NCBI GenBank assembly: GCA_022843945.1 | Contig: JALHMR010000034.1 | Coordinates: 1 to 56,863, forward strand | Reading direction: 5' to 3' | Source: Rhodospirillaceae bacterium | Lineage (GTDB): Bacteria; Pseudomonadota; Alphaproteobacteria; CACIAM-22H2 | Length of the DNA: 56,863 nucleotides | In this document: in pieces, positions 1 through 56,863 of the stretch | Layout of the letters: the number at the start of each line of letters is the position of its first letter | Numbering within the stretch: position 1 is the stretch's first letter | Notes under the pieces: generated by a model | Told to the model about the DNA's origin: nothing | Databases searched by the model: none | The model's input: only the letters and a program-made list of their open reading frames with translations | Position numbers and translations under genes: made by a program

Positions 1-278
1 CCGACCGCCGCCTCGCGCTTGCCCTGTTCGGCCTGGTTGTTGGCCAGGTTGTTCCAGGCCCGCGCCTGCTTCGGCTGCAGCACGGTCAGCCGCGCGAACA
101 GCGCCTCGGCCTCCGCCGCGCGCCCCTGCTGCTGCACCGCCACCGCCAGCAGGCCCAGCGCATCGGGTTGGTCGGCGATCTGCGCCAGCACCCGCCGGCA
201 CGCCGCCTCCGCTTCCGCCAGCCGACCCGCCTGGTAGTGCCCAACCGCCTCCGTCCAGGCCACAGGCGCCCCGCTCAT
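1..278 (-). CDS. TPR protein, N-terminal part (runs off left edge)
   Basis: The ATG at 278 overlaps the stop of the upstream gene in an ATGA arrangement, and the frame stays open to the window edge, giving about 92 residues. The visible protein is tetratricopeptide-like: it begins MSGAPVAWTEAVGHYQAGRL and continues with a helix pair ending in a WNNLANN motif typical of TPR units. It is the last visible gene of a four-gene minus-strand array whose other members carry a C-terminal GT41 domain, so a glycosyltransferase domain beyond the edge is likely but not seen. Confidence 0.85.
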   Translation of the reverse strand, partial: MSGAPVAWTEAVGHYQAGRLAEAEAACRRVLAQIADQPDALGLLAVAVQQQGRAAEAEALFARLTVLQPKQARAWNNLANNQAEQGKREAAV

Positions 279-2434
279 GACGGCTCCGCGCACCAGCGAT
301 GCCAGGCCGTGCGGCACGCTGCTTCAAATGCCCGGGCCGCCGCAGCGGCATCGCACACCGGCGAGGCGCGGAACCGCCGGCTGAGCTCGGACCGCAGGCC
401 ATCGAGCCGCGCCGGTTTGCGCGCCAGATCGACGGCCCGTCTTACGTAGTCTTGGCTATCGGCAGCGATCCCCTCCGGAAAACCGGCGGTCGACAGGATG
501 CTGGCACCATAACGCTCAAGCGCTCTCGTGCCCGGCCGGGTGACCACCGGCACGCCCATCCACAGCGCCTCGCAGGTCGTTGTCACACCGCCGTAGGGAA
601 ACGAATCAAGGGCGATGTCGACGGCATTGAAGACCGACATGTGTCCCGTGTAGTCGGTCGACCAGCCCTGAAGTTCGAGACGGTCAGCCGCGATCCCCTG
701 CGCGGCAAAACGCCCCTCGATGTCTCTACGCAATTTCTCATCGGCAAGGGGACGCGCCTTGATCAGCAGTCGCGAGGCCGGAATCGCGGCGAGAATTTCT
801 GCCCATGCCGCCAGTGCCCCGGGGCTGACTTTCGCGAACGAGTTCAGCGAGCCGAACGTGATGTGGCCGTTTGTCATCGCAGGAGATGGCGTGAGGGCCG
901 GCGTCGGGCGGTACGGCGCGTAGCAGTAGCTGAACGGCATGCGCGTCACGTTCTCGGTGTACCGGCTTTCGAGCTCGGGCGTCACCAGGATCTCATCCGC
1001 AACCACGACATCGATCGTATCACCGCCGCAGGTACTCATCAGCGGGAAGGAAAGCTGTACGGGGGCCGGCCGGCGCGCCAGTGCGCGCATACGCGTACCC
1101 TCGACAAAGCCGATCGGATCGACCAGCAGATCAACATGATCGCTGCGCACGGCATCGGCAAACCGTTGATCGTCGAGATCGAGCGATCGCCGCCATGTCC
1201 CCAGCGCACGATAGCGATCGCTGATCCAGTCCTCCGTCTCGGGCGGCAGATCCGAATAGACGAAAAGCTCGAACGCCCCCGGATCCAGCTTCTCGAGGAT
1301 GGGCAGCAAAACGCTGCTGAGGGTATGAGCGCGGAGCATCGGGCCGCCTATGACACCCAGCCGCAATCGCCGCTCGCGGCTGCGGTCCACCGCGACGCCG
1401 CCGGCTGGCGGCCGTAAGGGCGCGAGGAACTGCTCGTGCACCGCCCGAGACCGTGTCAGCACCTCGCCGGCATCGATCTCCTCTGCGAGGTTCAAGACCA
1501 GCAGATGACCCCGTCGAATCTCCCAGTCGTCGGGTTTGAGCCGGATCGCGGCCTGGCTCGACTGCAGAGCCCGCCGGCAATCGCCCACCGCGAGGTAGGC
1601 CGCCGCCAGTCCGTCACGGGCGGCGGCAGATTGCGGATCGGCGGCGACGGCGCGTTCCAGCGTCTCGACCGCATCGATGGTGCGGTTGGCCGCATAGTAG
1701 GTCTTGCCCAGGTTATTCAGCGCCCCCGCGTGGACGGGATCGAGATGGAGGACACGCTGATACGCGGCGATCGCAGCGTCGGTGGCATCGGTCGCCTTGA
1801 GCGTATTGGCGAGATTGTAGTGCGCATCGACATGACCGGGCTCGCGGACCAGAAGGGCGCGGAACTGTTCCTCCGCCGCTGTGAAATCCGCCTGGTCGTA
1901 CAGCGCCACCCCGAGATTCAGGCGCGAGGCCAGGCGGCTGGGCACCTGGGTCACTGCCCGGCTCAGGAGCTCAGCCGCCTCGATCGCGCGGCCCTGCGCC
2001 AGCAGGACACTACCGAGATTATGCAAAGCGTCGGCATTGGATGGCTCGTGCTGAACAGCAGGCCGTAGGACCTCCTCGGCATCCTGCAAGGCGTTCTGCT
2101 CGAGCAGGATTTGTCCGAGGTTGATCCGCGGAGCGGCCCAGGCCGGGCGAAGAGACAGGCACCGGCGATAGGCCGGGGTAGGGTCCTGACCGAGGCTCTG
2201 GCTGATGACGCCCAGATTGTAGTGCGCCTCGGCATAGTCGGGCTGAAGGTCCACGGCGCGCCGCAGCAGGGCCGCCGCGGCGATCCCATCGCCCTCGGCG
2301 AAGCGGATCATGCCCAGCAGATGGAGCGCGCGCGCATGATCGGGTTGCTCCACCACGATCGCCTGGCAGAGGGCCGCGGCCTCCGCCCGGCGTCCCGATC
2401 CGAAATGCGCAACGGCCTCAGCGAAGCGGTCCAT
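275..2434 (-). CDS. TPR / GT41 (SPINDLY-like) glycosyltransferase, 719 aa
   Basis: About 340 N-terminal residues are tandem TPR units (repeated AHYNLG, ALHNLGS and ALNNLGK helices). A COG3914-type GT41 domain follows from RLRLGVIGG to the end. Visible GT41 landmarks are the conserved His in the RAHTL segment, APVQLSF, GHITFGSLNSF, and DIALDSFPYGGVTTT before CEALWMGVPVV, which forms the nucleotide-sugar pocket in the family. The start at 2434 lies 2 bases after the preceding stop; the open frame extends much further upstream, but only by overlapping the neighbouring gene. Such enzymes transfer a sugar to proteins, often flagellin or surface proteins in bacteria; the acceptor here is unknown. 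Part of a translationally coupled array. Confidence 0.88.
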   Translation of the reverse strand: MDRFAEAVAHFGSGRRAEAAALCQAIVVEQPDHARALHLLGMIRFAEGDGIAAAALLRRAVDLQPDYAEAHYNLGVISQSLGQDPTPAYRRCLSLRPAWAAPRINLGQILLEQNALQDAEEVLRPAVQHEPSNADALHNLGSVLLAQGRAIEAAELLSRAVTQVPSRLASRLNLGVALYDQADFTAAEEQFRALLVREPGHVDAHYNLANTLKATDATDAAIAAYQRVLHLDPVHAGALNNLGKTYYAANRTIDAVETLERAVAADPQSAAARDGLAAAYLAVGDCRRALQSSQAAIRLKPDDWEIRRGHLLVLNLAEEIDAGEVLTRSRAVHEQFLAPLRPPAGGVAVDRSRERRLRLGVIGGPMLRAHTLSSVLLPILEKLDPGAFELFVYSDLPPETEDWISDRYRALGTWRRSLDLDDQRFADAVRSDHVDLLVDPIGFVEGTRMRALARRPAPVQLSFPLMSTCGGDTIDVVVADEILVTPELESRYTENVTRMPFSYCYAPYRPTPALTPSPAMTNGHITFGSLNSFAKVSPGALAAWAEILAAIPASRLLIKARPLADEKLRRDIEGRFAAQGIAADRLELQGWSTDYTGHMSVFNAVDIALDSFPYGGVTTTCEALWMGVPVVTRPGTRALERYGASILSTAGFPEGIAADSQDYVRRAVDLARKPARLDGLRSELSRRFRASPVCDAAAAARAFEAACRTAWHRWCAEPS

Positions 2435-2436
2435 CC

Positions 2437-4512
2437 CTAGCCGCTCTCTTTGCACCAGCGCCGCCAGGTGGCGCGGAACAGGCGCTCCAGCTGGCGCGCG
2501 CGCAGCCGGCCGTCGCACAGGGGCGATGCCGCCAGGCGCGGGCGCAGGGTCGAGCGCAGCTCCTGCAGATACGCCGGATCGGCGGCCAGCCGCGCGGCAA
2601 TGGCGACATACTCTTCCGGCGTCCGGGCGATCAGCGTGTCGAGCTTGAGGGCGTGGAGCATGGAGGCCGACCAGCGCGACACCATGTTCGGCCCCGGCAA
2701 GGTCACGACCGGCACGCCCATCCACAGCGCCTCGAACGTGGTGGTCGAGCCGGTGAACGGGAACGTGTCCAGCGCGATGTCGATGCGGGCGTAGTTCTCG
2801 AGATGGACCAGCAGGTCCTCGGTCTCGCCGCGGGTTTCGACCCGCCCCGGATCGACGCCCTGGCGCTCGAAGGCGGCCTGGATGCGCGCGCGTACCTTGG
2901 GGGCGACGTAGCGGTTCTTGTACTTGAGCACCAGCCGGGACTCGGGAACCCGCCGCAGCACCTCCGCCCAGCAGGCCAGCACCTGCGGATTCGTCTTGGT
3001 CGGATTGTTGTAGGAGCCAAAGGTGATCCGGCCGTTGGCCTGCAGCGGCAGCGGACTGACCGGCGGCCCATCGTCGATGGGTCCATGCAGGTAATAACTG
3101 GGCAGGCGCAGCGGCCGCTCGGTGTAGCGTTCCTCGCCGCCGCGCGGGCTGAGGCAGCGGTCGCTCACCAGATAGTCCATGCTGGCGAGCCCGCTGGTCG
3201 CCGGCTCGTGGAAGCTGATCTGCACCGGCGCCGGCCGCCAGGCCGCGATCTCCGGGCGGTTGGTGTCGAAGTGACCGGCCAGGTAGAGCATGACGTCGAT
3301 GCCGTCGGCACGGATCCGCTCGGCAAGGGCGGCATCGTCGAAGGCCGGCGCGAAATGCCAGCCATCCGCGTGCGTGCGGAACCATTGCGTGATCGCATCG
3401 GGCCGCGTGACTTCGGCATAGAAGTGATGCTCGAAGCGGCTGCGGTCCCAATGGAGAAACAGCAAATGAAGATTGCGGCCCACGGGATGGCCGCGCAGAT
3501 CGGACGACAGCCAGCCGATGCGCAGCCGCCGCTCCGGATCGCGATCGTTGCCGGGCGGACCGAACGTGCCGGCGCGCGCATCAAAAATGTGACCGAGCCG
3601 CCGCTGCTCGACAAAACGTTCGCGCTCGCTGTGGCCGGGCAGCGCGATGACCGCCGCCCCGAGGTTGCGCGCGTATTGGGCGTTGTCGGGCCTGAGAGCC
3701 AGGGCGCGGCGATAGCTGGCCAGCGCCGCCTCGGGCTCCCCTTGCGCCTGCTCGATGATCGCCAGCACGCTATGCGGCCGCCCGTCTTCCGGATCCCGGG
3801 CCACGGCCCGGCGGCAGAAGGCCTCGGCCTCGTCGAGATGGCCGATCTCCATCAGGGCCACGGCCAGGAAATTCTCGACCTCCGGCACGTCGGGATCGAG
3901 CTCGAGCGCGCGGCGATAATGCACCAGCGCCTCGTCGTAGAATTGCAGCTCCTTGAGAGCGCGCCCGAGCTTGACGTGGGCCTCGGGCAATTCCGGAGCG
4001 AGCGCCACGGCGCGTCGGGCCAGTTCGATCGCTTCCGCCGCCTCGCCGCGCGCCAGGGTGAGGGTCGAAAGGTCGACGAGAGCGCTGACATAGTCGGGCC
4101 GCAGGGCGAGTACGCGCCGATAGGCCGCTTCCGCCTCCTCGCGGCGTTCGAGATTCATCAGCGCCGCAGCCGCCCGGGCATGCGCCTCGACATTCTCGGG
4201 CTTGAGCGCCGCGGCGCGTTGGAAGTGAACCGCCGCTTCCTCCAGTCGCTCGGCGGTCGCCAGCATCGCACCGAGATTGAAATGCGCCTCGGCATAGTTC
4301 GGGTTCGCGGCAACCGCGCGGCTGACCAGGTCAATGGCCTGGCCGGCCTCGCCACGGCTATGGCAGATGGTGCCCAGCAGATGAAGCAGGCGCGGCTCAT
4401 CCGGCGCGCCGCGCAGCAGGTCGCGGCATAGCGTCTCGGCCTCGGCGAGGCTGCCGGCCCGCAGGCGTTCGACGGCCGCCGCGAATTGCGTATCGAAAGC
4501 CGTGGTGGTCAT
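2437..4512 (-). CDS. TPR / GT41 (SPINDLY-like) glycosyltransferase, 691 aa
   Basis: The ATG at 4512 overlaps the previous stop (ATGA), so the upstream in-frame extension is not needed. Residues up to about 310 form TPR units; the GT41 region starts at RLRIGWLSSDLRGHP, containing the family's conserved His, and includes APVQISFHEP, GRITFGSYNNPTKTNP, LVLKYKNRY and DIALDTFPFTGSTTT, then FEALWMGVPVVTLPG. The Lys-containing PKxEH segment of eukaryotic OGT is absent, as in many bacterial COG3914 proteins. It is the most canonical bacterial member of the array and probably a cytoplasmic protein O-glycosyltransferase. Sugar donor and acceptor cannot be read from sequence. Confidence 0.9.
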   Translation of the reverse strand: MTTTAFDTQFAAAVERLRAGSLAEAETLCRDLLRGAPDEPRLLHLLGTICHSRGEAGQAIDLVSRAVAANPNYAEAHFNLGAMLATAERLEEAAVHFQRAAALKPENVEAHARAAAALMNLERREEAEAAYRRVLALRPDYVSALVDLSTLTLARGEAAEAIELARRAVALAPELPEAHVKLGRALKELQFYDEALVHYRRALELDPDVPEVENFLAVALMEIGHLDEAEAFCRRAVARDPEDGRPHSVLAIIEQAQGEPEAALASYRRALALRPDNAQYARNLGAAVIALPGHSERERFVEQRRLGHIFDARAGTFGPPGNDRDPERRLRIGWLSSDLRGHPVGRNLHLLFLHWDRSRFEHHFYAEVTRPDAITQWFRTHADGWHFAPAFDDAALAERIRADGIDVMLYLAGHFDTNRPEIAAWRPAPVQISFHEPATSGLASMDYLVSDRCLSPRGGEERYTERPLRLPSYYLHGPIDDGPPVSPLPLQANGRITFGSYNNPTKTNPQVLACWAEVLRRVPESRLVLKYKNRYVAPKVRARIQAAFERQGVDPGRVETRGETEDLLVHLENYARIDIALDTFPFTGSTTTFEALWMGVPVVTLPGPNMVSRWSASMLHALKLDTLIARTPEEYVAIAARLAADPAYLQELRSTLRPRLAASPLCDGRLRARQLERLFRATWRRWCKESG

Positions 4513-6407
4513 GGCGGGTCGAGCGGGCGCGGCGTCTCGCCGGCCGCAAAGACGCCCCACATGCGCCGGTAGAGATCCTCGAGGCCGCGGGCGGTCCGCT
4601 CGGTATCGAAGAGCGGCGCGGTCAACCGTTGGACCGCGAGCCGGGCACGAAGCGCCTGGCGATCCCCCGGTGCACGGCCCAGCGCCACGGCCAGCCGCAC
4701 ATAGGCGGACCAGTCGGCGCAGACCAGTTCCGGCAGGCCGACGGCACGCAGCAGGCTGCTGCCGACCCGCGAGGCAAAGGCCTCGCCGAGGACGCTGATC
4801 GCCGGCACGCCGGCCCAGAGCGCGTCGCTGGTCGTGGTGTGAGCGCCATAGGTGCCCGTGTCGAGATGCAGATCGGCCAGGGACAGCCGCGCCAGGTGCT
4901 CGGCCTTGGGCTTGCGCCCGGCAAACAGCAGCCGCGCCGGGTCGATCCCGGCCCGGCTGGCGGCTGCCCGCAGATTGTCCTGTGCCGGCCCGTCGGCAAA
5001 CAGCCAGAGGACCGAACCCGGCGTCTCGGTCAGCACCTGCATCCAGTGGCCGAAGACGGCGCGCTCGATCTTATCGGGCAGGCTGAAGCAGGCGAAGACG
5101 CACGCCTCTTCGGGCAGCCCTTCGGCGGGGCGCGAAGGAGGCGGGGCAATGATCTGGTCGCGGTTGTTGACCTGGTAGCTGTCCGGCAGCCGCGCCAGCG
5201 TCTCCAGATAGTCACCGTCATGTTCCGCCGGCGTCACTGTCGGATCGCCGATCAGATAGTCATAGAGGTAGTCCGACAGCGTGCCGGGGAAGTTAAGGTA
5301 CGAGACCTGCACCGGGGCCGGCCGTAGCGCCAGGATGCCAAGCCGCATCGTTGAGCCGTAGCCGGCGATGTCGACCAGGATGTCGACCTTGTCGGCATGG
5401 ATGCGGCGTGCCGCCTGCTCATCGGTAAGAGAAGAAAGATCGACCACGCCGTCGCAGTCCCGGGTCAGGCGGTCACTCGCCTCGGCGCTGGGCGCGGTGA
5501 CCGGATAGGCAATGATCCGAAACCGCTGGCGGTCATGCCGGCGATAGAGGCCGGCGGTCAGCTGCATGATCGGGTGGTCGCGGAAATCGGAGGAGATATA
5601 GCCAATGGTCAGCCGCTCGCGCGGTCCGCGCGCGAACCGGAAGCCCAGCGTGGCGGCCGGCGTGGCCGCTTCATCGCGCAGGGCGCGCGAGGTCTGCGCG
5701 GCCACCGCCTTGCGCTCGGCCCGGGTCAGCGGCAGTCGCAGCGAATACCAGGGGTTGATGGCGCACGGCTTGCCCGCTTCGGCCTTGGCGACCTCGCGGC
5801 GCAGCTCGGGCAGCAGCGCCTCCAGCCGGTCCCAGTCGCACACGCCCTGATAGCTCTGCGCCAGCAGGGACAGCACGCGCCCATGCTCGGGGCTCAGGCG
5901 CCGCGCGGCCTGCAGGTGCGGCAGCGCGTCGCCCGGGCGGCGGGCGTGGTAGTAGGTGACGGCGAGATTGTAGTGGGCCTCGACCAGCTGCGGGTCGCGG
6001 CCGAGGGCTTCGAGGAACCGGGCCATCGCACCCGCCGTATCGCCGGTCGCCCGCAGCGCCAGCCCGATATTGACCAGCGGCTGCGCCGATCCCGGCGCGA
6101 GCGCCTGCACCTGATGCCAGAGAGCGATGGCTTCGGTCGTCCGGCCGGTCTTGCTGTAGACGATCGCCAGGCTGTTGAGCAGGGCCGGATGGCGCGGAAA
6201 GGCGCGCCGCATCCGGTCGTAGAGCCGCTCCGCCTCGCCGTAGCGCCGCCGGCGCAGCAGGAACTCGGCCAGGGCGAAGACGCTGTCGCCGTTCTGCTCG
6301 TCGGCCGCCAGCACCGCCCGCAATTCGCGCTCGGCGGCGGCAAAGTCGCCCTCGGCTTCAGCCTGGCGGGCCGTGTTTTGTCGCTGGGAAAGGCCGCTTG
6401 CGCTCAT
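4509..6407 (-). CDS. TPR / GT41 glycosyltransferase closest to OGT type, 632 aa
   Basis: First gene of the minus-strand array, divergent from leuS. TPR units occupy roughly residues 1-210; the GT41 domain begins near RLTIGYISSDFRDHP. The C-terminal half carries the segment KPKAEHLARLSLADLHLDTG followed by GAHTTTSDALWAGVPA and ASRVGSSLL. From memory this parallels the human OGT segment with PKEEH (catalytic Lys), GHTT and DVLWAG, so this copy resembles eukaryotic O-GlcNAc transferase more than its two neighbours do. It lacks a signal peptide and is presumably cytosolic. The stop overlaps the next gene's ATG. Confidence 0.9.
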   Translation of the reverse strand: MSASGLSQRQNTARQAEAEGDFAAAERELRAVLAADEQNGDSVFALAEFLLRRRRYGEAERLYDRMRRAFPRHPALLNSLAIVYSKTGRTTEAIALWHQVQALAPGSAQPLVNIGLALRATGDTAGAMARFLEALGRDPQLVEAHYNLAVTYYHARRPGDALPHLQAARRLSPEHGRVLSLLAQSYQGVCDWDRLEALLPELRREVAKAEAGKPCAINPWYSLRLPLTRAERKAVAAQTSRALRDEAATPAATLGFRFARGPRERLTIGYISSDFRDHPIMQLTAGLYRRHDRQRFRIIAYPVTAPSAEASDRLTRDCDGVVDLSSLTDEQAARRIHADKVDILVDIAGYGSTMRLGILALRPAPVQVSYLNFPGTLSDYLYDYLIGDPTVTPAEHDGDYLETLARLPDSYQVNNRDQIIAPPPSRPAEGLPEEACVFACFSLPDKIERAVFGHWMQVLTETPGSVLWLFADGPAQDNLRAAASRAGIDPARLLFAGRKPKAEHLARLSLADLHLDTGTYGAHTTTSDALWAGVPAISVLGEAFASRVGSSLLRAVGLPELVCADWSAYVRLAVALGRAPGDRQALRARLAVQRLTAPLFDTERTARGLEDLYRRMWGVFAAGETPRPLDPP

Positions 6408-6533
6408 TCGTCGGCACCGTGGCCGCCGCCCGGAATCCTGTCAAGAACACGGGGCCGCGCGGCCATTGGCAGGCCGGCGATAATCCCTTAAAGACGGGGG
6501 AAATTACATTCTTCCCGCAGGTTCTGGTCCCGC
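6408..6533. promoter_or_regulatory. Divergent promoter region between GT41 array and leuS
   Basis: These 126 bases separate the divergent starts at 6407 (minus) and 6534 (plus) and must hold promoters for both units. A short AT-richer patch (around 6480-6513, including AAATTACATT) is the most promoter-like part. I cannot place confident -35/-10 boxes and see no strong terminator or operator. Confidence 0.4.
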
Positions 6534-9095
6534 ATGGCCCGCTACAATTTCCGCGAAACCGAGACGACCTGGCAGAAAGCCTGGAACGAGGCCCGGGCCT
6601 TTGCCGCCAAGGTCGATCCGTCCAAGCCCAAATACTACGTGCTGGAGATGTTCCCCTATCCCTCGGGGCGCATCCATATGGGCCACGTGCGCAACTACAC
6701 CCTGGGCGACGTGGTGGCGCGGCACCGCCGGGCGCTGGGCTTCAACGTGCTGCACCCGATGGGCTGGGACGCCTTCGGCCTGCCGGCCGAGAACGCGGCG
6801 CGCGATTCCAAGATCCACCCGGCGAAGTGGACCTACGACAACATCGCCACCATGCGCGCCGAGCTGCAGCGCATGGGCCTGTCGCTGGACTGGGAGCGCG
6901 AGATCGCCACCTGCCATCCCGGCTACTACCAGCACCAGCAGCGACTGTTCATCGATTTCCTCAAGGCCGGGCTGGTCTACCGCAAGGAGGCCTTCGTCAA
7001 CTGGGATCCGGTCGATCAGACCGTGCTGGCCAACGAACAGGTGATCGACGGCAAGGGCTGGCGCTCCGGCGCGCCGGTGGAGAAGCGCAAGCTGTCGCAG
7101 TGGTTCTTCAAGATCACCGCCCAGGCCGACTCCCTGCTCGAGGCATTGAAGGGCCTCGACCGCTGGCCGGAGAAAGTCCGCCTGATGCAGGAAAACTGGA
7201 TCGGCAAATCGTCGGGCGCCGAAGTGCGCTTTGTCCTCAAGGATCGCAGCGAGCCGCTCACCGTCTTCACCACGCGGCCGGACACGCTGTTCGGCGCCTC
7301 CTTCCTCGCCGTTTCCCCGGATCACACGCTGGCCGAGGAGATGTCAGCCAAGGACCCCAAGCTTAAGGCCTTCATCGCCGACTGCCGGGCGCGCGGCACC
7401 TCCGAAGCGGCGATCGAGGCCGCCGAGAAGCTCGGCTACGACACCGGCCTGAAGGCGCTGCATCCCTTCATCAAGGGCAAGGAGCTGCCGGTCTACGTCG
7501 CCAACTTCGTGCTCATCGATTACGGCTCGGGCGCTATCTTCGGCTGTCCCGCGCACGATCAGCGCGACCTCGACTTCGCGCGCAAATACGGCCGCCCGGT
7601 GATCCCGGTCGTCTGCCCGCCCGGCGAAGACCCGAAGACGTTCACGGTGGGCGACACCGCCTATACCGACGACGGCGTGATCATCAACTCGGACTTCCTC
7701 GATGGGCTCGACGTCGAGAGCGCCAAGCGCGAGGCCGGCAAGCGGCTCGAGGCGATGAACCAGGGCAAGGCGACCACGGTCTGGCGCCTGCGCGACTGGC
7801 TGGTGTCGCGCCAACGCTATTGGGGCTGCCCGATCCCGGTCATCCATTGCCACGACTGCGGCATCGTGCCGGTGCCGGTGAAGGATCTGCCGGTGAAGCT
7901 GCCGGACGACGTGACCTTCGAGAAGCCGGGCAACCCGCTCGACCATCATCCGACCTGGAAGCACGTCAACTGCCCGGATTGCGGCAAGAAGGCGCGGCGC
8001 GAGACCGACACCTTCGACACCTTCGTGGATTCGTCCTGGTACTTCGCGCGCTTCTGCAGCCCGCGCGCCGACGTGCCGGTGATCCGGGAGGAGGTCGATT
8101 ACTGGCTCGCGGTCGACCAGTATATCGGCGGCGTCGAGCACGCCATCCTTCACCTGCTCTATTCGCGCTTCTTCACCCGCGCCATGCGCAAGACCGGCCA
8201 CGCCGGGATCGACGAGCCGTTCGCCGGCCTGTTCACCCAAGGGATGGTCTGCCACGAATCCTACCGCAGCGCCGACGGCAAATGGCTCTACCCGGAGGAG
8301 ATCAAGAAGCTCCCCGACGGCACGGTCGTCGACCAGGCCGACCAACCTGTGACCGTCGGCCGGCGCGAGGTGATGTCGAAATCCAAGAAGAACGTGGTGG
8401 CGCCGGCAGCGATCATCGACAGCTACGGCGCCGATACGGCACGGCTGTTCATGCTCTCTGACTCGCCTCCGGAACGCGACCTCGAATGGACCGAAGCGGG
8501 CGTCGACGGCGCCTGGCGCTACATCAACCGCCTCCATCGCCTGGCCACAGAGCCGCCGGTGGCGCTGCCGCCGCCCGGCACGGCGAAGCCGTCGGAGCTG
8601 TCGCCCAAGGCCGACGCCGTTTGGCGCACCGTGCATAAGACGATCGCCGCGGTGTCCGACAGCCTGGAGAATTTCCGCTTCAACGTCGCGGTGGCCCAGA
8701 TCCGCACCCTGTCCAACCTGCTCGAGGAAATTGACGGCAAGAGCGCCGGCGAAGCCTGGGTGCTAGGCGAGGCGTTGCGCATTCTCACCAGGCTGATCGG
8801 ACCGATGGTGCCGCACCTGGCCGAAGAGATGTGGGCGACGCTTGGCGGCAAGACGCTGCTCTGCTCCGAGCCCTGGCCCAAGGCCGACGCAGCGCTGATC
8901 GTCGACGACATGGTAACCGTCGGGGTCCAGGTCAACGGCAAGCTGCGCGCCACCGTGTCCCTGCCACGCGATGCCACCGAGGCGCAGGCCCGCGAGGCTG
9001 CGCTGGCCCAGCTCAACGTCATTGCCGCCATGGGCGGCAAGCCGTCGCGCAAGATCATCGTCGTCCCCAACCGCATCATCAACGTGGTCGTGTGA
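6534..9095 (+). CDS. leuS: Leucyl-tRNA synthetase
   Basis: Class I aminoacyl-tRNA synthetase of 853 residues, normal for bacterial LeuS. The HIGH-type motif is HMGH at residues 48-51 within [19 protein letters not shown]; the KMSKS-type motif is MSKSKKN near residue 613. The CP1 editing domain lies between them ([22 protein letters not shown]), and zinc-type Cys pairs (CHDCG, CPDCGKK) lie near residues 440-485. The C-terminal anticodon-binding domain ends in [10 protein letters not shown]. It charges tRNA-Leu in the cytoplasm. The stop overlaps the GTG start of holA, so the two are translationally coupled. Confidence 0.98.
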
Positions 9096-10114
9096 AGCTC
9101 GACGCCCGCTCCATTGCCGGGTTTCTCAAGGCGCCGAATCCCGCGGCGCGGGCGGTGCTGCTCTACGGGCCCGATATCGGCCTGGTGAAGGAGCGGGCCG
9201 AGCTGTTGATGCGCACGGTCGTCGAGGATCTGAGCGATCCGTTCCGCGTTGCCGACCTGAGTGGCGATACCATCGCCGACGACCCGGCCCGCCTGGCCGA
9301 CGAAGCGGCCGCCATGGCCATGACCGGCGGCCGGCGCGTGGTACGGGTGCGCGATGCCGGCAACGACACCACGGTCGCCTTCCAGAATTTCCTCGAGCAC
9401 CCGATGGGCGATGCCCTGATCGTGGTCGAGGGCGGCGAGCTCGACGGCCGCTCGGCCCTGCGCAAGCTGTTCGAGAAGGCCGACAACGCCGCGGCCCTTC
9501 CCTGCTATCGCGATGAGGGCCGCGATCTGACGGCGACGATCCGCGACACGCTCGCCCGCAACCAGGTGAAGATCGAGGAAGACGCCCTGGTATGGCTGGC
9601 GAACCGCCTGGGCGGCGACCGGCTGATGACCCGCGCCGAGATCGACAAGCTGGCGCTCTATGTCGGCAGCGGCAACACCGCCACCCTCGAGGAGGCGCAA
9701 GGCCTGATCGGCGATTCGGCGGAGATCGGGCTCGACGATCTGGCCAATGCCTGCGCCAGCGGCGACGTGCGCCGGCTCGAGCAGGTGCGGGCGAAGCTGG
9801 ACGGCGAAGGGGTTGCCGCCGTGGGACAGCTGCGCGCCGTACAGCGGCACTTCACGCGCCTTCACATCTGCGCCGGACAGATCGCCGCCGGCCGGGATGA
9901 GAAGGGCGCCATGATGAGTTTGCGTCCGCCAGTTTTCTGGAAGGAAGAGGCGGCGTTTCGCGCCCAGCTCAAACGCTGGCCCCTGCCGCGCCTGGCCCAA
10001 TCCCTGATTCGGCTGCTCGATGCGGAGCTGCGCGCCAAGTCGTCCGGCCAGCCGGCAGAACTGATTGCCGCGCGCTGTTTTCTGGACCTGACCCAGCCGG
10101 CCGGGGCCCGTTAG
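9092..10114 (+). CDS. holA: DNA polymerase III subunit delta
   Basis: 340 residues from a GTG at 9092 that overlaps the leuS TGA. An in-frame extension back to 8831 lies wholly inside leuS and is not real. The clamp-loader delta subunit opens the beta clamp on DNA. Recognisable features are the N-terminal [12 protein letters not shown] and [19 protein letters not shown], the middle [20 protein letters not shown] then DKLALYVG, and the C-terminal [20 protein letters not shown], all typical of alphaproteobacterial HolA. In many alphaproteobacteria lptE sits between leuS and holA; here the two genes touch. Confidence 0.95.
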
Positions 10115-10262
10115 CCGGCAAGCTTGGCTATTAACGGAATTTTTATCATGAATTTAATAAAATGCTCGAGGTTTGGTACAGGACACACTGTTTTGACTTC
10201 GGTTTAGTCGCGTGGCGCACGGGTAAGATCCGGACACGCCGCCTAGCCGTCAGGAGGGGGCG
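10115..10262. other. AT-rich intergenic spacer after holA
   Basis: The first half (about 10130-10175) is unusually AT-rich for this window, with runs such as TTTTTATCATGAATTTAATA, suggesting a promoter or leader for the small gene at 10263. A TTGACT-like box lies at 10193-10198, but no -10 box stands at proper spacing. The spacer ends in AGGAGGGGG (10252-10260), a very strong Shine-Dalgarno for the next gene. Confidence 0.5.
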
Positions 10263-10442
10263 ATGACGGAAGAACAATGGAGCAGGGCTCGGCTGGTCTC
10301 GGTCGAGCGCCATCCCAGCGGCCGGGTTAAGCTGTTGATCGAGATCGATACCGATCCCCATTCACTGGCGGATTCGGCGGCCATCATGCTGCGCTACGCA
10401 GCCGATGAGGCCCGGCGGCCGGGGCCCCGGGGAAAACTCTGA
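10263..10442 (+). CDS. Small uncharacterised protein, 59 aa
   Basis: A complete ATG-to-TGA reading frame of 60 codons directly behind the perfect Shine-Dalgarno AGGAGG (2-8 base spacing depending on pairing). The product starts MTEEQWSRARLVSVERHPSG, has a beta-rich middle (RVKLLIEIDTD), a short helix (ADSAAIMLRYAADEARR) and a basic Pro/Gly end. There is no signal peptide or membrane segment. I do not recognise the family. The strong ribosome site and the codon usage (GC-rich third positions) argue that it is translated. It lies alone between holA and the lytic transglycosylase. Confidence 0.75.
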   Translation: MTEEQWSRARLVSVERHPSGRVKLLIEIDTDPHSLADSAAIMLRYAADEARRPGPRGKL

Positions 10443-10508
10443 GCCTTTAAGGAAAATTTTAACAAGTTTCCCTAAAATCGCCCGCTCCACCACTGCTGAC
10501 TGAGTTTC
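10443..10508 (+). promoter_or_regulatory. AT-rich spacer upstream of transglycosylase gene
   Basis: A short AT-rich stretch (TTTAAGGAAAATTTTAAC at 10446-10463, then CCCTAAAAT) contrasts with the surrounding GC-rich DNA and probably contains the promoter of the gene at 10509. It holds two TTAA boxes 8 bases apart, one more than the 7 expected for a CtrA site. Confidence 0.4.
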
Positions 10509-11339
10509 ATGGCCATTCCGCCCTTCGTACCCGGTTCGGTGACCTTCAACGGGTCGAGGGCGGGGCCCGATGTCGCCCAGGCCATCCATAAGGCCAGCGC
10601 CCGCACCGGGGTCGATTTCAACTATCTCGTCGCCCAGGCCGGCCAGGAATCGAGCTTCAAGCCCGACGCCAAGGCCTCGACCTCGAGCGCCAAGGGCCTC
10701 TACCAGTTCATCGAAAAGACCTGGCTCCACATGGTGCGCGACAAGGGCGCGGAGCACGGTCTCGGCGAGTTTGCCGACAAGATCGACAACGGCTTCGACG
10801 GACCGCGGGTCGCCGATCCGGCGTCCCGCCGCAAGATTCTCGAGCTGCGCAACGATCCGGCGATCGCCTCGCTGATGGCGGCCGAATACGCCAAGTCGAA
10901 CCAGGCCCAGATCGAGACGGCGCTGGGCCGGGCGGCGGGGCCGACCGACCTCTACATGGCGCATTTCCTGGGCGCCGCGGGCGCCACCAAGTTCCTCAAT
11001 GCCGTGCAGAAGACGCCCGACAAGACCGGCGCCGAGCTTCTCCCCGAGGCCGCTGCCGCCAACCGCGGCGCCTTCTACGACAAGTCCGGCAAGGCGCTGA
11101 GCGTCAAGGCGATCTACGCGAATTACGCGACCAAGTTCGACGACGCGGCGCGCACCGCCGTGGCGAGCGCCGCTGAAATGCCGAAGAATCCGGCCCTCAG
11201 CCCGGCCGCCCAGACACGGGCGGCGATCTTCAAGGCGCTGGCCGGGGAGCAGCTGCACAGCGTCACCATCGACGCCCTGATGCGGCTCGGCGTGCCTGAA
11301 TCGCTGAGCCGCCAGGACCGCAACACCCGTAAAACCTGA
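10509..11339 (+). CDS. Lytic transglycosylase (SLT domain), no signal peptide
   Basis: 276 residues. The SLT-type lysozyme fold lies near the N-terminus: VAQAGQESSFKPDAKASTSS followed by AKGLYQFIEKTW gives the catalytic Glu47 and the GLYQF motif. These enzymes cleave peptidoglycan glycan strands with 1,6-anhydro product formation. No signal peptide is visible (start MAIPPFVPGSVTFNG), so export would use another route, as with flagellum- or secretion-associated transglycosylases. The remaining ~130 residues are Ala-rich and helical, with no domain I can name. It stands alone with no flagellar neighbours. Confidence 0.85.
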   Translation: MAIPPFVPGSVTFNGSRAGPDVAQAIHKASARTGVDFNYLVAQAGQESSFKPDAKASTSSAKGLYQFIEKTWLHMVRDKGAEHGLGEFADKIDNGFDGPRVADPASRRKILELRNDPAIASLMAAEYAKSNQAQIETALGRAAGPTDLYMAHFLGAAGATKFLNAVQKTPDKTGAELLPEAAAANRGAFYDKSGKALSVKAIYANYATKFDDAARTAVASAAEMPKNPALSPAAQTRAAIFKALAGEQLHSVTIDALMRLGVPESLSRQDRNTRKT

Positions 11340-11391
11340 CACCGCCGCCTGGCCGGTGGACGGCCTGCCGCCTCTCAGGTAGGAGGCGGGG

Positions 11392-12036
11392 ATGGATCCG
11401 TTCGCCTCGGCCTGGCCGGCCCTGCTTTACTGGCTCGATCTCTTCTCGGTGGCGGTGATCGCCGCCTCGGGCGCCATGTCCGCCTCGCGCAAGGAAATGG
11501 ATATCGGCGGCTTTGCGCTGATCGGCGTGGTCACCGGCATCGGCGGCGGCACGGTGCGCGATCTCATCCTCGGCTATCCGGTGTTCTGGGTGGAACGGCC
11601 GGAGTATCTCGGCATCTGCCTGGTCGTGGCGCTGGGCGTCTTCTTCCTGGCGCCGCACGTGGCCCAGCGCTGGAAATGGCTGCTCTGGGCCGACGCGGTC
11701 GGGCTCGGCCTCTACACCGTGGTCGGCGCCGACAAGGCGCTGGCCGTCGGCGCCTCGGGCCTGATCGCGGCGGGAACCGGCGTCATCACCGCCACCTTCG
11801 GCGGGGTTATCCGCGACGTGCTATGCGCCGAGATCCCGCTCATCCTGCGCAAGGAGATCTACGCCACGGCCGCCGCCGCCGGCGCCACGCTCTACGTGCT
11901 GCTGCACGCGGCCGGCGTCGGATACATCGCCGCCCTGGGCCTCGCCGGGGGGCTGACCTTCGGCATCCGCGCCGTGGCGATCATCTACAGCCTGTCGCTG
12001 CCCGCCTATCGCGGCCGCCCCGGCCGGCCGTTCTAG
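11392..12036 (+). CDS. TRIC / YadS (UPF0126) family membrane protein
   Basis: 214 residues, mostly hydrophobic, with about seven membrane spans and the internally repeated signature of the family: GVVTGIGGGTVRDLILGYPV in the first half and TGVITATFGGVIRDVLCAEI in the second. Prokaryotic members are trimeric intracellular-type cation channels in the inner membrane, and some are annotated as glycine transporters. Preceded by a good Shine-Dalgarno (TAGGAGGCGGGG). The neighbours do not suggest a substrate. Confidence 0.88.
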   Translation: MDPFASAWPALLYWLDLFSVAVIAASGAMSASRKEMDIGGFALIGVVTGIGGGTVRDLILGYPVFWVERPEYLGICLVVALGVFFLAPHVAQRWKWLLWADAVGLGLYTVVGADKALAVGASGLIAAGTGVITATFGGVIRDVLCAEIPLILRKEIYATAAAAGATLYVLLHAAGVGYIAALGLAGGLTFGIRAVAIIYSLSLPAYRGRPGRPF

Positions 12037-12124
12037 CCGGTTTCCGCGCGGTGCCTTGACAGCGCCGACCCGTCCGGGGACTTTCGCGCCGGCTTCAAAG
12101 CGATAGGCACAAAGGGGAATGGCG

Positions 12125-12676
12125 ATGACGCTTCGAGTACTGGGTTTTGCCGGCAGCCTGCGCAAGAACTCCTATAACCGCCACGCCCTGCGGGCAGCCC
12201 AGGGCCTGATGCCCGAGGGCGCCGTCCTCGACATCTACGACCTGGCGCCGATCCCCCTCTACAACGACGATGTCCGCGAGAAGGGCTATCCGCCCGAGGT
12301 CCAGGATTTCCGCAGCAAGATCGAGGCGGCGGATGCCATCCTCTTCGTCACGCCCGAGTACAACTATTCGATCTCCGGCGTGCTCAAGAACGCCATCGAC
12401 TGGGCCTCGCGCCCGCCGGGGCCGCCGCTGGCCAAAAAGCCGGTCGCCATCATGGGCGCCACGCAAGGCCTGTGGGGCACGGTCAAGGCGCAGTTTCACC
12501 TGCGCCAGATGTGCGTCTTCCTCGACCTCTGGCCGGTGAACAAGCCCGAAGTGCTGATCGCCCAGGCGCAGAACAAGTTCGACGCCCAGGGCAACCTCAC
12601 CGACGAGATGACCAAGAAGGTCATCGGCGAGCTGATGGTGGCGCTCGTCGCCTGGACGAAGAGGCTGAAGGGCTAG
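12125..12676 (+). CDS. NADPH-dependent FMN reductase
   Basis: 183 residues in the flavodoxin-like FMN reductase family (ArsH / chromate-reductase / SsuE-like). The FMN phosphate loop is GFAGSLRKNSYNR; the second flavin contact is TPEYNYSISGVLKNAIDW, diagnostic for the family. It reduces FMN or quinones with NAD(P)H in the cytoplasm. Start choice: ATG codons lie at 12119 and 12125; the Shine-Dalgarno AAAGGGGA ends at 12118, touching the first and 6 bases from the second, so 12125 is preferred. It ends 11 bases before the convergent carbamate kinase stop. Confidence 0.9.
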   Translation: MTLRVLGFAGSLRKNSYNRHALRAAQGLMPEGAVLDIYDLAPIPLYNDDVREKGYPPEVQDFRSKIEAADAILFVTPEYNYSISGVLKNAIDWASRPPGPPLAKKPVAIMGATQGLWGTVKAQFHLRQMCVFLDLWPVNKPEVLIAQAQNKFDAQGNLTDEMTKKVIGELMVALVAWTKRLKG

Positions 12677-12687
12677 CCGGGCCACTC

Positions 12688-13644
12688 CTAGTCAGGAACG
12701 ACCCGCGTCCCGGTCTCGCCGGCCAGGGCCCGGCCAATATTCGGCGGGTTGGTGATCAGGCCTTCGCGGCCGCCGCCCTCGAGGAAGGCGATCAGCGCCT
12801 CGATCTTGGGTCCCATGCTGCCGCGATCGAACTGGTCCTCGGCGGCGTAGCGCCGGGCTTCCGACACCGTCATCCGGTCCAACCATCTCTGGCCCGGCTT
12901 GTTGAAATCGAGGGCCACGCGCTCGACGCCGGTCGAGACCAGCAGCAGGTCGGCGCCGATGTCGCGGGCCAGCAGGCTGGAGGCGAGATCCTTGTCGATC
13001 ACCGCCTCGACCCCGCGCAGCTCCCCGTCGGCGCCGGCCACCACGGGAATGCCCCCGCCGCCGCAGGCGACAACCGAGTGTCCGCTGCGCGCCAGGCCGG
13101 CGATGGTCTCGAACTCGATGATCGATTGCGGACGCGGCGAGGGCACGACGCGCCGCCAGCCGCGCCCGGCATCCTCGCGCACGATCCAGCCGAGCGCCGC
13201 TGCCCGTTTTCGCGCCGTCGCTTCGTCCATATGCGAGCCGATCGGCTTGCTGGGATCGGCAAAGGCGGGGTCGGCGGGATCGACGACGGTTTGCGTCACC
13301 ACCGCGACGGCGCGGCGTTTCATCCCGCGGCGCTTGAACTCGTTGTGCAAAGCGCGGGCGAACATCCAGCCCAGCGCTCCCTGCAGGTCCGCTCCGGCGT
13401 AGTCCATGGGCACCGGCGGCACCTCGCCCATGGCGATCTCCGAACGGCGCAGGATGAAGCCGACCTGCGGCCCGTTGCCGTGGGTGATCACCACGTTCCA
13501 GCCGGCCGCGATCATGTCGACGATGGAATGCACGGTGAGCGCCGCGGCATCGTACTGGTCGGGGATCGACTGGTGATCCTTGTCGAGGATCAGCGCGTTG
13601 CCGCCCACCGCGACAACGGCCAGTAGGCTTTTCCCTTGCGTCAC
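12688..13644 (-). CDS. arcC: Carbamate kinase
   Basis: 318 residues from a GTG at 13644, preceded by GAGGGG at 4-base spacing; the frame runs further upstream without support. Carbamate kinase interconverts carbamoyl phosphate + ADP with carbamate + ATP. Amino-acid-kinase signatures are VAVGGNALIL, NVVITHGNGPQVGF and VACGGGGIPV, and the end GGREGLITNP matches the family. It is divergent from a biuret-hydrolase-like enzyme and a permease. Carbamate kinases of this type serve arginine deiminase or ureide/oxamate catabolism; no arcA is nearby, whereas fdrA/allG occur 21 kb away, favouring ureide catabolism. Confidence 0.93.
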   Translation of the reverse strand: MTQGKSLLAVVAVGGNALILDKDHQSIPDQYDAAALTVHSIVDMIAAGWNVVITHGNGPQVGFILRRSEIAMGEVPPVPMDYAGADLQGALGWMFARALHNEFKRRGMKRRAVAVVTQTVVDPADPAFADPSKPIGSHMDEATARKRAAALGWIVREDAGRGWRRVVPSPRPQSIIEFETIAGLARSGHSVVACGGGGIPVVAGADGELRGVEAVIDKDLASSLLARDIGADLLLVSTGVERVALDFNKPGQRWLDRMTVSEARRYAAEDQFDRGSMGPKIEALIAFLEGGGREGLITNPPNIGRALAGETGTRVVPD

Positions 13645-13764
13645 GACACCCCTCACGGAAACACGCGTTGGCCGTTCGGTCCCCCTCCTATAAGATCGAT
13701 ATGGCACCTGCTTTGCAACGCTAGGCCCGATCTGACAAGACTGGGCGCCACGTCCGGGGGGACC

Positions 13765-14451
13765 ATGGGTAAGGCGAGTAGGGGGACGGTGAAGGCGGAG
13801 CCCTACGAGTTTGCCTTCAGGCCGGCGACGACCGCTCTTGTCATCGTCGATATGCAGCGCGACTTCGTCGAACCGGGCGGCTTCGGCGAAGCCCTGGGCA
13901 ATGACGTCTCGCTGCTACGCAAGGCCATCGCCCCGACCCGGCGCGTGCTCGATGCGGCGCGCAAGGCCGGATTGTTCATCATCCACACCCGCGAAGGCCA
14001 CCGGCCGGACCTCTCGGATCTGCAGCCGAGCAAGAAGGCGCGTGGCCGGCTGAAGACCGGCATCGGCGACAAGGGCCCGATGGGCCGCATCCTGGTGCGC
14101 GGCGAATACGGCCACGACATCATCGACGAGCTCAAGCCGCAGGCCGGCGAGCCGGTGCTCGACAAGCCGGGTAAGGGCGCTTTCTACGCCACCGACTTCG
14201 ACGCCATCCTCACCCATCGCGGCATCAAGCAGCTGGTGGTCTGCGGCGTGACCACCGAGGTCTGCGTGCAGACCACGGTGCGCGAGGCCAATGATCGCGG
14301 CTACGACTGCCTGGTGCTCGAGGACTGCGTGGGCTCGTATTTTCCCGAGTTCCAGGAGATGGCGCTGAAGATGATCAAGGCCCAGGGCGGCATCTTCGGC
14401 TGGGTGGGGAAATCAAAGGACTTCATCGCGGCGATCGCCGGCAAACGCTGA
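13765..14451 (+). CDS. Isochorismatase-superfamily cysteine hydrolase, biuret-hydrolase-like
   Basis: 228 residues from the ATG at 13765, after a G-rich Shine-Dalgarno (GGGGGGACC). The catalytic triad is readable: Asp in VIVDMQRDFVEPGGFGEALG, Lys in VLDKPGKGAFYATDFDAIL, Cys in VCGVTTEVCVQTTVREAND. Segments such as HTREGHRPDLSDLQPSKK, GRILVRGEYG and ANDRGYDCLVLEDCVGSYFP resemble what I remember of the biuret hydrolase BiuH group (biuret to allophanate + ammonia). N-carbamoyl or ureidoacrylate amidohydrolase activity remains possible. It is 30 bases from the permease gene and divergent from carbamate kinase. Confidence 0.88.
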   Translation: MGKASRGTVKAEPYEFAFRPATTALVIVDMQRDFVEPGGFGEALGNDVSLLRKAIAPTRRVLDAARKAGLFIIHTREGHRPDLSDLQPSKKARGRLKTGIGDKGPMGRILVRGEYGHDIIDELKPQAGEPVLDKPGKGAFYATDFDAILTHRGIKQLVVCGVTTEVCVQTTVREANDRGYDCLVLEDCVGSYFPEFQEMALKMIKAQGGIFGWVGKSKDFIAAIAGKR

Positions 14452-14481
14452 GCGGCTTTTCAGAAAACGGGGGGAACCATC

Positions 14482-16023
14482 ATGGCGGCAGCAGCATCGT
14501 CTCAGGACGTGAAGTGGTGGGTGCCGGGTGACTGGAACGGCTTCTTCGGCCTGTTCACCAACGTGGTGCTCAACGTCATCGTGCTCACCGGCCTGTGCCT
14601 GGGCGTGGTGCAGCTGCCACCCGACATCGTCTTCGGCCGCATCCTGCCCGCACTCGGCATCGCGCTGCCGCTGGGCAACATCTACTACGCCTATCTCGCC
14701 TGGCGGCTGGCCAAGGAGACGGGGCGCACGGACGTCACGGCGATGCCTTACGGGCCGAGCGTGCCGCACATGTTCATCGTCGTCTTCCTGATCATGCTGC
14801 CGACCTACCTCAAGACCAAGGACCCGATCCTCGCCTGGCAGGCCGGCCTGGCCTGGTGCCTGATCATCGGCGTGATCGTGCTGCTCGGCGCCTTCGTCGG
14901 GCCGACGGTGCGCAAATACACGCCGCGCGCCGCCATGCTCGGCACCTTGGCCGGCATCTCCATCACCTTCATCTCCATGCGCCCGGCCTTCCAGATGTGG
15001 GAGCTGCCGTGGATCGCGTTCATCTCGCTGGGCATCGTGCTCATTGCCTGGACCGCCAATGTGCGCCTGCCCGGCGGCTTGCCCGGCGGCCTCGCCGCCG
15101 TGATCGTCGGCGCGGTGATCGCCTGGATCGCCACGGCGCTCGGCCTGACCGATTACATGAAGCCGGGCGCGGTCAGCGCCTCGTTCGACCAGTTCGGCAT
15201 CCGGCTGCCCACGCCCTCGGGCGACGTGCTGGCGGGCCTGGCCGACATCTGGCCGCTGCTGGTCACGGCCATCCCGCTCGGCATCTACAATTTCACCGAG
15301 GCGATGAACAACGTCGAAAGCGCCTCGGCGGCGGGCGACGATTACAGCCTGCGCAAGATCCTGATCGCCGACGGTGTCGGCGCGGTGGTTGGCGCGGCCC
15401 TCGGCAGCCCGTTCCCGCCGGCCGTCTATATCGGCCATCCCGGCTGGAAGCAGGTGGGCGGGCGCATCGGCTACTCGCTGGCCACCGGCATCGTCATCGC
15501 CCTGGTCTGCTTCCTCGGCCTGACGGCGCTGCTGCTCGCCGTCGTGCCGCTGGTCGCCATCCTGCCGATCCTGCTCTATATCGGCCTGGTGATCGGCGCG
15601 CAGGCCTTCCAGGCCTCGCCCTCGGCGCATGCGCCAGCTGTGGTGCTGGCGCTCGTCCCCAACATCGCCTCGTGGGCCCAGGTGAATATCGACGGGGCGC
15701 TGGCCGCCGCCGGCACCTCGGCGGGACAGGTCGGCCACGACAAGCTGATGGGCACGGGGGTCGTCTATCGCGGCATGGAGCTGCTGGGGGCGGGCGGCAT
15801 CCTGGCCGGCATGGTGCTCGGCGCCATCGCCGCCTATCTCATCGACCGCAACTTCCGCTATGCCGCGGCCTATGCGCTGGGCGGCGCCATTCTCTGCTTC
15901 TTCGGCATCATCCATGCGCCGCAGCTCGGCCTCAACGCCTCGCCGGGTGTCGCGCTAGGCTATCTGCTGCTGGCCGGCATCTGCTTCGGCGCCGGCATGA
16001 TCGAGGAGCGTGCGAAAGCGTAA
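14482..16023 (+). CDS. Xanthine/uracil-type (NCS2-like) permease
   Basis: 513 residues with about 12-14 hydrophobic spans. Segments such as VTAMPYGPSVPHMFIVVFLI, TAIPLGIYNFTEAMNNVESA and DGVGAVVGAALGSPFPPAVY follow the pattern of NCS2/AzgA-type nucleobase transporters, including the Q/E-rich helix that binds the base. It lies in the inner membrane and probably imports a ureide, purine or pyrimidine substrate for the hydrolase encoded just upstream. A Shine-Dalgarno (GGGGGGAACC) precedes the ATG. The substrate cannot be fixed from sequence. Confidence 0.85.
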   Translation: MAAAASSQDVKWWVPGDWNGFFGLFTNVVLNVIVLTGLCLGVVQLPPDIVFGRILPALGIALPLGNIYYAYLAWRLAKETGRTDVTAMPYGPSVPHMFIVVFLIMLPTYLKTKDPILAWQAGLAWCLIIGVIVLLGAFVGPTVRKYTPRAAMLGTLAGISITFISMRPAFQMWELPWIAFISLGIVLIAWTANVRLPGGLPGGLAAVIVGAVIAWIATALGLTDYMKPGAVSASFDQFGIRLPTPSGDVLAGLADIWPLLVTAIPLGIYNFTEAMNNVESASAAGDDYSLRKILIADGVGAVVGAALGSPFPPAVYIGHPGWKQVGGRIGYSLATGIVIALVCFLGLTALLLAVVPLVAILPILLYIGLVIGAQAFQASPSAHAPAVVLALVPNIASWAQVNIDGALAAAGTSAGQVGHDKLMGTGVVYRGMELLGAGGILAGMVLGAIAAYLIDRNFRYAAAYALGGAILCFFGIIHAPQLGLNASPGVALGYLLLAGICFGAGMIEERAKA

Positions 16024-16054
16024 GGCACGCGCGACAGTAATATCGGAAAAAATT

Positions 16055-16140
16055 GGCGCCCGCCCCGGGGGAGGTTAAGGGGCGGGCGCCGACGCGCTCG
16101 ATTCCGAGCGCGAGTTGTGCGGAGAGGGAGGAGTCCGCAC
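16055..16140 (-). terminator. Three tandem hairpins ending in an intrinsic terminator; loops carry CTCC motifs
   Basis: Between the convergent stops at 16023 and 16152 lie three perfect hairpins: stems 16117-16123/16134-16140 (7 bp), 16093-16100/16105-16112 (8 bp) and 16055-16066/16079-16090 (12 bp). Read on the minus strand, the last stem is followed by AATTTTTT, a classic Rho-independent terminator for the gene ending at 16152. Minus-strand loops are CTCCTCCCTC (first hairpin) and TTAACCTCCCCC (last), both complementary to Shine-Dalgarno sequence. Confidence 0.8.
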
Positions 16141-16151
16141 GATTCGATCTG

Positions 16152-16496
16152 TCAGGCCTCGGGACCCAGCGCCGCGACCTGCGGCAGCGCCTGCCATGAC
16201 TGACCGGTGGCCATCAGGCAGGACAATCCATTGGGCAGCGAGTAGAGCAGCGTCCATGTCGAGCCGTCGGCGCTGGCCAGGATTTCGTAGACCGCCGAGC
16301 CGTTCTCGGCGATGCCGACGGCAGCCGTCTGCTCCTTGAATTCAGTGGCCAGATGCTTCACGACCTCGGCGCGCGGACCGCAGGTCTTGTTCGCCTGGGC
16401 GGCAGCGATATTGATATCGGCGAAGCTGAAGGCCAGCGTCGCGACAGCGGCGAGGCTCGGCATCGCGAAGAGGCGCCTTGAACGCGTCGTAGCCAT
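16152..16496 (-). CDS. Small exported protein, unknown function
   Basis: 114 residues from the ATG at 16496, 4 bases after GGAGGA; the frame continues upstream, but without ribosome site. An N-terminal signal peptide is clear: MATTRSRRLFAMPSLAAVAT, then a hydrophobic stretch and a likely cut after AAA-QA. The mature part contains KTCGPRAEVVKHLATEFKEQ, ENGSAVYEILASADGSTWTL and a C-terminal LPNGLSCLMATGQSW. Two Cys could form a disulfide. The pattern resembles small periplasmic alphaproteobacterial proteins of unknown role. Its promoter region carries two tandem CCTAGGTA sites and its 3' end a triple hairpin. Confidence 0.82.
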   Translation of the reverse strand: MATTRSRRLFAMPSLAAVATLAFSFADINIAAAQANKTCGPRAEVVKHLATEFKEQTAAVGIAENGSAVYEILASADGSTWTLLYSLPNGLSCLMATGQSWQALPQVAALGPEA

Positions 16497-16580
16497 GAGA
16501 TCCTCCATCCATTGGGTGACCGATGCCACCGTCGGGATGGAAGCTAGACGTCGAGAAACGCCAAGGAAATTCAGCAAATG

Positions 16581-16602
16581 TACCTAGGGGATGTTACCTA
16601 GG
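16581..16602 (-). repeat. Tandem CCTAGGTA repeat upstream of small exported protein
   Basis: TACCTAGG occurs at 16581-16588 and again at 16595-16602, 14 bases apart, i.e. two direct CCTAGGTA sites on the minus strand about 85-107 bases upstream of the ATG at 16496. CTAG-containing words are rare in GC-rich genomes, so a tandem pair in a promoter region suggests an activator or repressor site. The same octamer occurs at 55611-55618 and 40671-40678. Confidence 0.45.
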
Positions 16603-16641
16603 CCGTATGGCCAAGTCCGGCGCCAGGATTGGTGCGCGGGA

Positions 16642-17448
16642 TCAGATGACGGCGTGGCGAACCCTGGCTGAAACCCACTCGCTGACCACGACCGTCGCCA
16701 GGATGACGACCAGGATCAGCGAGACCTGGGGCCAGGCCAGGACATTGAGCGAGGCCTCGAGCTGCAGCCCGATGCCGCCCGCGCCGACCAGGCCGAGCAC
16801 CGTCGATTCGCGGATGTTGATGTCCCAGCGGAACACGGAGATGCCAGCGAAGGCCGGCAGGATCTGGGGCACGATGGCGTAGTCCATGACCTGGGCCGGC
16901 GAGGCGCCGGTGGCGAGGACCGCCTCGACCTGGCTGTGATCGATCTCCTCGATCGCCTCGTAGAGCAGCTTGGCGACGAAGCCGATCGAGCGCAGGGCGA
17001 TGGCGATGATTCCCGCCAGCACGCCGGGCCCGAGGATCGAGACCAGCAGCAGCGCCCAGATGATGGCATTGATCGAGCGCGAGGCCACGATCAGCAGCAG
17101 GGCGAGCGGACGGATGAAGGTGACGCTCGGCGTGGTGTTGCGCGCGGCCAGGAAGGCGACGGGCACGCCGAGCACGATGGCCGCCAGCGTGCCGAGCGTG
17201 GCGATGTTGAGCGTGTCCCAGAGCGGTCCCCACAGCGCGTTGAGATACGACCAGCGCGGCGGCAGCATGCGCCCGACGATGTCCGCGCCTTGCGTCGGCG
17301 CATCGGTAACGAAGGCCCAGATCGTGTCCTGGGTCATGATCTCCCAGCAGAAGACGAACAGCGCGACGAGGGCCAGCCAGCCGAACCAGCGTCCCAGCTC
17401 CGCCCGGGTGGTCCGCCGCCGCCATTGCGGGAGAGCCGCGTCGCTCAT
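16642..17448 (-). CDS. phnE: Phosphonate-type ABC transporter permease (second PhnE)
   Basis: 268 residues; the ATG at 17448 overlaps the first phnE stop (ATGA). Inner-membrane permease with about six spans, the PhnE-type cytoplasmic loop (YEAIEEIDHSQVEAVLATGA, an EAA-like motif contacting the ATPase) and VLGLVGAGGIGLQLEASLNV near the C-terminus. With the equal-length partner upstream it forms a heterodimeric channel for phosphonate, phosphite or a related organophosphorus compound. No C-P lyase or phosphonatase gene is in the window. Confidence 0.92.
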   Translation of the reverse strand: MSDAALPQWRRRTTRAELGRWFGWLALVALFVFCWEIMTQDTIWAFVTDAPTQGADIVGRMLPPRWSYLNALWGPLWDTLNIATLGTLAAIVLGVPVAFLAARNTTPSVTFIRPLALLLIVASRSINAIIWALLLVSILGPGVLAGIIAIALRSIGFVAKLLYEAIEEIDHSQVEAVLATGASPAQVMDYAIVPQILPAFAGISVFRWDINIRESTVLGLVGAGGIGLQLEASLNVLAWPQVSLILVVILATVVVSEWVSARVRHAVI

Positions 17449-18251
17449 TGCAGGAACTTCCGCAGGTAGCTCGACGAATACTCGGCGATCATGACGATGA
17501 CGATGATCAGGATCAGGATCGCCGCGGCGCTGTCGTATTCGTAGCGGTCGAGGGCGGTGTTGAGGGTGGCGCCGATGCCGCCGGCGCCGACGATGCCGAC
17601 CACGGCCGATTCGCGGAAGTTGATATCGAGGCGGTAGAGGCTGAGGCCGATGAGGCGCGGCATGACCTGCGGCTGGATGCCGTAGTTGATGAGCTGCAGC
17701 CAGGACGCGCCCGTGGCGCGGATCGCCTCGGCCTGGGCCTCGTCGATATCCTCGATATCCTCGGCCAGCAGCTTGCCCATGAAGCCGATGGTGGCGAAGG
17801 ATAGGGTGAGAAAGCCGGCGAAGGGACCGAAGCCGACCATGGCAACGAACAGGATGGCGACGATGATCTCCTGGAAGCTGCGGGCGACGGCGATGAAGGC
17901 GCGGCACACGTAGTAGACGGGCGCGGGCGCCAGGTTACGGGCCGCCCCGATGCCGACCGGGATCGACAGCAGGATGCCGACCGCCGTCGAGGTGACGGTC
18001 ATGGTCAGGCTTTCCTGCATGCCGATGGCGATGTCTTCCCAGCGGTCGGTGAAATTGGGATGAAGGAACCCGGCGACGAAGCGCCAGCCGCGCTCCAGCC
18101 CTTCGTAGACGCGCAGCCAGTTCACCTCGAGCGAGCCGACCGCCAGCACGAGGTAGAGCACAGCGCCGGCGACGAGACCCCAGCGCAGCAGCGGCCGCTC
18201 GATCGCCGGCGGCCGGCGCCAGGTCGACGGATAGGCCGCGGCTTCGCTCAC
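17445..18251 (-). CDS. phnE: Phosphonate-type ABC transporter permease (first PhnE)
   Basis: 268 residues from a GTG at 18251 that overlaps the phnC stop (GTGA); another GTG at 18269 would add six residues. PhnE landmarks are the EAA-like loop [20 protein letters not shown] and [20 protein letters not shown], with about six membrane spans. It is homologous to, and the same length as, the next gene, so the pair looks like an old tandem duplication giving the two halves of the channel. Confidence 0.92.
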
Positions 18252-19069
18252 GTCAGGCCTTCGAGGCACGCTTCCTCGATGACCGGCGGCGACGCCTCGT
18301 CATCGTCGTCGCGCCGGATGGAGCGCGTCCAGTCCTCCTCGCCGTAGATGCGGGTCAGTACTTCCGGTGTCAGGCCCTCCGGCGCGCCATCATAGACCAC
18401 CACGCCCTGCCGCAGCCCGACGATGCGCTGCACGAACATCTGGGCGAGCGCCACGTCATGGATATTGATGATCGTCGCCAGGCTGCGCTCGGCGCAGACC
18501 TCGCGCAGGAGGCGCATGATCTGGCGCGAGGTCTTGGGATCGAGACTGGCGGTCGGCTCGTCGACGAGCAGCAGGTCGGGCTCCTGCTGCAGGGCGCGGG
18601 CGATGCCGACGCGCTGGCGCTGGCCGCCGGACAGCGCGTCGGCGCGCTTGTCGACGAACTCGCGCAGGCCCACGCGGTCGAGCGTGCCGAAGGCGCGCGC
18701 GATGTCGGCCGGCGGGAAGCGGCGGAGATAGCTGCGCCAGAAGCCGACATAGCCGAGCCGGCCGGAGAGCACGTTCTCCATCACCGTCAGCCGCTCGACC
18801 AGGGCGTATTCCTGAAAGATCATGCCCATGCGCCGCCGCGAGCGGCGCAGGGCAGCCCCCCGCAGCCGCGTCAGCTCCTCGTCCTTGAGGAACACGGACC
18901 CGGCGGTCGGCTCGACCAGGCGGTTGATGCAGCGGATGAGCGTCGATTTGCCGGCGCCCGACGGGCCGATCAGCCCGACGACCTGGCCCGCCGGCACCTC
19001 GAGATCGACGCCGTTCAGCGCCAGATCGCCGGTCGGATAGCGTTTGGTCAGCCCCTGGAGACGCAGCAT
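18248..19069 (-). CDS. phnC: Phosphonate-type ABC transporter ATPase
   Basis: 273 residues from the ATG at 19069, after GGGAGG at 3-base spacing; the longer upstream frame only overlaps the spacer and the phnD end. Walker A is GPSGAGKST, the ABC signature LSGGQRQRV, Walker [13 protein letters not shown], and the switch His is in INIHDVALA. The body matches PhnC; the last ~25 residues ([20 protein letters not shown]) are an acidic tail beyond the usual family end. It energises uptake through the two PhnE subunits. Confidence 0.93.
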
Positions 19070-19104
19070 CCGGCCTCCCGGCGCCGCGCTGTTCCGCGTC
19101 ACCG

Positions 19105-20067
19105 TTACTTGCACGCGTACTTGACGCCCAGGGCCTCGTCGACCTGGCGGACGACGGCCCAGTTCTCCCTGTAGGTGATGGGCATGAATTTCTGCCCCGG
19201 CGGGTCGGAGTTCTTGAACTCGTTGAGCAGCGCCGAGCCTTCCCATTGGAACGTCGCGAACGCATCCCGCACCTTGGCCGCCAGCTCCGGCTTCAGGTTG
19301 TGGGCGTGCCCATAGGCGGTGGTGGGAAACGGCTTCGACTTGTAGATCGAGACCAGCTGCTCCCGCTTGATCACGTTGCGCGCCAGCATGCGGTTCAGCA
19401 CTGTGCTGGCAATCGCCGCTGCCGGGTAGTCCTTGTTGGCGACGCCGAGGATCGAGTTGTCGTGCTTGCCGGAGAAGACCGCCTGATAGTCCTTGCCGAC
19501 CTCGAGCTTGAACTCCTCCCGCAGCAGCGCCGCGGGCGCCTTGTAGCCCGAATTCGAGGTCTCGGCGGTGAAGGCCATCTTCTTGCCCTTGATGTCGTCG
19601 GGCTTGTCGATGCCGCTGCCCGGATGGCTGATGATCTCCATCTGGTAGCCGTAGGCGCCGCTGTTCGCCGCCATCATGGTGAAGGGCACGAAACCGGAGC
19701 AGCTGACGGCGAGCGGTGTCGCCCCGGTGTTGAAGCCGGCGACATGCAGGCGCCCGGCGCGCATGGCCTCGATCTGGGCGGCATTCGACTGCACGGGGAA
19801 GAACTGCACGCGCTTGCCGGTGGTCCTGGCCAGGTGCTGCAGGAAGCCGTCCCAGACCTTGGCGTAGACGGCGGGATCCTCGACCGGGGTATAGGCGAAG
19901 ATCAGGACCGGCGGATCCACGAGCTGCTTGGTATCCGTCGGAGCATCGGCGATCAGATCGCCATTTGCGTCCGTGAACCGCGCGTCAAGAGCCAGGGCGC
20001 TGCCGGCGGACAGCGTCGCGGCGACAATGCCCGCACCCAGTCTGGCCAGAAATCCATGCTGCCGCAT
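19105..20067 (-). CDS. phnD: Phosphonate-type periplasmic binding protein
   Basis: 320 residues with a signal peptide ([20 protein letters not shown] then ALA) and PhnD-like segments: [40 protein letters not shown] and [20 protein letters not shown]. It binds the substrate in the periplasm and delivers it to PhnE. The ATG at 20067 has a strong site (GGGGAGGTA, 6-base spacing). It is first in the phnD-C-E-E unit, 135 bases after the RidA gene in the same direction. Confidence 0.92.
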
Positions 20068-20202
20068 CGCCTACCTCCCCATCCCGGCGGCCAGGACCCG
20101 CAACCAGTCGGGCGAGCGGCCGCGCTTATGACGTTTTTGTTACAGGGAGTGTGCGGACGGGCGGCCGACTCCGTCAAGGGCCATTGCGGCCGGCTTCGTC
20201 GG
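20068..20202 (-). other. Spacer between RidA gene and phnD
   Basis: 135 bases. The end nearest the RidA stop contains GCCGAC/GTCGGC inverted arms (about 20163-20168 and 20206-20211) that could form a weak hairpin. The phnD side has a short AT-rich patch (TTATGACGTTTTTGTTACAG) that may contain its promoter. No clear terminator with a T-run is seen. Confidence 0.35.
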
Positions 20203-20592
20203 CTACGGCTTCTTATAGGCTACACACTCGATCTCGACCTTGCCGTCGACCATCAGCGGCGACTGCACGCAGGCGCGGGCCGGCGGCGCGGCGCCGAAAT
20301 ACTCGGCGTAGATCTTGTTGAAGGTCCAGAAGTCGCGCGGGTCGTCGAGCCAGACGCCGCAGCGCACGACGTGCTCCGGCCCGTAGCCGGCCTCCTTGAG
20401 GATGGCGAGCAGGTTTTTGATCGCCTGGTGGGTCTGCGGCACGATGCCGCCATCGACCACCACGCCGTTGACGAACGGCACCTGGCCGGAGACGAAGAGC
20501 CAGCCGTCGGCCGCCACGGCCCGCGCGAAAGGCAGGGCCTGGCCGCCGGGACCTTTCTCGCCGGTGCCGAAACGCTTGATCGCATCGCTCAT
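20203..20592 (-). CDS. RidA-family enamine/imine deaminase
   Basis: 129 residues from the ATG at 20592. YjgF/RidA fold with GWLFVSGQVPFVNGVVVDGG, HQAIKNLLAILKEAGYGPEH and the C-terminal ARACVQSPLMVDGKVEIECV; the conserved Arg (PARACVQ) and Glu (VEIE) that hold the imine substrate are present. RidA proteins hydrolyse reactive enamines/imines released by PLP enzymes. That fits its place as the last gene of an operon with a PLP-dependent aldolase-like enzyme, 10 bases after the SDR gene. Confidence 0.92.
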   Translation of the reverse strand: MSDAIKRFGTGEKGPGGQALPFARAVAADGWLFVSGQVPFVNGVVVDGGIVPQTHQAIKNLLAILKEAGYGPEHVVRCGVWLDDPRDFWTFNKIYAEYFGAAPPARACVQSPLMVDGKVEIECVAYKKP

Positions 20593-20602
20593 GGCATTTC
20601 CC

Positions 20603-21304
20603 TCATACGCTTGAATAGCCGCCGTCGACCGGCAGCAGCGCGCCAGTGATGAACCGCGCCGCCGGCGAGCAGAGAAACAGCACCGCCTCGGCAACCTCCT
20701 CGGGCTCGCCCCAGCGGCCCATCGGCGTGCGCGCCAGGATGCCGGCCTCGCGCTGCTTGTCCTGGCGCACCGCCTCGGTCAGCTCGGTGCGGATCCAGCC
20801 CGGCGCCACGGCATTGACCCGGATGCCGTCCTGGGCCCAGGCCGCGGCCAGCGACTTGGTCAGCTGAACCACGCCGGCCTTGCTCGCCGCATAGGCCGGG
20901 GCGTGGGGCGCGCCGAAATAGCTCAGCATCGAGGCAATGGTGACGATGGCGCCGCCCGTGGCCGGGAACCTGGGCTTGGCCGCCAGGCAGACCCGCATCG
21001 TACCGTCGACGTTCGTCTGGATCACTTCGGTGAAGGCCGCCATCTCGTATTCGTCGCGCCGACGGATCGTCCCGGCGCAGTTGATGACGAAATCGATGCG
21101 CTCCAGGGAGCCAACCAGCGCCGAGACGGAGGCCGCGTCGGTCACGTCGGCGGCAACCACGCGGACACCCGGCAGATCCAAGGCTTTGCGGCCGCAGGCG
21201 GTGACGCGGCAGCCGGCACGCGCGAAGGCCTGGGCGACCGCCGCGCCAATGCCGCGCGTTCCCCCCGTTACCAGCGCCGTCCTGCCGGCGAAGCCGTCGC
21301 TCAT
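20603..21304 (-). CDS. Short-chain dehydrogenase/reductase
   Basis: 233 residues from the ATG at 21304, which overlaps the preceding stop. Classical SDR: cofactor loop TGGTRGIGAA, VINCAG (NNAG equivalent), catalytic Ser in ASMLSYFG, YAASK with Tyr and Lys, and APGWIRTE. The cofactor strand has ACGRKALDL; Arg after Gly favours NADP(H). It probably oxidises or reduces a hydroxy acid in the pathway of the TRAP-delivered substrate. Substrate unknown. Confidence 0.92.
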   Translation of the reverse strand: MSDGFAGRTALVTGGTRGIGAAVAQAFARAGCRVTACGRKALDLPGVRVVAADVTDAASVSALVGSLERIDFVINCAGTIRRRDEYEMAAFTEVIQTNVDGTMRVCLAAKPRFPATGGAIVTIASMLSYFGAPHAPAYAASKAGVVQLTKSLAAAWAQDGIRVNAVAPGWIRTELTEAVRQDKQREAGILARTPMGRWGEPEEVAEAVLFLCSPAARFITGALLPVDGGYSSV

Positions 21305-22266
21305 CCGCCCGGGGCCCCTTGCGTGTTCACATAGAGCGAGTAGAGGGCCGTGCTGCCGGCCATGAAGAGACGGTTCCGATGGGTGCCGCCGAAACACACA
21401 TTGGCGCAGCGCTCGGGCAGGGCGATGCGGCCGATCGGCTTGCCGTCTGTGTTGAAGACCATCACGCCGTCGAGTTCGGCCGAGCCCATGCCCCAGCCGC
21501 ACCACAGGTTGCCGTGCACGTCGCAGCGGAAGCCATCGGGCGAGCCCGGCCCGGCATCGATGAACAGGCGCCTGTTCTTCAGCTTGCGCCCGCCGTCGAC
21601 CACGTCGTAGGCCAGGATGTTGCGCGGCGTGGTGCGGGATTCGACGACGTAGAGAATCTTCTCATCGGGCGAGAAGGCGAGACCGTTCGGTCCGTTGATC
21701 CCCTCGGCGGCCACGGAGAGCTCCTTCGTCTCGGGATCGAGACGATAGACATTGGTCGGCAGCTCCGGCGTGGCGACATAGCCCTCGTAGTAGCCGAGGA
21801 TGCCGAAGGGCGGATCAGTGAACCAGATCGAGCCGTCCGACTTGCAAACTACGTCGTTGGGCGAGTTCAGGCGCTTGCCGTCGAAACTGTCGGCGAGCGT
21901 GGTGACCGTGCCGTCGTATTCCGTGCGGCAGACCCGCCTTCCGCCGTGCTCGCAGGAGATCAGCCGGCCCTGGCGGTCGCGGGTGTTGCCGTTGGCGAAG
22001 TTGGACGGCTTGCGGAAGACCGTGACGCCGCCCGTCTCCTCGTCCCAGCGCAGGATGCGGTTGTTGGGGATGTCGCTCCACAGCAGGCAGCGCTGGTCGC
22101 CGATCCACACCGGACCTTCCGCCCAGCGAAAGCCGGTGGCCAGGCGCTCGACCTTGGCCAGCGCCAGGCGATAGGGCGCGAAGCTCGGATCCAGGATCTG
22201 GACCGCCGGGTCGGGATAGCGCGGCGAAGGGGTAAAGGGCGGGGCGGCGGATTCGGGATTGGTCAT
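21301..22266 (-). CDS. SMP-30/gluconolactonase family lactonase
   Basis: 321 residues, a six-bladed beta-propeller lactonase. Metal-ligand motifs of the family are present: Glu in AEGPVWIGDQ, Asn in LNSPNDVVC and INGPNGLAFSPDE, Asp in GSPDGFRCDVHGNLW. It hydrolyses sugar-acid lactones in the cytoplasm (no signal peptide). It lies 31 bases after the aldolase-like gene and overlaps the SDR start, so it belongs to one operon with them. Confidence 0.92.
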   Translation of the reverse strand: MTNPESAAPPFTPSPRYPDPAVQILDPSFAPYRLALAKVERLATGFRWAEGPVWIGDQRCLLWSDIPNNRILRWDEETGGVTVFRKPSNFANGNTRDRQGRLISCEHGGRRVCRTEYDGTVTTLADSFDGKRLNSPNDVVCKSDGSIWFTDPPFGILGYYEGYVATPELPTNVYRLDPETKELSVAAEGINGPNGLAFSPDEKILYVVESRTTPRNILAYDVVDGGRKLKNRRLFIDAGPGSPDGFRCDVHGNLWCGWGMGSAELDGVMVFNTDGKPIGRIALPERCANVCFGGTHRNRLFMAGSTALYSLYVNTQGAPGG

Positions 22267-22297
22267 GACCGTCTCGGTGGGCTGCGGAAGCCCCAGT

Positions 22298-23356
22298 CTA
22301 GGTCACGAGCCCGCGCGCCGCGACCTTCCAGGTGGTTTCCACCTTGCCGCCGCGCACGCCGTAGACCTGGTCGACCATGTTGGAGACCACGCAGCAATGG
22401 TTGGGCACGACATGGACGACGTCGCCGACCGCCGGCTTCTCCTTGCACTGGGTCAGGTCGATGGTGCCATGCTCCTCCGACAGGCCGGGCACGGTCGCCT
22501 CGGGATACTCGATCACGTGGCCGAAGCCCTGGACGTAGTACTGGTCGGAGGTCAGCACCTTGGTGCCGGCGTCGAGGATGGCGCGGTTGTCGGTCGGCCG
22601 GCTGACCACGGTCGCACGCACGCGCATGGCGCACTGCGCCCAGGTCGCGGCCTTGGAATGGACCATCATCGCGTCGTTGTAGAGATAGGTGCCGGCCCGG
22701 TGCTCGGTGAGCATGGGGAAGTCCTTGAGGGTCATCGTCGCCGGCGTGCCGCCGCCCGAGACCACCGGCACATTGATGCCGGCCCCTTTGAACAGCTCGA
22801 GCGCCCGGGTGAAGAAGCCGGCGGTCGGCTCCTTGTTGGGGAAGGTCATCAGGCCCTCGAACACCATGTTCGGCAGCTTCATGGCGAGCCGCGCCAGGTC
22901 GAAGGCCGCCTCGGGGGTCTGCACGCCGTTGCGCCCGAAACCGGTGTCGCACTCGATCAGGAAGCGCACGTCCACACCGGCCTTCCTGGCGGCCTCCGAC
23001 AGGCCGCGGGCCACGACCTCGTTGTCGAAGACCACCGCCAGGCGCTTCAAGCGCCGGGTCAATGCCATCAGCCGCTCGGTCTTCGGCCAGCCCAGGATGT
23101 TGAAGGTCAGCAGCACGTCGTCGGCGACGCCGGCATCGGCGAAGACCTCGACCTCGCCCAGCTTCTGGCAGGTGATGCCGACCGCCCCGGCCTGCATCTG
23201 CAGCTTGCCGAGTGCGGGGATCTTGTGGGTCTTGATGTGCGGCCGGTTGGCGATGCCCAGGTGGTTCATCTGCTCCTGCAGGCGCTTGATGTTCGCCTCC
23301 ATGATGTCGAGATCGATGGTCACGGCAGGCGAGTCGAGATCGCGGACGGACGTCAT
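22298..23356 (-). CDS. D-threonine aldolase / DSD1-type PLP enzyme
   Basis: 352 residues from the ATG at 23356; the long upstream frame overlaps dctM. Alanine-racemase-like N-terminal barrel with RPHIKTHKIPALGKLQ, where the Lys of HIKTHK binds PLP, then the DSD1 C-terminal domain with HGTIDL and VVPNHCCVVSNM (His-x-Cys zinc/manganese site). Family members are D-threonine aldolase, D-serine dehydratase or 3-hydroxy-D-aspartate aldolase. Co-occurrence with TRAP, SMP-30, SDR and RidA genes suggests catabolism of a beta-hydroxy D-amino acid or similar compound; which one cannot be said. Confidence 0.88.
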   Translation of the reverse strand: MTSVRDLDSPAVTIDLDIMEANIKRLQEQMNHLGIANRPHIKTHKIPALGKLQMQAGAVGITCQKLGEVEVFADAGVADDVLLTFNILGWPKTERLMALTRRLKRLAVVFDNEVVARGLSEAARKAGVDVRFLIECDTGFGRNGVQTPEAAFDLARLAMKLPNMVFEGLMTFPNKEPTAGFFTRALELFKGAGINVPVVSGGGTPATMTLKDFPMLTEHRAGTYLYNDAMMVHSKAATWAQCAMRVRATVVSRPTDNRAILDAGTKVLTSDQYYVQGFGHVIEYPEATVPGLSEEHGTIDLTQCKEKPAVGDVVHVVPNHCCVVSNMVDQVYGVRGGKVETTWKVAARGLVT

Positions 23357-23370
23357 GGGCAACCCTTTGT

Positions 23371-24666
23371 TCAAAGCCAGGCGGGAACGATCAGCTGGGG
23401 CACGATCAGCACGGTCCAGGGAAGGACGGCACAGAGAATACAGACCAGCAGGATCGGAATCATCATGAGGTGTAGCAGCCCCATGATCTTGGTCATCGGC
23501 ACGCCGAACACCGCGCAGGCCGTCATGTAGGACATGCCGAGCGGCGGGGTCAGCAGGCCGAAAGCCTGGGTCATGACCACGACAACGCCGAGATGCACGG
23601 GATGGATGCCGACCTCGACCGCCAGGGGATGGATGATCGGCACGAAGATCAGGATCGCCGGGATCGCGTCCATGAAGGTGCCGATGACCACGTTGAGCAG
23701 CACGATCAGCAGCATGACCACCAGCCAGTCGCGGGTGAAGCCGAGGATGAAGCTGTTGACCACGTCGGGCACCTGATAGAAGGCCATCACCCAGCCGAAG
23801 ATCGAGGCGCCGGTAACGCAGAAGATGACCTGCGCGAACTGGATAGCGGTATCGGCGAAAATCTGTGGCAGCTGCACCCAGCGGATGGTCTTGAGCACGA
23901 ACAAGGTGACGAACAGCGCGTAGACCGCGGCGATCGACGCCGATTCGGTGGGCGTGAACACGCCGCCGGCCATGCCGACCACGATGATCAGCGGCACGCC
24001 GAGCGGCCAGGCCGCCTCCTTGATGCCGGCCCAGACGGCGCACAGGCCGAGGAAGCGCGGATGTTCGCGCGGGAAATCGTATTTAAGGGCGAAGATATGA
24101 GACTGCGCCATCAAGGCGAGGCCCATGATAACGCCCGGCAGGATGCCTCCCAGCAGCAGCGCCCCCGTTGAGACACCGGCGGTGGCACCGTAGATCACCA
24201 TCAGGATGGAAGGCGGGATGACCACGCCCATGGTCGAGGTGCAGGCGGTCAGGCAGGTGGAGAACACTTCCGGGTAGCCGCGCCGCTTCATGGCCGGGGC
24301 GAAGACGGTGGAGAGGGCGGCGGCGTCGGCGGTGCTGCTGCCGGAGATCCCGGAGATGAACATGCCGACCACGACATTGACGTGGGCAAGGCCGCCGCGC
24401 AGATGGCCGACCAGCGCCATGGCCAGCTTGACCAGGCGCTCGGAGATGCCGCCGTCGCCCATGACGTTGCCGGCCAGGAAGAAGAACGGCAGAGCCAGCA
24501 GGGTGAAGCCGTTGATGCCGTGGAACATCTGCTGCACCACCACGGTCATCGGCAGGCCCTCGTAGAGGATGACCAGGGCCGAGGACAGGATCAGGGCGAA
24601 CGACACCGGCACGCCGACGGCCAGGGCCACGCCAAGGCTGACGAATAGGAGGGTGAGCGGACCCAT
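23371..24666 (-). CDS. dctM: TRAP transporter large permease
   Basis: 431 residues from the ATG at 24666, overlapping the dctQ stop by one base. About 12 spans with DctM landmarks: ALPFFFLAGNVMGDGGISER, GMFISGISGSSTADAAALST, AMKRRGYP and AFGLLTPPLGMSYMTACAVF. It is the sodium-coupled transport subunit, working with DctQ and the periplasmic DctP to import an organic acid. It is followed 14 bases later by the PLP-enzyme gene. Confidence 0.95.
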   Translation of the reverse strand: MGPLTLLFVSLGVALAVGVPVSFALILSSALVILYEGLPMTVVVQQMFHGINGFTLLALPFFFLAGNVMGDGGISERLVKLAMALVGHLRGGLAHVNVVVGMFISGISGSSTADAAALSTVFAPAMKRRGYPEVFSTCLTACTSTMGVVIPPSILMVIYGATAGVSTGALLLGGILPGVIMGLALMAQSHIFALKYDFPREHPRFLGLCAVWAGIKEAAWPLGVPLIIVVGMAGGVFTPTESASIAAVYALFVTLFVLKTIRWVQLPQIFADTAIQFAQVIFCVTGASIFGWVMAFYQVPDVVNSFILGFTRDWLVVMLLIVLLNVVIGTFMDAIPAILIFVPIIHPLAVEVGIHPVHLGVVVVMTQAFGLLTPPLGMSYMTACAVFGVPMTKIMGLLHLMMIPILLVCILCAVLPWTVLIVPQLIVPAWL

Positions 24667-25145
24667 CAGGGGTCCCGGCCAGTGACGATGCGCCGGATGT
24701 CCCGGGTGATGTGGCCGATGAGCGCCAGCACCATGAGCACGCCGCTGGTCGGAATTACCAGTGTCGGCAGGAACAGACTGATGCCCAGCGCCGGCGACAG
24801 CCGCCGCACGCTGAGCTCGGCGAAGTTCCAGCCCTCGACCACGATCAGCAGGGCCATCGCCAGGACCGTGAGGTCTACGATCAGGCGCTGCACGCCGGCC
24901 GCCCGGCCGCTCAGCCTCTCGAAATAGTCGAAGGCGAAATGGGTGCGGTGGCGCACGCAGAGCGCCGCGCCCAGGAAGACGCACCAGATGAAGGCGAAGA
25001 GCGACAGCTCCTCGCCAAACAGGAACGAGGTGGCAAAGACGTAGCGCGCCACCACGACGATGAAGATGCCGATGGTGATGAAGGCCAGAAGAAAGGCGAG
25101 CAGGGGACGGATCCCCTGCTCGACCCGGTCAAGAAACCACTCCAC
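24666..25145 (-). CDS. dctQ: TRAP transporter small permease
   Basis: 159 residues with four membrane spans, from a GTG start at 25145 with no obvious Shine-Dalgarno. The typical DctQ segment is RYVFATSFLFGEELSLFAFI with WCVFLGAALCVRHRTHFAFD. It lies 18 bases after dctP and overlaps dctM. It is the inner-membrane partner of DctM. Confidence 0.92.
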   Translation of the reverse strand: MEWFLDRVEQGIRPLLAFLLAFITIGIFIVVVARYVFATSFLFGEELSLFAFIWCVFLGAALCVRHRTHFAFDYFERLSGRAAGVQRLIVDLTVLAMALLIVVEGWNFAELSVRRLSPALGISLFLPTLVIPTSGVLMVLALIGHITRDIRRIVTGRDP

Positions 25146-25163
25146 GCGAGGCTGTGTCGCCGC

Positions 25164-26147
25164 TTACTTCGCGTGGCTGCGGACGAGCTCGAGCACGTCC
25201 GTCATCTTCAGGCTGGTCGCCACCTCGTCCTGGATCGGCGCGATGCGCGAGGAGAAAGAGGCGCGGTTGGGCTCGACGATCTGCGCACCCTTGGCCCGCA
25301 TGCGCTCGATCGCCTCGGCGTTGAGCTCGGCGTCGCGCTTGCGTTCGAACACCGCCGCCTCCTTGGCCGCGGCGAGCAGCGTGTTGCGCTGATCGGCGGA
25401 CATGGCATTGAGCTTGCGCTCGTTCATCAGCAGCAGCGAGATCGAGCGCTGGTGCTCCGACAGGATGATGGTCTTGGCCGCCTCGTAGTGGCGGTTGGAC
25501 TCGATGACCGCCAGGCCGTTCTCGGCGGCGTCGAGCACGCCCGACTGCAGGGACTGGTAGACCTCGCCGAAGTTCATCGGCGTGGGGATGGCGCCCAACG
25601 TGTTCCAGATCTTGGCCTCGACCGGGTTGTTCATCACCCGGATCTTGGTGCCCTTGAGATCGTCGGGCGTATTGGCCGGCCCGCGGCGGGTGTAGATGTT
25701 GCGCACGCCGGCCGAGTAGTAGCCGATGACCTTAACACCGAGATTCTTGGAGGCGACGAGCTGATCGATACGCGCCTGGAACTTGGGATCGTTGACCACC
25801 TTCTCGTAGTGGTCGCGGTCCTTGAACAGATAGGCGACGCTGAACAGCGCCAACTCCGGCACCACGGTCGAGGCGTTGGCGACATGGGCGGCGCTCATGT
25901 CGAGCGTGCCGAGGCGCACACCCTCGATCATCGCCACTTCCGAACCGAGCTGGGCGGCGGGAAAGATGGCGAGCTTCATTTTGCCGCCGCTGCGCTCCTC
26001 GAGCAGCTTCTGCAGCATCTTGTGGCCCTCGTCGTACATGCTGCCGACCGGCTGATCGTGACCGGCGCGCAGCTGCAGGTCCTGCGCCTGGAGCGGTGCC
26101 GCCAGCACCGCCGCCAGCGCCAACCCGGCAAAACCAAATCGCTTCAT
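25164..26147 (-). CDS. dctP: TRAP transporter substrate-binding protein (DctP family)
   Basis: 327 residues with a signal peptide (MKRFGFAGLALAAVLAAPLQ-AQ). DctP signatures: LRAGHDQPVGSMYDEGHKML, GSEVAMIEGVRLGTLDMSAA, IRVMNNPVEAKIWNTLGAIP and NFGEVYQSLQSGVLDAAENG. The Arg of RVMNNP normally pairs with the substrate carboxylate. The ATG at 26147 has a strong site (GGGGAGG, 6-base spacing). First gene of the minus-strand operon, divergent from a FadR-type regulator. Confidence 0.94.
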   Translation of the reverse strand: MKRFGFAGLALAAVLAAPLQAQDLQLRAGHDQPVGSMYDEGHKMLQKLLEERSGGKMKLAIFPAAQLGSEVAMIEGVRLGTLDMSAAHVANASTVVPELALFSVAYLFKDRDHYEKVVNDPKFQARIDQLVASKNLGVKVIGYYSAGVRNIYTRRGPANTPDDLKGTKIRVMNNPVEAKIWNTLGAIPTPMNFGEVYQSLQSGVLDAAENGLAVIESNRHYEAAKTIILSEHQRSISLLLMNERKLNAMSADQRNTLLAAAKEAAVFERKRDAELNAEAIERMRAKGAQIVEPNRASFSSRIAPIQDEVATSLKMTDVLELVRSHAK

Positions 26148-26176
26148 GGAGGCCTCCCCTTAATTATCCTTCGACA

Positions 26177-26207
26177 TATCATCATATGAAGTGATAAAGT
26201 GAGTCAA
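26177..26207 (-). promoter_or_regulatory. TRAP operon promoter with overlapping operator-like inverted repeat
   Basis: In the dctP/gntR divergent region the minus strand carries TTGACT (26202-26207) and TATGAT (26181-26186), each 5/6 matches to sigma-70 boxes, though the 15-base spacer is short. Overlapping them is an inverted repeat with arms TATCA (26177-26181) and TGATA (26192-26196), and an 8-bp palindrome TCATATGA (26182-26189). This is where a FadR-type regulator would bind to block the promoter. Confidence 0.5.
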
Positions 26208-26251
26208 GTAACTGTTTTCGCTCCACTGTTTTTGAGCTAAGGGATTGTCGG

Positions 26252-26980
26252 ATGAGCACAAATCCCTTTCTGCGAGCGGCCCCGCCGCGCAAGCGCAACC
26301 TCTTCACCCACATCGTCGACGAGCTCGGCGGCCGCATCGTGCGCGGCGAATGGAAGCCCGGCGACGCCCTGCCCAATGAGGCGGAGCTGGGCCGCGAACT
26401 CGGCGCCAGCCGCTCGATCCTGCGCGAGGCGGTGAAGTCCCTCGCCTCCAAAGGCCTGATCGAGCCGCGGCCCTCCACCGGCACGCGTGTCCTGCCGGCC
26501 GATCACTGGAACCTGCTGGATCTCGACGTGCTCGGCTGGCGCTACGCGTCCATGCCGCGGGCCCAGTTCTTCCGCGAGCTGTTCGAGATCCGCCGGATGA
26601 TCGAGCCCGCCGCCGCGGCCCTGGCGGCCGAGCGGGCCACGGCGGAGGAGATCGCGGCCCTGGCCAGCGCCTGCGACCGCATGGACACCGAGGATGAGAA
26701 CGACGCCCAGGCGATCGACGCCGACATGCGTTTTCACCGCCTGGTGCTGACCAGCGGGCACAACGACCTGCTGGTGCAGATGGGCGGCATCATCAGCGTC
26801 GGGCTGATGACCAGCTTCCGCGTCCGGCCGGACAGCTACAGGATTTTCATTCCCATGCACCGCCTCGTGTTCGAGGCGATCCGCGACCGCCAGCCGGACA
26901 AGGCGCGCGCCGCGATGGATCATCTCCTGACCAGTACCCGCGCCTTCCTCGAGCGCGAGCTGGCCGAGCAGGCGGCCTAG
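26252..26980 (+). CDS. GntR-family regulator, FadR subfamily
   Basis: 242 residues: N-terminal winged helix (GEWKPGDALPNEAELGRELG, ASRSILREAVKSL, GLIEPRPSTGTRV) and a C-terminal FCD ligand-binding domain with the metal-binding Asp/His pattern (DADMRFHRLVLTSGH ... HRLVFEAIRD). FadR-type members usually repress the adjacent catabolic operon until a pathway acid binds. It is divergent from the TRAP operon with an operator-like repeat between. A Shine-Dalgarno (AAGGG) precedes the ATG. Confidence 0.93.
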   Translation: MSTNPFLRAAPPRKRNLFTHIVDELGGRIVRGEWKPGDALPNEAELGRELGASRSILREAVKSLASKGLIEPRPSTGTRVLPADHWNLLDLDVLGWRYASMPRAQFFRELFEIRRMIEPAAAALAAERATAEEIAALASACDRMDTEDENDAQAIDADMRFHRLVLTSGHNDLLVQMGGIISVGLMTSFRVRPDSYRIFIPMHRLVFEAIRDRQPDKARAAMDHLLTSTRAFLERELAEQAA

Positions 26981-26995
26981 GCTGCCGTAAGGCTC

Positions 26996-27790
26996 TCAGG
27001 CCGGGATGGGGCGCGAGCCGGCGACGACCACTGGCGAGCCATCGGCGTCGGCCAGAATACGCGCGGCGATGCCGAACGCGTGCTCGATGGTCGCGGGCCG
27101 CAGGACCTGGGCCGGCGTGCCGAGCGCGGTGATCACGCCGTCGCGCAGCACCGCGATCCGGTCGGCGTAGCGCGACGCCAGGTTCGGATCGTGCAGCACG
27201 GTCAGCACCGCGAAGCCGTTGCGCGCCAGGGCCTGGACCGCGGCCAGGATCTGGTGCTGATGGGCGAGATCGAGGCTCGAGGTCGGCTCATCGAGGATGA
27301 GGTATCGCGTCCCGGGATCGCTGGCGCCGTCGAGCTGGGCGAAGACGCGCGCCAGCTGCACCCGCTGCTGCTCGCCACCCGACAGCGTCGCGTAAGAGCG
27401 GTGGCGCAGCGCGGTCACGCCGGCACGCAGCATGGCGCGCTCGACCGCCTGCTCGTCTTCGAGGCGGGAGGCGAGAGAGGCATAGGGGCTACGCCCCAGC
27501 TCCACGACCTCGGCGACGCTCATCGGGAAGGCGACATGCGTCGACTGGGCCAGCACGGCGCGCCGGCGCGCCAGCGAGACGCGCGGCAGCGAGGTGAGCG
27601 GCTTGCCGTCGACCCAGACCGAGCCGCTATCGGGCGACAGCTCGCCGGCCGCCACGCGCGCCAGGGTCGACTTGCCGGCCCCGTTGGGCCCGAGCAGGGC
27701 CAGGACCTCGCCCGGCACCAACGAGAGCATGACCTCGCGCAGCAGCGCGCGGCCGCGCCGCGCCACGGAGATGTGGTCGAGCGTGATCAT
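26996..27790 (-). CDS. hmuV: Heme ABC transporter ATPase
   Basis: 264 residues from the ATG at 27790, overlapping the hmuU stop. Walker A GPNGAGKST, signature LSGGEQQRV, Walker B YLILDEPTSSLD and HDPNLASRYADRI fit HmuV/BtuD-type ATPases. Together with HmuU and HmuT it imports heme across the inner membrane. Last gene of the heme operon; its stop is 15 bases from the convergent regulator gene, with a weak hairpin over that junction (26971-26986). Confidence 0.94.
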   Translation of the reverse strand: MITLDHISVARRGRALLREVMLSLVPGEVLALLGPNGAGKSTLARVAAGELSPDSGSVWVDGKPLTSLPRVSLARRRAVLAQSTHVAFPMSVAEVVELGRSPYASLASRLEDEQAVERAMLRAGVTALRHRSYATLSGGEQQRVQLARVFAQLDGASDPGTRYLILDEPTSSLDLAHQHQILAAVQALARNGFAVLTVLHDPNLASRYADRIAVLRDGVITALGTPAQVLRPATIEHAFGIAARILADADGSPVVVAGSRPIPA

Positions 27791-28869
27791 CCCAGGGTCC
27801 GCCGCCGGCTGAGCAGCAGCCACAGGAAGAACGGACCGCCCAGCGCGCTGGTCACCAGGCCGATCGGCAGCTCGGCCGGTGCGACGGCGATCCGCGCAAT
27901 GAGGTCGGCGGCCAGCAGGAGCACGCCGCCGATCAGCGCCGAGCCCGGCAGGACCAGACGGTGGTCGGCACCGCCGAGCAACCGGATGAGATGCGGCACG
28001 ACCAGGCCGACGAAGCCGATCGTGCCGCTGACCGCGACCGAGGCGCCGACGGCCAGCGCCACGGCGCCGATGGCGGCGAACTTGACGGTCTCGGTGTCGA
28101 AGCCGAGATGCACCGCGTCGCGCTCGCCGAGGATGAAGGCGTTGAGCGCCCGCGCCAGGCCTGGCACCAGGACGCAAGGCAGGAGAATGAACGGCGCCAC
28201 GGTCATTACCTGTTTCCAGGTGGCGCCGCTCAGGCTGCCCATCATCCAGAAGGTGATATCGCGCAGCTGGCGGTCGTCGCTCATGAAGATGAAGAAGCCG
28301 AGCCCGGCCATGGCCAGGGCGTTGATGGCGATGCCTGAGAGCAGCATCGTCGCCACGAAGGTCCGGCCCTCGATGGTGCTCAGCCGGTACATGAGCGCCG
28401 TCGTGGTCAGGCAGCCGATGAAGGCCGCCACCGGCAGGGTGTAGACGCCGAGGATCGCGGTCACCGGAATGAGCAGCGTGCCGCCCAGCACGATGGTGCC
28501 GACGGCGGCGAAGGCCGCTCCGCCGGAGACGCCGATGAGCTGCGGGTCGGCCAGCGGGTTGCGGAACAGGCCCTGCAGCAGCGCACCGGCCAGAGCGAGA
28601 CCGGCGCCCACCAGCACCGCCAGGCAGGCGCGCGGCAGGCGGATGGCCATAATGATGGCGCGGTCGCGCTCCTCGATCATGCCGAAGCTCGGCAGACCCG
28701 CCGCATCGAGCAGCACCGCGAGGACCTTCGGCGCGCTGATCGGCACCGGCCCCATGCCAACGGCGACCACGAACATGATTCCAAGGGCGAGCGCCAGCGC
28801 CGCCAGAACGGCACCGCGGCGCAAGGCCGGGAGCGAGCCATCGATCCCGGCGAGTGGCACGGTCGTCAT
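27787..28869 (-). CDS. hmuU: Heme ABC transporter permease
   Basis: 360 residues, FecCD/BtuC-type permease with about ten spans. Landmarks: AIIMAIRLPRACLAVLVGAG, GALLQGLFRNPLADPQLIGV, GERDAVHLGFDTE, and GTIGFVGLVVPHLIRLLGGA with DHR. The ATG at 28869 overlaps the hmuT stop. Forms the dimeric inner-membrane heme channel. Confidence 0.94.
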   Translation of the reverse strand: MTTVPLAGIDGSLPALRRGAVLAALALALGIMFVVAVGMGPVPISAPKVLAVLLDAAGLPSFGMIEERDRAIIMAIRLPRACLAVLVGAGLALAGALLQGLFRNPLADPQLIGVSGGAAFAAVGTIVLGGTLLIPVTAILGVYTLPVAAFIGCLTTTALMYRLSTIEGRTFVATMLLSGIAINALAMAGLGFFIFMSDDRQLRDITFWMMGSLSGATWKQVMTVAPFILLPCVLVPGLARALNAFILGERDAVHLGFDTETVKFAAIGAVALAVGASVAVSGTIGFVGLVVPHLIRLLGGADHRLVLPGSALIGGVLLLAADLIARIAVAPAELPIGLVTSALGGPFFLWLLLSRRRTLG

Positions 28870-29756
28870 GGCCGTGTGGCAACCCAGTCGCGCGCGGGCA
28901 AGGCCGGCAGCGGCAAGTTGGGATGCAGCAGGCGGGCGACCTCGGAAACTGCGTGCGCGGTGCGCGGGCCGAAGCCGAGGAGATAGAGCCCATCGAAGGC
29001 GAAGACGCGCCGCGCCTTGCCGGCTGGCGTGGCGGCGATGGATGGAAGCGCCAGCACCGCCTCGACGCCGCCCAGCGTGTCGACGGATTGCTGCATCATC
29101 AGCACGAGGTCGGGTGCGGCGGCGACCGCTGATTCGACCGACAGCGGCTTGTAGCCGCGATAGCCCGACACGGCGTTGGTGCCACCGGCCAGGTGGATCA
29201 TGGCGTCGGCCGCGGTCTCGCTCCCCGAGGCGAGCGGCGCGCCGCGGCTCGTCGCCAGGAGGAAGAGCACCTTGGGCCGCCGGCGCACGCCCGCAAGGAT
29301 GCTCTCGATCTGCGACAGATCCGCTGCGACCCCCGCCGCCAGCGTCTCGCCGCGCTCGGCCATGCCGAGCGTGGCCGCGACGGCGCGGATCTTCGCCGTC
29401 ACGCCGTCGGCGGTGAAGCGGTCCGGCAGGAGCTGGAGTCGAGTGCCGCTGTCGCGCAGCTGAACCAGGGTTTGCGGCGGGCCTGCTTCCTCGAGACCGA
29501 CGATCAGGTCGGGACGCACCGAGAGGATGCCCTCGGCCGAAAGCTGGCGCAGATAGCCGACCTTGGGCAGGCCGTGCGTCGCCACCGGGTGATAGCTGGT
29601 GGTGTCGACGGCGATCACCCGCTCGCCGGCACCGAGGGCGTAGACGATCTCAGTCACCGAGCCGCCCAGGGTGACGATGCGGGTTTCCGCCGCAGCCGCC
29701 GCACCCGCCAGCACCAGCGCCGCCGTCGCGGCGACCGTCGCAAGCCGAAGGAGCAT
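28866..29756 (-). CDS. hmuT: Periplasmic heme-binding protein
   Basis: 296 residues from the ATG at 29756 (TGATG overlap with hmuS; a GTG one codon upstream is an alternative). A signal peptide ending AAAAAE is followed by TRIVTLGGSVTEIVYALGAG and VDTTSYHPVATHGLPKVGYL, typical of HmuT. The Tyr that ligates heme in the family is probably the one in GYLRQLS or SYHP. It accepts heme from the outer-membrane receptor and delivers it to HmuUV. Confidence 0.92.
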   Translation of the reverse strand: MLLRLATVAATAALVLAGAAAAAETRIVTLGGSVTEIVYALGAGERVIAVDTTSYHPVATHGLPKVGYLRQLSAEGILSVRPDLIVGLEEAGPPQTLVQLRDSGTRLQLLPDRFTADGVTAKIRAVAATLGMAERGETLAAGVAADLSQIESILAGVRRRPKVLFLLATSRGAPLASGSETAADAMIHLAGGTNAVSGYRGYKPLSVESAVAAAPDLVLMMQQSVDTLGGVEAVLALPSIAATPAGKARRVFAFDGLYLLGFGPRTAHAVSEVARLLHPNLPLPALPARDWVATRP

Positions 29757-30847
29757 CACACCGCCTTGGAAGACTGGGCCGAGGATTGACGCAAGCTCGC
29801 CACCAGCTCGCGCCATTCCGCCTTCTCCGGCTGGCCGGGCTTGCGCTTGCCGAAAAGCAGCGCGATCGTCTCGCCGGCCGCGTCGAAGAGCTCGACCGAG
29901 GTCACGGCGCCGTCGCGCGTCGGCTTGTGGACGATCCAGGCGCTGTCGACCTTGTCCTCGCGCAGATGCAGGTTGAACTCGGGGTCGAGGACGTTGAACC
30001 ACGGCCCGACGGCCTTGAGCTTGCTCACCTTGCCGGTGTGGATCTGGATGCAGCCCGGGTTGCCGACGAAGACCATGATCGGAACCTCGCGCTGCGCCGC
30101 CAGCTCCAGCGTCGCCCGCGCGGCGGCCGGCGTCAGGGGCTCGGCGAACTCGGAGCCGGCGAGACGCAGGGCCTGGGTGCGGCCCACCTTGAACTTCCTG
30201 AGCAGGCCGAAGAAATCGTGCGTGTCCTCGAGCTTGCGCCAGGCCTCGCGCAGCCCTTCGACGTCGATCGCGCCGTCCGGGCGGTCGGTCGCGGCCGGTG
30301 CCGCGGCCTCGACCGGCAACGTCTTGTCCTGCTGGGGTGCCGTGAAGTCCCGGACCAGCCCGTCGAACGCCGCCATGCTCGTCTTCTCGGTGGCGTAGAC
30401 CTTGTGCACGGCCTGGCCGGCGCCGTCGAAGAACTGCAGGCTGCGGCGTTCGCCGTGGTCAGTCGCCTCGCGCACGGCGAAGCCGAAGCGCCAGCGGTTG
30501 AGGAACAGCCGCAGGTCGATATCCTCGCCCAGGACAAGCCCCATGGCGCCGTTCACCGAGACTTCGCCGTAGGCGCCGTGGCGCTCATGCACCGCGCTGT
30601 CGTTGCGGGTCAACGCCATGACCGGGCCCAGCGCCGGCAGGGAGAGGATGACGTCGCCCCAGTTCCTGGCTTCGAGCCGGGTCGCGGTGCTGCCCACGCC
30701 GGTGGCGACCAGCTCACCCTCGCTGACGCCCAGCGAACGGGCGGCATCGCGGATGCGGACCTTGGGATGCTCCGCGCGATAGGCGCGCCAGCGCGCAGCA
30801 AGATCGTCGGGCGGTGTCGGGCGCGATAGGGGCAGGACGGTAGCCAT
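29756..30847 (-). CDS. hmuS: Heme-degrading / hemin transport protein HmuS (HemS)
   Basis: 363 residues made of two tandem HemS/ChuS-like domains: the first contains LSLPALGPVMALTRNDSAVH and EKTSMAAFDGL, the second VFVGNPGCIQIHTGKVSKLK and WFNVLDPEFNLHLREDKVDS. Cytoplasmic HemS proteins bind incoming heme and either hand it on or open the ring. Lies between tonB (14-base gap) and hmuT (overlap). Confidence 0.93.
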   Translation of the reverse strand: MATVLPLSRPTPPDDLAARWRAYRAEHPKVRIRDAARSLGVSEGELVATGVGSTATRLEARNWGDVILSLPALGPVMALTRNDSAVHERHGAYGEVSVNGAMGLVLGEDIDLRLFLNRWRFGFAVREATDHGERRSLQFFDGAGQAVHKVYATEKTSMAAFDGLVRDFTAPQQDKTLPVEAAAPAATDRPDGAIDVEGLREAWRKLEDTHDFFGLLRKFKVGRTQALRLAGSEFAEPLTPAAARATLELAAQREVPIMVFVGNPGCIQIHTGKVSKLKAVGPWFNVLDPEFNLHLREDKVDSAWIVHKPTRDGAVTSVELFDAAGETIALLFGKRKPGQPEKAEWRELVASLRQSSAQSSKAV

Positions 30848-30861
30848 GTTATTTCTCCCGG

Positions 30862-31773
30862 TTACAAAACGCTGCGAAGCTGAAAACGCACGGGCACTTC
30901 GACCCAGGCTTCGACGGGCCGGCCGTTGATCTGTGCCGCTTCAAAGGCCCAGCGGCGCACGGCCCGCAGGGCCGCATCGTCGAGCAGGCCGACCCCAGAG
31001 CTGCGAAACACGCGGACGTCGCGCGATTCGCCGTCCGGGCCGACCAGGGCGCGGATGATCACCTCGCCCTCCTGGTGAAGATCGACGGCCCGGCGCGGAT
31101 AGGTGGGCGGCGCGGGTGGCGAGCGGAAGCGAGCGCTGGTGATCACCGGCGGTGCGGCCGCGATCTCTCTGGCCGAGGCGAGCTGGGAAGGGGCCGCAGG
31201 AGTCGGCGCCTGAGGAGCCGCGACCGGTGGTGCCGCGGTGACCGTATCCGTGCCCGTTGCTGCCGTGGGTTTTTTGACGGGTTGCGGCGGCGGCTCGGAG
31301 ATTTTTGGTGTCTCGCGCTGAGTGGCCGAGGCCGGGTGAGCCGCCGCCACCTCGCGGCGCTTCGGCTTGGGCGGGGGCGGTTTGAATAGGATGACGGCCT
31401 GTTCCGCCACCGGCGGCGACGGCTCGGCCGGCGGTTCCGGCGGGGCCACGGCAGTTTCTACTGCCGGCGGCTGAGGCAGCACCTCATCGACAGCCGGCAA
31501 GACCTCGGCGGATGCAGAAGCGGCGCTGAGCTGCGCTTGCGCCGCGACTTCCGCGGCGGCGGCCGGCACGGCTTCGTCCGGCGCGGCCCACAAGACGACC
31601 TCGACCGTCGCCGCACTGGGCAGCGTGGTCGTGGCGCCGAAGGACCACCACGCCGCCGCCGCCACGATGGCCCCGTGCAAGGCGATGGACGCCGCGAGCG
31701 CCGAGGCGGTCGGACGCGTGCCGGGCGACGAGCCCGGAGCAGCCTCGACAGTCCTGGCGCTCGCAGCCGCCAT
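30862..31773 (-). CDS. tonB: TonB energy-transduction protein
   Basis: 303 residues: one N-terminal membrane anchor (ALAASIALHGAIVAAAAWWS), a long Pro/Ala-rich periplasmic spacer (PPEPPAEPSPPVAEQ; KPPPPKPKRR) and a C-terminal TonB domain (YPRRAVDLHQEGEVIIRALV ... VRRWAFEAAQINGRPVEAWV). It couples proton-motive force to the heme receptor encoded one base upstream. ExbB and ExbD are not in the window, so it probably borrows them from elsewhere. Its location inside the operon implies dedication to heme uptake. Confidence 0.94.
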   Translation of the reverse strand: MAAASARTVEAAPGSSPGTRPTASALAASIALHGAIVAAAAWWSFGATTTLPSAATVEVVLWAAPDEAVPAAAAEVAAQAQLSAASASAEVLPAVDEVLPQPPAVETAVAPPEPPAEPSPPVAEQAVILFKPPPPKPKRREVAAAHPASATQRETPKISEPPPQPVKKPTAATGTDTVTAAPPVAAPQAPTPAAPSQLASAREIAAAPPVITSARFRSPPAPPTYPRRAVDLHQEGEVIIRALVGPDGESRDVRVFRSSGVGLLDDAALRAVRRWAFEAAQINGRPVEAWVEVPVRFQLRSVL

Positions 31774-31774
31774 C

Positions 31775-33796
31775 TCAGAACTTCATCGTGTAGGAGACGG
31801 CGCCGTAGATGTCGCGCCCCTCCTGATAGAGGGTCTGAGCCGTGTGCCGGCGATAGGCCTTGTCGAACATGTTGTCGACACCGCCATCGATACGCACACC
31901 GCGCAGGATTTCCTGGCTCGGCTGCCAGCTGGCGAACAGGCCGTGCAGCATGTAGCCGCCGGTCGGTTGCGCCGTGTCGAACATGGTCGGATCGATCTTT
32001 TCCTGCCGGGCGACGAACTGGCTGCGAATACCGGCCAGCAGGTCCCATTCGGGCACCTTGCCGCCGAAGCTGGTGGTCAGCTTGTCGCCCTGGACCGAAT
32101 TCAGCGGCCGATGATTGGTCTGGTTTACGCCGCGCACAGCCGACAGGCCAAGGCCGGCGAACCAGCGTGGCGTGTCGTAGACCGCTTCCGCTTCGGCGCC
32201 CCGAAGGGTCGCCTCCGCGATATTCTGATATTGCGCGGTGGCGCCGACGATGAAGAGCTCGATGAGGTCTTCAGCCTTCGTGTAGAAGACGCTGCCGCGC
32301 AGCCGCAGCGAATCTCGGCTGGTCAGCACATCGTTGAAGCGAAACCGCGGACCGGCCTCCACGGTTTTCACGGTCTCGGGCTTGAGGTTCGGATTGTTGA
32401 CGAAGGTGTTGCCCGGAAAGTGCGTGCTGGAGATGAACATCTCCGTCAGGCTGGGAGAGCGGAACGCCTCCGCATACGAGGCGAACACGCTGACCCAGGG
32501 CGCGATCCGCCATACCCCGCCAAGGCGCGGCGACAGCCGGCTCTCATCGTTCGTCTGGCTCGACGCATCGGATGACAGCTCGTAATTGTCGAAGCGCAGG
32601 CCGGGAATGAGCGAGAACGGCCCCACGGCGATCTCGTCCTGCACGTAAAGGCCGGAGACGTAGTTGTTGGCGCCGGGATAGCCGGGTCGCGCGGCGCCGT
32701 TGCGTATGCCCTGCTGGCTGTCCGCGTAGTACTCGGCGCCGTAAGTGAGCGTATGGCTGCCGAAGCCGAATTCGCCGGCGCGCGAGGTGTTGCGGAGATC
32801 GAAGCCGGTGGTGGCAAGATTGGTTTCATCGAGGCGTGGCGTGGCGTTGTCGAGCCGGTTCTCCCGCACATAGGTCGTGGTTCGATAGAGCGTGAAGTTC
32901 GGCGCTACCCACGGAGAGTCCGGGCTTTCGAAGCCGTAGTTGACGCTCGTCGTGTTCTGCTCAGTCCGGCGATCCATCCGGAAGACGTCGGTGCCGTTGA
33001 CGTTGCTATTGGCATTCGACGGCGTATTGCCGTGCTCGTTGAGCAGGTTGTGGCCGAAGCCGACCTTGTGGCCGTTGCCGGGGTTGATGCCGACCTTCAG
33101 CAGGCCGCCCGCCAAACGCTCGGCTGAATCCGCGAGTTCACGATCGCCGCCCTGCCGCATCGTGCCGCTGAAGCGGTAGGTCATGTTGCCAAGGACTTCG
33201 ACATGCGGGCCGACGCGGCTGGCCGCGGTGGCGCTGTAGAGCGGTTCGCGGCGGACAGAGCTGTAGCCGTACTTGCCGCGCAGGGCCGTGGTCTCGCCGG
33301 GCTCGAGGAAGTCCGAGGCGTCCTTGGTACGCATCGCAACCACGCCACCGGTCGCACCGCTGCCGTAGAGGGTGGACGCCGGGCCTTTCAGGACCTCCAC
33401 CTGCTTCAGCAGGTCAGGATCGAGGAAGAAGCGTCCCTTGTGGCCGGCATCGAAGTTCTGTCGGGCGCCGTCGATCGTGGTGACCACGCGCTGTCCGTCG
33501 AGGCCGCGGATGTTGACGTCCATGCCGCCGCGGCGCGGGCCGCCCGTGATCTCGACGCCCGGTACATCGCCGAAGACATCATTCATGGTGCGCGGAACGC
33601 GGCGTTCGATCTCTTCCGTGCCGATGACGTTGACCGCGGCAGGGACGTCGTCCACGCGGTGCGGCGTCTTGGTCGCGGTGACCGTGACCGGGTCGAGCGC
33701 TGTCGGCGCGGGTACTTGCGCCAAGGCGGGCGCGGCCAGCAAGGCCGTTGCCGGCAGCACGGCGCCGAGAAGATGGAGACGAATCGAGACAGCCAT
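31775..33796 (-). CDS. hmuR: TonB-dependent heme/hemoglobin receptor
   Basis: 673 residues from the ATG at 33796 (GGAGGGG site upstream; a longer frame lacks support). Signal peptide, then a TonB box region (LDPVTVTATKTPHRVDD), the plug (GVEITGGPRRGGMDVNIRGL; LYGSGATGGVVAMRTKDASD) and a 22-strand barrel ending in aromatic Phe (YTMKF). The motif FRSPSLTEMF and the NPNLKPE segment are hallmarks of the TonB hemoglobin/transferrin/lactoferrin receptor family, HmuR/HemR type. Outer-membrane entry point for heme. Confidence 0.93.
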   Translation of the reverse strand: MAVSIRLHLLGAVLPATALLAAPALAQVPAPTALDPVTVTATKTPHRVDDVPAAVNVIGTEEIERRVPRTMNDVFGDVPGVEITGGPRRGGMDVNIRGLDGQRVVTTIDGARQNFDAGHKGRFFLDPDLLKQVEVLKGPASTLYGSGATGGVVAMRTKDASDFLEPGETTALRGKYGYSSVRREPLYSATAASRVGPHVEVLGNMTYRFSGTMRQGGDRELADSAERLAGGLLKVGINPGNGHKVGFGHNLLNEHGNTPSNANSNVNGTDVFRMDRRTEQNTTSVNYGFESPDSPWVAPNFTLYRTTTYVRENRLDNATPRLDETNLATTGFDLRNTSRAGEFGFGSHTLTYGAEYYADSQQGIRNGAARPGYPGANNYVSGLYVQDEIAVGPFSLIPGLRFDNYELSSDASSQTNDESRLSPRLGGVWRIAPWVSVFASYAEAFRSPSLTEMFISSTHFPGNTFVNNPNLKPETVKTVEAGPRFRFNDVLTSRDSLRLRGSVFYTKAEDLIELFIVGATAQYQNIAEATLRGAEAEAVYDTPRWFAGLGLSAVRGVNQTNHRPLNSVQGDKLTTSFGGKVPEWDLLAGIRSQFVARQEKIDPTMFDTAQPTGGYMLHGLFASWQPSQEILRGVRIDGGVDNMFDKAYRRHTAQTLYQEGRDIYGAVSYTMKF

Positions 33797-33843
33797 AGAA
33801 CCCCTCCGATGAACCAACCGTGAAACCTGGCTGGCTACCGGGG

Positions 33844-33913
33844 GACGGGCGGCTGGCCCGTCGTTAGGTGGCTTGCTGGGTGCTGATGAAGAACCGTGCC
33901 GCCGTCAGGCGGC
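33844..33913 (-). promoter_or_regulatory. Two hairpins in the hmuP-hmuR spacer
   Basis: On the minus strand, 5 bases after the hmuP stop, is a hairpin with arms 33898-33903/33908-33913 (6 bp, GTCA/TGAC loop), and further on a second with arms 33844-33850/33856-33862 (7 bp, GACGGGC). Neither is followed by a T-run. They may damp or separate expression of hmuP and hmuR, or protect the 5' end of hmuR mRNA. Confidence 0.4.
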
Positions 33914-33918
33914 CGGCG

Positions 33919-34116
33919 TTACTTGGTGAGAAGCAGCTTGCCGTTGCTGGTGATCCGCAGGCGGTACTCCTCGTCGCGATGCTGGATGATGATTTCCTGA
34001 CGGCCGCGCAGGATGGAATCGAGCGGCACGCGCGCCGGCGCACCCTCCGCGCGCCGGGCATCGCCCCCGCGCTCGCTCCCGTCCTGAACGCAATTCATTC
34101 TCAATTTCATAAACAA
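33919..34116 (-). CDS. hmuP: Hemin uptake protein HmuP (HemP family)
   Basis: 65 residues; the C-terminal half VPLDSILRGRQEIIIQHRDE followed by EYRLRITSNGKLLLTK is the HemP domain. In rhizobia and related bacteria HmuP is a co-activator needed for hmuR expression. Possible ATG starts are 34116, 34110 and 34098; none has a good Shine-Dalgarno, so the first is given provisionally. First gene of the heme locus, 122 bases before hmuR. Confidence 0.85.
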   Translation of the reverse strand: MFMKLRMNCVQDGSERGGDARRAEGAPARVPLDSILRGRQEIIIQHRDEEYRLRITSNGKLLLTK

Positions 34117-34140
34117 GAAATATCGGAACCGCGGCAGAGG

Positions 34141-34161
34141 TGCAACTGAGAATTAGTCGCA
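34141..34161 (-). promoter_or_regulatory. Candidate Fur/Irr-type iron box upstream of hmuP
   Basis: An imperfect 21-base palindrome with outer arms TGCAACT and AGTCGCA and an AT-rich centre (GAGAATT); 14 of 20 positions are symmetric. The minus-strand form reads ...CTAATTCTCAGTTGCA, close to the Fur-box pattern. It sits 25-45 bases upstream of the hmuP start. A second perfect palindrome, TACAATTGTA, lies at 34198-34207 towards the divergent PAS gene. Confidence 0.5.
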
Positions 34162-34240
34162 ACTAAGGCTGCAAATCCCGGATCCCTAGACTTTAGTTAC
34201 AATTGTAGTAAGGCGGGCCGGCGGCTAGGTTGCGTGCTCT

Positions 34241-34762
34241 GTGACGTCAGACCGCAATATCTCGCCCGCCGGCGACCCAACGCTTCCCGCCGGGGCGACC
34301 CACCCACGGTTTGGCGACATTTTCGCCTATTGGCGGCGGAAGACCCCGCCCGGCCGACTGCCCGGCCGCCAGCACCTCGACCCGCTGGAAATCCCCCAGC
34401 TGCTGCGGCACGTGGCGCTCTACGATGTGGTCCGCGGTGAGGGCGCGTTGCGTTTTCGCACCCGGCTGGTCGGCACCGCCGCCGCCGAGGCCCTGGGTGC
34501 CGACAATACCGGGCGCTTCGTCGACGACATCATGCCGGCCCACGCCTATCCGGACTTTCTGGCCGCCTATACCGACGTCGTGGAAAACGGGCGGCCGCAT
34601 TACTGGGAACGGCCGCTGCCCTTCGCCAATCGCGACTTCCTGGCGATCCAGCGGCTGGCCCTGCCGCTGGCGGCCGACGGCACGACGGTTGACGTGGTGC
34701 TCGCCTGCTACGTGGCGGTGGTGCACCCGGCCCTGAAGAACCGGCCCCGCGCCGCCGACTAA
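34241..34762 (+). CDS. PAS-domain protein (PAS_5-like)
   Basis: 173 residues from a GTG at 34241. The pattern FGDIFAYWRRKTPPGRLPGR, DPLEIPQLLRHVALYDVVRG and LRFRTRLVGTAAAEALG, DNTGRF is typical of the stand-alone PAS_5 (DUF1488-like size) proteins abundant in Rhodospirillales. There is no output domain; such proteins are presumed sensors or scaffolds of unknown role. Divergent from the heme locus, and 13 bases convergent with the allG-like gene. Function unknown. Confidence 0.82.
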   Translation: MTSDRNISPAGDPTLPAGATHPRFGDIFAYWRRKTPPGRLPGRQHLDPLEIPQLLRHVALYDVVRGEGALRFRTRLVGTAAAEALGADNTGRFVDDIMPAHAYPDFLAAYTDVVENGRPHYWERPLPFANRDFLAIQRLALPLAADGTTVDVVLACYVAVVHPALKNRPRAAD

Positions 34763-34775
34763 AGCCCCAGTCCGC

Positions 34776-36182
34776 CTAAAGGCCGAGGCGCCGCGCCAGC
34801 TCGTCGACCGCCTTGGTGAAGCACGACAGCGGTGCGCTGGTGATACCGGCGCCGATCTGTCCGACACCCGCGTCCTTGTGCGCGATGCCGGTGTTGATCA
34901 CCGGCTCGAGCCCGGTATCGACGACCTTGCGGATATCGATCCCGGCCGGCGTGCCGGCAAAGTTGAGCGGCGGCAGAGTAAAGCCCGGGTTGCGCCCCAT
35001 GGTGATCGTGCTCATCGCCTGCGTGTAACCGAGCGCCTGGTCCGGCGTTCCGCCGATGAACTTGACGATGGCGAGCGCCGAGGCCATGGCGAAGCCGCCG
35101 ATGCCGCAGGTCTCTGTGATGGCGCTGTCGCCGAGATCGGGCGCCGCATCGGCGATCGAATAGCCGGGGAAATAAAGCCCGTTCACGCGGGGTGCGGGCG
35201 TGGTGAACCAGGCATCGCCCGTGCCCGAGACGCGGATGCCGAACTCGACGCCGTTGCGCGCCATGACGGTGACCAGGCTCGACCCTTCCACACCGTGCGC
35301 CGCGTCCATCATCGCCTTGCACGCCGCCATCGAGATGTTGAGGAACGAGAAGTCGTTGGCCGCGAGGAATTCGAGGCTCGCCGCGACGTCCTCGGCCTTG
35401 GCCGAGGACCGGGTCATCGCCGTCGCCAGCTTGCGGAAGAGCAGCGCCGTCGCGGCGACGTTGCGATTGTGCATCTCGTCGCCCATGTGCAGCGCCTGGG
35501 CCATCATCGGCTTGAGATCGATCGGACCGGTGACCTCGAGCGCGGCCTTGAGCGTCGGGGCCAGCGTCGTCTCGAACCAGCGCAGGCGGGCCAGGACCTC
35601 GGGGCTGTTGGCGCCGTAGCGCAGGACCTTGCCGAGACCCTCGTTGAGATTGGAGTAGCTGCGGTTGCCGTGCACCGGGTTGTCGATGATCCACACGGGC
35701 ATCGACGGGCTGATGATGCCGGCCATCGGCCCGACCGCCGCATGGTGATGGCAGGAATCGAACCTGATGGCGCCTGACGACGCGAGCTGGCGGGCCGCAT
35801 CGAGATCCGACGCCCAGCCCTCGTAGACCAGCGCGCCGCAGATGCCGCCCTGCATCGGCCCGCACATGCGCGCCCAGTCGATCGGCGCACCGGCATGCAG
35901 GACCATGCGCTCCTCGAGGCCGGGCACCACGTCGCGCGCAATACCCACGCCGACCAGCCGCGGCTGCGCCGACAAATAGGCGTCGTACGCCTTCTTGTTC
36001 GCCGCCTCGACCGCCGGGTTGCCGACCAGCTTGGCCAGCGCCTCGCCGGCCGGGCGGTCGCCCGCAGCGGGCGGTGTCCAGTCGACATGGGTGACACCGC
36101 CACCGGCCCCGGCAATGGCCTCGGCGAAGGACGGCAGACCGATATTGATGACTTCGAGCTTGTTGGCGAGCAGGCCGCTCAT
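34776..36182 (-). CDS. allG: DUF1116 protein, AllG/YlbE-like oxamate carbamoyltransferase subunit
   Basis: 468 residues from the ATG at 36182, overlapping the fdrA stop. DUF1116 pattern: HVDWTPPAAGDRPAGEALAK, FDSCHHHAAVGPMAGIISPS, IDNPVHGNRSYSNLNEGLGK, GDEMHNRNVAATALLFRKLA and ETCGIGGFAMASALAIVKFI. In E. coli ylbE (allG) acts with fdrA (allF) and ylbF (allH) as the oxamate carbamoyltransferase of allantoin degradation, giving carbamoyl phosphate for carbamate kinase. The partner fdrA is directly upstream; allH is not in the window. Confidence 0.87.
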   Translation of the reverse strand: MSGLLANKLEVINIGLPSFAEAIAGAGGGVTHVDWTPPAAGDRPAGEALAKLVGNPAVEAANKKAYDAYLSAQPRLVGVGIARDVVPGLEERMVLHAGAPIDWARMCGPMQGGICGALVYEGWASDLDAARQLASSGAIRFDSCHHHAAVGPMAGIISPSMPVWIIDNPVHGNRSYSNLNEGLGKVLRYGANSPEVLARLRWFETTLAPTLKAALEVTGPIDLKPMMAQALHMGDEMHNRNVAATALLFRKLATAMTRSSAKAEDVAASLEFLAANDFSFLNISMAACKAMMDAAHGVEGSSLVTVMARNGVEFGIRVSGTGDAWFTTPAPRVNGLYFPGYSIADAAPDLGDSAITETCGIGGFAMASALAIVKFIGGTPDQALGYTQAMSTITMGRNPGFTLPPLNFAGTPAGIDIRKVVDTGLEPVINTGIAHKDAGVGQIGAGITSAPLSCFTKAVDELARRLGL

Positions 36183-37777
36183 CGTCCGCGCCCCTTTTTC
36201 TTCGTCTTCTTGGTTGGCGATCTCTTCGCCGGCTTCTTCACTGGTTTTTTCTCGGCCGGCACCAGCCGGGCCACCAGACGGACCGCTTCCGCATTGCTGG
36301 CGCACAGGATCACGCCGGCCTCGCGCAGCTGCTTTTCCTGCCGCGCCAGGCCTTGCGGATCGGCGGGCGTGCCGCAGACGAAGCCGACGATCGCCACGCG
36401 GCGACCGCCCTTCTTCGCCGCGGCATGGGCGGCGCGCAAGGCCGGCGCCATCTCGCCGGCCGGATCGGCATGGGCGCCATGGCCGAGCACGATATCGACG
36501 AGAATCACCGCGGTGGTCGGATCGCCCGCCTCCTTCACCAGGCGCTCGTTGCGCAGCCGGTGGTCGATCATCGGATGCGGCCGGCCACGGGTGAAGACGT
36601 CGTCGCCGAGATCGACGATGGTGTGGCCGCGGCTGGTCCACGGATCGTCGAGCTTGTCCTCGTCCTTGATGGCGACGTTGGAGCGCACCGCGCCCAGTTT
36701 CGCGCCGAGCAGCAAGGAGGCTTCATAGCCGAACGTGCCGCCGCTATAGAGGCCGCGCACATAACGCTGCGACGGTTTGAAGCCGACCCGGGCCGAGGGG
36801 GTGCGCGTCACCGGCCGGGGTTTCCTGCCCTTGGCCAGCGCCACCGCGGCGTGCGACGCATCCTCGATGGTCGTGGCCGGATGGAGGTTGCGGCCCTTGA
36901 TCGTCTTCGGGTCGGCGCCGAGGAAGTTCACCACCACCGGCTTGCCGGCCTTGCTCGCCGCGGCCAGGATTTTCTCCGCCACGGCCGGGGCCGGGGGCTT
37001 GGAGACCAGCACGATCACCTTGGTCTCTTTGTCGGCGGCCAGCAATTCGAGCCCGCGCAAGGTCGAGGTGCCGCCGATGTGATGGTTGATGTCGCGGCCG
37101 CCCGTCCCGATCGCGTGCGAGATGCCCGCCCCCAGCCGGTCGACCAGGCAGGTGACCTGCTGCATGCCCGTGCCCGACGCGCCGACCACGCCGATGGCGC
37201 CGCGGCGCACGGCGTTGGCGAAGCCCAGCGGCACGCCGGAGATGATCGCCGTCCCGCAATCGGGGCCCATGACCAGGAGCCCGCGCTCCTCGGCCAGGCG
37301 CTTGAGCGCGATCTCGCTGGCCAGGCCGACATTGTCGCTGAAGATCATCACGTTCAGGCCGAGATTGAGCGCCTTGCGCGCTTCGGCGGCGGCGTAGTCG
37401 CCGGGCGTCGAGATGAGCGCAAGGTTGGCCGAGGGCTGCTCGGCCACCGCCATGGCCAGGCTACGCGGCGCTTTCTTGGCGACCCCACCCTGGCCGATGG
37501 CCCCTTCGGGCCCGCGCGACAGGGAAGCTTCGGCCTCGTCGAGGGCCGCCTTGATGGCGGGACCATCGCCGCGTACCACGATCAGCAGATCGTTGACCCC
37601 GGCGTCGACCTGGCCGTCGAGGAGTTTGGCCTCGCGCAACAGGTCGAGATTGGTCGGCGTCGCCATGACCGCCGACGCCTCGTCGATGCCCGGGCGCTTG
37701 GCAAGCGCCGCCGACAGCTGCATCAGCGAGACGGAATCGCGATAGAGATTGCGGACAACGCGGGTCGAGACGGCCAT
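36179..37777 (-). CDS. fdrA: FdrA-family protein, AllF-like (succinyl-CoA-synthetase fold)
   Basis: 532 residues from the ATG at 37777 (AGGGG about 9 bases upstream). Two CoA-ligase/Rossmann halves: ALISTPGDYAAAEARKALNL, GLLVMGPDCGTAIISGVPLG, VVGASGTGMQQVTCLVDRLG and ISHAIGTGGRDINHHIGGTS in the first; RGLYSGGTFGYEASLLLGAK and VILVDIVLGHGAHADPAGEM in the second. This matches FdrA/AllF. The last ~25 residues form an unusual Lys/Pro-rich tail (AEKKPVKKPAKRSPTKKTKK). It overlaps the allG-like gene and has its own candidate promoter. Confidence 0.88.
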   Translation of the reverse strand: MAVSTRVVRNLYRDSVSLMQLSAALAKRPGIDEASAVMATPTNLDLLREAKLLDGQVDAGVNDLLIVVRGDGPAIKAALDEAEASLSRGPEGAIGQGGVAKKAPRSLAMAVAEQPSANLALISTPGDYAAAEARKALNLGLNVMIFSDNVGLASEIALKRLAEERGLLVMGPDCGTAIISGVPLGFANAVRRGAIGVVGASGTGMQQVTCLVDRLGAGISHAIGTGGRDINHHIGGTSTLRGLELLAADKETKVIVLVSKPPAPAVAEKILAAASKAGKPVVVNFLGADPKTIKGRNLHPATTIEDASHAAVALAKGRKPRPVTRTPSARVGFKPSQRYVRGLYSGGTFGYEASLLLGAKLGAVRSNVAIKDEDKLDDPWTSRGHTIVDLGDDVFTRGRPHPMIDHRLRNERLVKEAGDPTTAVILVDIVLGHGAHADPAGEMAPALRAAHAAAKKGGRRVAIVGFVCGTPADPQGLARQEKQLREAGVILCASNAEAVRLVARLVPAEKKPVKKPAKRSPTKKTKKKGRGR

Positions 37778-37851
37778 GCACTGATCCCCTGCTCGGCCGG
37801 CGCCCGGTGCTGGGCGGCCTCCGCCGTCGCCTCTTGTCGCGGCGAACAATT

Positions 37852-37881
37852 GATATGCAAGGGTAGGGCCGGCAGCGTCAA
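37852..37881 (-). promoter_or_regulatory. Candidate sigma-70 promoter of fdrA-allG
   Basis: On the minus strand TTGACG (37876-37881) is followed after 18 bases by CATATC (37852-37857). The -35 box is a 5/6 match, the -10 box weak. It lies about 75-105 bases upstream of the fdrA ATG and just beyond the terminator-like hairpin at 37904-37930, which makes a separate transcription unit plausible. Confidence 0.4.
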
Positions 37882-37903
37882 GCCGCATACCAAGAAGAAG
37901 TAC

Positions 37904-37998
37904 GGCCGTCCGCGAGGGTCGCGGACGGCCGCTGGAGGACGCGTCGCCGGGGGGAGGGGCGGCGCGCCCCGTTTCGGCCTGAGATGTCGTCCGCCTGC
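37904..37998 (-). terminator. Hairpin group downstream of the MCP-tail microprotein; C-rich loops
   Basis: Not quite evenly spaced on the minus strand after the stop at 38014: hairpins with arms 37991-37998/38004-38011 (8 bp, loop CCCCC), 37941-37948/37958-37965 (8 bp with one G-U, loop CCTCCCCCC) and 37904-37915/37919-37930 (12 bp perfect, 3-base loop). The last is followed by GTACTTCTTCTT on the minus strand, so it is probably the terminator. Confidence 0.65.
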
Positions 37999-38013
37999 GG
38001 GGGGCAGGCGGGG

Positions 38014-38190
38014 TCAGGCCGATCGGATGCTCGCGGCGAAGCGTTTCACCTCTTCCCGCAAGATCTCGTTTTGTCTAGCCAGCTCGCCCGAAGCGCTCTG
38101 GGGCTGGGTCTCCGCGTTTTCGATCGCCGACAGCGAGGCGGCGAGGGCGACGATCGTGCTGAGGATGTTGAGGTCGTTGGACGCGGTCAT
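38014..38190 (-). CDS. 58-aa microprotein resembling the MCP C-terminal tail
   Basis: Complete ATG-to-TGA frame with AGGA 7 bases upstream. The product starts MTASNDLNILSTIVALAASL. Its last 26 residues (from ASGELARQNEILREEVKRF on) are 17/26 identical to the last 26 residues of the neighbouring MCP, and both proteins end exactly there. The N-terminal 30 residues do not match the MCP hub. It could be a decayed MCP duplicate with an internal deletion, or a functional microprotein. It lies 92 bases after the MCP stop in the same direction, between two hairpin groups. Confidence 0.7.
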   Translation of the reverse strand: MTASNDLNILSTIVALAASLSAIENAETQPQSASGELARQNEILREEVKRFAASIRSA

Positions 38191-38214
38191 GACGGATCCT
38201 GGGAATGAGAGAAG

Positions 38215-38282
38215 CGGGCCGCTCGCGCCCGGAGGGAGTGCGCGAGCGGCCCGTCCGGCCTGCCCCGGGGGAGGTGGCAGGC
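38215..38282 (-). terminator. Two hairpins right after the MCP stop; loops carry CCTCCC/CTCCC
   Basis: On the minus strand, directly at the MCP stop, arms 38276-38282/38258-38264 (7 bp) enclose the loop ACCTCCCCCGG. Next, arms 38240-38253/38215-38228 (14 bp, perfect) enclose ACTCCCTCCGG, followed by a pyrimidine-rich tail (GCTTCTCTCATT). The second is a likely terminator or processing barrier between the MCP gene and the microprotein gene. Confidence 0.7.
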
Positions 38283-39986
38283 TCAGGCTGCACGGATGTT
38301 GGCGAGGAAGGTGTTGACCTCGGCGCGCAGCGTCTCACCCTGCTTGGCGAGCTCACCCGAGGCGCCCAGCACCTGGCTTGACGCGGCACCCGTCTCGCCC
38401 GCCGCCTGGGTCACACCCCCGATGTTCGACGAGACATCGGCCGTGCCCTTGGAAGCCTGCTGGACGTTGCGGGCGATCTCCTGCGTCGCCGCACCCTGCT
38501 CCTCCACCGCCGAGGCGATGGTGGTGGCGATCTCGTTGATCCGGCCGATGGTGTGGGTGATGGCGCCGATCGCCGTCACCGACTGGCCGGTCGCCGCCTG
38601 CATCTCGGCGATCTTGGCCGAGATCTCCTCGGTGGCCTTGGCCGTCTGGTTGGCCAGCGACTTGACCTCGGAGGCGACGACCGCGAAGCCCTTGCCGGCT
38701 TCGCCGGCGCGCGCCGCTTCGATGGTCGCATTCAGCGCCAGAAGGTTCGTCTGGCTGGCGATGTCATTGATCAGCTTCACCACGTCGCCGATCTTCTGCG
38801 CCGCGTCAGCGAGACTCTTGATCTGATCGTTCGTCTCGCTCGCCTGATCGGCGGCCTGGCCGGCAATGCGGCTCGACTCGGACACCTGGCGGCTGATCTC
38901 GGCGATCGAGGACGAGAGCTCTTCCGCGGCACTGGCCACTGTCTGCACGTTGGTCGAGGCCTGCTCGGAGGCGGCCGCGACGGCGGTCGCCTGGCGGCTG
39001 GTCTCCTCGGCGGTCGACGACATCGACTGCGCCGTGCTCTGCAGTTCGGTCGAGGCCGACGCTAGCGTGTCGAGCGAACCGGCGACCGAGCTGTCGAAGG
39101 TCTTGATGAAGCCTTCGATGGCCTTCTGGCGCTCTTCCTTGCGGACCTGCTCGGCCTTCTGCTCGGCTTCGAGGCGGCGCGCGGTCAGCGCGTTCTCCTT
39201 GAAGACCTGCAGCGCGCCAGCGATGTCGCCGATCTCGTCCTTGCGGCCGACGCCGAAAATGTCGACGCTGAGATCACCCTTCGACAGTTCGACAATGGAA
39301 CCGACGGAGCGACCCAGCGGCCGGCTGATGGCCAGGGTCGACAGCAGATAACCGACGATGCAACCCCCGGCGACACCGACGAAGGCAACAATGATCATCA
39401 GCCACTGGGTCGTCTCGGCACTGGCGGCGGCATCATTGGCGACGCTGGTCGCCTTTTTATCAGAGTAGGCATTGTAGGCGCCGAGTGCCGCCTCGAGGCG
39501 CACGGCAACTTCATTGCTGGCCCGGGCCTCCGTGTTGATCAGCTTCTGGGCCTCGCTCAACACCACCTGGCTGACCAGCGCTTCTGCCTTCTCGTAGGTG
39601 GCCGCGTTTTCCTTGTCGTAAGTCCTGAATTCCCGATCGATCTCGGCAATCAGTCGCGCCTGTTCGGCATCCGGGTTGACCTTCATGGCAGCCATGGCTT
39701 TCTCGAAAGTCTCTTTGCGCCTGACGCGTGTCCCTTGCGCATCGCGGATGCGTTCCAGCGTCGGCTCGGCGGCGACCCGATATTCGCCGCGGTTCATTTG
39801 CGTGATGCTATGCGCCGCGCGGGCTCCGGCCAGCGCCTGATTGTTGATGTCGTCGATCTCGCGCGCCGCGCGATCCAGCTTCCCTATGTTGAGATAACCG
39901 ATCGTGCCGACGATCAGCGTCGCCACCGACAGCACGGCAATAACAAGAAAAATCTTGTGGGCAATCTTCCAATTGCTGAGACGCAT
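38283..39986 (-). CDS. Methyl-accepting chemotaxis protein
   Basis: 567 residues. TM1 is near residues 10-32 ([20 protein letters not shown]); a helical periplasmic sensor of about 160 residues follows; TM2 is near 193-215 ([20 protein letters not shown]). Then come a HAMP domain ([20 protein letters not shown]) and a long signalling coiled coil with the hub [37 protein letters not shown]. It controls the CheA/CheW arrays. No che genes are in the window. The C-terminal tail is reused by the microprotein at 38014-38190. Confidence 0.95.
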
Positions 39987-40218
39987 GGCACTCCATCCGT
40001 TTTGAACGCGATTTCGATGGCGCCTGTCATACGCCGCTCCTCAAGGAGCGTGGGCGGTGCGAACGGTCAGCTATCCCTCGGCTGCCGCAGCGACCGTGCC
40101 GCTATCCTTCCGGACAGCGCCGCTGACCCTCTGCACGCGTGCTTTGCAGCATCGGCGGCGGCATAAGACGCGCCACGAACACGACGGCTTGATGCCCGTG
40201 CCGATTGGAGAGCGTCCC
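39987..40218. other. 232-bp divergent region between MCP and response regulator
   Basis: Contains promoters for both flanking genes, not assignable with confidence. Visible structure: a small hairpin CGCTCC-TCAA-GGAGCG (40035-40050) and two copies of GCTATCC followed by CT or TT, at 40070 and 40101, 31 bases apart. The latter motif recurs at 40794 and 56823 near other signalling genes. Confidence 0.45.
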
Positions 40219-40755
40219 ATGTTGACCGATGTCCTTTCCTTTGACTGTTTCGCGACCAGCAGCCGGCCCATGCCGCTCGGCTCGGATCTGATCTGGCGCC
40301 GGGCCGGCGCCCGGAATGGCAACCGCTATGGCGCGTCGATGCTGGCGGCACCATCCGATGATGCGCGGGCGATGCCGGAGCCCAAGCAGGTGCTGGCAGT
40401 CGATGACGACCCCGAGCATTGCGCCTACATGGCCGAGATCCTCGCCCGGCGCGGCTACAGGAGCGCCATGGTGCTCGGCGGGCGCGCCGCGCTGCAGCGC
40501 CTGGAGCAGGAATCCTTCGCGGCCGTGGTCACCGACGTCTACATGCCCGATCTCGACGGCATCGAGCTGGTGCGCGAGCTCCGTCAGCGCTGGCCCGAGC
40601 TCAAGATCATCGCCGTGACCGGCGGCGGCGGCCGCCACGAGCTGCCGCGCGGCGTCATTAACTTTCTGAGATTCCTAGGTATTTCGTCAATCCTCGCCAA
40701 GCCCTTCGAGCCCCGTGACCTGGCCGACGCGATCCGCACGGCCCTCTCCGACTAA
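40219..40755 (+). CDS. Single-domain response regulator with N-terminal extension
   Basis: 178 residues from the ATG at 40219, chosen because GGAGA lies 8 bases upstream; other in-frame ATGs lie before and after. The first ~53 residues have no recognisable domain. The rest is a receiver domain: acidic pocket LAVDDDPEH, phospho-acceptor Asp in VVTDVYMPDLDG, Thr in IAVTGGGG and Lys in LAKPFEP. With no output domain it probably acts by protein-protein contact or phosphotransfer. It precedes the large hybrid kinase by 112 bases and is a candidate partner. Confidence 0.88.
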   Translation: MLTDVLSFDCFATSSRPMPLGSDLIWRRAGARNGNRYGASMLAAPSDDARAMPEPKQVLAVDDDPEHCAYMAEILARRGYRSAMVLGGRAALQRLEQESFAAVVTDVYMPDLDGIELVRELRQRWPELKIIAVTGGGGRHELPRGVINFLRFLGISSILAKPFEPRDLADAIRTALSD

Positions 40756-40780
40756 GTCCTCCCGGGGTCACTAACCTTTC

Positions 40781-40800
40781 GGATAGCGCCGCCGCTATCC
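40781..40800 (+). repeat. GGATAGCG hairpin upstream of hybrid kinase
   Basis: Perfect inverted repeat GGATAGCG (40781-40788) / CGCTATCC (40793-40800) with a 4-base loop, lying 26 bases after the response-regulator stop and 67 before the kinase start. No T-run follows (CTTAAACGG), so an operator or weak terminator is equally possible. It shares GCTATCCCT with the copies at 40070, 40101 and 56823. Confidence 0.45.
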
Positions 40801-40867
40801 CTTAAACGGCACCACCCGGCGGCGGCCGCGGTCTAGTCTTTCTCAACACCAAGGCCCGGGGGCCCGC

Positions 40868-43800
40868 ATGGACCACTCGACAATGCAGATCGTCACTGCC
40901 GGCAATGCTGCCGCCAGCGCGATCCTGGCCATCGCCCTGGCCTATCTCTGGCGGTTGCGATCGGACGAGCGCGGACCGGCCTTCTGGTCGGCCGGGCTTC
41001 TGCTGTTCGCCTTTCGGCAGATTCTCATCCTCCTGTCGCCCGACGGGGTCCCGCCGAGCACCATCCTGGCCCTACTAAGCGGCGTGCTGCCCAGCGTGCT
41101 GTTCTATATCGGCACCCTGCACTTCCTCGAGTGCCCGACGCCCGCCTGGCGGCTCTGGGCCGTGGCCGGCACGGTCGTCGCACTCGCCCTTGGCACCGCC
41201 ACCGGCATCCTGCCGCCAGGACCGGGGATCTGGGCCACGGTCATCGCGCTGGCAGCGGTCTACGTGCTCACCGCCCTGGCCTTCCTGCGCGGCGCTCGCG
41301 ACGAGCCCGAGCCGATGTATCGCATTCTGGCCGTCCTGTTCTTCGGCTGGGGCGTACACGCGCTGCTCTACCCGGTCTACGGCATGGCGGCCGACGGCCG
41401 CGCCCTCTATGCCATCCCGACGTCGGTGACGGTCCTGGCGACCTCGGTCGCGCTGATCATCGCCACCCAGCGCCGCATGCACCTGCGGACGCAACGTGCG
41501 CAAGACGATCTCGAAGCCTCGAACCGGCGTTTCCAGGACTTCGTCGAGACCGCAACCGCCTGGATCTGGGAGATGGATGCCGAGCGGCGCATGACGTTTA
41601 TCTCGCCGCGCGTCTACGACAGCCTTGGCATTCCTCCGACCGCCTTCATCGGCCGGCGCTTTGACGAGACACCCGGCATCGCCAATATAAGCCTGACGCT
41701 CCAGGAGCGGGACCGGATCTATCGTCCCGACCAGCCGTTTCGCGACAAGCAGCTCTGGATCACGACGACCGACGGTCGCCGCGTTCACGTTTCGCAAAGC
41801 GGCAAACCCGTATTCGACGCGGCCGGCCGCCACACCGGCTTTCGCGGCATCGCCATCGACATCACGCAAACCACGCGATTGCAGGCGGCCCTCAACGCCG
41901 TGACCGGCGCAGTCGCGCAGAGCGTCGGACCCGACTATTTCCGCCTGCTGGTCGAGCATCTCACCAAGGATCTCGGGGTGGATTTCGCACTGGTCGGGCA
42001 GCGTCTGCCCGGCGAGCGCATCCGGGCACTCGCCTCCTACGGCGATGGCGCTCATCAAGCGGCCCTGGAATACGATCTCGACGGGACCCCTTGCGCCGTC
42101 ACGCTGAGCGGACCGATAGCCCTGGTCGAGAGCGGTGCCGCCGCGCGCTTTCCACGCGACGCGATCCTGGGCGAGCTCGGTATCGACGGCTATGCCGGCG
42201 TAGCCTTGCGGGACAGCAACGGCGAGGCCATCGGCCTGATCGCCGTCATGTCGCGGCAGCCGCTACTCGACACCGAGCTCCTGCGCACCGTGCTGTCGGC
42301 CGTTGCACCGCGCGCCGGCGCGGAGATGGAACGGCAGATCGCCGAGGCGGCGCTGCGCCAGAGCGAGAACCTGTTCCGCACGGTCATCGACAACACGCCG
42401 CTGGCCTTCCAGATCACCGACATCGATAGCCGCCTCGTGATGGTCAATCGCACCCTCGAGAGCTGGCTGGGCCGCGACGAAGCCTCCCTGATCGGCCGGA
42501 CCTTGCGCGAGAACGGGCCGACCCCGAAAACAGAGCGCATCGAGGCCGAGATCAAGGAGGTTTCGGCGACCCGCCGACCCCTGATCTACGAAGGCACGTT
42601 CGAGGCACTCGGGCGCCCTCCACGGCCGGCACTGGTTTACCGCTTTCCGATCCTCGACCCGGCCGGCAACGTGACGCTGGTCGGCACCGTGGCGGCCGAC
42701 CTGACGGAGCTCAAGCAGCTGGAGGCCCAGGCGCGGCAGAGCGACGCCCGGCTGCAGCGCGTCGTCTCGGCCCTTGATCTGGCGGACAAGGGCGTGGTCG
42801 TCGAAGACACCCACCGGCGGCCGATCTACGCCAACCGCACGGCTGGGGACCTGATGGGACTGGAGACCAGCGCCCTCGCCATCCTCGAGCGAGCCGGCGT
42901 CGGCGGCGAGTTCGGAGCGCAGGGCAGCTGGTCGGGCGAGATCATCCACCGCACGCGCCGCGGGGCCGATGCCATCCTGCAGGTCAGCGCCGCGCGGCTG
43001 CCCGATGGCGGCACCGTGACCCTGCTCGACGATGCGACGGAGCGGCTGGAGCGCGAGCGCCGGCAGGCAGCGCTCGAGCGCCAGGTGCTCGAGGCGCAGA
43101 AAATGGACGCGGTCGGCCAGCTCGCCGGGGGTATCGCCCACGACTTCAACAATCTTGTCGGCGCCATCCTCGGCTTCTCACGCTTTATTCTCGAGGACAC
43201 CGACGCCCAGAGCCGCGTGCACGGCTATGCCGGGCGCATCCTGTCCGCCTCCCAGCGCGCCCGCGATCTGATCCAGCAGATCCTCGCCTTCTCGCGGCGG
43301 GAGACCGCGCCGCGCCAGCCGGCGGCGTTGAGCGACCTGGTCGAGGAAAGCGCCCAGCTCCTGCGCGCCACGCTGCCCTCCACCCTGACCATCGATATCC
43401 GCAACAGCTTCCCCACCGCCCGGGCGCTGGTCAATGCCACCCAGGTGACGCAGATCCTGGTCAATCTCTGCCTCAACGCGGCCGACGCGATGGGGGGACG
43501 CAGCGGAACCCTCGTGCTCTCGCTGGACCGGGTATCGGCCGCTGACTCGCGGCTGCGCTGGCTGTTCGCCGCCGATCCCGGCAGCCTGCCCAAACTGGTC
43601 CCGGCCGATCGGCCGGATGAGCCCAGCTGCTGCTATGTCGGCGCGCTCCAGTCGGGCCGCGAGCACCTGGTCATCGGCGTCGCCGATCAGGGATCAGGGA
43701 TCGCCACCGAAACGCTGCCGCGGATCTTCGACCCGTTCTTCACCACCAAGGCGCGCGGACAGGGCACGGGCCTCGGCCTGCCGGTGGTGCAGCGGCTGGT

Positions 43801-44356
43801 CCTGACGCATGAGGGCGCGATCGTCGTCTCGACCCGTCCGGGCCAGGGCACGCTGTTCGAGATCCTGCTCCCCCTGGCCGAGGGCGGCGAGGCAGCGGCC
43901 GACGCCGCGCCGGCCCAACGCGACGTGACAAGCACCGGCGCCGTGACCCGGCCCAAGGGGCGCATCCTGGTCGTCGACGACGATCTACATTTCGGCGACA
44001 TGCTGTCGACCGCCCTCGATCGCGCCGGTTACGAGGTCGGCGTCTGCGGGCGGCCGCGCGATGCGCTTGAAGCCATCGGCGATCAGCCCGCTGCGTGGGA
44101 TGTGCTGGTGACCGACCACACGATGCCCGAGATGTCAGGCCTCGAGCTCATCGGCCGAATGAAGGCGATGCATCCTGGCCTGCGCTGCATCCTGTGCACC
44201 GGCTACGCCAGCGGGCGGGTCAGCGCCGACACCGCCGCCGCGGCCGGTGCCGACGCCTTCTTCCACAAGCCGGTCGAGATCGCCGACCTGCTGGACACCA
44301 TCGCCGGCCTGACCCGACTCGAACCCGATGCCAGACCGGCGCGAGGAGCCGCCTGA
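40868..44356 (+). CDS. Membrane hybrid histidine kinase (PAS-GAF-PAS-PAS-HK-REC)
   Basis: 1162 residues. An N-terminal ~200-residue membrane module of about six or seven spans starts at [20 protein letters not shown]. Then come a PAS (about 215-330; [20 protein letters not shown]), a GAF (about 345-490), two PAS domains (about 500-740), a HisKA with His758 in GGIAHDFNN, a HATPase ([33 protein letters not shown]) and a C-terminal receiver with Asp1083 in [13 protein letters not shown]. It senses membrane-proximal and cytosolic cues. The stop overlaps the next kinase's ATG (TGATG). Confidence 0.93.
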
Positions 44357-46548
44357 TGCTTGCCGCGCGCCGCACCGTCATGGCCGCAGGCGCGCTCATC
44401 GGCCTGCTGTTCGCAGCCAGCCCGCCGGCCCTTGCCGAGCATCGTACGGGTGACGCGCTGGTCGTTTTCGGCGACAGCAGCTATCCACCTTACGAATCGC
44501 TCATCGACGGCAAGCCGGCGGGCGCCAATGTCGATCTGTGGAACGCCATCGGGCGCACCCTCGGCCGCCCGATCGACATGCGTCTCATCGCCTGGGAGCA
44601 GGCCCAGCGCGAGGTCCTGGCCGGCGCCGGCGATGCGTTGTCTTTCGTCGCCCTCACCGAAGAGCGCCAGCGGCTCTACGATTTCACCCGGCCGACCTTC
44701 ACCTTCCGCTTTCCGATCTTCGCGCGCGCCAACGACCTCACGACCCTCAGCCTGCAGGATCTCTCGGGCAAGCGGATTGCGGTGAAGCGGGGCGGCTTCC
44801 CGGTCACGGCCCTGGCCCGCCTGCGCCCCGAGGCGATCGCGGTGCCGGTCGACAGCGTGGTCGAAGGCTTTCGCATGCTGTTGCGCGGCGAGGTCGACGG
44901 CGTCATGGAAACCGAGTGGGTCGGCTACGACCTGCTGCGCGCCCACCGTTTTTCCGGCATCCACGCCAGTCCCGACGCCCTGGCGGTGCGCACGGCGCAT
45001 ATCGCCATTCGCAAGGGCGATACCGACCTGCTGAGGGAGATCGACCGGGCGATCGGGCAGCTGACCGAGAGCTACGAGCTCGACCGCATCGCCGACAAAT
45101 GGGCCGGCACCGATTTCGTGGTCTGGGACCGCCGCGATTTCCAGCGCACGACGATCGCCGCTTCCGCCGGCGTGGTGGCCCTGCTCGGCCTGCTGGGCGG
45201 TCTCTACGTGCTGCGCGTGCGCCGGGCGAACCGCTATCTACGCAACGAGATCGCCAAGCGTGAAGCGACGCAGAACCAGCTCTACCAGGCCCAGAAAATG
45301 GAGGCGATCGGCCAGCTGGCCGGCGGCATCGCCCACGACTTCAACAATCTTATCGGGGCCATCCTCGGTTTCGCCAACTTCATCGTCGACGACACCGATT
45401 CCAAGAGCCGCGAGCACGGCTATGCCCGGCGTATTCTCGCCGCCTCGCGCCGCGCCCGCGAGCTCATCCAGCAGATCCTGGCCTTCTCGCGCTTCGATCC
45501 GGGAAGTCTGCAGCCAACCGCCCTGCCGGCGCTCCTCGAGGAGACGGCGGAGCTCCTGCGCGCGACCTTGCCGTCCACCATCACCGTCGCGATCGAAGCC
45601 CGCCACGAGGGCACGACGGTGCGCGGCAATCCGACGCAGCTGACCCAGGTCCTGGTCAATCTCGGCATCAATGCCGCGGACGCGCTGGCCGGGGCGCGCG
45701 GCCGCATCACGCTGTCGGTCGATCGCGTGGACTTCGACGACCGGCGCTGGAGCCCGCTGACCGCGGCGCCCCGTGCGGCGTCTCATTTCGACGCGCCGCG
45801 CAGCGAGCCGGGCGTTGGCGGCGCCAACCGGATCGTGATCGGCGCGCTCAACCCCGGCATCCCCCATGTGGTTGTCAGCGTGCGGGACGATGGGCCTGGC
45901 ATGGCGGCCGCGACCCTGGCGCGGATTTTCGAGCCGTTCTACACCACCAAGCCGCGCGGCAAGGGAACGGGCCTCGGACTCTCAGTGGTTCAGCGCATCG
46001 TGCTGGCGCACGAGGGCGCGGTGCACGTCACCTCCAAACCCGGCGAGGGAACGACCTTCGAGATCGTGCTGCCGGCGACCGACGACATCGCCGAGGTGGA
46101 GAGACCCGTCCTGGCGGTCGACCCGGCGCCGAAAAGAAAGAAGGCTCACGTGATCGTGGTCGATGATGATGTCGATTTCGGCGACATGGTCTCGGTGGCG
46201 CTCGATCGCGCCGGCTATGAGAGCGCCGTCGTCAACCATCCGCACGAGGCGCTCGAGGCTTTCGACGAGGAAGACGCCGTCTGGGACATCGTCGTCACCG
46301 ACCAGACCATGCCCGAGATCTCCGGCCTGGAGCTGATCGGGCGACTCAAGGCGCGCCGGCCCGGGCTGCGCTGCCTGCTCTGCACCGCCTACACCGTCAC
46401 CGGCCTCAGCCGCGAGGAGGCCCTGGCCGCGGGCGCGGATGCCTTTCTCAACAAGCCGATCGAGATCGCCGATCTGCTGGAGACTGTCGCCGGCTTGCTG
46501 GCCCTGGAGGGCACGCCTGGCGCCCAGGCTCAGCCGGGATTGCGCTGA
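44356..46548 (+). CDS. Hybrid kinase with periplasmic amino-acid-type binding domain (SBP-TM-HK-REC)
   Basis: 730 residues from the ATG at 44356; the longer upstream frame overlaps the preceding gene. A signal peptide is followed by a solute-binding-protein-3 domain (about 30-255; [31 protein letters not shown]-like, [12 protein letters not shown]-like), one membrane span (about 262-283), a HisKA with His327 in GGIAHDFNN, a HATPase, and a receiver with Asp649 in [13 protein letters not shown]. The kinase and receiver parts are clearly paralogous to the upstream kinase. The architecture resembles BvgS/EvgS sensors. Its 3' end overlaps the convergent LuxR regulator by 19 bases. Confidence 0.92.
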
Positions 46549-47225
46549 ACGATCTTGCGTTCGATGGCGATCGCCGTGACCTCGGCGCGGTTGCGGGCGC
46601 TGAGCTTCTGGTAGACGCGGCGCGCGTGTAGCTTCACGGTCACTTCCTGAAGCGCGAGCTCGCGGGCGATTTCCTTGTTCGACTTGCCGTTGACGATCGC
46701 CTGCAGGACCTGGAATTCACGCGGTGTCAGCCCCGACTCGCCGGGGGCCTCGCGCGCCTCCCGCGCTTCGGCGGGCCTGTCGCCGACCGCGCCGGCAATC
46801 ACGTCGGCCGGCAGATAGGTGCCGCCCGCCAGCACGATGTTGAGCGCCTGCATGAAAACTTCCGGACCCAGGCTCTTGGGCAGGAAGCCGTTCGCCCCGG
46901 CGCGCACGCTGTCGGTGACCTCGTTGACGTTCGCCGTGCCCGACATGATGACGATGGGAAGACCGGGAAAAGCGGCGCGAGCCCGCGAGACGCCGGCAAC
47001 GCCGTTCATCCCCGGCATGGAAAAATCGAGCATGAGCGCCGCCGCCGGAGCGGCCCCGGCTGCCTGCAGCGCCTCATCGAGTGAACCCGAAATCACGATA
47101 TCGGCGTCGGGGCGCGAGCGCTCGATCTGCGCCTGCACCGCCGCCAGAAACAAAGGGTGGTCGTCGGCAATGATCAGCCGCAAACGCCCCGTCACCTTGG
47201 GATTGTCACCCGTCGGAACCCCCAC
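46530..47225 (-). CDS. LuxR/NarL-family response regulator
   Basis: 231 residues from a GTG at 47225 (GTG 47195 is an alternative; neither has a clear Shine-Dalgarno). Receiver: LIIADDHPLFL, Asp in LMLDFSMPGMNG, Thr/Ser in VIMSGTAN and Lys in LPKSLGP. A helix-turn-helix of the LuxR type follows: LTPREFQVLQAIVNGKSNKE, EVTVKLHARRVYQKL. DNA-binding output partner for one of the surrounding kinases. Its last 19 bases overlap, tail to tail, the hybrid kinase gene. Confidence 0.93.
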   Translation of the reverse strand: MGVPTGDNPKVTGRLRLIIADDHPLFLAAVQAQIERSRPDADIVISGSLDEALQAAGAAPAAALMLDFSMPGMNGVAGVSRARAAFPGLPIVIMSGTANVNEVTDSVRAGANGFLPKSLGPEVFMQALNIVLAGGTYLPADVIAGAVGDRPAEAREAREAPGESGLTPREFQVLQAIVNGKSNKEIARELALQEVTVKLHARRVYQKLSARNRAEVTAIAIERKIVQRNPG

Positions 47226-47419
47226 CCCTTGAGCGGGCTGGGCCGTCTGCCCGCTACGCTACGAAGGTAGCGGATATGGCCCTCGCTCGAAAGCAGCCTA
47301 CGCCTGAATCGAGGCGCGGCGCCCTATGTAAAACAGCCTTTCGTTAACCATTCCTTTGTCACCCGGTGCGAGACTTTCCCCTGATTTTATAGGCACCAAC
47401 CTTCGGGGCGGGTGGGGTT
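47226..47419. promoter_or_regulatory. Divergent region with CtrA-like half-site
   Basis: 194 bases between the divergent LuxR regulator and the TRAP-type binding protein. Visible elements: a small hairpin CGCTAC-GAAG-GTAGCG (about 47257-47272) and TTAACCAT at 47344-47351, identical to the common CtrA half-site of alphaproteobacteria, about 70 bases before the ATG at 47420. No clear sigma-70 boxes. Confidence 0.35.
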
Positions 47420-48445
47420 ATGCGCCCTCTGTTGAGGCACTTGGTTAATTGGGCCGCGGCAGCCGCCGGCCTGATGCTGGCGAGCGCGGCAACGGCGCAG
47501 GAGGTGCCACGCCTGCGCCTGTCGACCGAGAACGGCGCCGAGCACGTGCAGACGAAGATCGTCGCGCGCTTTGCCGAACGTGTGCGCCAGCGCGCCGAGG
47601 GCCGGCTGGCTGTCGATTTTCAGCACAGTGCGCGTTTGTTCCGCGATGCCGATGTGGTGCGCGCCTTGCGCGTCGGTCAGGTCGAGATGGCGGTACCCGG
47701 CATCTGGCAGCTCGATCGCGCCGAGCCGAGCTTCGCGCTGTTCCTGCTGCCCCAGTTCTACGGTCTCGGCAGTGCCGCCAATTACCGCGTGCGCGACGGC
47801 GCGCTGGGCCGCCTGGCCAGCGAGCGGCTGGCGACCAGCCTGCGCCTGCAGGTGCTCGGCCGCTGGATCGATCTCGGCTTTGCCCATGTGTTCACCATCG
47901 ATCCCGTCGTGCAGAGCGCGGACGATCTCGCGGGCCTGCGCATCCGGCTGCCGGGTGGCGAGCCCAGCCTGTGGCGGCTGAGCGAGCTGCGGGCACGACC
48001 CCAGATCATCCCCTGGCCAGACGTCCCCAACGCGCTGCGCCTGCGCACCGTCGACGGGCTGGTTTCGACCTACGAGGGCGTCGAGAACGCCGAGCTGATG
48101 CGCCTGGGCATACGCCACGCCTATGAGGACCAGGCCTACTTCGCCCAATATGTCCCCATCGTCGCGGGTCCCTTCTGGGCCCGGCTTGATCCCTCGCTGC
48201 AGAATCTCCTGGCCGAATGCTGGGAGGCCGAGGTCGACGAAGGCCGCGCCTTTGCCGCCCGCGAGCAGGCCGAGGCGCGCGACCGCCTGGTCGCCCAGGG
48301 TCTGCGCATCGTCACCCCTTCGGTGAGCATGCTGGCCGAGACGCGCCGTCGCCTGCTGGCCCGGCAGGGTGATCTCGTCTCCGTCCTCGGCATCGATCCG
48401 GCGCTGGTGGCCATGGCGGCTGAGATGACCGCAGCCACCCCATGA
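47420..48445 (+). CDS. Orphan DctP-type periplasmic binding protein
   Basis: 341 residues with a signal peptide (LVNWAAAAAGLMLASAATAQ). DctP-fold segments: LRLSTENGAEHVQTKIVARF, FQHSARLFRDADVVRALRVG, LRIRLPGGEPSLWRLSELRA and TVDGLVSTYEGVENAELMRL. No dctQ or dctM is adjacent; instead its stop overlaps the start of a histidine kinase gene (ATGA). It is therefore likely a ligand-binding partner of that kinase rather than a transport component. Ligand unknown; the Arg in RIRLPGG may contact a carboxylate. Confidence 0.88.
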   Translation: MRPLLRHLVNWAAAAAGLMLASAATAQEVPRLRLSTENGAEHVQTKIVARFAERVRQRAEGRLAVDFQHSARLFRDADVVRALRVGQVEMAVPGIWQLDRAEPSFALFLLPQFYGLGSAANYRVRDGALGRLASERLATSLRLQVLGRWIDLGFAHVFTIDPVVQSADDLAGLRIRLPGGEPSLWRLSELRARPQIIPWPDVPNALRLRTVDGLVSTYEGVENAELMRLGIRHAYEDQAYFAQYVPIVAGPFWARLDPSLQNLLAECWEAEVDEGRAFAAREQAEARDRLVAQGLRIVTPSVSMLAETRRRLLARQGDLVSVLGIDPALVAMAAEMTAATP

Positions 48446-50559
48446 AACGTTCCGCCGTCAAACTCGAGCGGCGCCATCCGCGCCGCGGTTTCGCGCTGGC
48501 CGTTGCGGCGATCAGCGTGCTGATCGTCATCCTGGCCATCAGCGTTCTCGCCCTGGTCGAGCGCCAGCGCGCCGCGGCGCGCGACCAGGCGATCATGCGC
48601 GTCAGCTATCTCGCCCAGAGCTTCGCCGATCATGCCTCGCGCATCCTCGACATGACCGCGGTGCTGGTGCAGTTCGTCGCCGGCGAGATGGAGCTCGGCC
48701 AGCGCGGCGGCCGGCCCGCCGCCGCCGAGTTCCCGCGGCCGGTTCTCGACCGGCTGGCGACACTCACCCAGGCGCGCGGCGTCGCCGTGTACGATGCCGA
48801 CGGTCGGGTGGTGCTGCACGCCTCGGGCGATCGCGCGCTGTTCGAGAATGCGGCCGCCGACGTTCTGGCGCGCCATCGCGGCGCGGCCCTCGAGTTCGTC
48901 GTCACCGGCCTGGGCGGCAATCCCGACAGCGGCGCCGCGCAGCTGCTGTTGAGCCAGCGTATCGATACGGCTGACCGGCGCTTTGGCGGGGCGGTCGCCG
49001 TCAGCCTGAGCCCACGGGGCTTGCGCGAATTCTTCCAGGCCGGCTCGCCGCCCGGCGTGGCCGCCGTCGCCCTGCTGGACACGACAGGCGCGGTCGTCGC
49101 GCAATCCTCGGGCCTGCTGCCCGCACCGCCGGCGAACCTCCTGGCGTCCTTCCGCCGCGTGGCCGGCACCGGCCGCGGCGCCGAATGGCACGGCGACACG
49201 CTGATCGCCTGGTACCAGCTGCGCGATTTTCCCTTCAGCGTGGCGCTCGCCGCGACGCCGAACATCATCGAGCGCGGCTGGCGCGCCGAGGCCATCGTCT
49301 ACAGCCTGCTGCTGACCATCCTGGCGGCGGGCGCGGCGACCAGCCTGTGGCTGATCCGCGGCCAGCTGCGCCGCCGGGCCGAGGCCGACGCCCTGCTGCA
49401 GGGCTTCGTCGCCCATCCGCCGCTGATCATGAGCCTGCGCGACCGCACCGGCCGCTACCTGATGGCCAATCCGCGCTTCTGCAAGGTCTTCGGCAAGAGC
49501 GAGGCCGAGATCATCGGCCGCCTGCCGCGTGACATCTTCGAGCCGCACGCTGCCGAGCGCCTGGAGCGCGAGTTCACCCAGACCGTCAGCGCCGGCCAGG
49601 CGCTGACCTTCGAGGCGCGCGTCTCGACCACCGAGGGCGACCGCGACCTGGTGATCGTCCGCTTCCCGCTCCGCGATTCCGACAACCGGCTGCTCGGCGT
49701 CGGCACGGTGTCGATCGACCTGACGGAGCGCAAGCGCGCGGAGGAGGCCCTGCGCGAGCGCGAAAGCGATCTGCGCAAGCAGGCCGTCGAGCTCGAGCGG
49801 CTGGCGCACGACAACGCCCGCCAGCGCGAGGCCGCCGAGATGGCCAATCGCGCCAAGAGCGAGTTCCTCGCCCATATGAGTCACGAGCTGCGCACGCCGC
49901 TCAATGCCATCATCGGCTTCGCCGAGGTCATCGAGAAGCGCCTCTACGGCGAAAGCTGGGAACGCTACGGCGACTATGCCGAGGACATCAGGCGCAGCGG
50001 CCAGCATCTGCTGGGCGTGATCAACGACATCCTCGACGTCTCCAAGATCGAGAGCGGGCGCTACTCGATGAGCCCCGACCGCGTCGAGCTGCACGACCTG
50101 GTGGCCACCTGCCTGCGCCTGGTGCGCGGGCGGGCCCAGGAGAACGGCATCACGCTGGATGCCCGGCTGCCGGCCGCCCTGCCGCCGGTCAACGTCGATG
50201 CCCAGGCCACCAAGCAGGTGCTGCTCAATCTGCTGAGCAACGCCCTCAAGTTCACGCCGGCGGGTGGCACCATCGTCGTCGAGACCGAGATCCTGCCCGA
50301 CCGCTCGCTGCGCCTGCACGTACGCGACAGCGGCGCCGGCATCGAGCCGGCGCATCTCGAGCGCATCTTCGAGCCGTTCTGGCACAACGCCTCGCGCATC
50401 CGCCATGGTGCCGAGGGCACGGGTCTCGGCCTGACCATCTCCAAGAAGCTGATGGAGCTGCAGGGCGGCGACATCGTCATCGATTCCGAGATCGGCAAAG
50501 GCACGACCGCGACGGTCACCTTCGCCACCGGCACGGTCCTGGCCGCGCCCGCGGCCTGA
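48442..50559 (+). CDS. Membrane sensor histidine kinase (extracellular sensor-PAS-HK)
   Basis: 705 residues, starting within the stop of the binding-protein gene. TM1 is near 18-40 (ALAVAAISVLIVILAISVLA); a ~245-residue periplasmic sensor resembling a dCache/PDC domain follows; TM2 is near 288-310 (AIVYSLLLTILAAGAATSLW); then a PAS (about 325-430), a HisKA with His481 in EFLAHMSHELRTPLNAIIGF, and a HATPase (LLNLLSNALKFTPAGGTIVV; GTGLGLTISKKLMELQGG). There is no receiver domain. It is presumably modulated by the co-encoded DctP-type protein. Confidence 0.93.
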   Translation: MKRSAVKLERRHPRRGFALAVAAISVLIVILAISVLALVERQRAAARDQAIMRVSYLAQSFADHASRILDMTAVLVQFVAGEMELGQRGGRPAAAEFPRPVLDRLATLTQARGVAVYDADGRVVLHASGDRALFENAAADVLARHRGAALEFVVTGLGGNPDSGAAQLLLSQRIDTADRRFGGAVAVSLSPRGLREFFQAGSPPGVAAVALLDTTGAVVAQSSGLLPAPPANLLASFRRVAGTGRGAEWHGDTLIAWYQLRDFPFSVALAATPNIIERGWRAEAIVYSLLLTILAAGAATSLWLIRGQLRRRAEADALLQGFVAHPPLIMSLRDRTGRYLMANPRFCKVFGKSEAEIIGRLPRDIFEPHAAERLEREFTQTVSAGQALTFEARVSTTEGDRDLVIVRFPLRDSDNRLLGVGTVSIDLTERKRAEEALRERESDLRKQAVELERLAHDNARQREAAEMANRAKSEFLAHMSHELRTPLNAIIGFAEVIEKRLYGESWERYGDYAEDIRRSGQHLLGVINDILDVSKIESGRYSMSPDRVELHDLVATCLRLVRGRAQENGITLDARLPAALPPVNVDAQATKQVLLNLLSNALKFTPAGGTIVVETEILPDRSLRLHVRDSGAGIEPAHLERIFEPFWHNASRIRHGAEGTGLGLTISKKLMELQGGDIVIDSEIGKGTTATVTFATGTVLAAPAA

Positions 50560-50630
50560 TCCGGAGCGGAGTACCGGGGCGTCCAAAAGAGGTATTGAGG
50601 GAATACCCCGGCGATCCTAGGTCACGGAGT

Positions 50631-50966
50631 ATGACCCGTTCCTTTTTCCTCGCGCTCGCCCTGGCTCCTTTGGCCGTGGCCGGCTGCACACCCACCCAGT
50701 GGGTCCATCCCGACAAGGGTGTGGCCAATCTCGAGCAGGACCAGGCGGAATGCTCCCGCATGGCCCGCAACCAGTCGCAGCAATATGCATCGGCCTCGAG
50801 CCCGTGGCCGACCAGCGCGCAGCCCTACCGGGAAGGCGGCGGTGTCGCCCAGTCGAACGACACGATGGCCTCGGCCTCGCGCCGCGATCCGTTTCTCGAC
50901 GAGGCGCGTCTCGCCAACGACTGTATGCAGGCGCAGGGTTACCGGCTGATGCCGGTCACGAAATAA
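50631..50966 (+). CDS. Small lipoprotein, unknown function
   Basis: 111 residues. A signal peptide with a lipobox is visible: MTRSFFLALALAPLAVAGC, Cys19 being the lipidated residue. The mature part (WVHPDKGVANLEQDQAECSR ... NDCMQAQGYRLMPVTK) has paired Cys and the Q-A-C-x-Q-GY ending seen in many small alphaproteobacterial lipoproteins of unknown role. The ATG at 50631 has only a tight GGAG; a TTG at 50595 is an unlikely alternative. A small hairpin GGTATT-GAGGG-AATACC (50591-50607) lies upstream. Confidence 0.82.
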   Translation: MTRSFFLALALAPLAVAGCTPTQWVHPDKGVANLEQDQAECSRMARNQSQQYASASSPWPTSAQPYREGGGVAQSNDTMASASRRDPFLDEARLANDCMQAQGYRLMPVTK

Positions 50967-50976
50967 GCCAAGGTCT

Positions 50977-51336
50977 TTAGTCTCCGCCGGCTGCGGCGGG
51001 CTGGCGCGCCGCTTCGCGCCGATTGACGAAAGCCGCGCGGCTGAACTGCACGCGCACGGCCCCCAGGCGGTCTGTCCGGCCGAAACGCACCGTCACCAGC
51101 ATCACGCCGACCATCACCGGCCGCGCCGGGGCAAGACCAAACTTGCGCAAGGCATCGAGCGAGCCGCTGAGCTCCAGGGTGAGCCGCGGATGCCGGCTGG
51201 TCAGGACCTCGAGGCATTTCTGCAGGAGCAGCCAGCGGCCGCCTTCGGGCCCGAACTCGTCGGGCAGGACTTCGTGATGCGTGCGCCGTTCGCCGCCGAC
51301 GGCAATCGCGATCAAATCCTCAAGGGGATTGGCCAT
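50977..51336 (-). CDS. Uncharacterised protein, 119 aa
   Basis: From the ATG at 51336, with an AAGAGAG site; the frame continues upstream without support. The product starts MANPLEDLIAIAVGGERRTH and has segments EGGRWLLLQKCLEVLTSRHP and VMVGVMLVTVRFGRTDRLG, with a disordered Ala-rich end. No signal peptide or membrane segment; no family recognised. Convergent with the lipoprotein gene (10-base gap). Confidence 0.65.
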   Translation of the reverse strand: MANPLEDLIAIAVGGERRTHHEVLPDEFGPEGGRWLLLQKCLEVLTSRHPRLTLELSGSLDALRKFGLAPARPVMVGVMLVTVRFGRTDRLGAVRVQFSRAAFVNRREAARQPAAAGGD

Positions 51337-51421
51337 CGCTCTCTTGGCTACCGTGATACCCACCCCTGTTCGATAGCACAGCCGCCCCGGCCGCGGTTTC
51401 AGGGAGATACCTGAAGAGCCC

Positions 51422-51445
51422 GGAAAAATACACCGACCCCCGGTT
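51422..51445 (+). promoter_or_regulatory. Weak EcfG-type promoter candidate
   Basis: GGAAA (51422-51426), a 15-base spacer, then GGTT (51442-51445), about 50 bases before the small gene at 51496. This resembles the GGAAC-N16/17-CGTT promoter of the alphaproteobacterial general stress sigma factor EcfG, but with one mismatch in each box and a short spacer. Confidence 0.25.
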
Positions 51446-51495
51446 AACGCTACGAATTGAATGAAACATTTTACCAAGCGCGGCGTTGTTCCGGC

Positions 51496-51690
51496 ATGCG
51501 TGGACCGCGATCCGAACTGGCCGATCAGGTCGGCGAATGGCGCAAGCGGGCCCAGCGCCTGCGGGCCGTGGCCAAGGTCACGCCCCGGCGCCAAGCCCAG
51601 GCCGACCTGCTCGACCTGGCCAAGCAATGGGAGGGCATGGCGGCCCGGGTTGAATCCAGCCTGCGCCGCAAACTGGCCCCAGCCGGCTGA
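51496..51690 (+). CDS. Small helical protein, family member 1 (64 aa)
   Basis: From the ATG at 51496 (no clear Shine-Dalgarno; a TTG at 51457 is possible). Sequence pattern: GEWRKRAQRLRAVAKV, then QAQADLLDLAKQWEGMAARV, ending in a basic helix. This W-x5-A-x2-L ... LLDLAKQWE-x-MA helical hairpin is a pattern I recognise in many short alphaproteobacterial proteins of unknown function. Similar layouts occur at 51764 and 52053, and more loosely at 55702. No catalytic residues are evident. Confidence 0.7.
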   Translation: MRGPRSELADQVGEWRKRAQRLRAVAKVTPRRQAQADLLDLAKQWEGMAARVESSLRRKLAPAG

Positions 51691-51763
51691 AGGGAACCTC
51701 TGTTCGGCAACGACCTTTTACCGGTGGCTCAACGCCCTAACTTCCACTTCCCCAAGTCCCACG

Positions 51764-51991
51764 ATGTCCGACCACACTTTCGATTACCCCGCCTTTGATG
51801 ACAGGGCGCCTGCTTCCGCCTATCGCGAGCACGCCACCCAGTTGATCGAGGAAGCCGGTCAGGCCCAGCACCCCGAATCCCGGCGCAGCCTGTGTGACAT
51901 CGCACGGTGGTATGCCGTGCTGGCCACGCATGTCGAGCGCCGCGCCCTCGCCGGCCCGGCCGCGATGCGGCTACGCCGAAAGGGTACATGA
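51764..51991 (+). CDS. Small helical protein, family member 2 (75 aa)
   Basis: From the ATG at 51764; a longer in-frame version from 51461 overlaps member 1 and is not favoured. The product starts MSDHTFDYPAFDDRAPASAY; the core is YREHATQLIEEAGQ, then ESRRSLCDIARWYAVLATHV, the same two-helix pattern as its neighbours (R-x2-L-x2-IA-x-WY-x2-LA). No signal peptide. The role is unknown; position suggests co-regulation with the flanking small genes. Confidence 0.68.
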   Translation: MSDHTFDYPAFDDRAPASAYREHATQLIEEAGQAQHPESRRSLCDIARWYAVLATHVERRALAGPAAMRLRRKGT

Positions 51992-52052
51992 CCGTCCGGC
52001 GGCTTCGCGCTTAGGCTCCTATGGGCCGGGAGGACCGGCCAGCCGGGGGCGT

Positions 52053-52226
52053 ATGACCGGTCAAAAACGCGCCGAGAAGGTCAAGCAGTGGCAGGAGCGC
52101 GCCGAGCGCTATCGCCGGCTGGCGCTGCAGGTCCGGTCCGAGCAGAACCGCACCTGTTATGAGAATCTGGCGCGCAATTGCGACGAGGTCGCGCGCTCCC
52201 TGGCGGAGCCCGACGAGCCGATCTGA
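52053..52226 (+). CDS. Small helical protein, family member 3 (57 aa)
   Basis: From the ATG at 52053, behind GGGGG. The product starts MTGQKRAEKVKQWQERAERY; the core is RRLALQVRSEQNRTCYENLA then RNCDEVARSLAEPDEPI. Same two-helix layout: W-x5-A-x2-Y-x3-A, then a short linker with Arg, then Y-x2-LA-x4-EVA. The frame runs upstream, but only through member 2. It ends 3 bases before the convergent hybrid kinase stop. Confidence 0.7.
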   Translation: MTGQKRAEKVKQWQERAERYRRLALQVRSEQNRTCYENLARNCDEVARSLAEPDEPI

Positions 52227-52229
52227 CCG

Positions 52230-54461
52230 CTACTGATCGAGAACCCGGCGCATCCGGGTGCCGAGATCGGCATAGTTGAAGGGCTTGAAGATCGCCTCGA
52301 CGCCGGGATCGAGCCGCCCGTCATGGACGATGGCGCTGCGCGCATAGCCGGTGACAAACAGCACCTTGAGCTGAGGGCGCCGGCGCAGTGCCTCGTCGGC
52401 GAGCTGGCGCCCGTTCATGCCGCGCGGCAGCCCGACATCGGTAAGCAGCAGCCGCACCTCGGGATGCGCCTCGAGCTCGCGCAGCGCCGCCTGCCCGTCC
52501 TCGGCGCTCAGCACGCGGTAGCCGAGATCACGGACCATCTCCGTGGTCGATTGCCGCACGTCCGAATCGTCCTCGACCACGAGAATGGTCTCGCCGTCGC
52601 GGGCCGCCGGCGCGGCGGCGCGGCTTTGGGCCGCTTCCGGAACGCGCTCGCCGGTATGGCGCGGAAAGTGGAGCGTCACCGTCGTGCCCTTGCCGACCTG
52701 GCTGTCGATGGCCACGTGGCCGCCGGACTGCTTGACGAAGCCGTAGACCTGGCTGAGACCGAGCCCGGTGCCCTGGCCGATATCCTTGGTGGTGAAGAAG
52801 GGCTCGAAGGCCTTCTCGACGACCTCCGGCGGCATGCCGGTGCCGGTGTCGCGCACCGCGATGCAGACATAGTCGCCGGGTGCCACACCATGCGCGGCCG
52901 CGGTGGCCGCGTCGAGCGGGCTGTTCGCGGTTTCCAGCGTCAGCCTTCCGCCTTCCGGCATGGCGTCGCGGGCATTGACCGCGAGGTTGATCAGCGCATT
53001 CTCGATCTCGATGGCGTCGGCCAGGATCGGCCAGGCGCCGCCCAGGCCGATGGTCTCGATGCTGATCGCCTCGCCCAGCGTGCGGCGCAGGAGATCGGAG
53101 ATGTTGAGGATCAGGCTGTTGGGATCGACGACCTTGGGCTGCAGCGGCTGGCGCCGCGAGAAGGCGAGCAGGCGCTGGGTGAGCAGGGCGGCGCGCGACA
53201 CGCCGCGCAGCGCCGCGGCGGCGTTGCGCTGCCCGTCGGCGCCCGCGGCGAGGCGGCGCTGCAGCTGCTCGAGATTGCCGCTGATCACGGTGAGCAGGTT
53301 GTTGAAGTCGTGCGCGATGCCGCCGGTCAGCTGACCGATCGATTCCATCTTCTGCGCCTGGCGCAGCGTCTCCTCGGCCTTGCGCCGCTCGCGGAATTCG
53401 CTGGCGATGCGCTCCTCCAGCGTCTCGTTCAGGCGCTGGAGCTCCCCCTCGGCCTGGCGCCGCGCCACGACCTCGCGCTTGCTGGCCTCGAAGAGACGGG
53501 CGTTGTCGAAGGCGGTGGCCGCCTGGCCGGCGATGCCGGCGACGATGCGCTCGGCCCGCTCGGTGAACACGCCCGGATCGGGATGGCCGAAGAACAGGCC
53601 GCCGATCACCTCGCCCGAGCGCAAGATCACCGGCAGCGCCATGTAGCTGCGCACCGGCAGGTGGCCGGGCGGCATGCCCTTGTGGGGCGCGTTCTTGCCG
53701 TAGCGCGGATCGGCGAGGATGTCGTCGGAGCGCACCGGGCCGGTGCCGCGGAAGGTCGGCTCGAAGATCGCGGTGTTGCGCGGCAGGGGAAATTTCTCGA
53801 ATGCCGAGCGCGGCACGCCCGATAGCGCGTAGAGCGTGTAGGACTCGCCCTGGGGGCTGACCGAGTTGTAGAAGAACGCGCCGAACTTGGCGCCCGACAG
53901 GCTGACCGCGGCGTCGGTGACGATCTGCACCAGGCGCTCCAGGCTGAGCTCGGCGGCCAGCGCCGCGCCGGTGTTGTTGAGGATCTCGAGCAGGCGCGCC
54001 TCTTCGCGCATCTCCCGGACCCGGGCCTCCAGCGTCTCGTTGGCCGCGAGCAGCCGCGCTTCCAGCTCCTTGCGCTCGCTGATGTCGTAGTAGACGCCGC
54101 ACAGCCAGCGCGGCCGGCCGCTCTCGTCGTTGTCCACCGCGCCCTTGCCGGCGAGCCAGCGCACGCCGCCCGCGACGCGGATGCGGAACTCCGTGTAGTA
54201 GGAGCCGGTGCGCCGCGCCTCGTCGAGCGCGGCGATCAGCTTGGCCACGTCATCGGGAAAGACCAGACGCTCCCAGTCCTCGAACGAGGCCGCCGCCTCG
54301 GGCGTCAGCCCGAAAAGATACGCGACCTGCGGCGTCCACTCCCAGGTGCCCTCGATCAGGTCCCGGACGAACGTGCCGATGCCGCCCGCCCGCTCGGCCA
54401 GGTGGAAGCGCTCGCCCGGATCGGGGAGCTTGAGGGTGGGGTGGGCGATGACCCGGCTCAC
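52230..54461 (-). CDS. Soluble hybrid histidine kinase (PAS-GAF-HK-REC)
   Basis: 743 residues from a GTG at 54461, 10 bases after the preceding stop (a TTG at 54485 would overlap that gene). There is no membrane span. PAS at about 20-135 (TWEWTPQVAYLFGLTPEAAA), GAF at about 150-310 (RSDDILADPRYGKNAPHKGM; YMALPVILRSGEVIGGLFFG), HisKA with His384 in GGIAHDFNN, HATPase (GTGLGLSQVYGFVKQSGGHV), receiver with Asp675 in LLLTDVGLPRGMNG. Cytosolic sensor, possibly of redox or small ligands via GAF. Directly follows a MetE-like gene. Confidence 0.92.
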   Translation of the reverse strand: MSRVIAHPTLKLPDPGERFHLAERAGGIGTFVRDLIEGTWEWTPQVAYLFGLTPEAAASFEDWERLVFPDDVAKLIAALDEARRTGSYYTEFRIRVAGGVRWLAGKGAVDNDESGRPRWLCGVYYDISERKELEARLLAANETLEARVREMREEARLLEILNNTGAALAAELSLERLVQIVTDAAVSLSGAKFGAFFYNSVSPQGESYTLYALSGVPRSAFEKFPLPRNTAIFEPTFRGTGPVRSDDILADPRYGKNAPHKGMPPGHLPVRSYMALPVILRSGEVIGGLFFGHPDPGVFTERAERIVAGIAGQAATAFDNARLFEASKREVVARRQAEGELQRLNETLEERIASEFRERRKAEETLRQAQKMESIGQLTGGIAHDFNNLLTVISGNLEQLQRRLAAGADGQRNAAAALRGVSRAALLTQRLLAFSRRQPLQPKVVDPNSLILNISDLLRRTLGEAISIETIGLGGAWPILADAIEIENALINLAVNARDAMPEGGRLTLETANSPLDAATAAAHGVAPGDYVCIAVRDTGTGMPPEVVEKAFEPFFTTKDIGQGTGLGLSQVYGFVKQSGGHVAIDSQVGKGTTVTLHFPRHTGERVPEAAQSRAAAPAARDGETILVVEDDSDVRQSTTEMVRDLGYRVLSAEDGQAALRELEAHPEVRLLLTDVGLPRGMNGRQLADEALRRRPQLKVLFVTGYARSAIVHDGRLDPGVEAIFKPFNYADLGTRMRRVLDQ

Positions 54462-54471
54462 GGGGCGTCCG

Positions 54472-55527
54472 TCAGGCGGCCGCAAGGATGCGCTTGGCGT
54501 CGCTCATCGCCTTGAGCTTGCCCAGCGCGATATGCCGCGGCAGGTGATTGAGCCCGCACGAGCTGGTGACGATGGTCTGCTCGGGGGCGAGCCAGCCATA
54601 GGCCAGGATGCGCTCGGCCACCTGCTCGCCGGTTTCGACGTTGGGCGCCTGCACGTCGACCGCGCCGACACCAAGCTGCTTGTTGCCGAGCCGGCCCTCG
54701 TAGTGCCGCGACATGTCGTGCTCGATGAGGATCGAGTCGCACTCGATGCCGCAGATCAGGTCCGCCTTGTAGCGCCCCGTGTCGAAATAGCGGTGGCCGA
54801 TCTGGCCGTCGTAATCGGGCCCGACCGCGTAGTTGCCCTGGCAGATATGCACGGAGACATGCACGTCGTTCGGCATGTCCTCGATGGCAATGTTGATCGC
54901 TTCGACCGCCTTGCCGACCTCCGCGTCGTCGGCGATCGTGAACAGCGGCTCGTCGATCTGGATGTGCCGGCAGCCGGACTCGGTCAGGCGCCTGAAGTTG
55001 TGGCGCAGCAGCTTGCCGAGATCGCCCATCATGGCGCCGAGATCGTTGTAGTGCTCGTCCCAGGCCACCCGGGAGAGCATGTGCGGGCCGGTCATCGTCA
55101 CCTTGACCGGCCGGCGGGTGAAGGCGCTGACCATCTGGAACTCATCGACCAGGCCGAGATCGGTGGTCTCCCCGATACGGCTTTTGCAGATCGCCGCCGG
55201 GTGGGTGACGTTGGCGTCGTAGCTGGTGATCGGCTTGGGCCGGGTCACGCCCTGGAAGGCCGGGATCTTCTGCCAGAAGTGGTTGAGCATGGCGTTGGGC
55301 GGTGAATGCCGGTTGTGCGTGCGCCGGTGCAACTCGCCGCCGGTGACGATGTCGATGCCGGCCGCTTCCTGGTCGAGGATCGCGGCCTGGCTGCAGCGAT
55401 ACTGCGCGTCGGCCAGGTCGCCGGGCGAGAGCTGGCCAAGCGTCACCAGGCGGTCGAGCGCCTCGTACCAGCGCGGCACGCTGTGCGCGCCGATCACCGT
55501 GGTCGTGTATCGCGAATATTTCGGCAT
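54472..55527 (-). CDS. MetE-like cobalamin-independent methionine synthase family protein
   Basis: 351 residues, matching only the C-terminal catalytic barrel of MetE (full MetE is about 750). The zinc site is complete: His227 and Cys229 in VSVHICQGN, Glu269 in SILIEHD and Cys324 in TSSCGLNHLP. Single-barrel COG0620 proteins transfer methyl or alkyl groups between thiols and varied donors; several are not methionine synthases. The substrate is not predictable here, and no methionine-pathway gene is adjacent. Same direction as the kinase gene 10 bases on, so possibly one transcription unit. Confidence 0.88.
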   Translation of the reverse strand: MPKYSRYTTTVIGAHSVPRWYEALDRLVTLGQLSPGDLADAQYRCSQAAILDQEAAGIDIVTGGELHRRTHNRHSPPNAMLNHFWQKIPAFQGVTRPKPITSYDANVTHPAAICKSRIGETTDLGLVDEFQMVSAFTRRPVKVTMTGPHMLSRVAWDEHYNDLGAMMGDLGKLLRHNFRRLTESGCRHIQIDEPLFTIADDAEVGKAVEAINIAIEDMPNDVHVSVHICQGNYAVGPDYDGQIGHRYFDTGRYKADLICGIECDSILIEHDMSRHYEGRLGNKQLGVGAVDVQAPNVETGEQVAERILAYGWLAPEQTIVTSSCGLNHLPRHIALGKLKAMSDAKRILAAA

Positions 55528-55701
55528 TGTCCGCCGATAGTTAAGAGGCTCTTTGCTGGGGACGGCGAGCCTAGCGGTGGCCTCGGCTCAGGGACAACGC
55601 CGCCAGGCGTCCTAGGTACTTTCCGGGCACCGTCTCAGGGGTTCCCCGGAACCGGCGGCCGGCCCAGCGGGTTACATGTAGGCATTCCCGGGGTAAGTCC
55701 A
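55528..55701. other. 174-bp divergent region with CCTAGGTA and stress-type promoter
   Basis: Separates the MetE-like gene (minus) from the small helical gene at 55702. It contains CCTAGGTA at 55611-55618, matching the tandem sites at 16581-16602, and the EcfG-like promoter annotated at 55648-55673. Confidence 0.45.
55648..55673 (+). promoter_or_regulatory. EcfG-type (general stress) promoter candidate
   Basis: GGAAC (55648-55652), 17-base spacer, GGTT (55670-55673); the consensus of the alphaproteobacterial general stress sigma factor is GGAAC-N16/17-CGTT. The -35 is perfect, the -10 differs in one base. The downstream ATG at 55702 leaves a short leader, as expected for a promoter. Confidence 0.45.
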
Positions 55702-56007
55702 ATGGCCCAGTCGGCTGCCTCCATCATTCTTCTCGAAGAAGCCCGGGCGCACCGGACGCAGGCCGAGCGCGCCCGCAACCTGGCGAGCCAGCTTTCCGAG
55801 GACCCGGCCATCACCCGGCTCGAGGCGTTCGCCCGCGAGCTCGACGAGCGCGCCGAGGAGCTCGAGCGCCGCGCCCAGGATCTCAACCAGCGCCTCGCCC
55901 GCTCCCGCGATCTGGCCGCGGAGATCGAGGCCGAGGTCGAGAGCAGACGGGAAAACGCTGAGCGTGTGCAGCAGACCCCGCGCGTCCGCGGCGCCGCGGA
56001 CGACTAG
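55702..56007 (+). CDS. Small coiled-coil protein, 101 aa
   Basis: From the ATG at 55702. The sequence is almost entirely charged helix: EEARAHRTQAERARNLASQL, then ELDERAEELERRAQDLNQRL and a Glu/Arg-rich run to the C-terminus. The first half loosely follows the helix pattern of the three small proteins at 51.5-52.2 kb. No membrane segment or signal peptide. A stress-type promoter lies upstream and a receiver-domain gene 30 bases downstream in the same direction, suggesting an operon. Confidence 0.78.
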   Translation: MAQSAASIILLEEARAHRTQAERARNLASQLSEDPAITRLEAFARELDERAEELERRAQDLNQRLARSRDLAAEIEAEVESRRENAERVQQTPRVRGAADD

Positions 56008-56037
56008 GCGCCGCCAGCCCGGCCGGATGCTCCGGAC

Positions 56038-56478
56038 ATGACCGCCACCAGCCGCATCGCCGGCACCGATCTCAGCGGTCTCGATGCGCTGGTCGTGGAA
56101 GACGACGAGATTTCCGCCGAGATCATGGACGGCATGCTGCGCGCCCTGGGCGTGCGCCAGCCGCGGACGGCGGCGACGGTCCACGAGGCGCTCCTCTCCT
56201 TGCGCAAGCAGCGCCCGGATGTCGTGCTGCTGGATGCCAGCCTCAAGGGCCTGGTGGCGCACCGGGTGGTCGAGGAGCTGACCGAAACCGGCATCCCGTT
56301 CCTGGTCGTGACGGGCTATGCGCGCGACGCGCTACCCGCCGCCTTCAAGGGCGCGCCGATGCTGAGCAAGCCGGTGGACATGCCGACCCTGGCCAACGCC
56401 GTGCTGGGGTTGCTGTCTACGAAGCGCGAACCCGCCGGCGATAGCAGTTCTCGACCTGGGCGTACCACTGGCGGTTGA
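56038..56478 (+). CDS. Single-domain response regulator (receiver only)
   Basis: 146 residues. Receiver features: acidic pocket VVEDDEIS, Asp in VVLLDASLKG, Thr in LVVTGYARD and Lys in MLSKPVDMP. The last ~25 residues (TKREPAGDSSSRPGRTTGG) are disordered. No output domain; such stand-alone receivers relay phosphate or dock partners. Its last 62 bases overlap the convergent gene at 56417-56755. Confidence 0.9.
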   Translation: MTATSRIAGTDLSGLDALVVEDDEISAEIMDGMLRALGVRQPRTAATVHEALLSLRKQRPDVVLLDASLKGLVAHRVVEELTETGIPFLVVTGYARDALPAAFKGAPMLSKPVDMPTLANAVLGLLSTKREPAGDSSSRPGRTTGG

Positions 56479-56755
56479 GATTGGGCGTCATGCCGAGGGC
56501 CTTCAGGCGATTGCGCACGAAGGTCTCGCTGACATGCCAGGTCCGCACCCGCAGCCCCTTGCTGTCCAGGACCACGGCGATCTCGGTGGGGGTCAGGCCG
56601 GCGTTCTGGAAGCGGCGGATCATCAGATCGTGCTCGCGCCAGTCAGCCGCGGCATGCCGGGGCTCGACGGCCGGCGGCGGCACGCGGGCGGCCTCGGGAG
56701 CGGCCGGAAGCCGTACGGTTTTTGTGCTGCGTTGGGCGGTCTGCTTGGCGGTCAT
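56417..56755 (-). CDS. Helix-turn-helix-like protein, 112 aa
   Basis: ATG at 56755, preceded by AGGAGGGG, an excellent Shine-Dalgarno, so the gene is very likely real despite the antisense overlap. The middle reads HDLMIRRFQNAGLTPTEIAV, VLDSKGLRVRTWHVSETFVR, NRLKALGM: a helix-turn-helix of the resolvase/recombinase or sigma-region-4 type followed by a second helix. The N-terminal 40 residues are basic and Pro/Ala-rich. Possibly a small DNA-binding protein. Target unknown. Confidence 0.75.
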   Translation of the reverse strand: MTAKQTAQRSTKTVRLPAAPEAARVPPPAVEPRHAAADWREHDLMIRRFQNAGLTPTEIAVVLDSKGLRVRTWHVSETFVRNRLKALGMTPNLNRQWYAQVENCYRRRVRAS

Positions 56756-56817
56756 GATCCCCTCCTGATCTGCGGCCGAGCTTAGTCAATCGCCAGCGGC
56801 GAGGGGTCCGGACAAAG

Positions 56818-56829
56818 GGATAGCTATCC
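56818..56829. repeat. Perfect 12-bp palindrome GGATAGCTATCC
   Basis: A perfect palindrome flanked by AAAG and TTTG, about 63 bases upstream of the HTH-like gene's ATG on the minus strand. It contains GGATAGC and GCTATCC, the halves of the hairpin at 40781-40800. A dimeric regulator could bind it. Nothing else is recognisable in the last 108 bases of the window. Confidence 0.45.
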
Positions 56830-56863
56830 TTTGGCGCGCCGGCGTTAACGATTGGCGCCGGGG

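Follow-up and report, generated by a model that had tools for sequence, protein, structure and literature searches.

A three-hairpin RNA element behind a small exported-protein gene of a Rhodospirillaceae bacterium is a probable divergent relative of RusT-like small RNAs

RusT (CCNA_R0199) of Caulobacter crescentus is described, in the part of its report available to us, as a 118-nt Hfq-bound RNA encoded between lolA and xth, with four stem-loops of which the second carries a conserved targeting sequence and the last is the terminator; under NtrX repression and inducible by iron starvation, it reduces TonB receptors and OmpW (PMC11005374). The same part of that paper places its homologs in Caulobacteraceae only (PMC11005374), and a partial literature search returned no report of a class-wide RNA family at the lolA/xth locus. 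According to excerpts of the respective papers, all three loops of alpha-r14 RNAs contain CCUCCUCCC and NfeR1 is transcribed from a σ70 promoter of its own (PMC10746234, PMC7143759), while the CcsR RNAs, known as cuckoo RNAs, follow a DUF1127 gene (PMC10253847) and are reportedly released from the host transcript by RNase E (PMC3927594, PMC10253847). GsrN of Caulobacter, which we compared by description only, resembles these elements in the pairing of a C-rich loop with G-rich mRNA leaders, and differs in having a σEcfG promoter and in its link to the general-stress locus; it was dropped as a named relative because the excerpt places its homologs typically near that locus (PMC5869019). PmaR was likewise dropped, being reported, in the source material at hand, only from Agrobacterium and a close Rhizobium.

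The element described here lies in a 56,863-nt stretch of DNA (the window) from the 5.38-Mb genome of a Rhodospirillaceae bacterium, labeled G000; other genomes and loci are given G and L numbers where they must be told apart. On the minus strand, from 16154 to 16047, a stop codon and 11 nt are followed by three perfect hairpins, with stems of 7, 8, and 12 bp, and then by AATTTTTT. The features are as follows.

16154-16152, minus strand: stop codon TGA of the host gene, read from the sequence
16047..16146, minus strand: putative RusT-like three-hairpin RNA element, covariance-model match of 39.5 bits (model R2) and 43.0 bits (model R3), both models built without window sequence
16117..16140, minus strand: hairpin 1 (H1), 7 bp, Shine-Dalgarno (SD)-complementary loop CUCCUCCCUC, from sequence and predicted fold; GTGCGGA 16140-16134, loop CTCCTCCCTC 16133-16124, TCCGCAC 16123-16117
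16093..16112, minus strand: hairpin 2 (H2), 8 bp, loop GAAU without motif, from sequence and predicted fold; CGCGCTCG 16112-16105, GAAT, CGAGCGCG 16100-16093
16055..16090, minus strand: hairpin 3 (H3), 12-bp terminator stem, loop UUAACCUCCCCC, from sequence and predicted fold; GGCGCCCGCCCC 16090-16079, loop TTAACCTCCCCC 16078-16067, GGGGCGGGCGCC 16066-16055
16047..16054, minus strand: intrinsic-terminator tail AAUUUUUU (DNA AATTTTTT), read from the sequence
16152..16496, minus strand: host open reading frame (ORF), 114 amino acids from ATG (141 from an upstream TTG), with a signal-peptide-like N terminus by eye and GGAGG before the ATG
14482..16023, plus strand: convergent permease-like gene, context only, without Pfam match and with plasmid matches

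The predicted fold consists of exactly the three hairpins read by eye, and its energy of -59.4 kcal/mol compares with -36.3 ± 3.1 kcal/mol for shuffles (z = -7.5; none of 200 shuffles as good), confirming the three perfect hairpins and terminator that a previous, sequence-only reading had noticed after this minus-strand stop. The 11-nt spacing between stop codon and H1, together with the terminator H3 at the end of the gene, fits a small RNA derived from a 3' untranslated region (UTR). The same reading had proposed that the gene for a small exported protein is followed at once by a small-RNA-like element, and this is supported. Its description of the loops as anti-SD holds for loops 1 and 3, which are C-rich and SD complementary, but not for loop 2, and neither motif is the full CCUCCUCCC: loop 1 holds CUCCUCCC, which is 8 of the 9 letters of CCUCCUCCC and identical to the stretch in cuckoo RNAs, and loop 3 holds only CCUCCCCC. 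The sequence 5' of H1 is the end of the host coding region and also folds (-14.9 kcal/mol). By a simple consensus, the best σ70-like match upstream of the element scores 8/13, the commonest background value.

The host protein has no Pfam match and hence no DUF1127 domain, which bears out the earlier remark that the host is not the usual DUF1127 gene. Matches to it occur in 15 of 61 genomes (its own included) and, at E ≤ 1e-12, in 63 of 385 genomes of the class; the one named relative comes from a bin labeled "Alphaproteobacteria bacterium." G000 itself carries four copies of the host gene, three of them without the RNA element; in G001, a genome of the same genus, the host protein has no match. 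Linkage of the RNA to the host gene across genomes was rejected, since among 57 non-window loci with host homologs only L003 and L154 show CTCC at least twice together with a T-run within 140 nt past the stop, and both are unlisted with R3. At L003, the 3' end of a host homolog in another family, CCCUCCCCUCCC and CCCUCC stand ahead of a terminator. The gap that separates the host gene from the ABC permease gene holds a direct repeat CCTAGGTA (minus strand, 16602-16595 and 16588-16581, 14 nt apart), a possible regulator site. The convergent permease-like gene is 54% identical to its best plasmid match (Microvirga, no feature listed) and also matches a Methylobacterium plasmid; weaker plasmid matches are annotated as xanthine/uracil permeases.

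Compared with the alpha-r14 and NfeR1 RNAs as described in the excerpts available, the element shares the three hairpins, the anti-SD loops, and the variable stems, but those RNAs have CCUCCUCCC in all three loops, whereas the element has partial motifs in two loops and reaches 32.7 of the 58.8 bits required (PMC10746234, PMC7143759). With the CcsR RNAs it shares the position behind a small-protein gene and the C-rich loops (PMC3927594, PMC10253847); the DUF1127 host and the CCUCCUCCC loops of that family, as far as its descriptions go, are both absent here. At gathering thresholds (Rfam 15), the window has no Rfam match. Below them, ar14 (RF02344) matches the full length of the element with 32.7 bits (cut-off, 58.8; E = 5.2e-4), making it the best ar14 match in its own genome, followed by 6C with 28.4 bits (cut-off, 47) and CcsR1 (RF02791) with 19 bits (cut-off, 65.3). 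No ar14 match over the cut-off was found in 23 genomes of the family, or among the matches listed from 385 class genomes (the best 8 candidates per genome, with G000 itself unmatched). Seven DUF1127 matches over the cut-off are present in G000, all on other contigs, and none of these genes has a C-loop hairpin series, by eye, within 260 nt downstream. One DUF1127 gene, L249, has CCTCCCCCC right behind its stop codon and then a hairpin. With scores below threshold and the defining loops or host absent, ar14 and cuckoo/CcsR were rejected as the family of the element, and the cuckoo/CcsR assignment of the sequence-only reading was not upheld.

A different family emerged from the relatives. Subthreshold matches to ar14 and to R1, a covariance model built from the window element alone, turned up three-hairpin RNAs immediately upstream of xth (exonuclease III) at four loci, one of which is in G000 itself (G000:C46:6735-6822). 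Both xth-type proteins tested contain an Exo_endo_phos domain. The RNAs of G015 and G017, two of these four and two of the eleven behind model R2, first came via the window-built R1, so the discovery of the family depended in part on the window. Most of the 14 folded R1 matches look, by eye, like coding sequence matching around hairpin 2, and two others (L101 and L108) are xth-linked relatives. A search with the xth protein gave matches in 21 of 23 family genomes, and reading 330 nt upstream located the RNA at xth in 11 of 18 (G000, G001, G002, G003, G005, G007, G009, G014, G015, G016, and G017; the loci of G006, G011, and G019 are excluded from this count). Within those 330 nt it was absent in G004, G008, G012, G018, G020, G021, and G022. 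However, a copy in G004 adjoins lolA, so a genome without the RNA at xth may still have it elsewhere.

The stems of this family co-vary around a constant loop. In alignment A5 (11 sequences, 9 distinct), which leaves out hairpin 2 owing to an alignment shift there between two sequence groups, 9 of 19 pairs changed on both sides, and the covariation score of 0.370 compares with 0.170 for shuffled alignments (0 of 500 as high) and with at most 0.140 when partners were slid by 1 to 3 columns; the count of further pair types was not above shuffles. Pairing is kept in 100% of cells in hairpin 3 and in 81% in the two parts of hairpin 1. Alignment A6 (31 sequences, window included), which was fitted to the structure and consists of related sequences, has double changes in 15 of 19 pairs (124 cells) and a score of 0.610 against 0.206 shuffled (0 of 500), with slid controls at most 0.131. 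The loop core CCCC is constant in the family alignment and the stems vary. A C-loop RNA family with co-varying stems and a constant loop core is thus real, and the expected pattern of compensatory stem changes with constant C-loops is borne out at the level of the family, with a CCCC rather than a CTCC core. All family loci scanned (20 of 20, and 7 of 7 earlier) fall below Rfam 15 thresholds. The best Rfam match of the xth-linked copy is also ar14, at 29.9 bits, so the RusT-like and ar14 families may be distant kin.

Model R2, built from the 11 xth-upstream RNAs with the window excluded, gave matches at E ≤ 0.1 in 121 of 385 class genomes, where about 38 would be expected by chance if E-values were exact, and at E ≤ 1e-5 in 43 of 385, four of them in the window's family. 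These counts come from 11 scored candidates per genome (11 of 6601 for G000), and the window element is not among the R2 matches listed for G000 in this search. When the 30 best loci (L257-L286) were folded alone, 23 showed three hairpin loops, and all but L286 (29 of 30) show at least CCC in both the hairpin 1 and the hairpin 3 loop. The neighbors recur as well: the upstream ORF is a LolA gene at 6 of the 30 loci (all six Pfam confirmed) and a peptidase C26-like gene at 8 (one Pfam confirmed), and xth lies downstream at 9 (the L264 and C46 proteins confirmed, the rest assigned by motif or eye), so that at least one of the three adjoins 18 loci and none adjoins 12. At L264 and L080 the RNA is flanked by lolA on its upstream side and by xth on its downstream side. 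L080 was picked up in the ar14 search; since R2 gives it only 19.4 bits and R3 18.5 bits, it supports the locus, not the model. Outside the xth context, L041-L044 (in G005, G016, G009, and G017) form another three-hairpin RNA with poly-C loops, with R2 scores of 24.6 to 34.0 bits and R3 scores of 34.3 to 35.4 bits (L043 being unlisted with R3).

A σ70-like consensus of at least 9/13 precedes 23 of the 30 family loci, compared with 72 of 400 window segments of unmatched base composition. By a loose rule, a 5' stem-loop lies upstream of H1 in 30 of 30 loci; since the coding stretch in the window also folds, this count proves nothing. ATGC-N2..12-GCAT palindromes, a pattern chosen post hoc from the sequences themselves, occur within 170 nt upstream of 12 of the 30 RNAs (L259, L262, L263, L264, L269, L273, L275, L276, L278, L279, L282, and L283; N7 in 11 of the 12) and in 36 of 1181 background segments. 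These palindromes are a candidate operator; ATGC-N7-GCAT is absent from the window.

By analogy of locus and layout, rather than of sequence, the family is apparently akin to RusT. As far as the RusT report is accessible, both combine a terminator hairpin with poly-U and a conserved targeting loop, and many R2-family members adjoin lolA and/or xth, as RusT lies at the lolA-xth locus (PMC11005374). Counting the 5' stem-loop would also make the C-loop hairpin the second, like the RusT seed hairpin. In contrast to RusT as it is described there, the window copy has three hairpins instead of four and lies behind a small exported-protein gene, not at a lolA/xth locus.

Does the window element itself belong to this family? 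In 857 kb of its own genome, R2 scores it at 39.5 bits (E = 1.4e-7), where the only better match is the xth-linked copy and the next unrelated one reaches 12.9 bits; with filters off it is the top match in the window, the second having 16.1 bits. R3, built from the 30 loci with the window excluded, gives 43.0 bits (E = 2.1e-7 in 857 kb; next unrelated match, 15.2 bits), these E-values being rough by the search tool's own note. The element shares with the family the C-rich loops in H1 and H3 and a terminator H3 with GCGCCCG, a stem sequence common to most members; its loop 1 reads CUCCUCCCUC against the family's UCCCCUGA (UCCCCU), and its R2 score lies just under the lowest of the 30 loci (39.7 to 96.1 bits). 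Among the RNAs that the ar14 search yielded, others with three hairpins and C-loops attain up to 34.0 bits with R2 (setting aside the xth-linked L045) and 35.4 bits with R3; with the latter model, 12 of the 20 ar14-search loci score 18 to 35 bits, and the other 8 are unlisted or have chance-level matches only. As such RNAs score up to 35 bits, convergence between GC-rich C-loop hairpins is possible. By these sequence scores, the element is nearer to the RusT-like family than the ar14-search C-loop RNAs are, at the family's low edge. A covariance search of relatives, which the sequence-only reading had named as a check, thus ties the element to a family through models free of window sequence, but blastn and R1 returned nothing convincing as an ortholog of the window copy in 23 family genomes.

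The weight of C-rich loops also depends on how unusual they are in this genome. Within the window, CTCCTCC is not rare (10 found, 11.4 expected) and CCTCCC stays below expectation (18 found, 48.6 expected), so the loop letters are meaningful only by their place. As background, G000 was read as 40 stretches of 20 kb in two sets of 20. Across the whole sample, a second rule assigned a C-rich loop to 8 and a G-rich (mirror) loop to 6 of 92 terminator-like hairpins. The second 400 kb held CTCC, CCTC, or CCCC loops in 5 terminator-like hairpins and the mirror motif in 3 (one hairpin in both), and none of these had a second motif hairpin upstream. The window and first 400 kb, a sample biased by including the window and a contig chosen for its ar14 match, gave 6 C-rich against 4 mirror loops and 3 against 0 double structures; one of ten first-order Markov resamples of this sample contained double structures (two of them). 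A clear preference for C-rich loops among G000 terminators was therefore not borne out (8 versus 6 of 92; 5 versus 3 in the second set).

Some further sites in G000 have similar loops. CCTCCTCCC occurs 29 times in the genome and the reversed motif 45 times; in loops of stems of at least 7 bp, the former was found at 4 of 29 sites and the latter at 0 of 7 (800 kb). Two strong hairpins, of 12 bp at G000:C14:6386 and of 15 bp at G000:C23:7425, have CCTCCTCCC in the loop; the one at C14 is terminator-like and lies, by eye, behind a gene end. A second cluster in the window (37893-38011, minus strand) comprises three GC-rich hairpins with C-rich loop stretches and a weak T-rich tail, by eye behind the end of a chemoreceptor-type gene (R2, 16.1 bits with filters off). 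L287 (G000:C1:226330-226411, minus strand), which scores 25.9 bits with R2, has two C-loop hairpins and an eight-T run roughly 30 nt downstream of an open frame and is possibly another sibling RNA.

In the reading that we consider probable, the window element represents an additional, divergent RusT-like small RNA, which forms the 3' UTR of the small exported-protein gene and acts in trans through its C-rich loops. The host mRNA, or a transcript started inside the host gene, would be cleaved immediately downstream of the stop codon to give a stable RNA some 100 nt long, whose loops 1 and 3 would then pair, possibly with Hfq (an hfq gene is present in the genome), with G-rich ribosome-binding sites of other mRNAs; in the manner of Caulobacter RusT, this would make transporter or envelope genes less well translated. 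Action in trans on such sites is the most likely mode. Within the window, the ORFs starting at 14482 and 13765, with GGGGGG leaders, are predicted partners stronger than the host SD, on a simple duplex energy that is no proof of a target. Loop 1 could alternatively act in cis on that SD, or the C-loops could be a decoy or sponge that binds G-rich leaders, or else a second small RNA, and so relieves regulation. Pairing of loop 1 with the host SD region yields -10.5 kcal/mol (10-nt string), or -13.0 kcal/mol once the string is lengthened to take in stem bases. However, 8 of 35 window ORFs, with ORFs and starts chosen mechanically, score better than the host's -10.5 kcal/mol (median, -7.3), and we regard a decoy or cis role as very improbable.

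A simpler account would be an ordinary strong 3' UTR, with a terminator and two upstream hairpins that guard the mRNA from 3' decay and with C-loops owed to chance or to termination. The position directly behind the stop codon, the perfect terminator facing a convergent gene, the lack of a detected ortholog in the 23 family genomes, and the C-loops of some other terminator-like hairpins in G000 (those 8 of 92) would all fit. Yet such loops are barely commoner than their mirror and here occupy two of three loops, and the C-loop terminators L046 and L048 obtain R3 scores of only 8.8 and 7.9 bits (elsewhere in their loci), with L138 unlisted, against 43.0 bits for the element; this account thus appears rather unlikely. 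Improbable, in our view, is an anti-SD small RNA of the alpha-r14/cuckoo type (CcsR, NfeR1) in a new host-gene context. In its favor are ar14 as the best Rfam match of both the element and the xth-linked copy, the three hairpins, and the CUCCUCCC of loop 1, but the scores stay under the ar14 and CcsR1 cut-offs, loop 2 lacks the motif, loop 3 has only CCUCCCCC, and the host is without DUF1127. Two other loci, L071 and L072, come just below the ar14 cut-off of 58.8 (56.9 and 56.1 bits), each with a second match adjoining, and L071 follows, by eye, a DUF1127-like ORF. For these two loci, by ar14 score the closest to true ar14/cuckoo RNAs, R2 gives no more than 17.8 and 18.3 bits and R3 no more than 18.3 and 19.7 bits, so the RusT-like models are not cuckoo models; L075, whose upstream ORF is, like that of L071, DUF1127-like by eye, has 11.9 bits with R2.

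The probable assignment of the window element to the RusT-like family leads to a broader proposal, which we put forward tentatively: RusT may be the most familiar representative of a small-RNA family that spans the class, keeps its CCCC seed loop constant, and often sits at lolA or xth. An extra copy from this family would have been captured here as a 3' UTR beside an ABC transporter, so that an mRNA makes its own RusT-like regulator. The search that began with the window element also brought out a RusT-like family spread through the class, none of whose scanned loci reaches an Rfam threshold. If the proposal is true, a regulator that the accessible literature reports from one bacterial family would become a class-wide family with a list of testable loci, and a stand-alone small RNA would have been re-used as a 3' UTR, which would bear on the origin of 3'-derived small RNAs.
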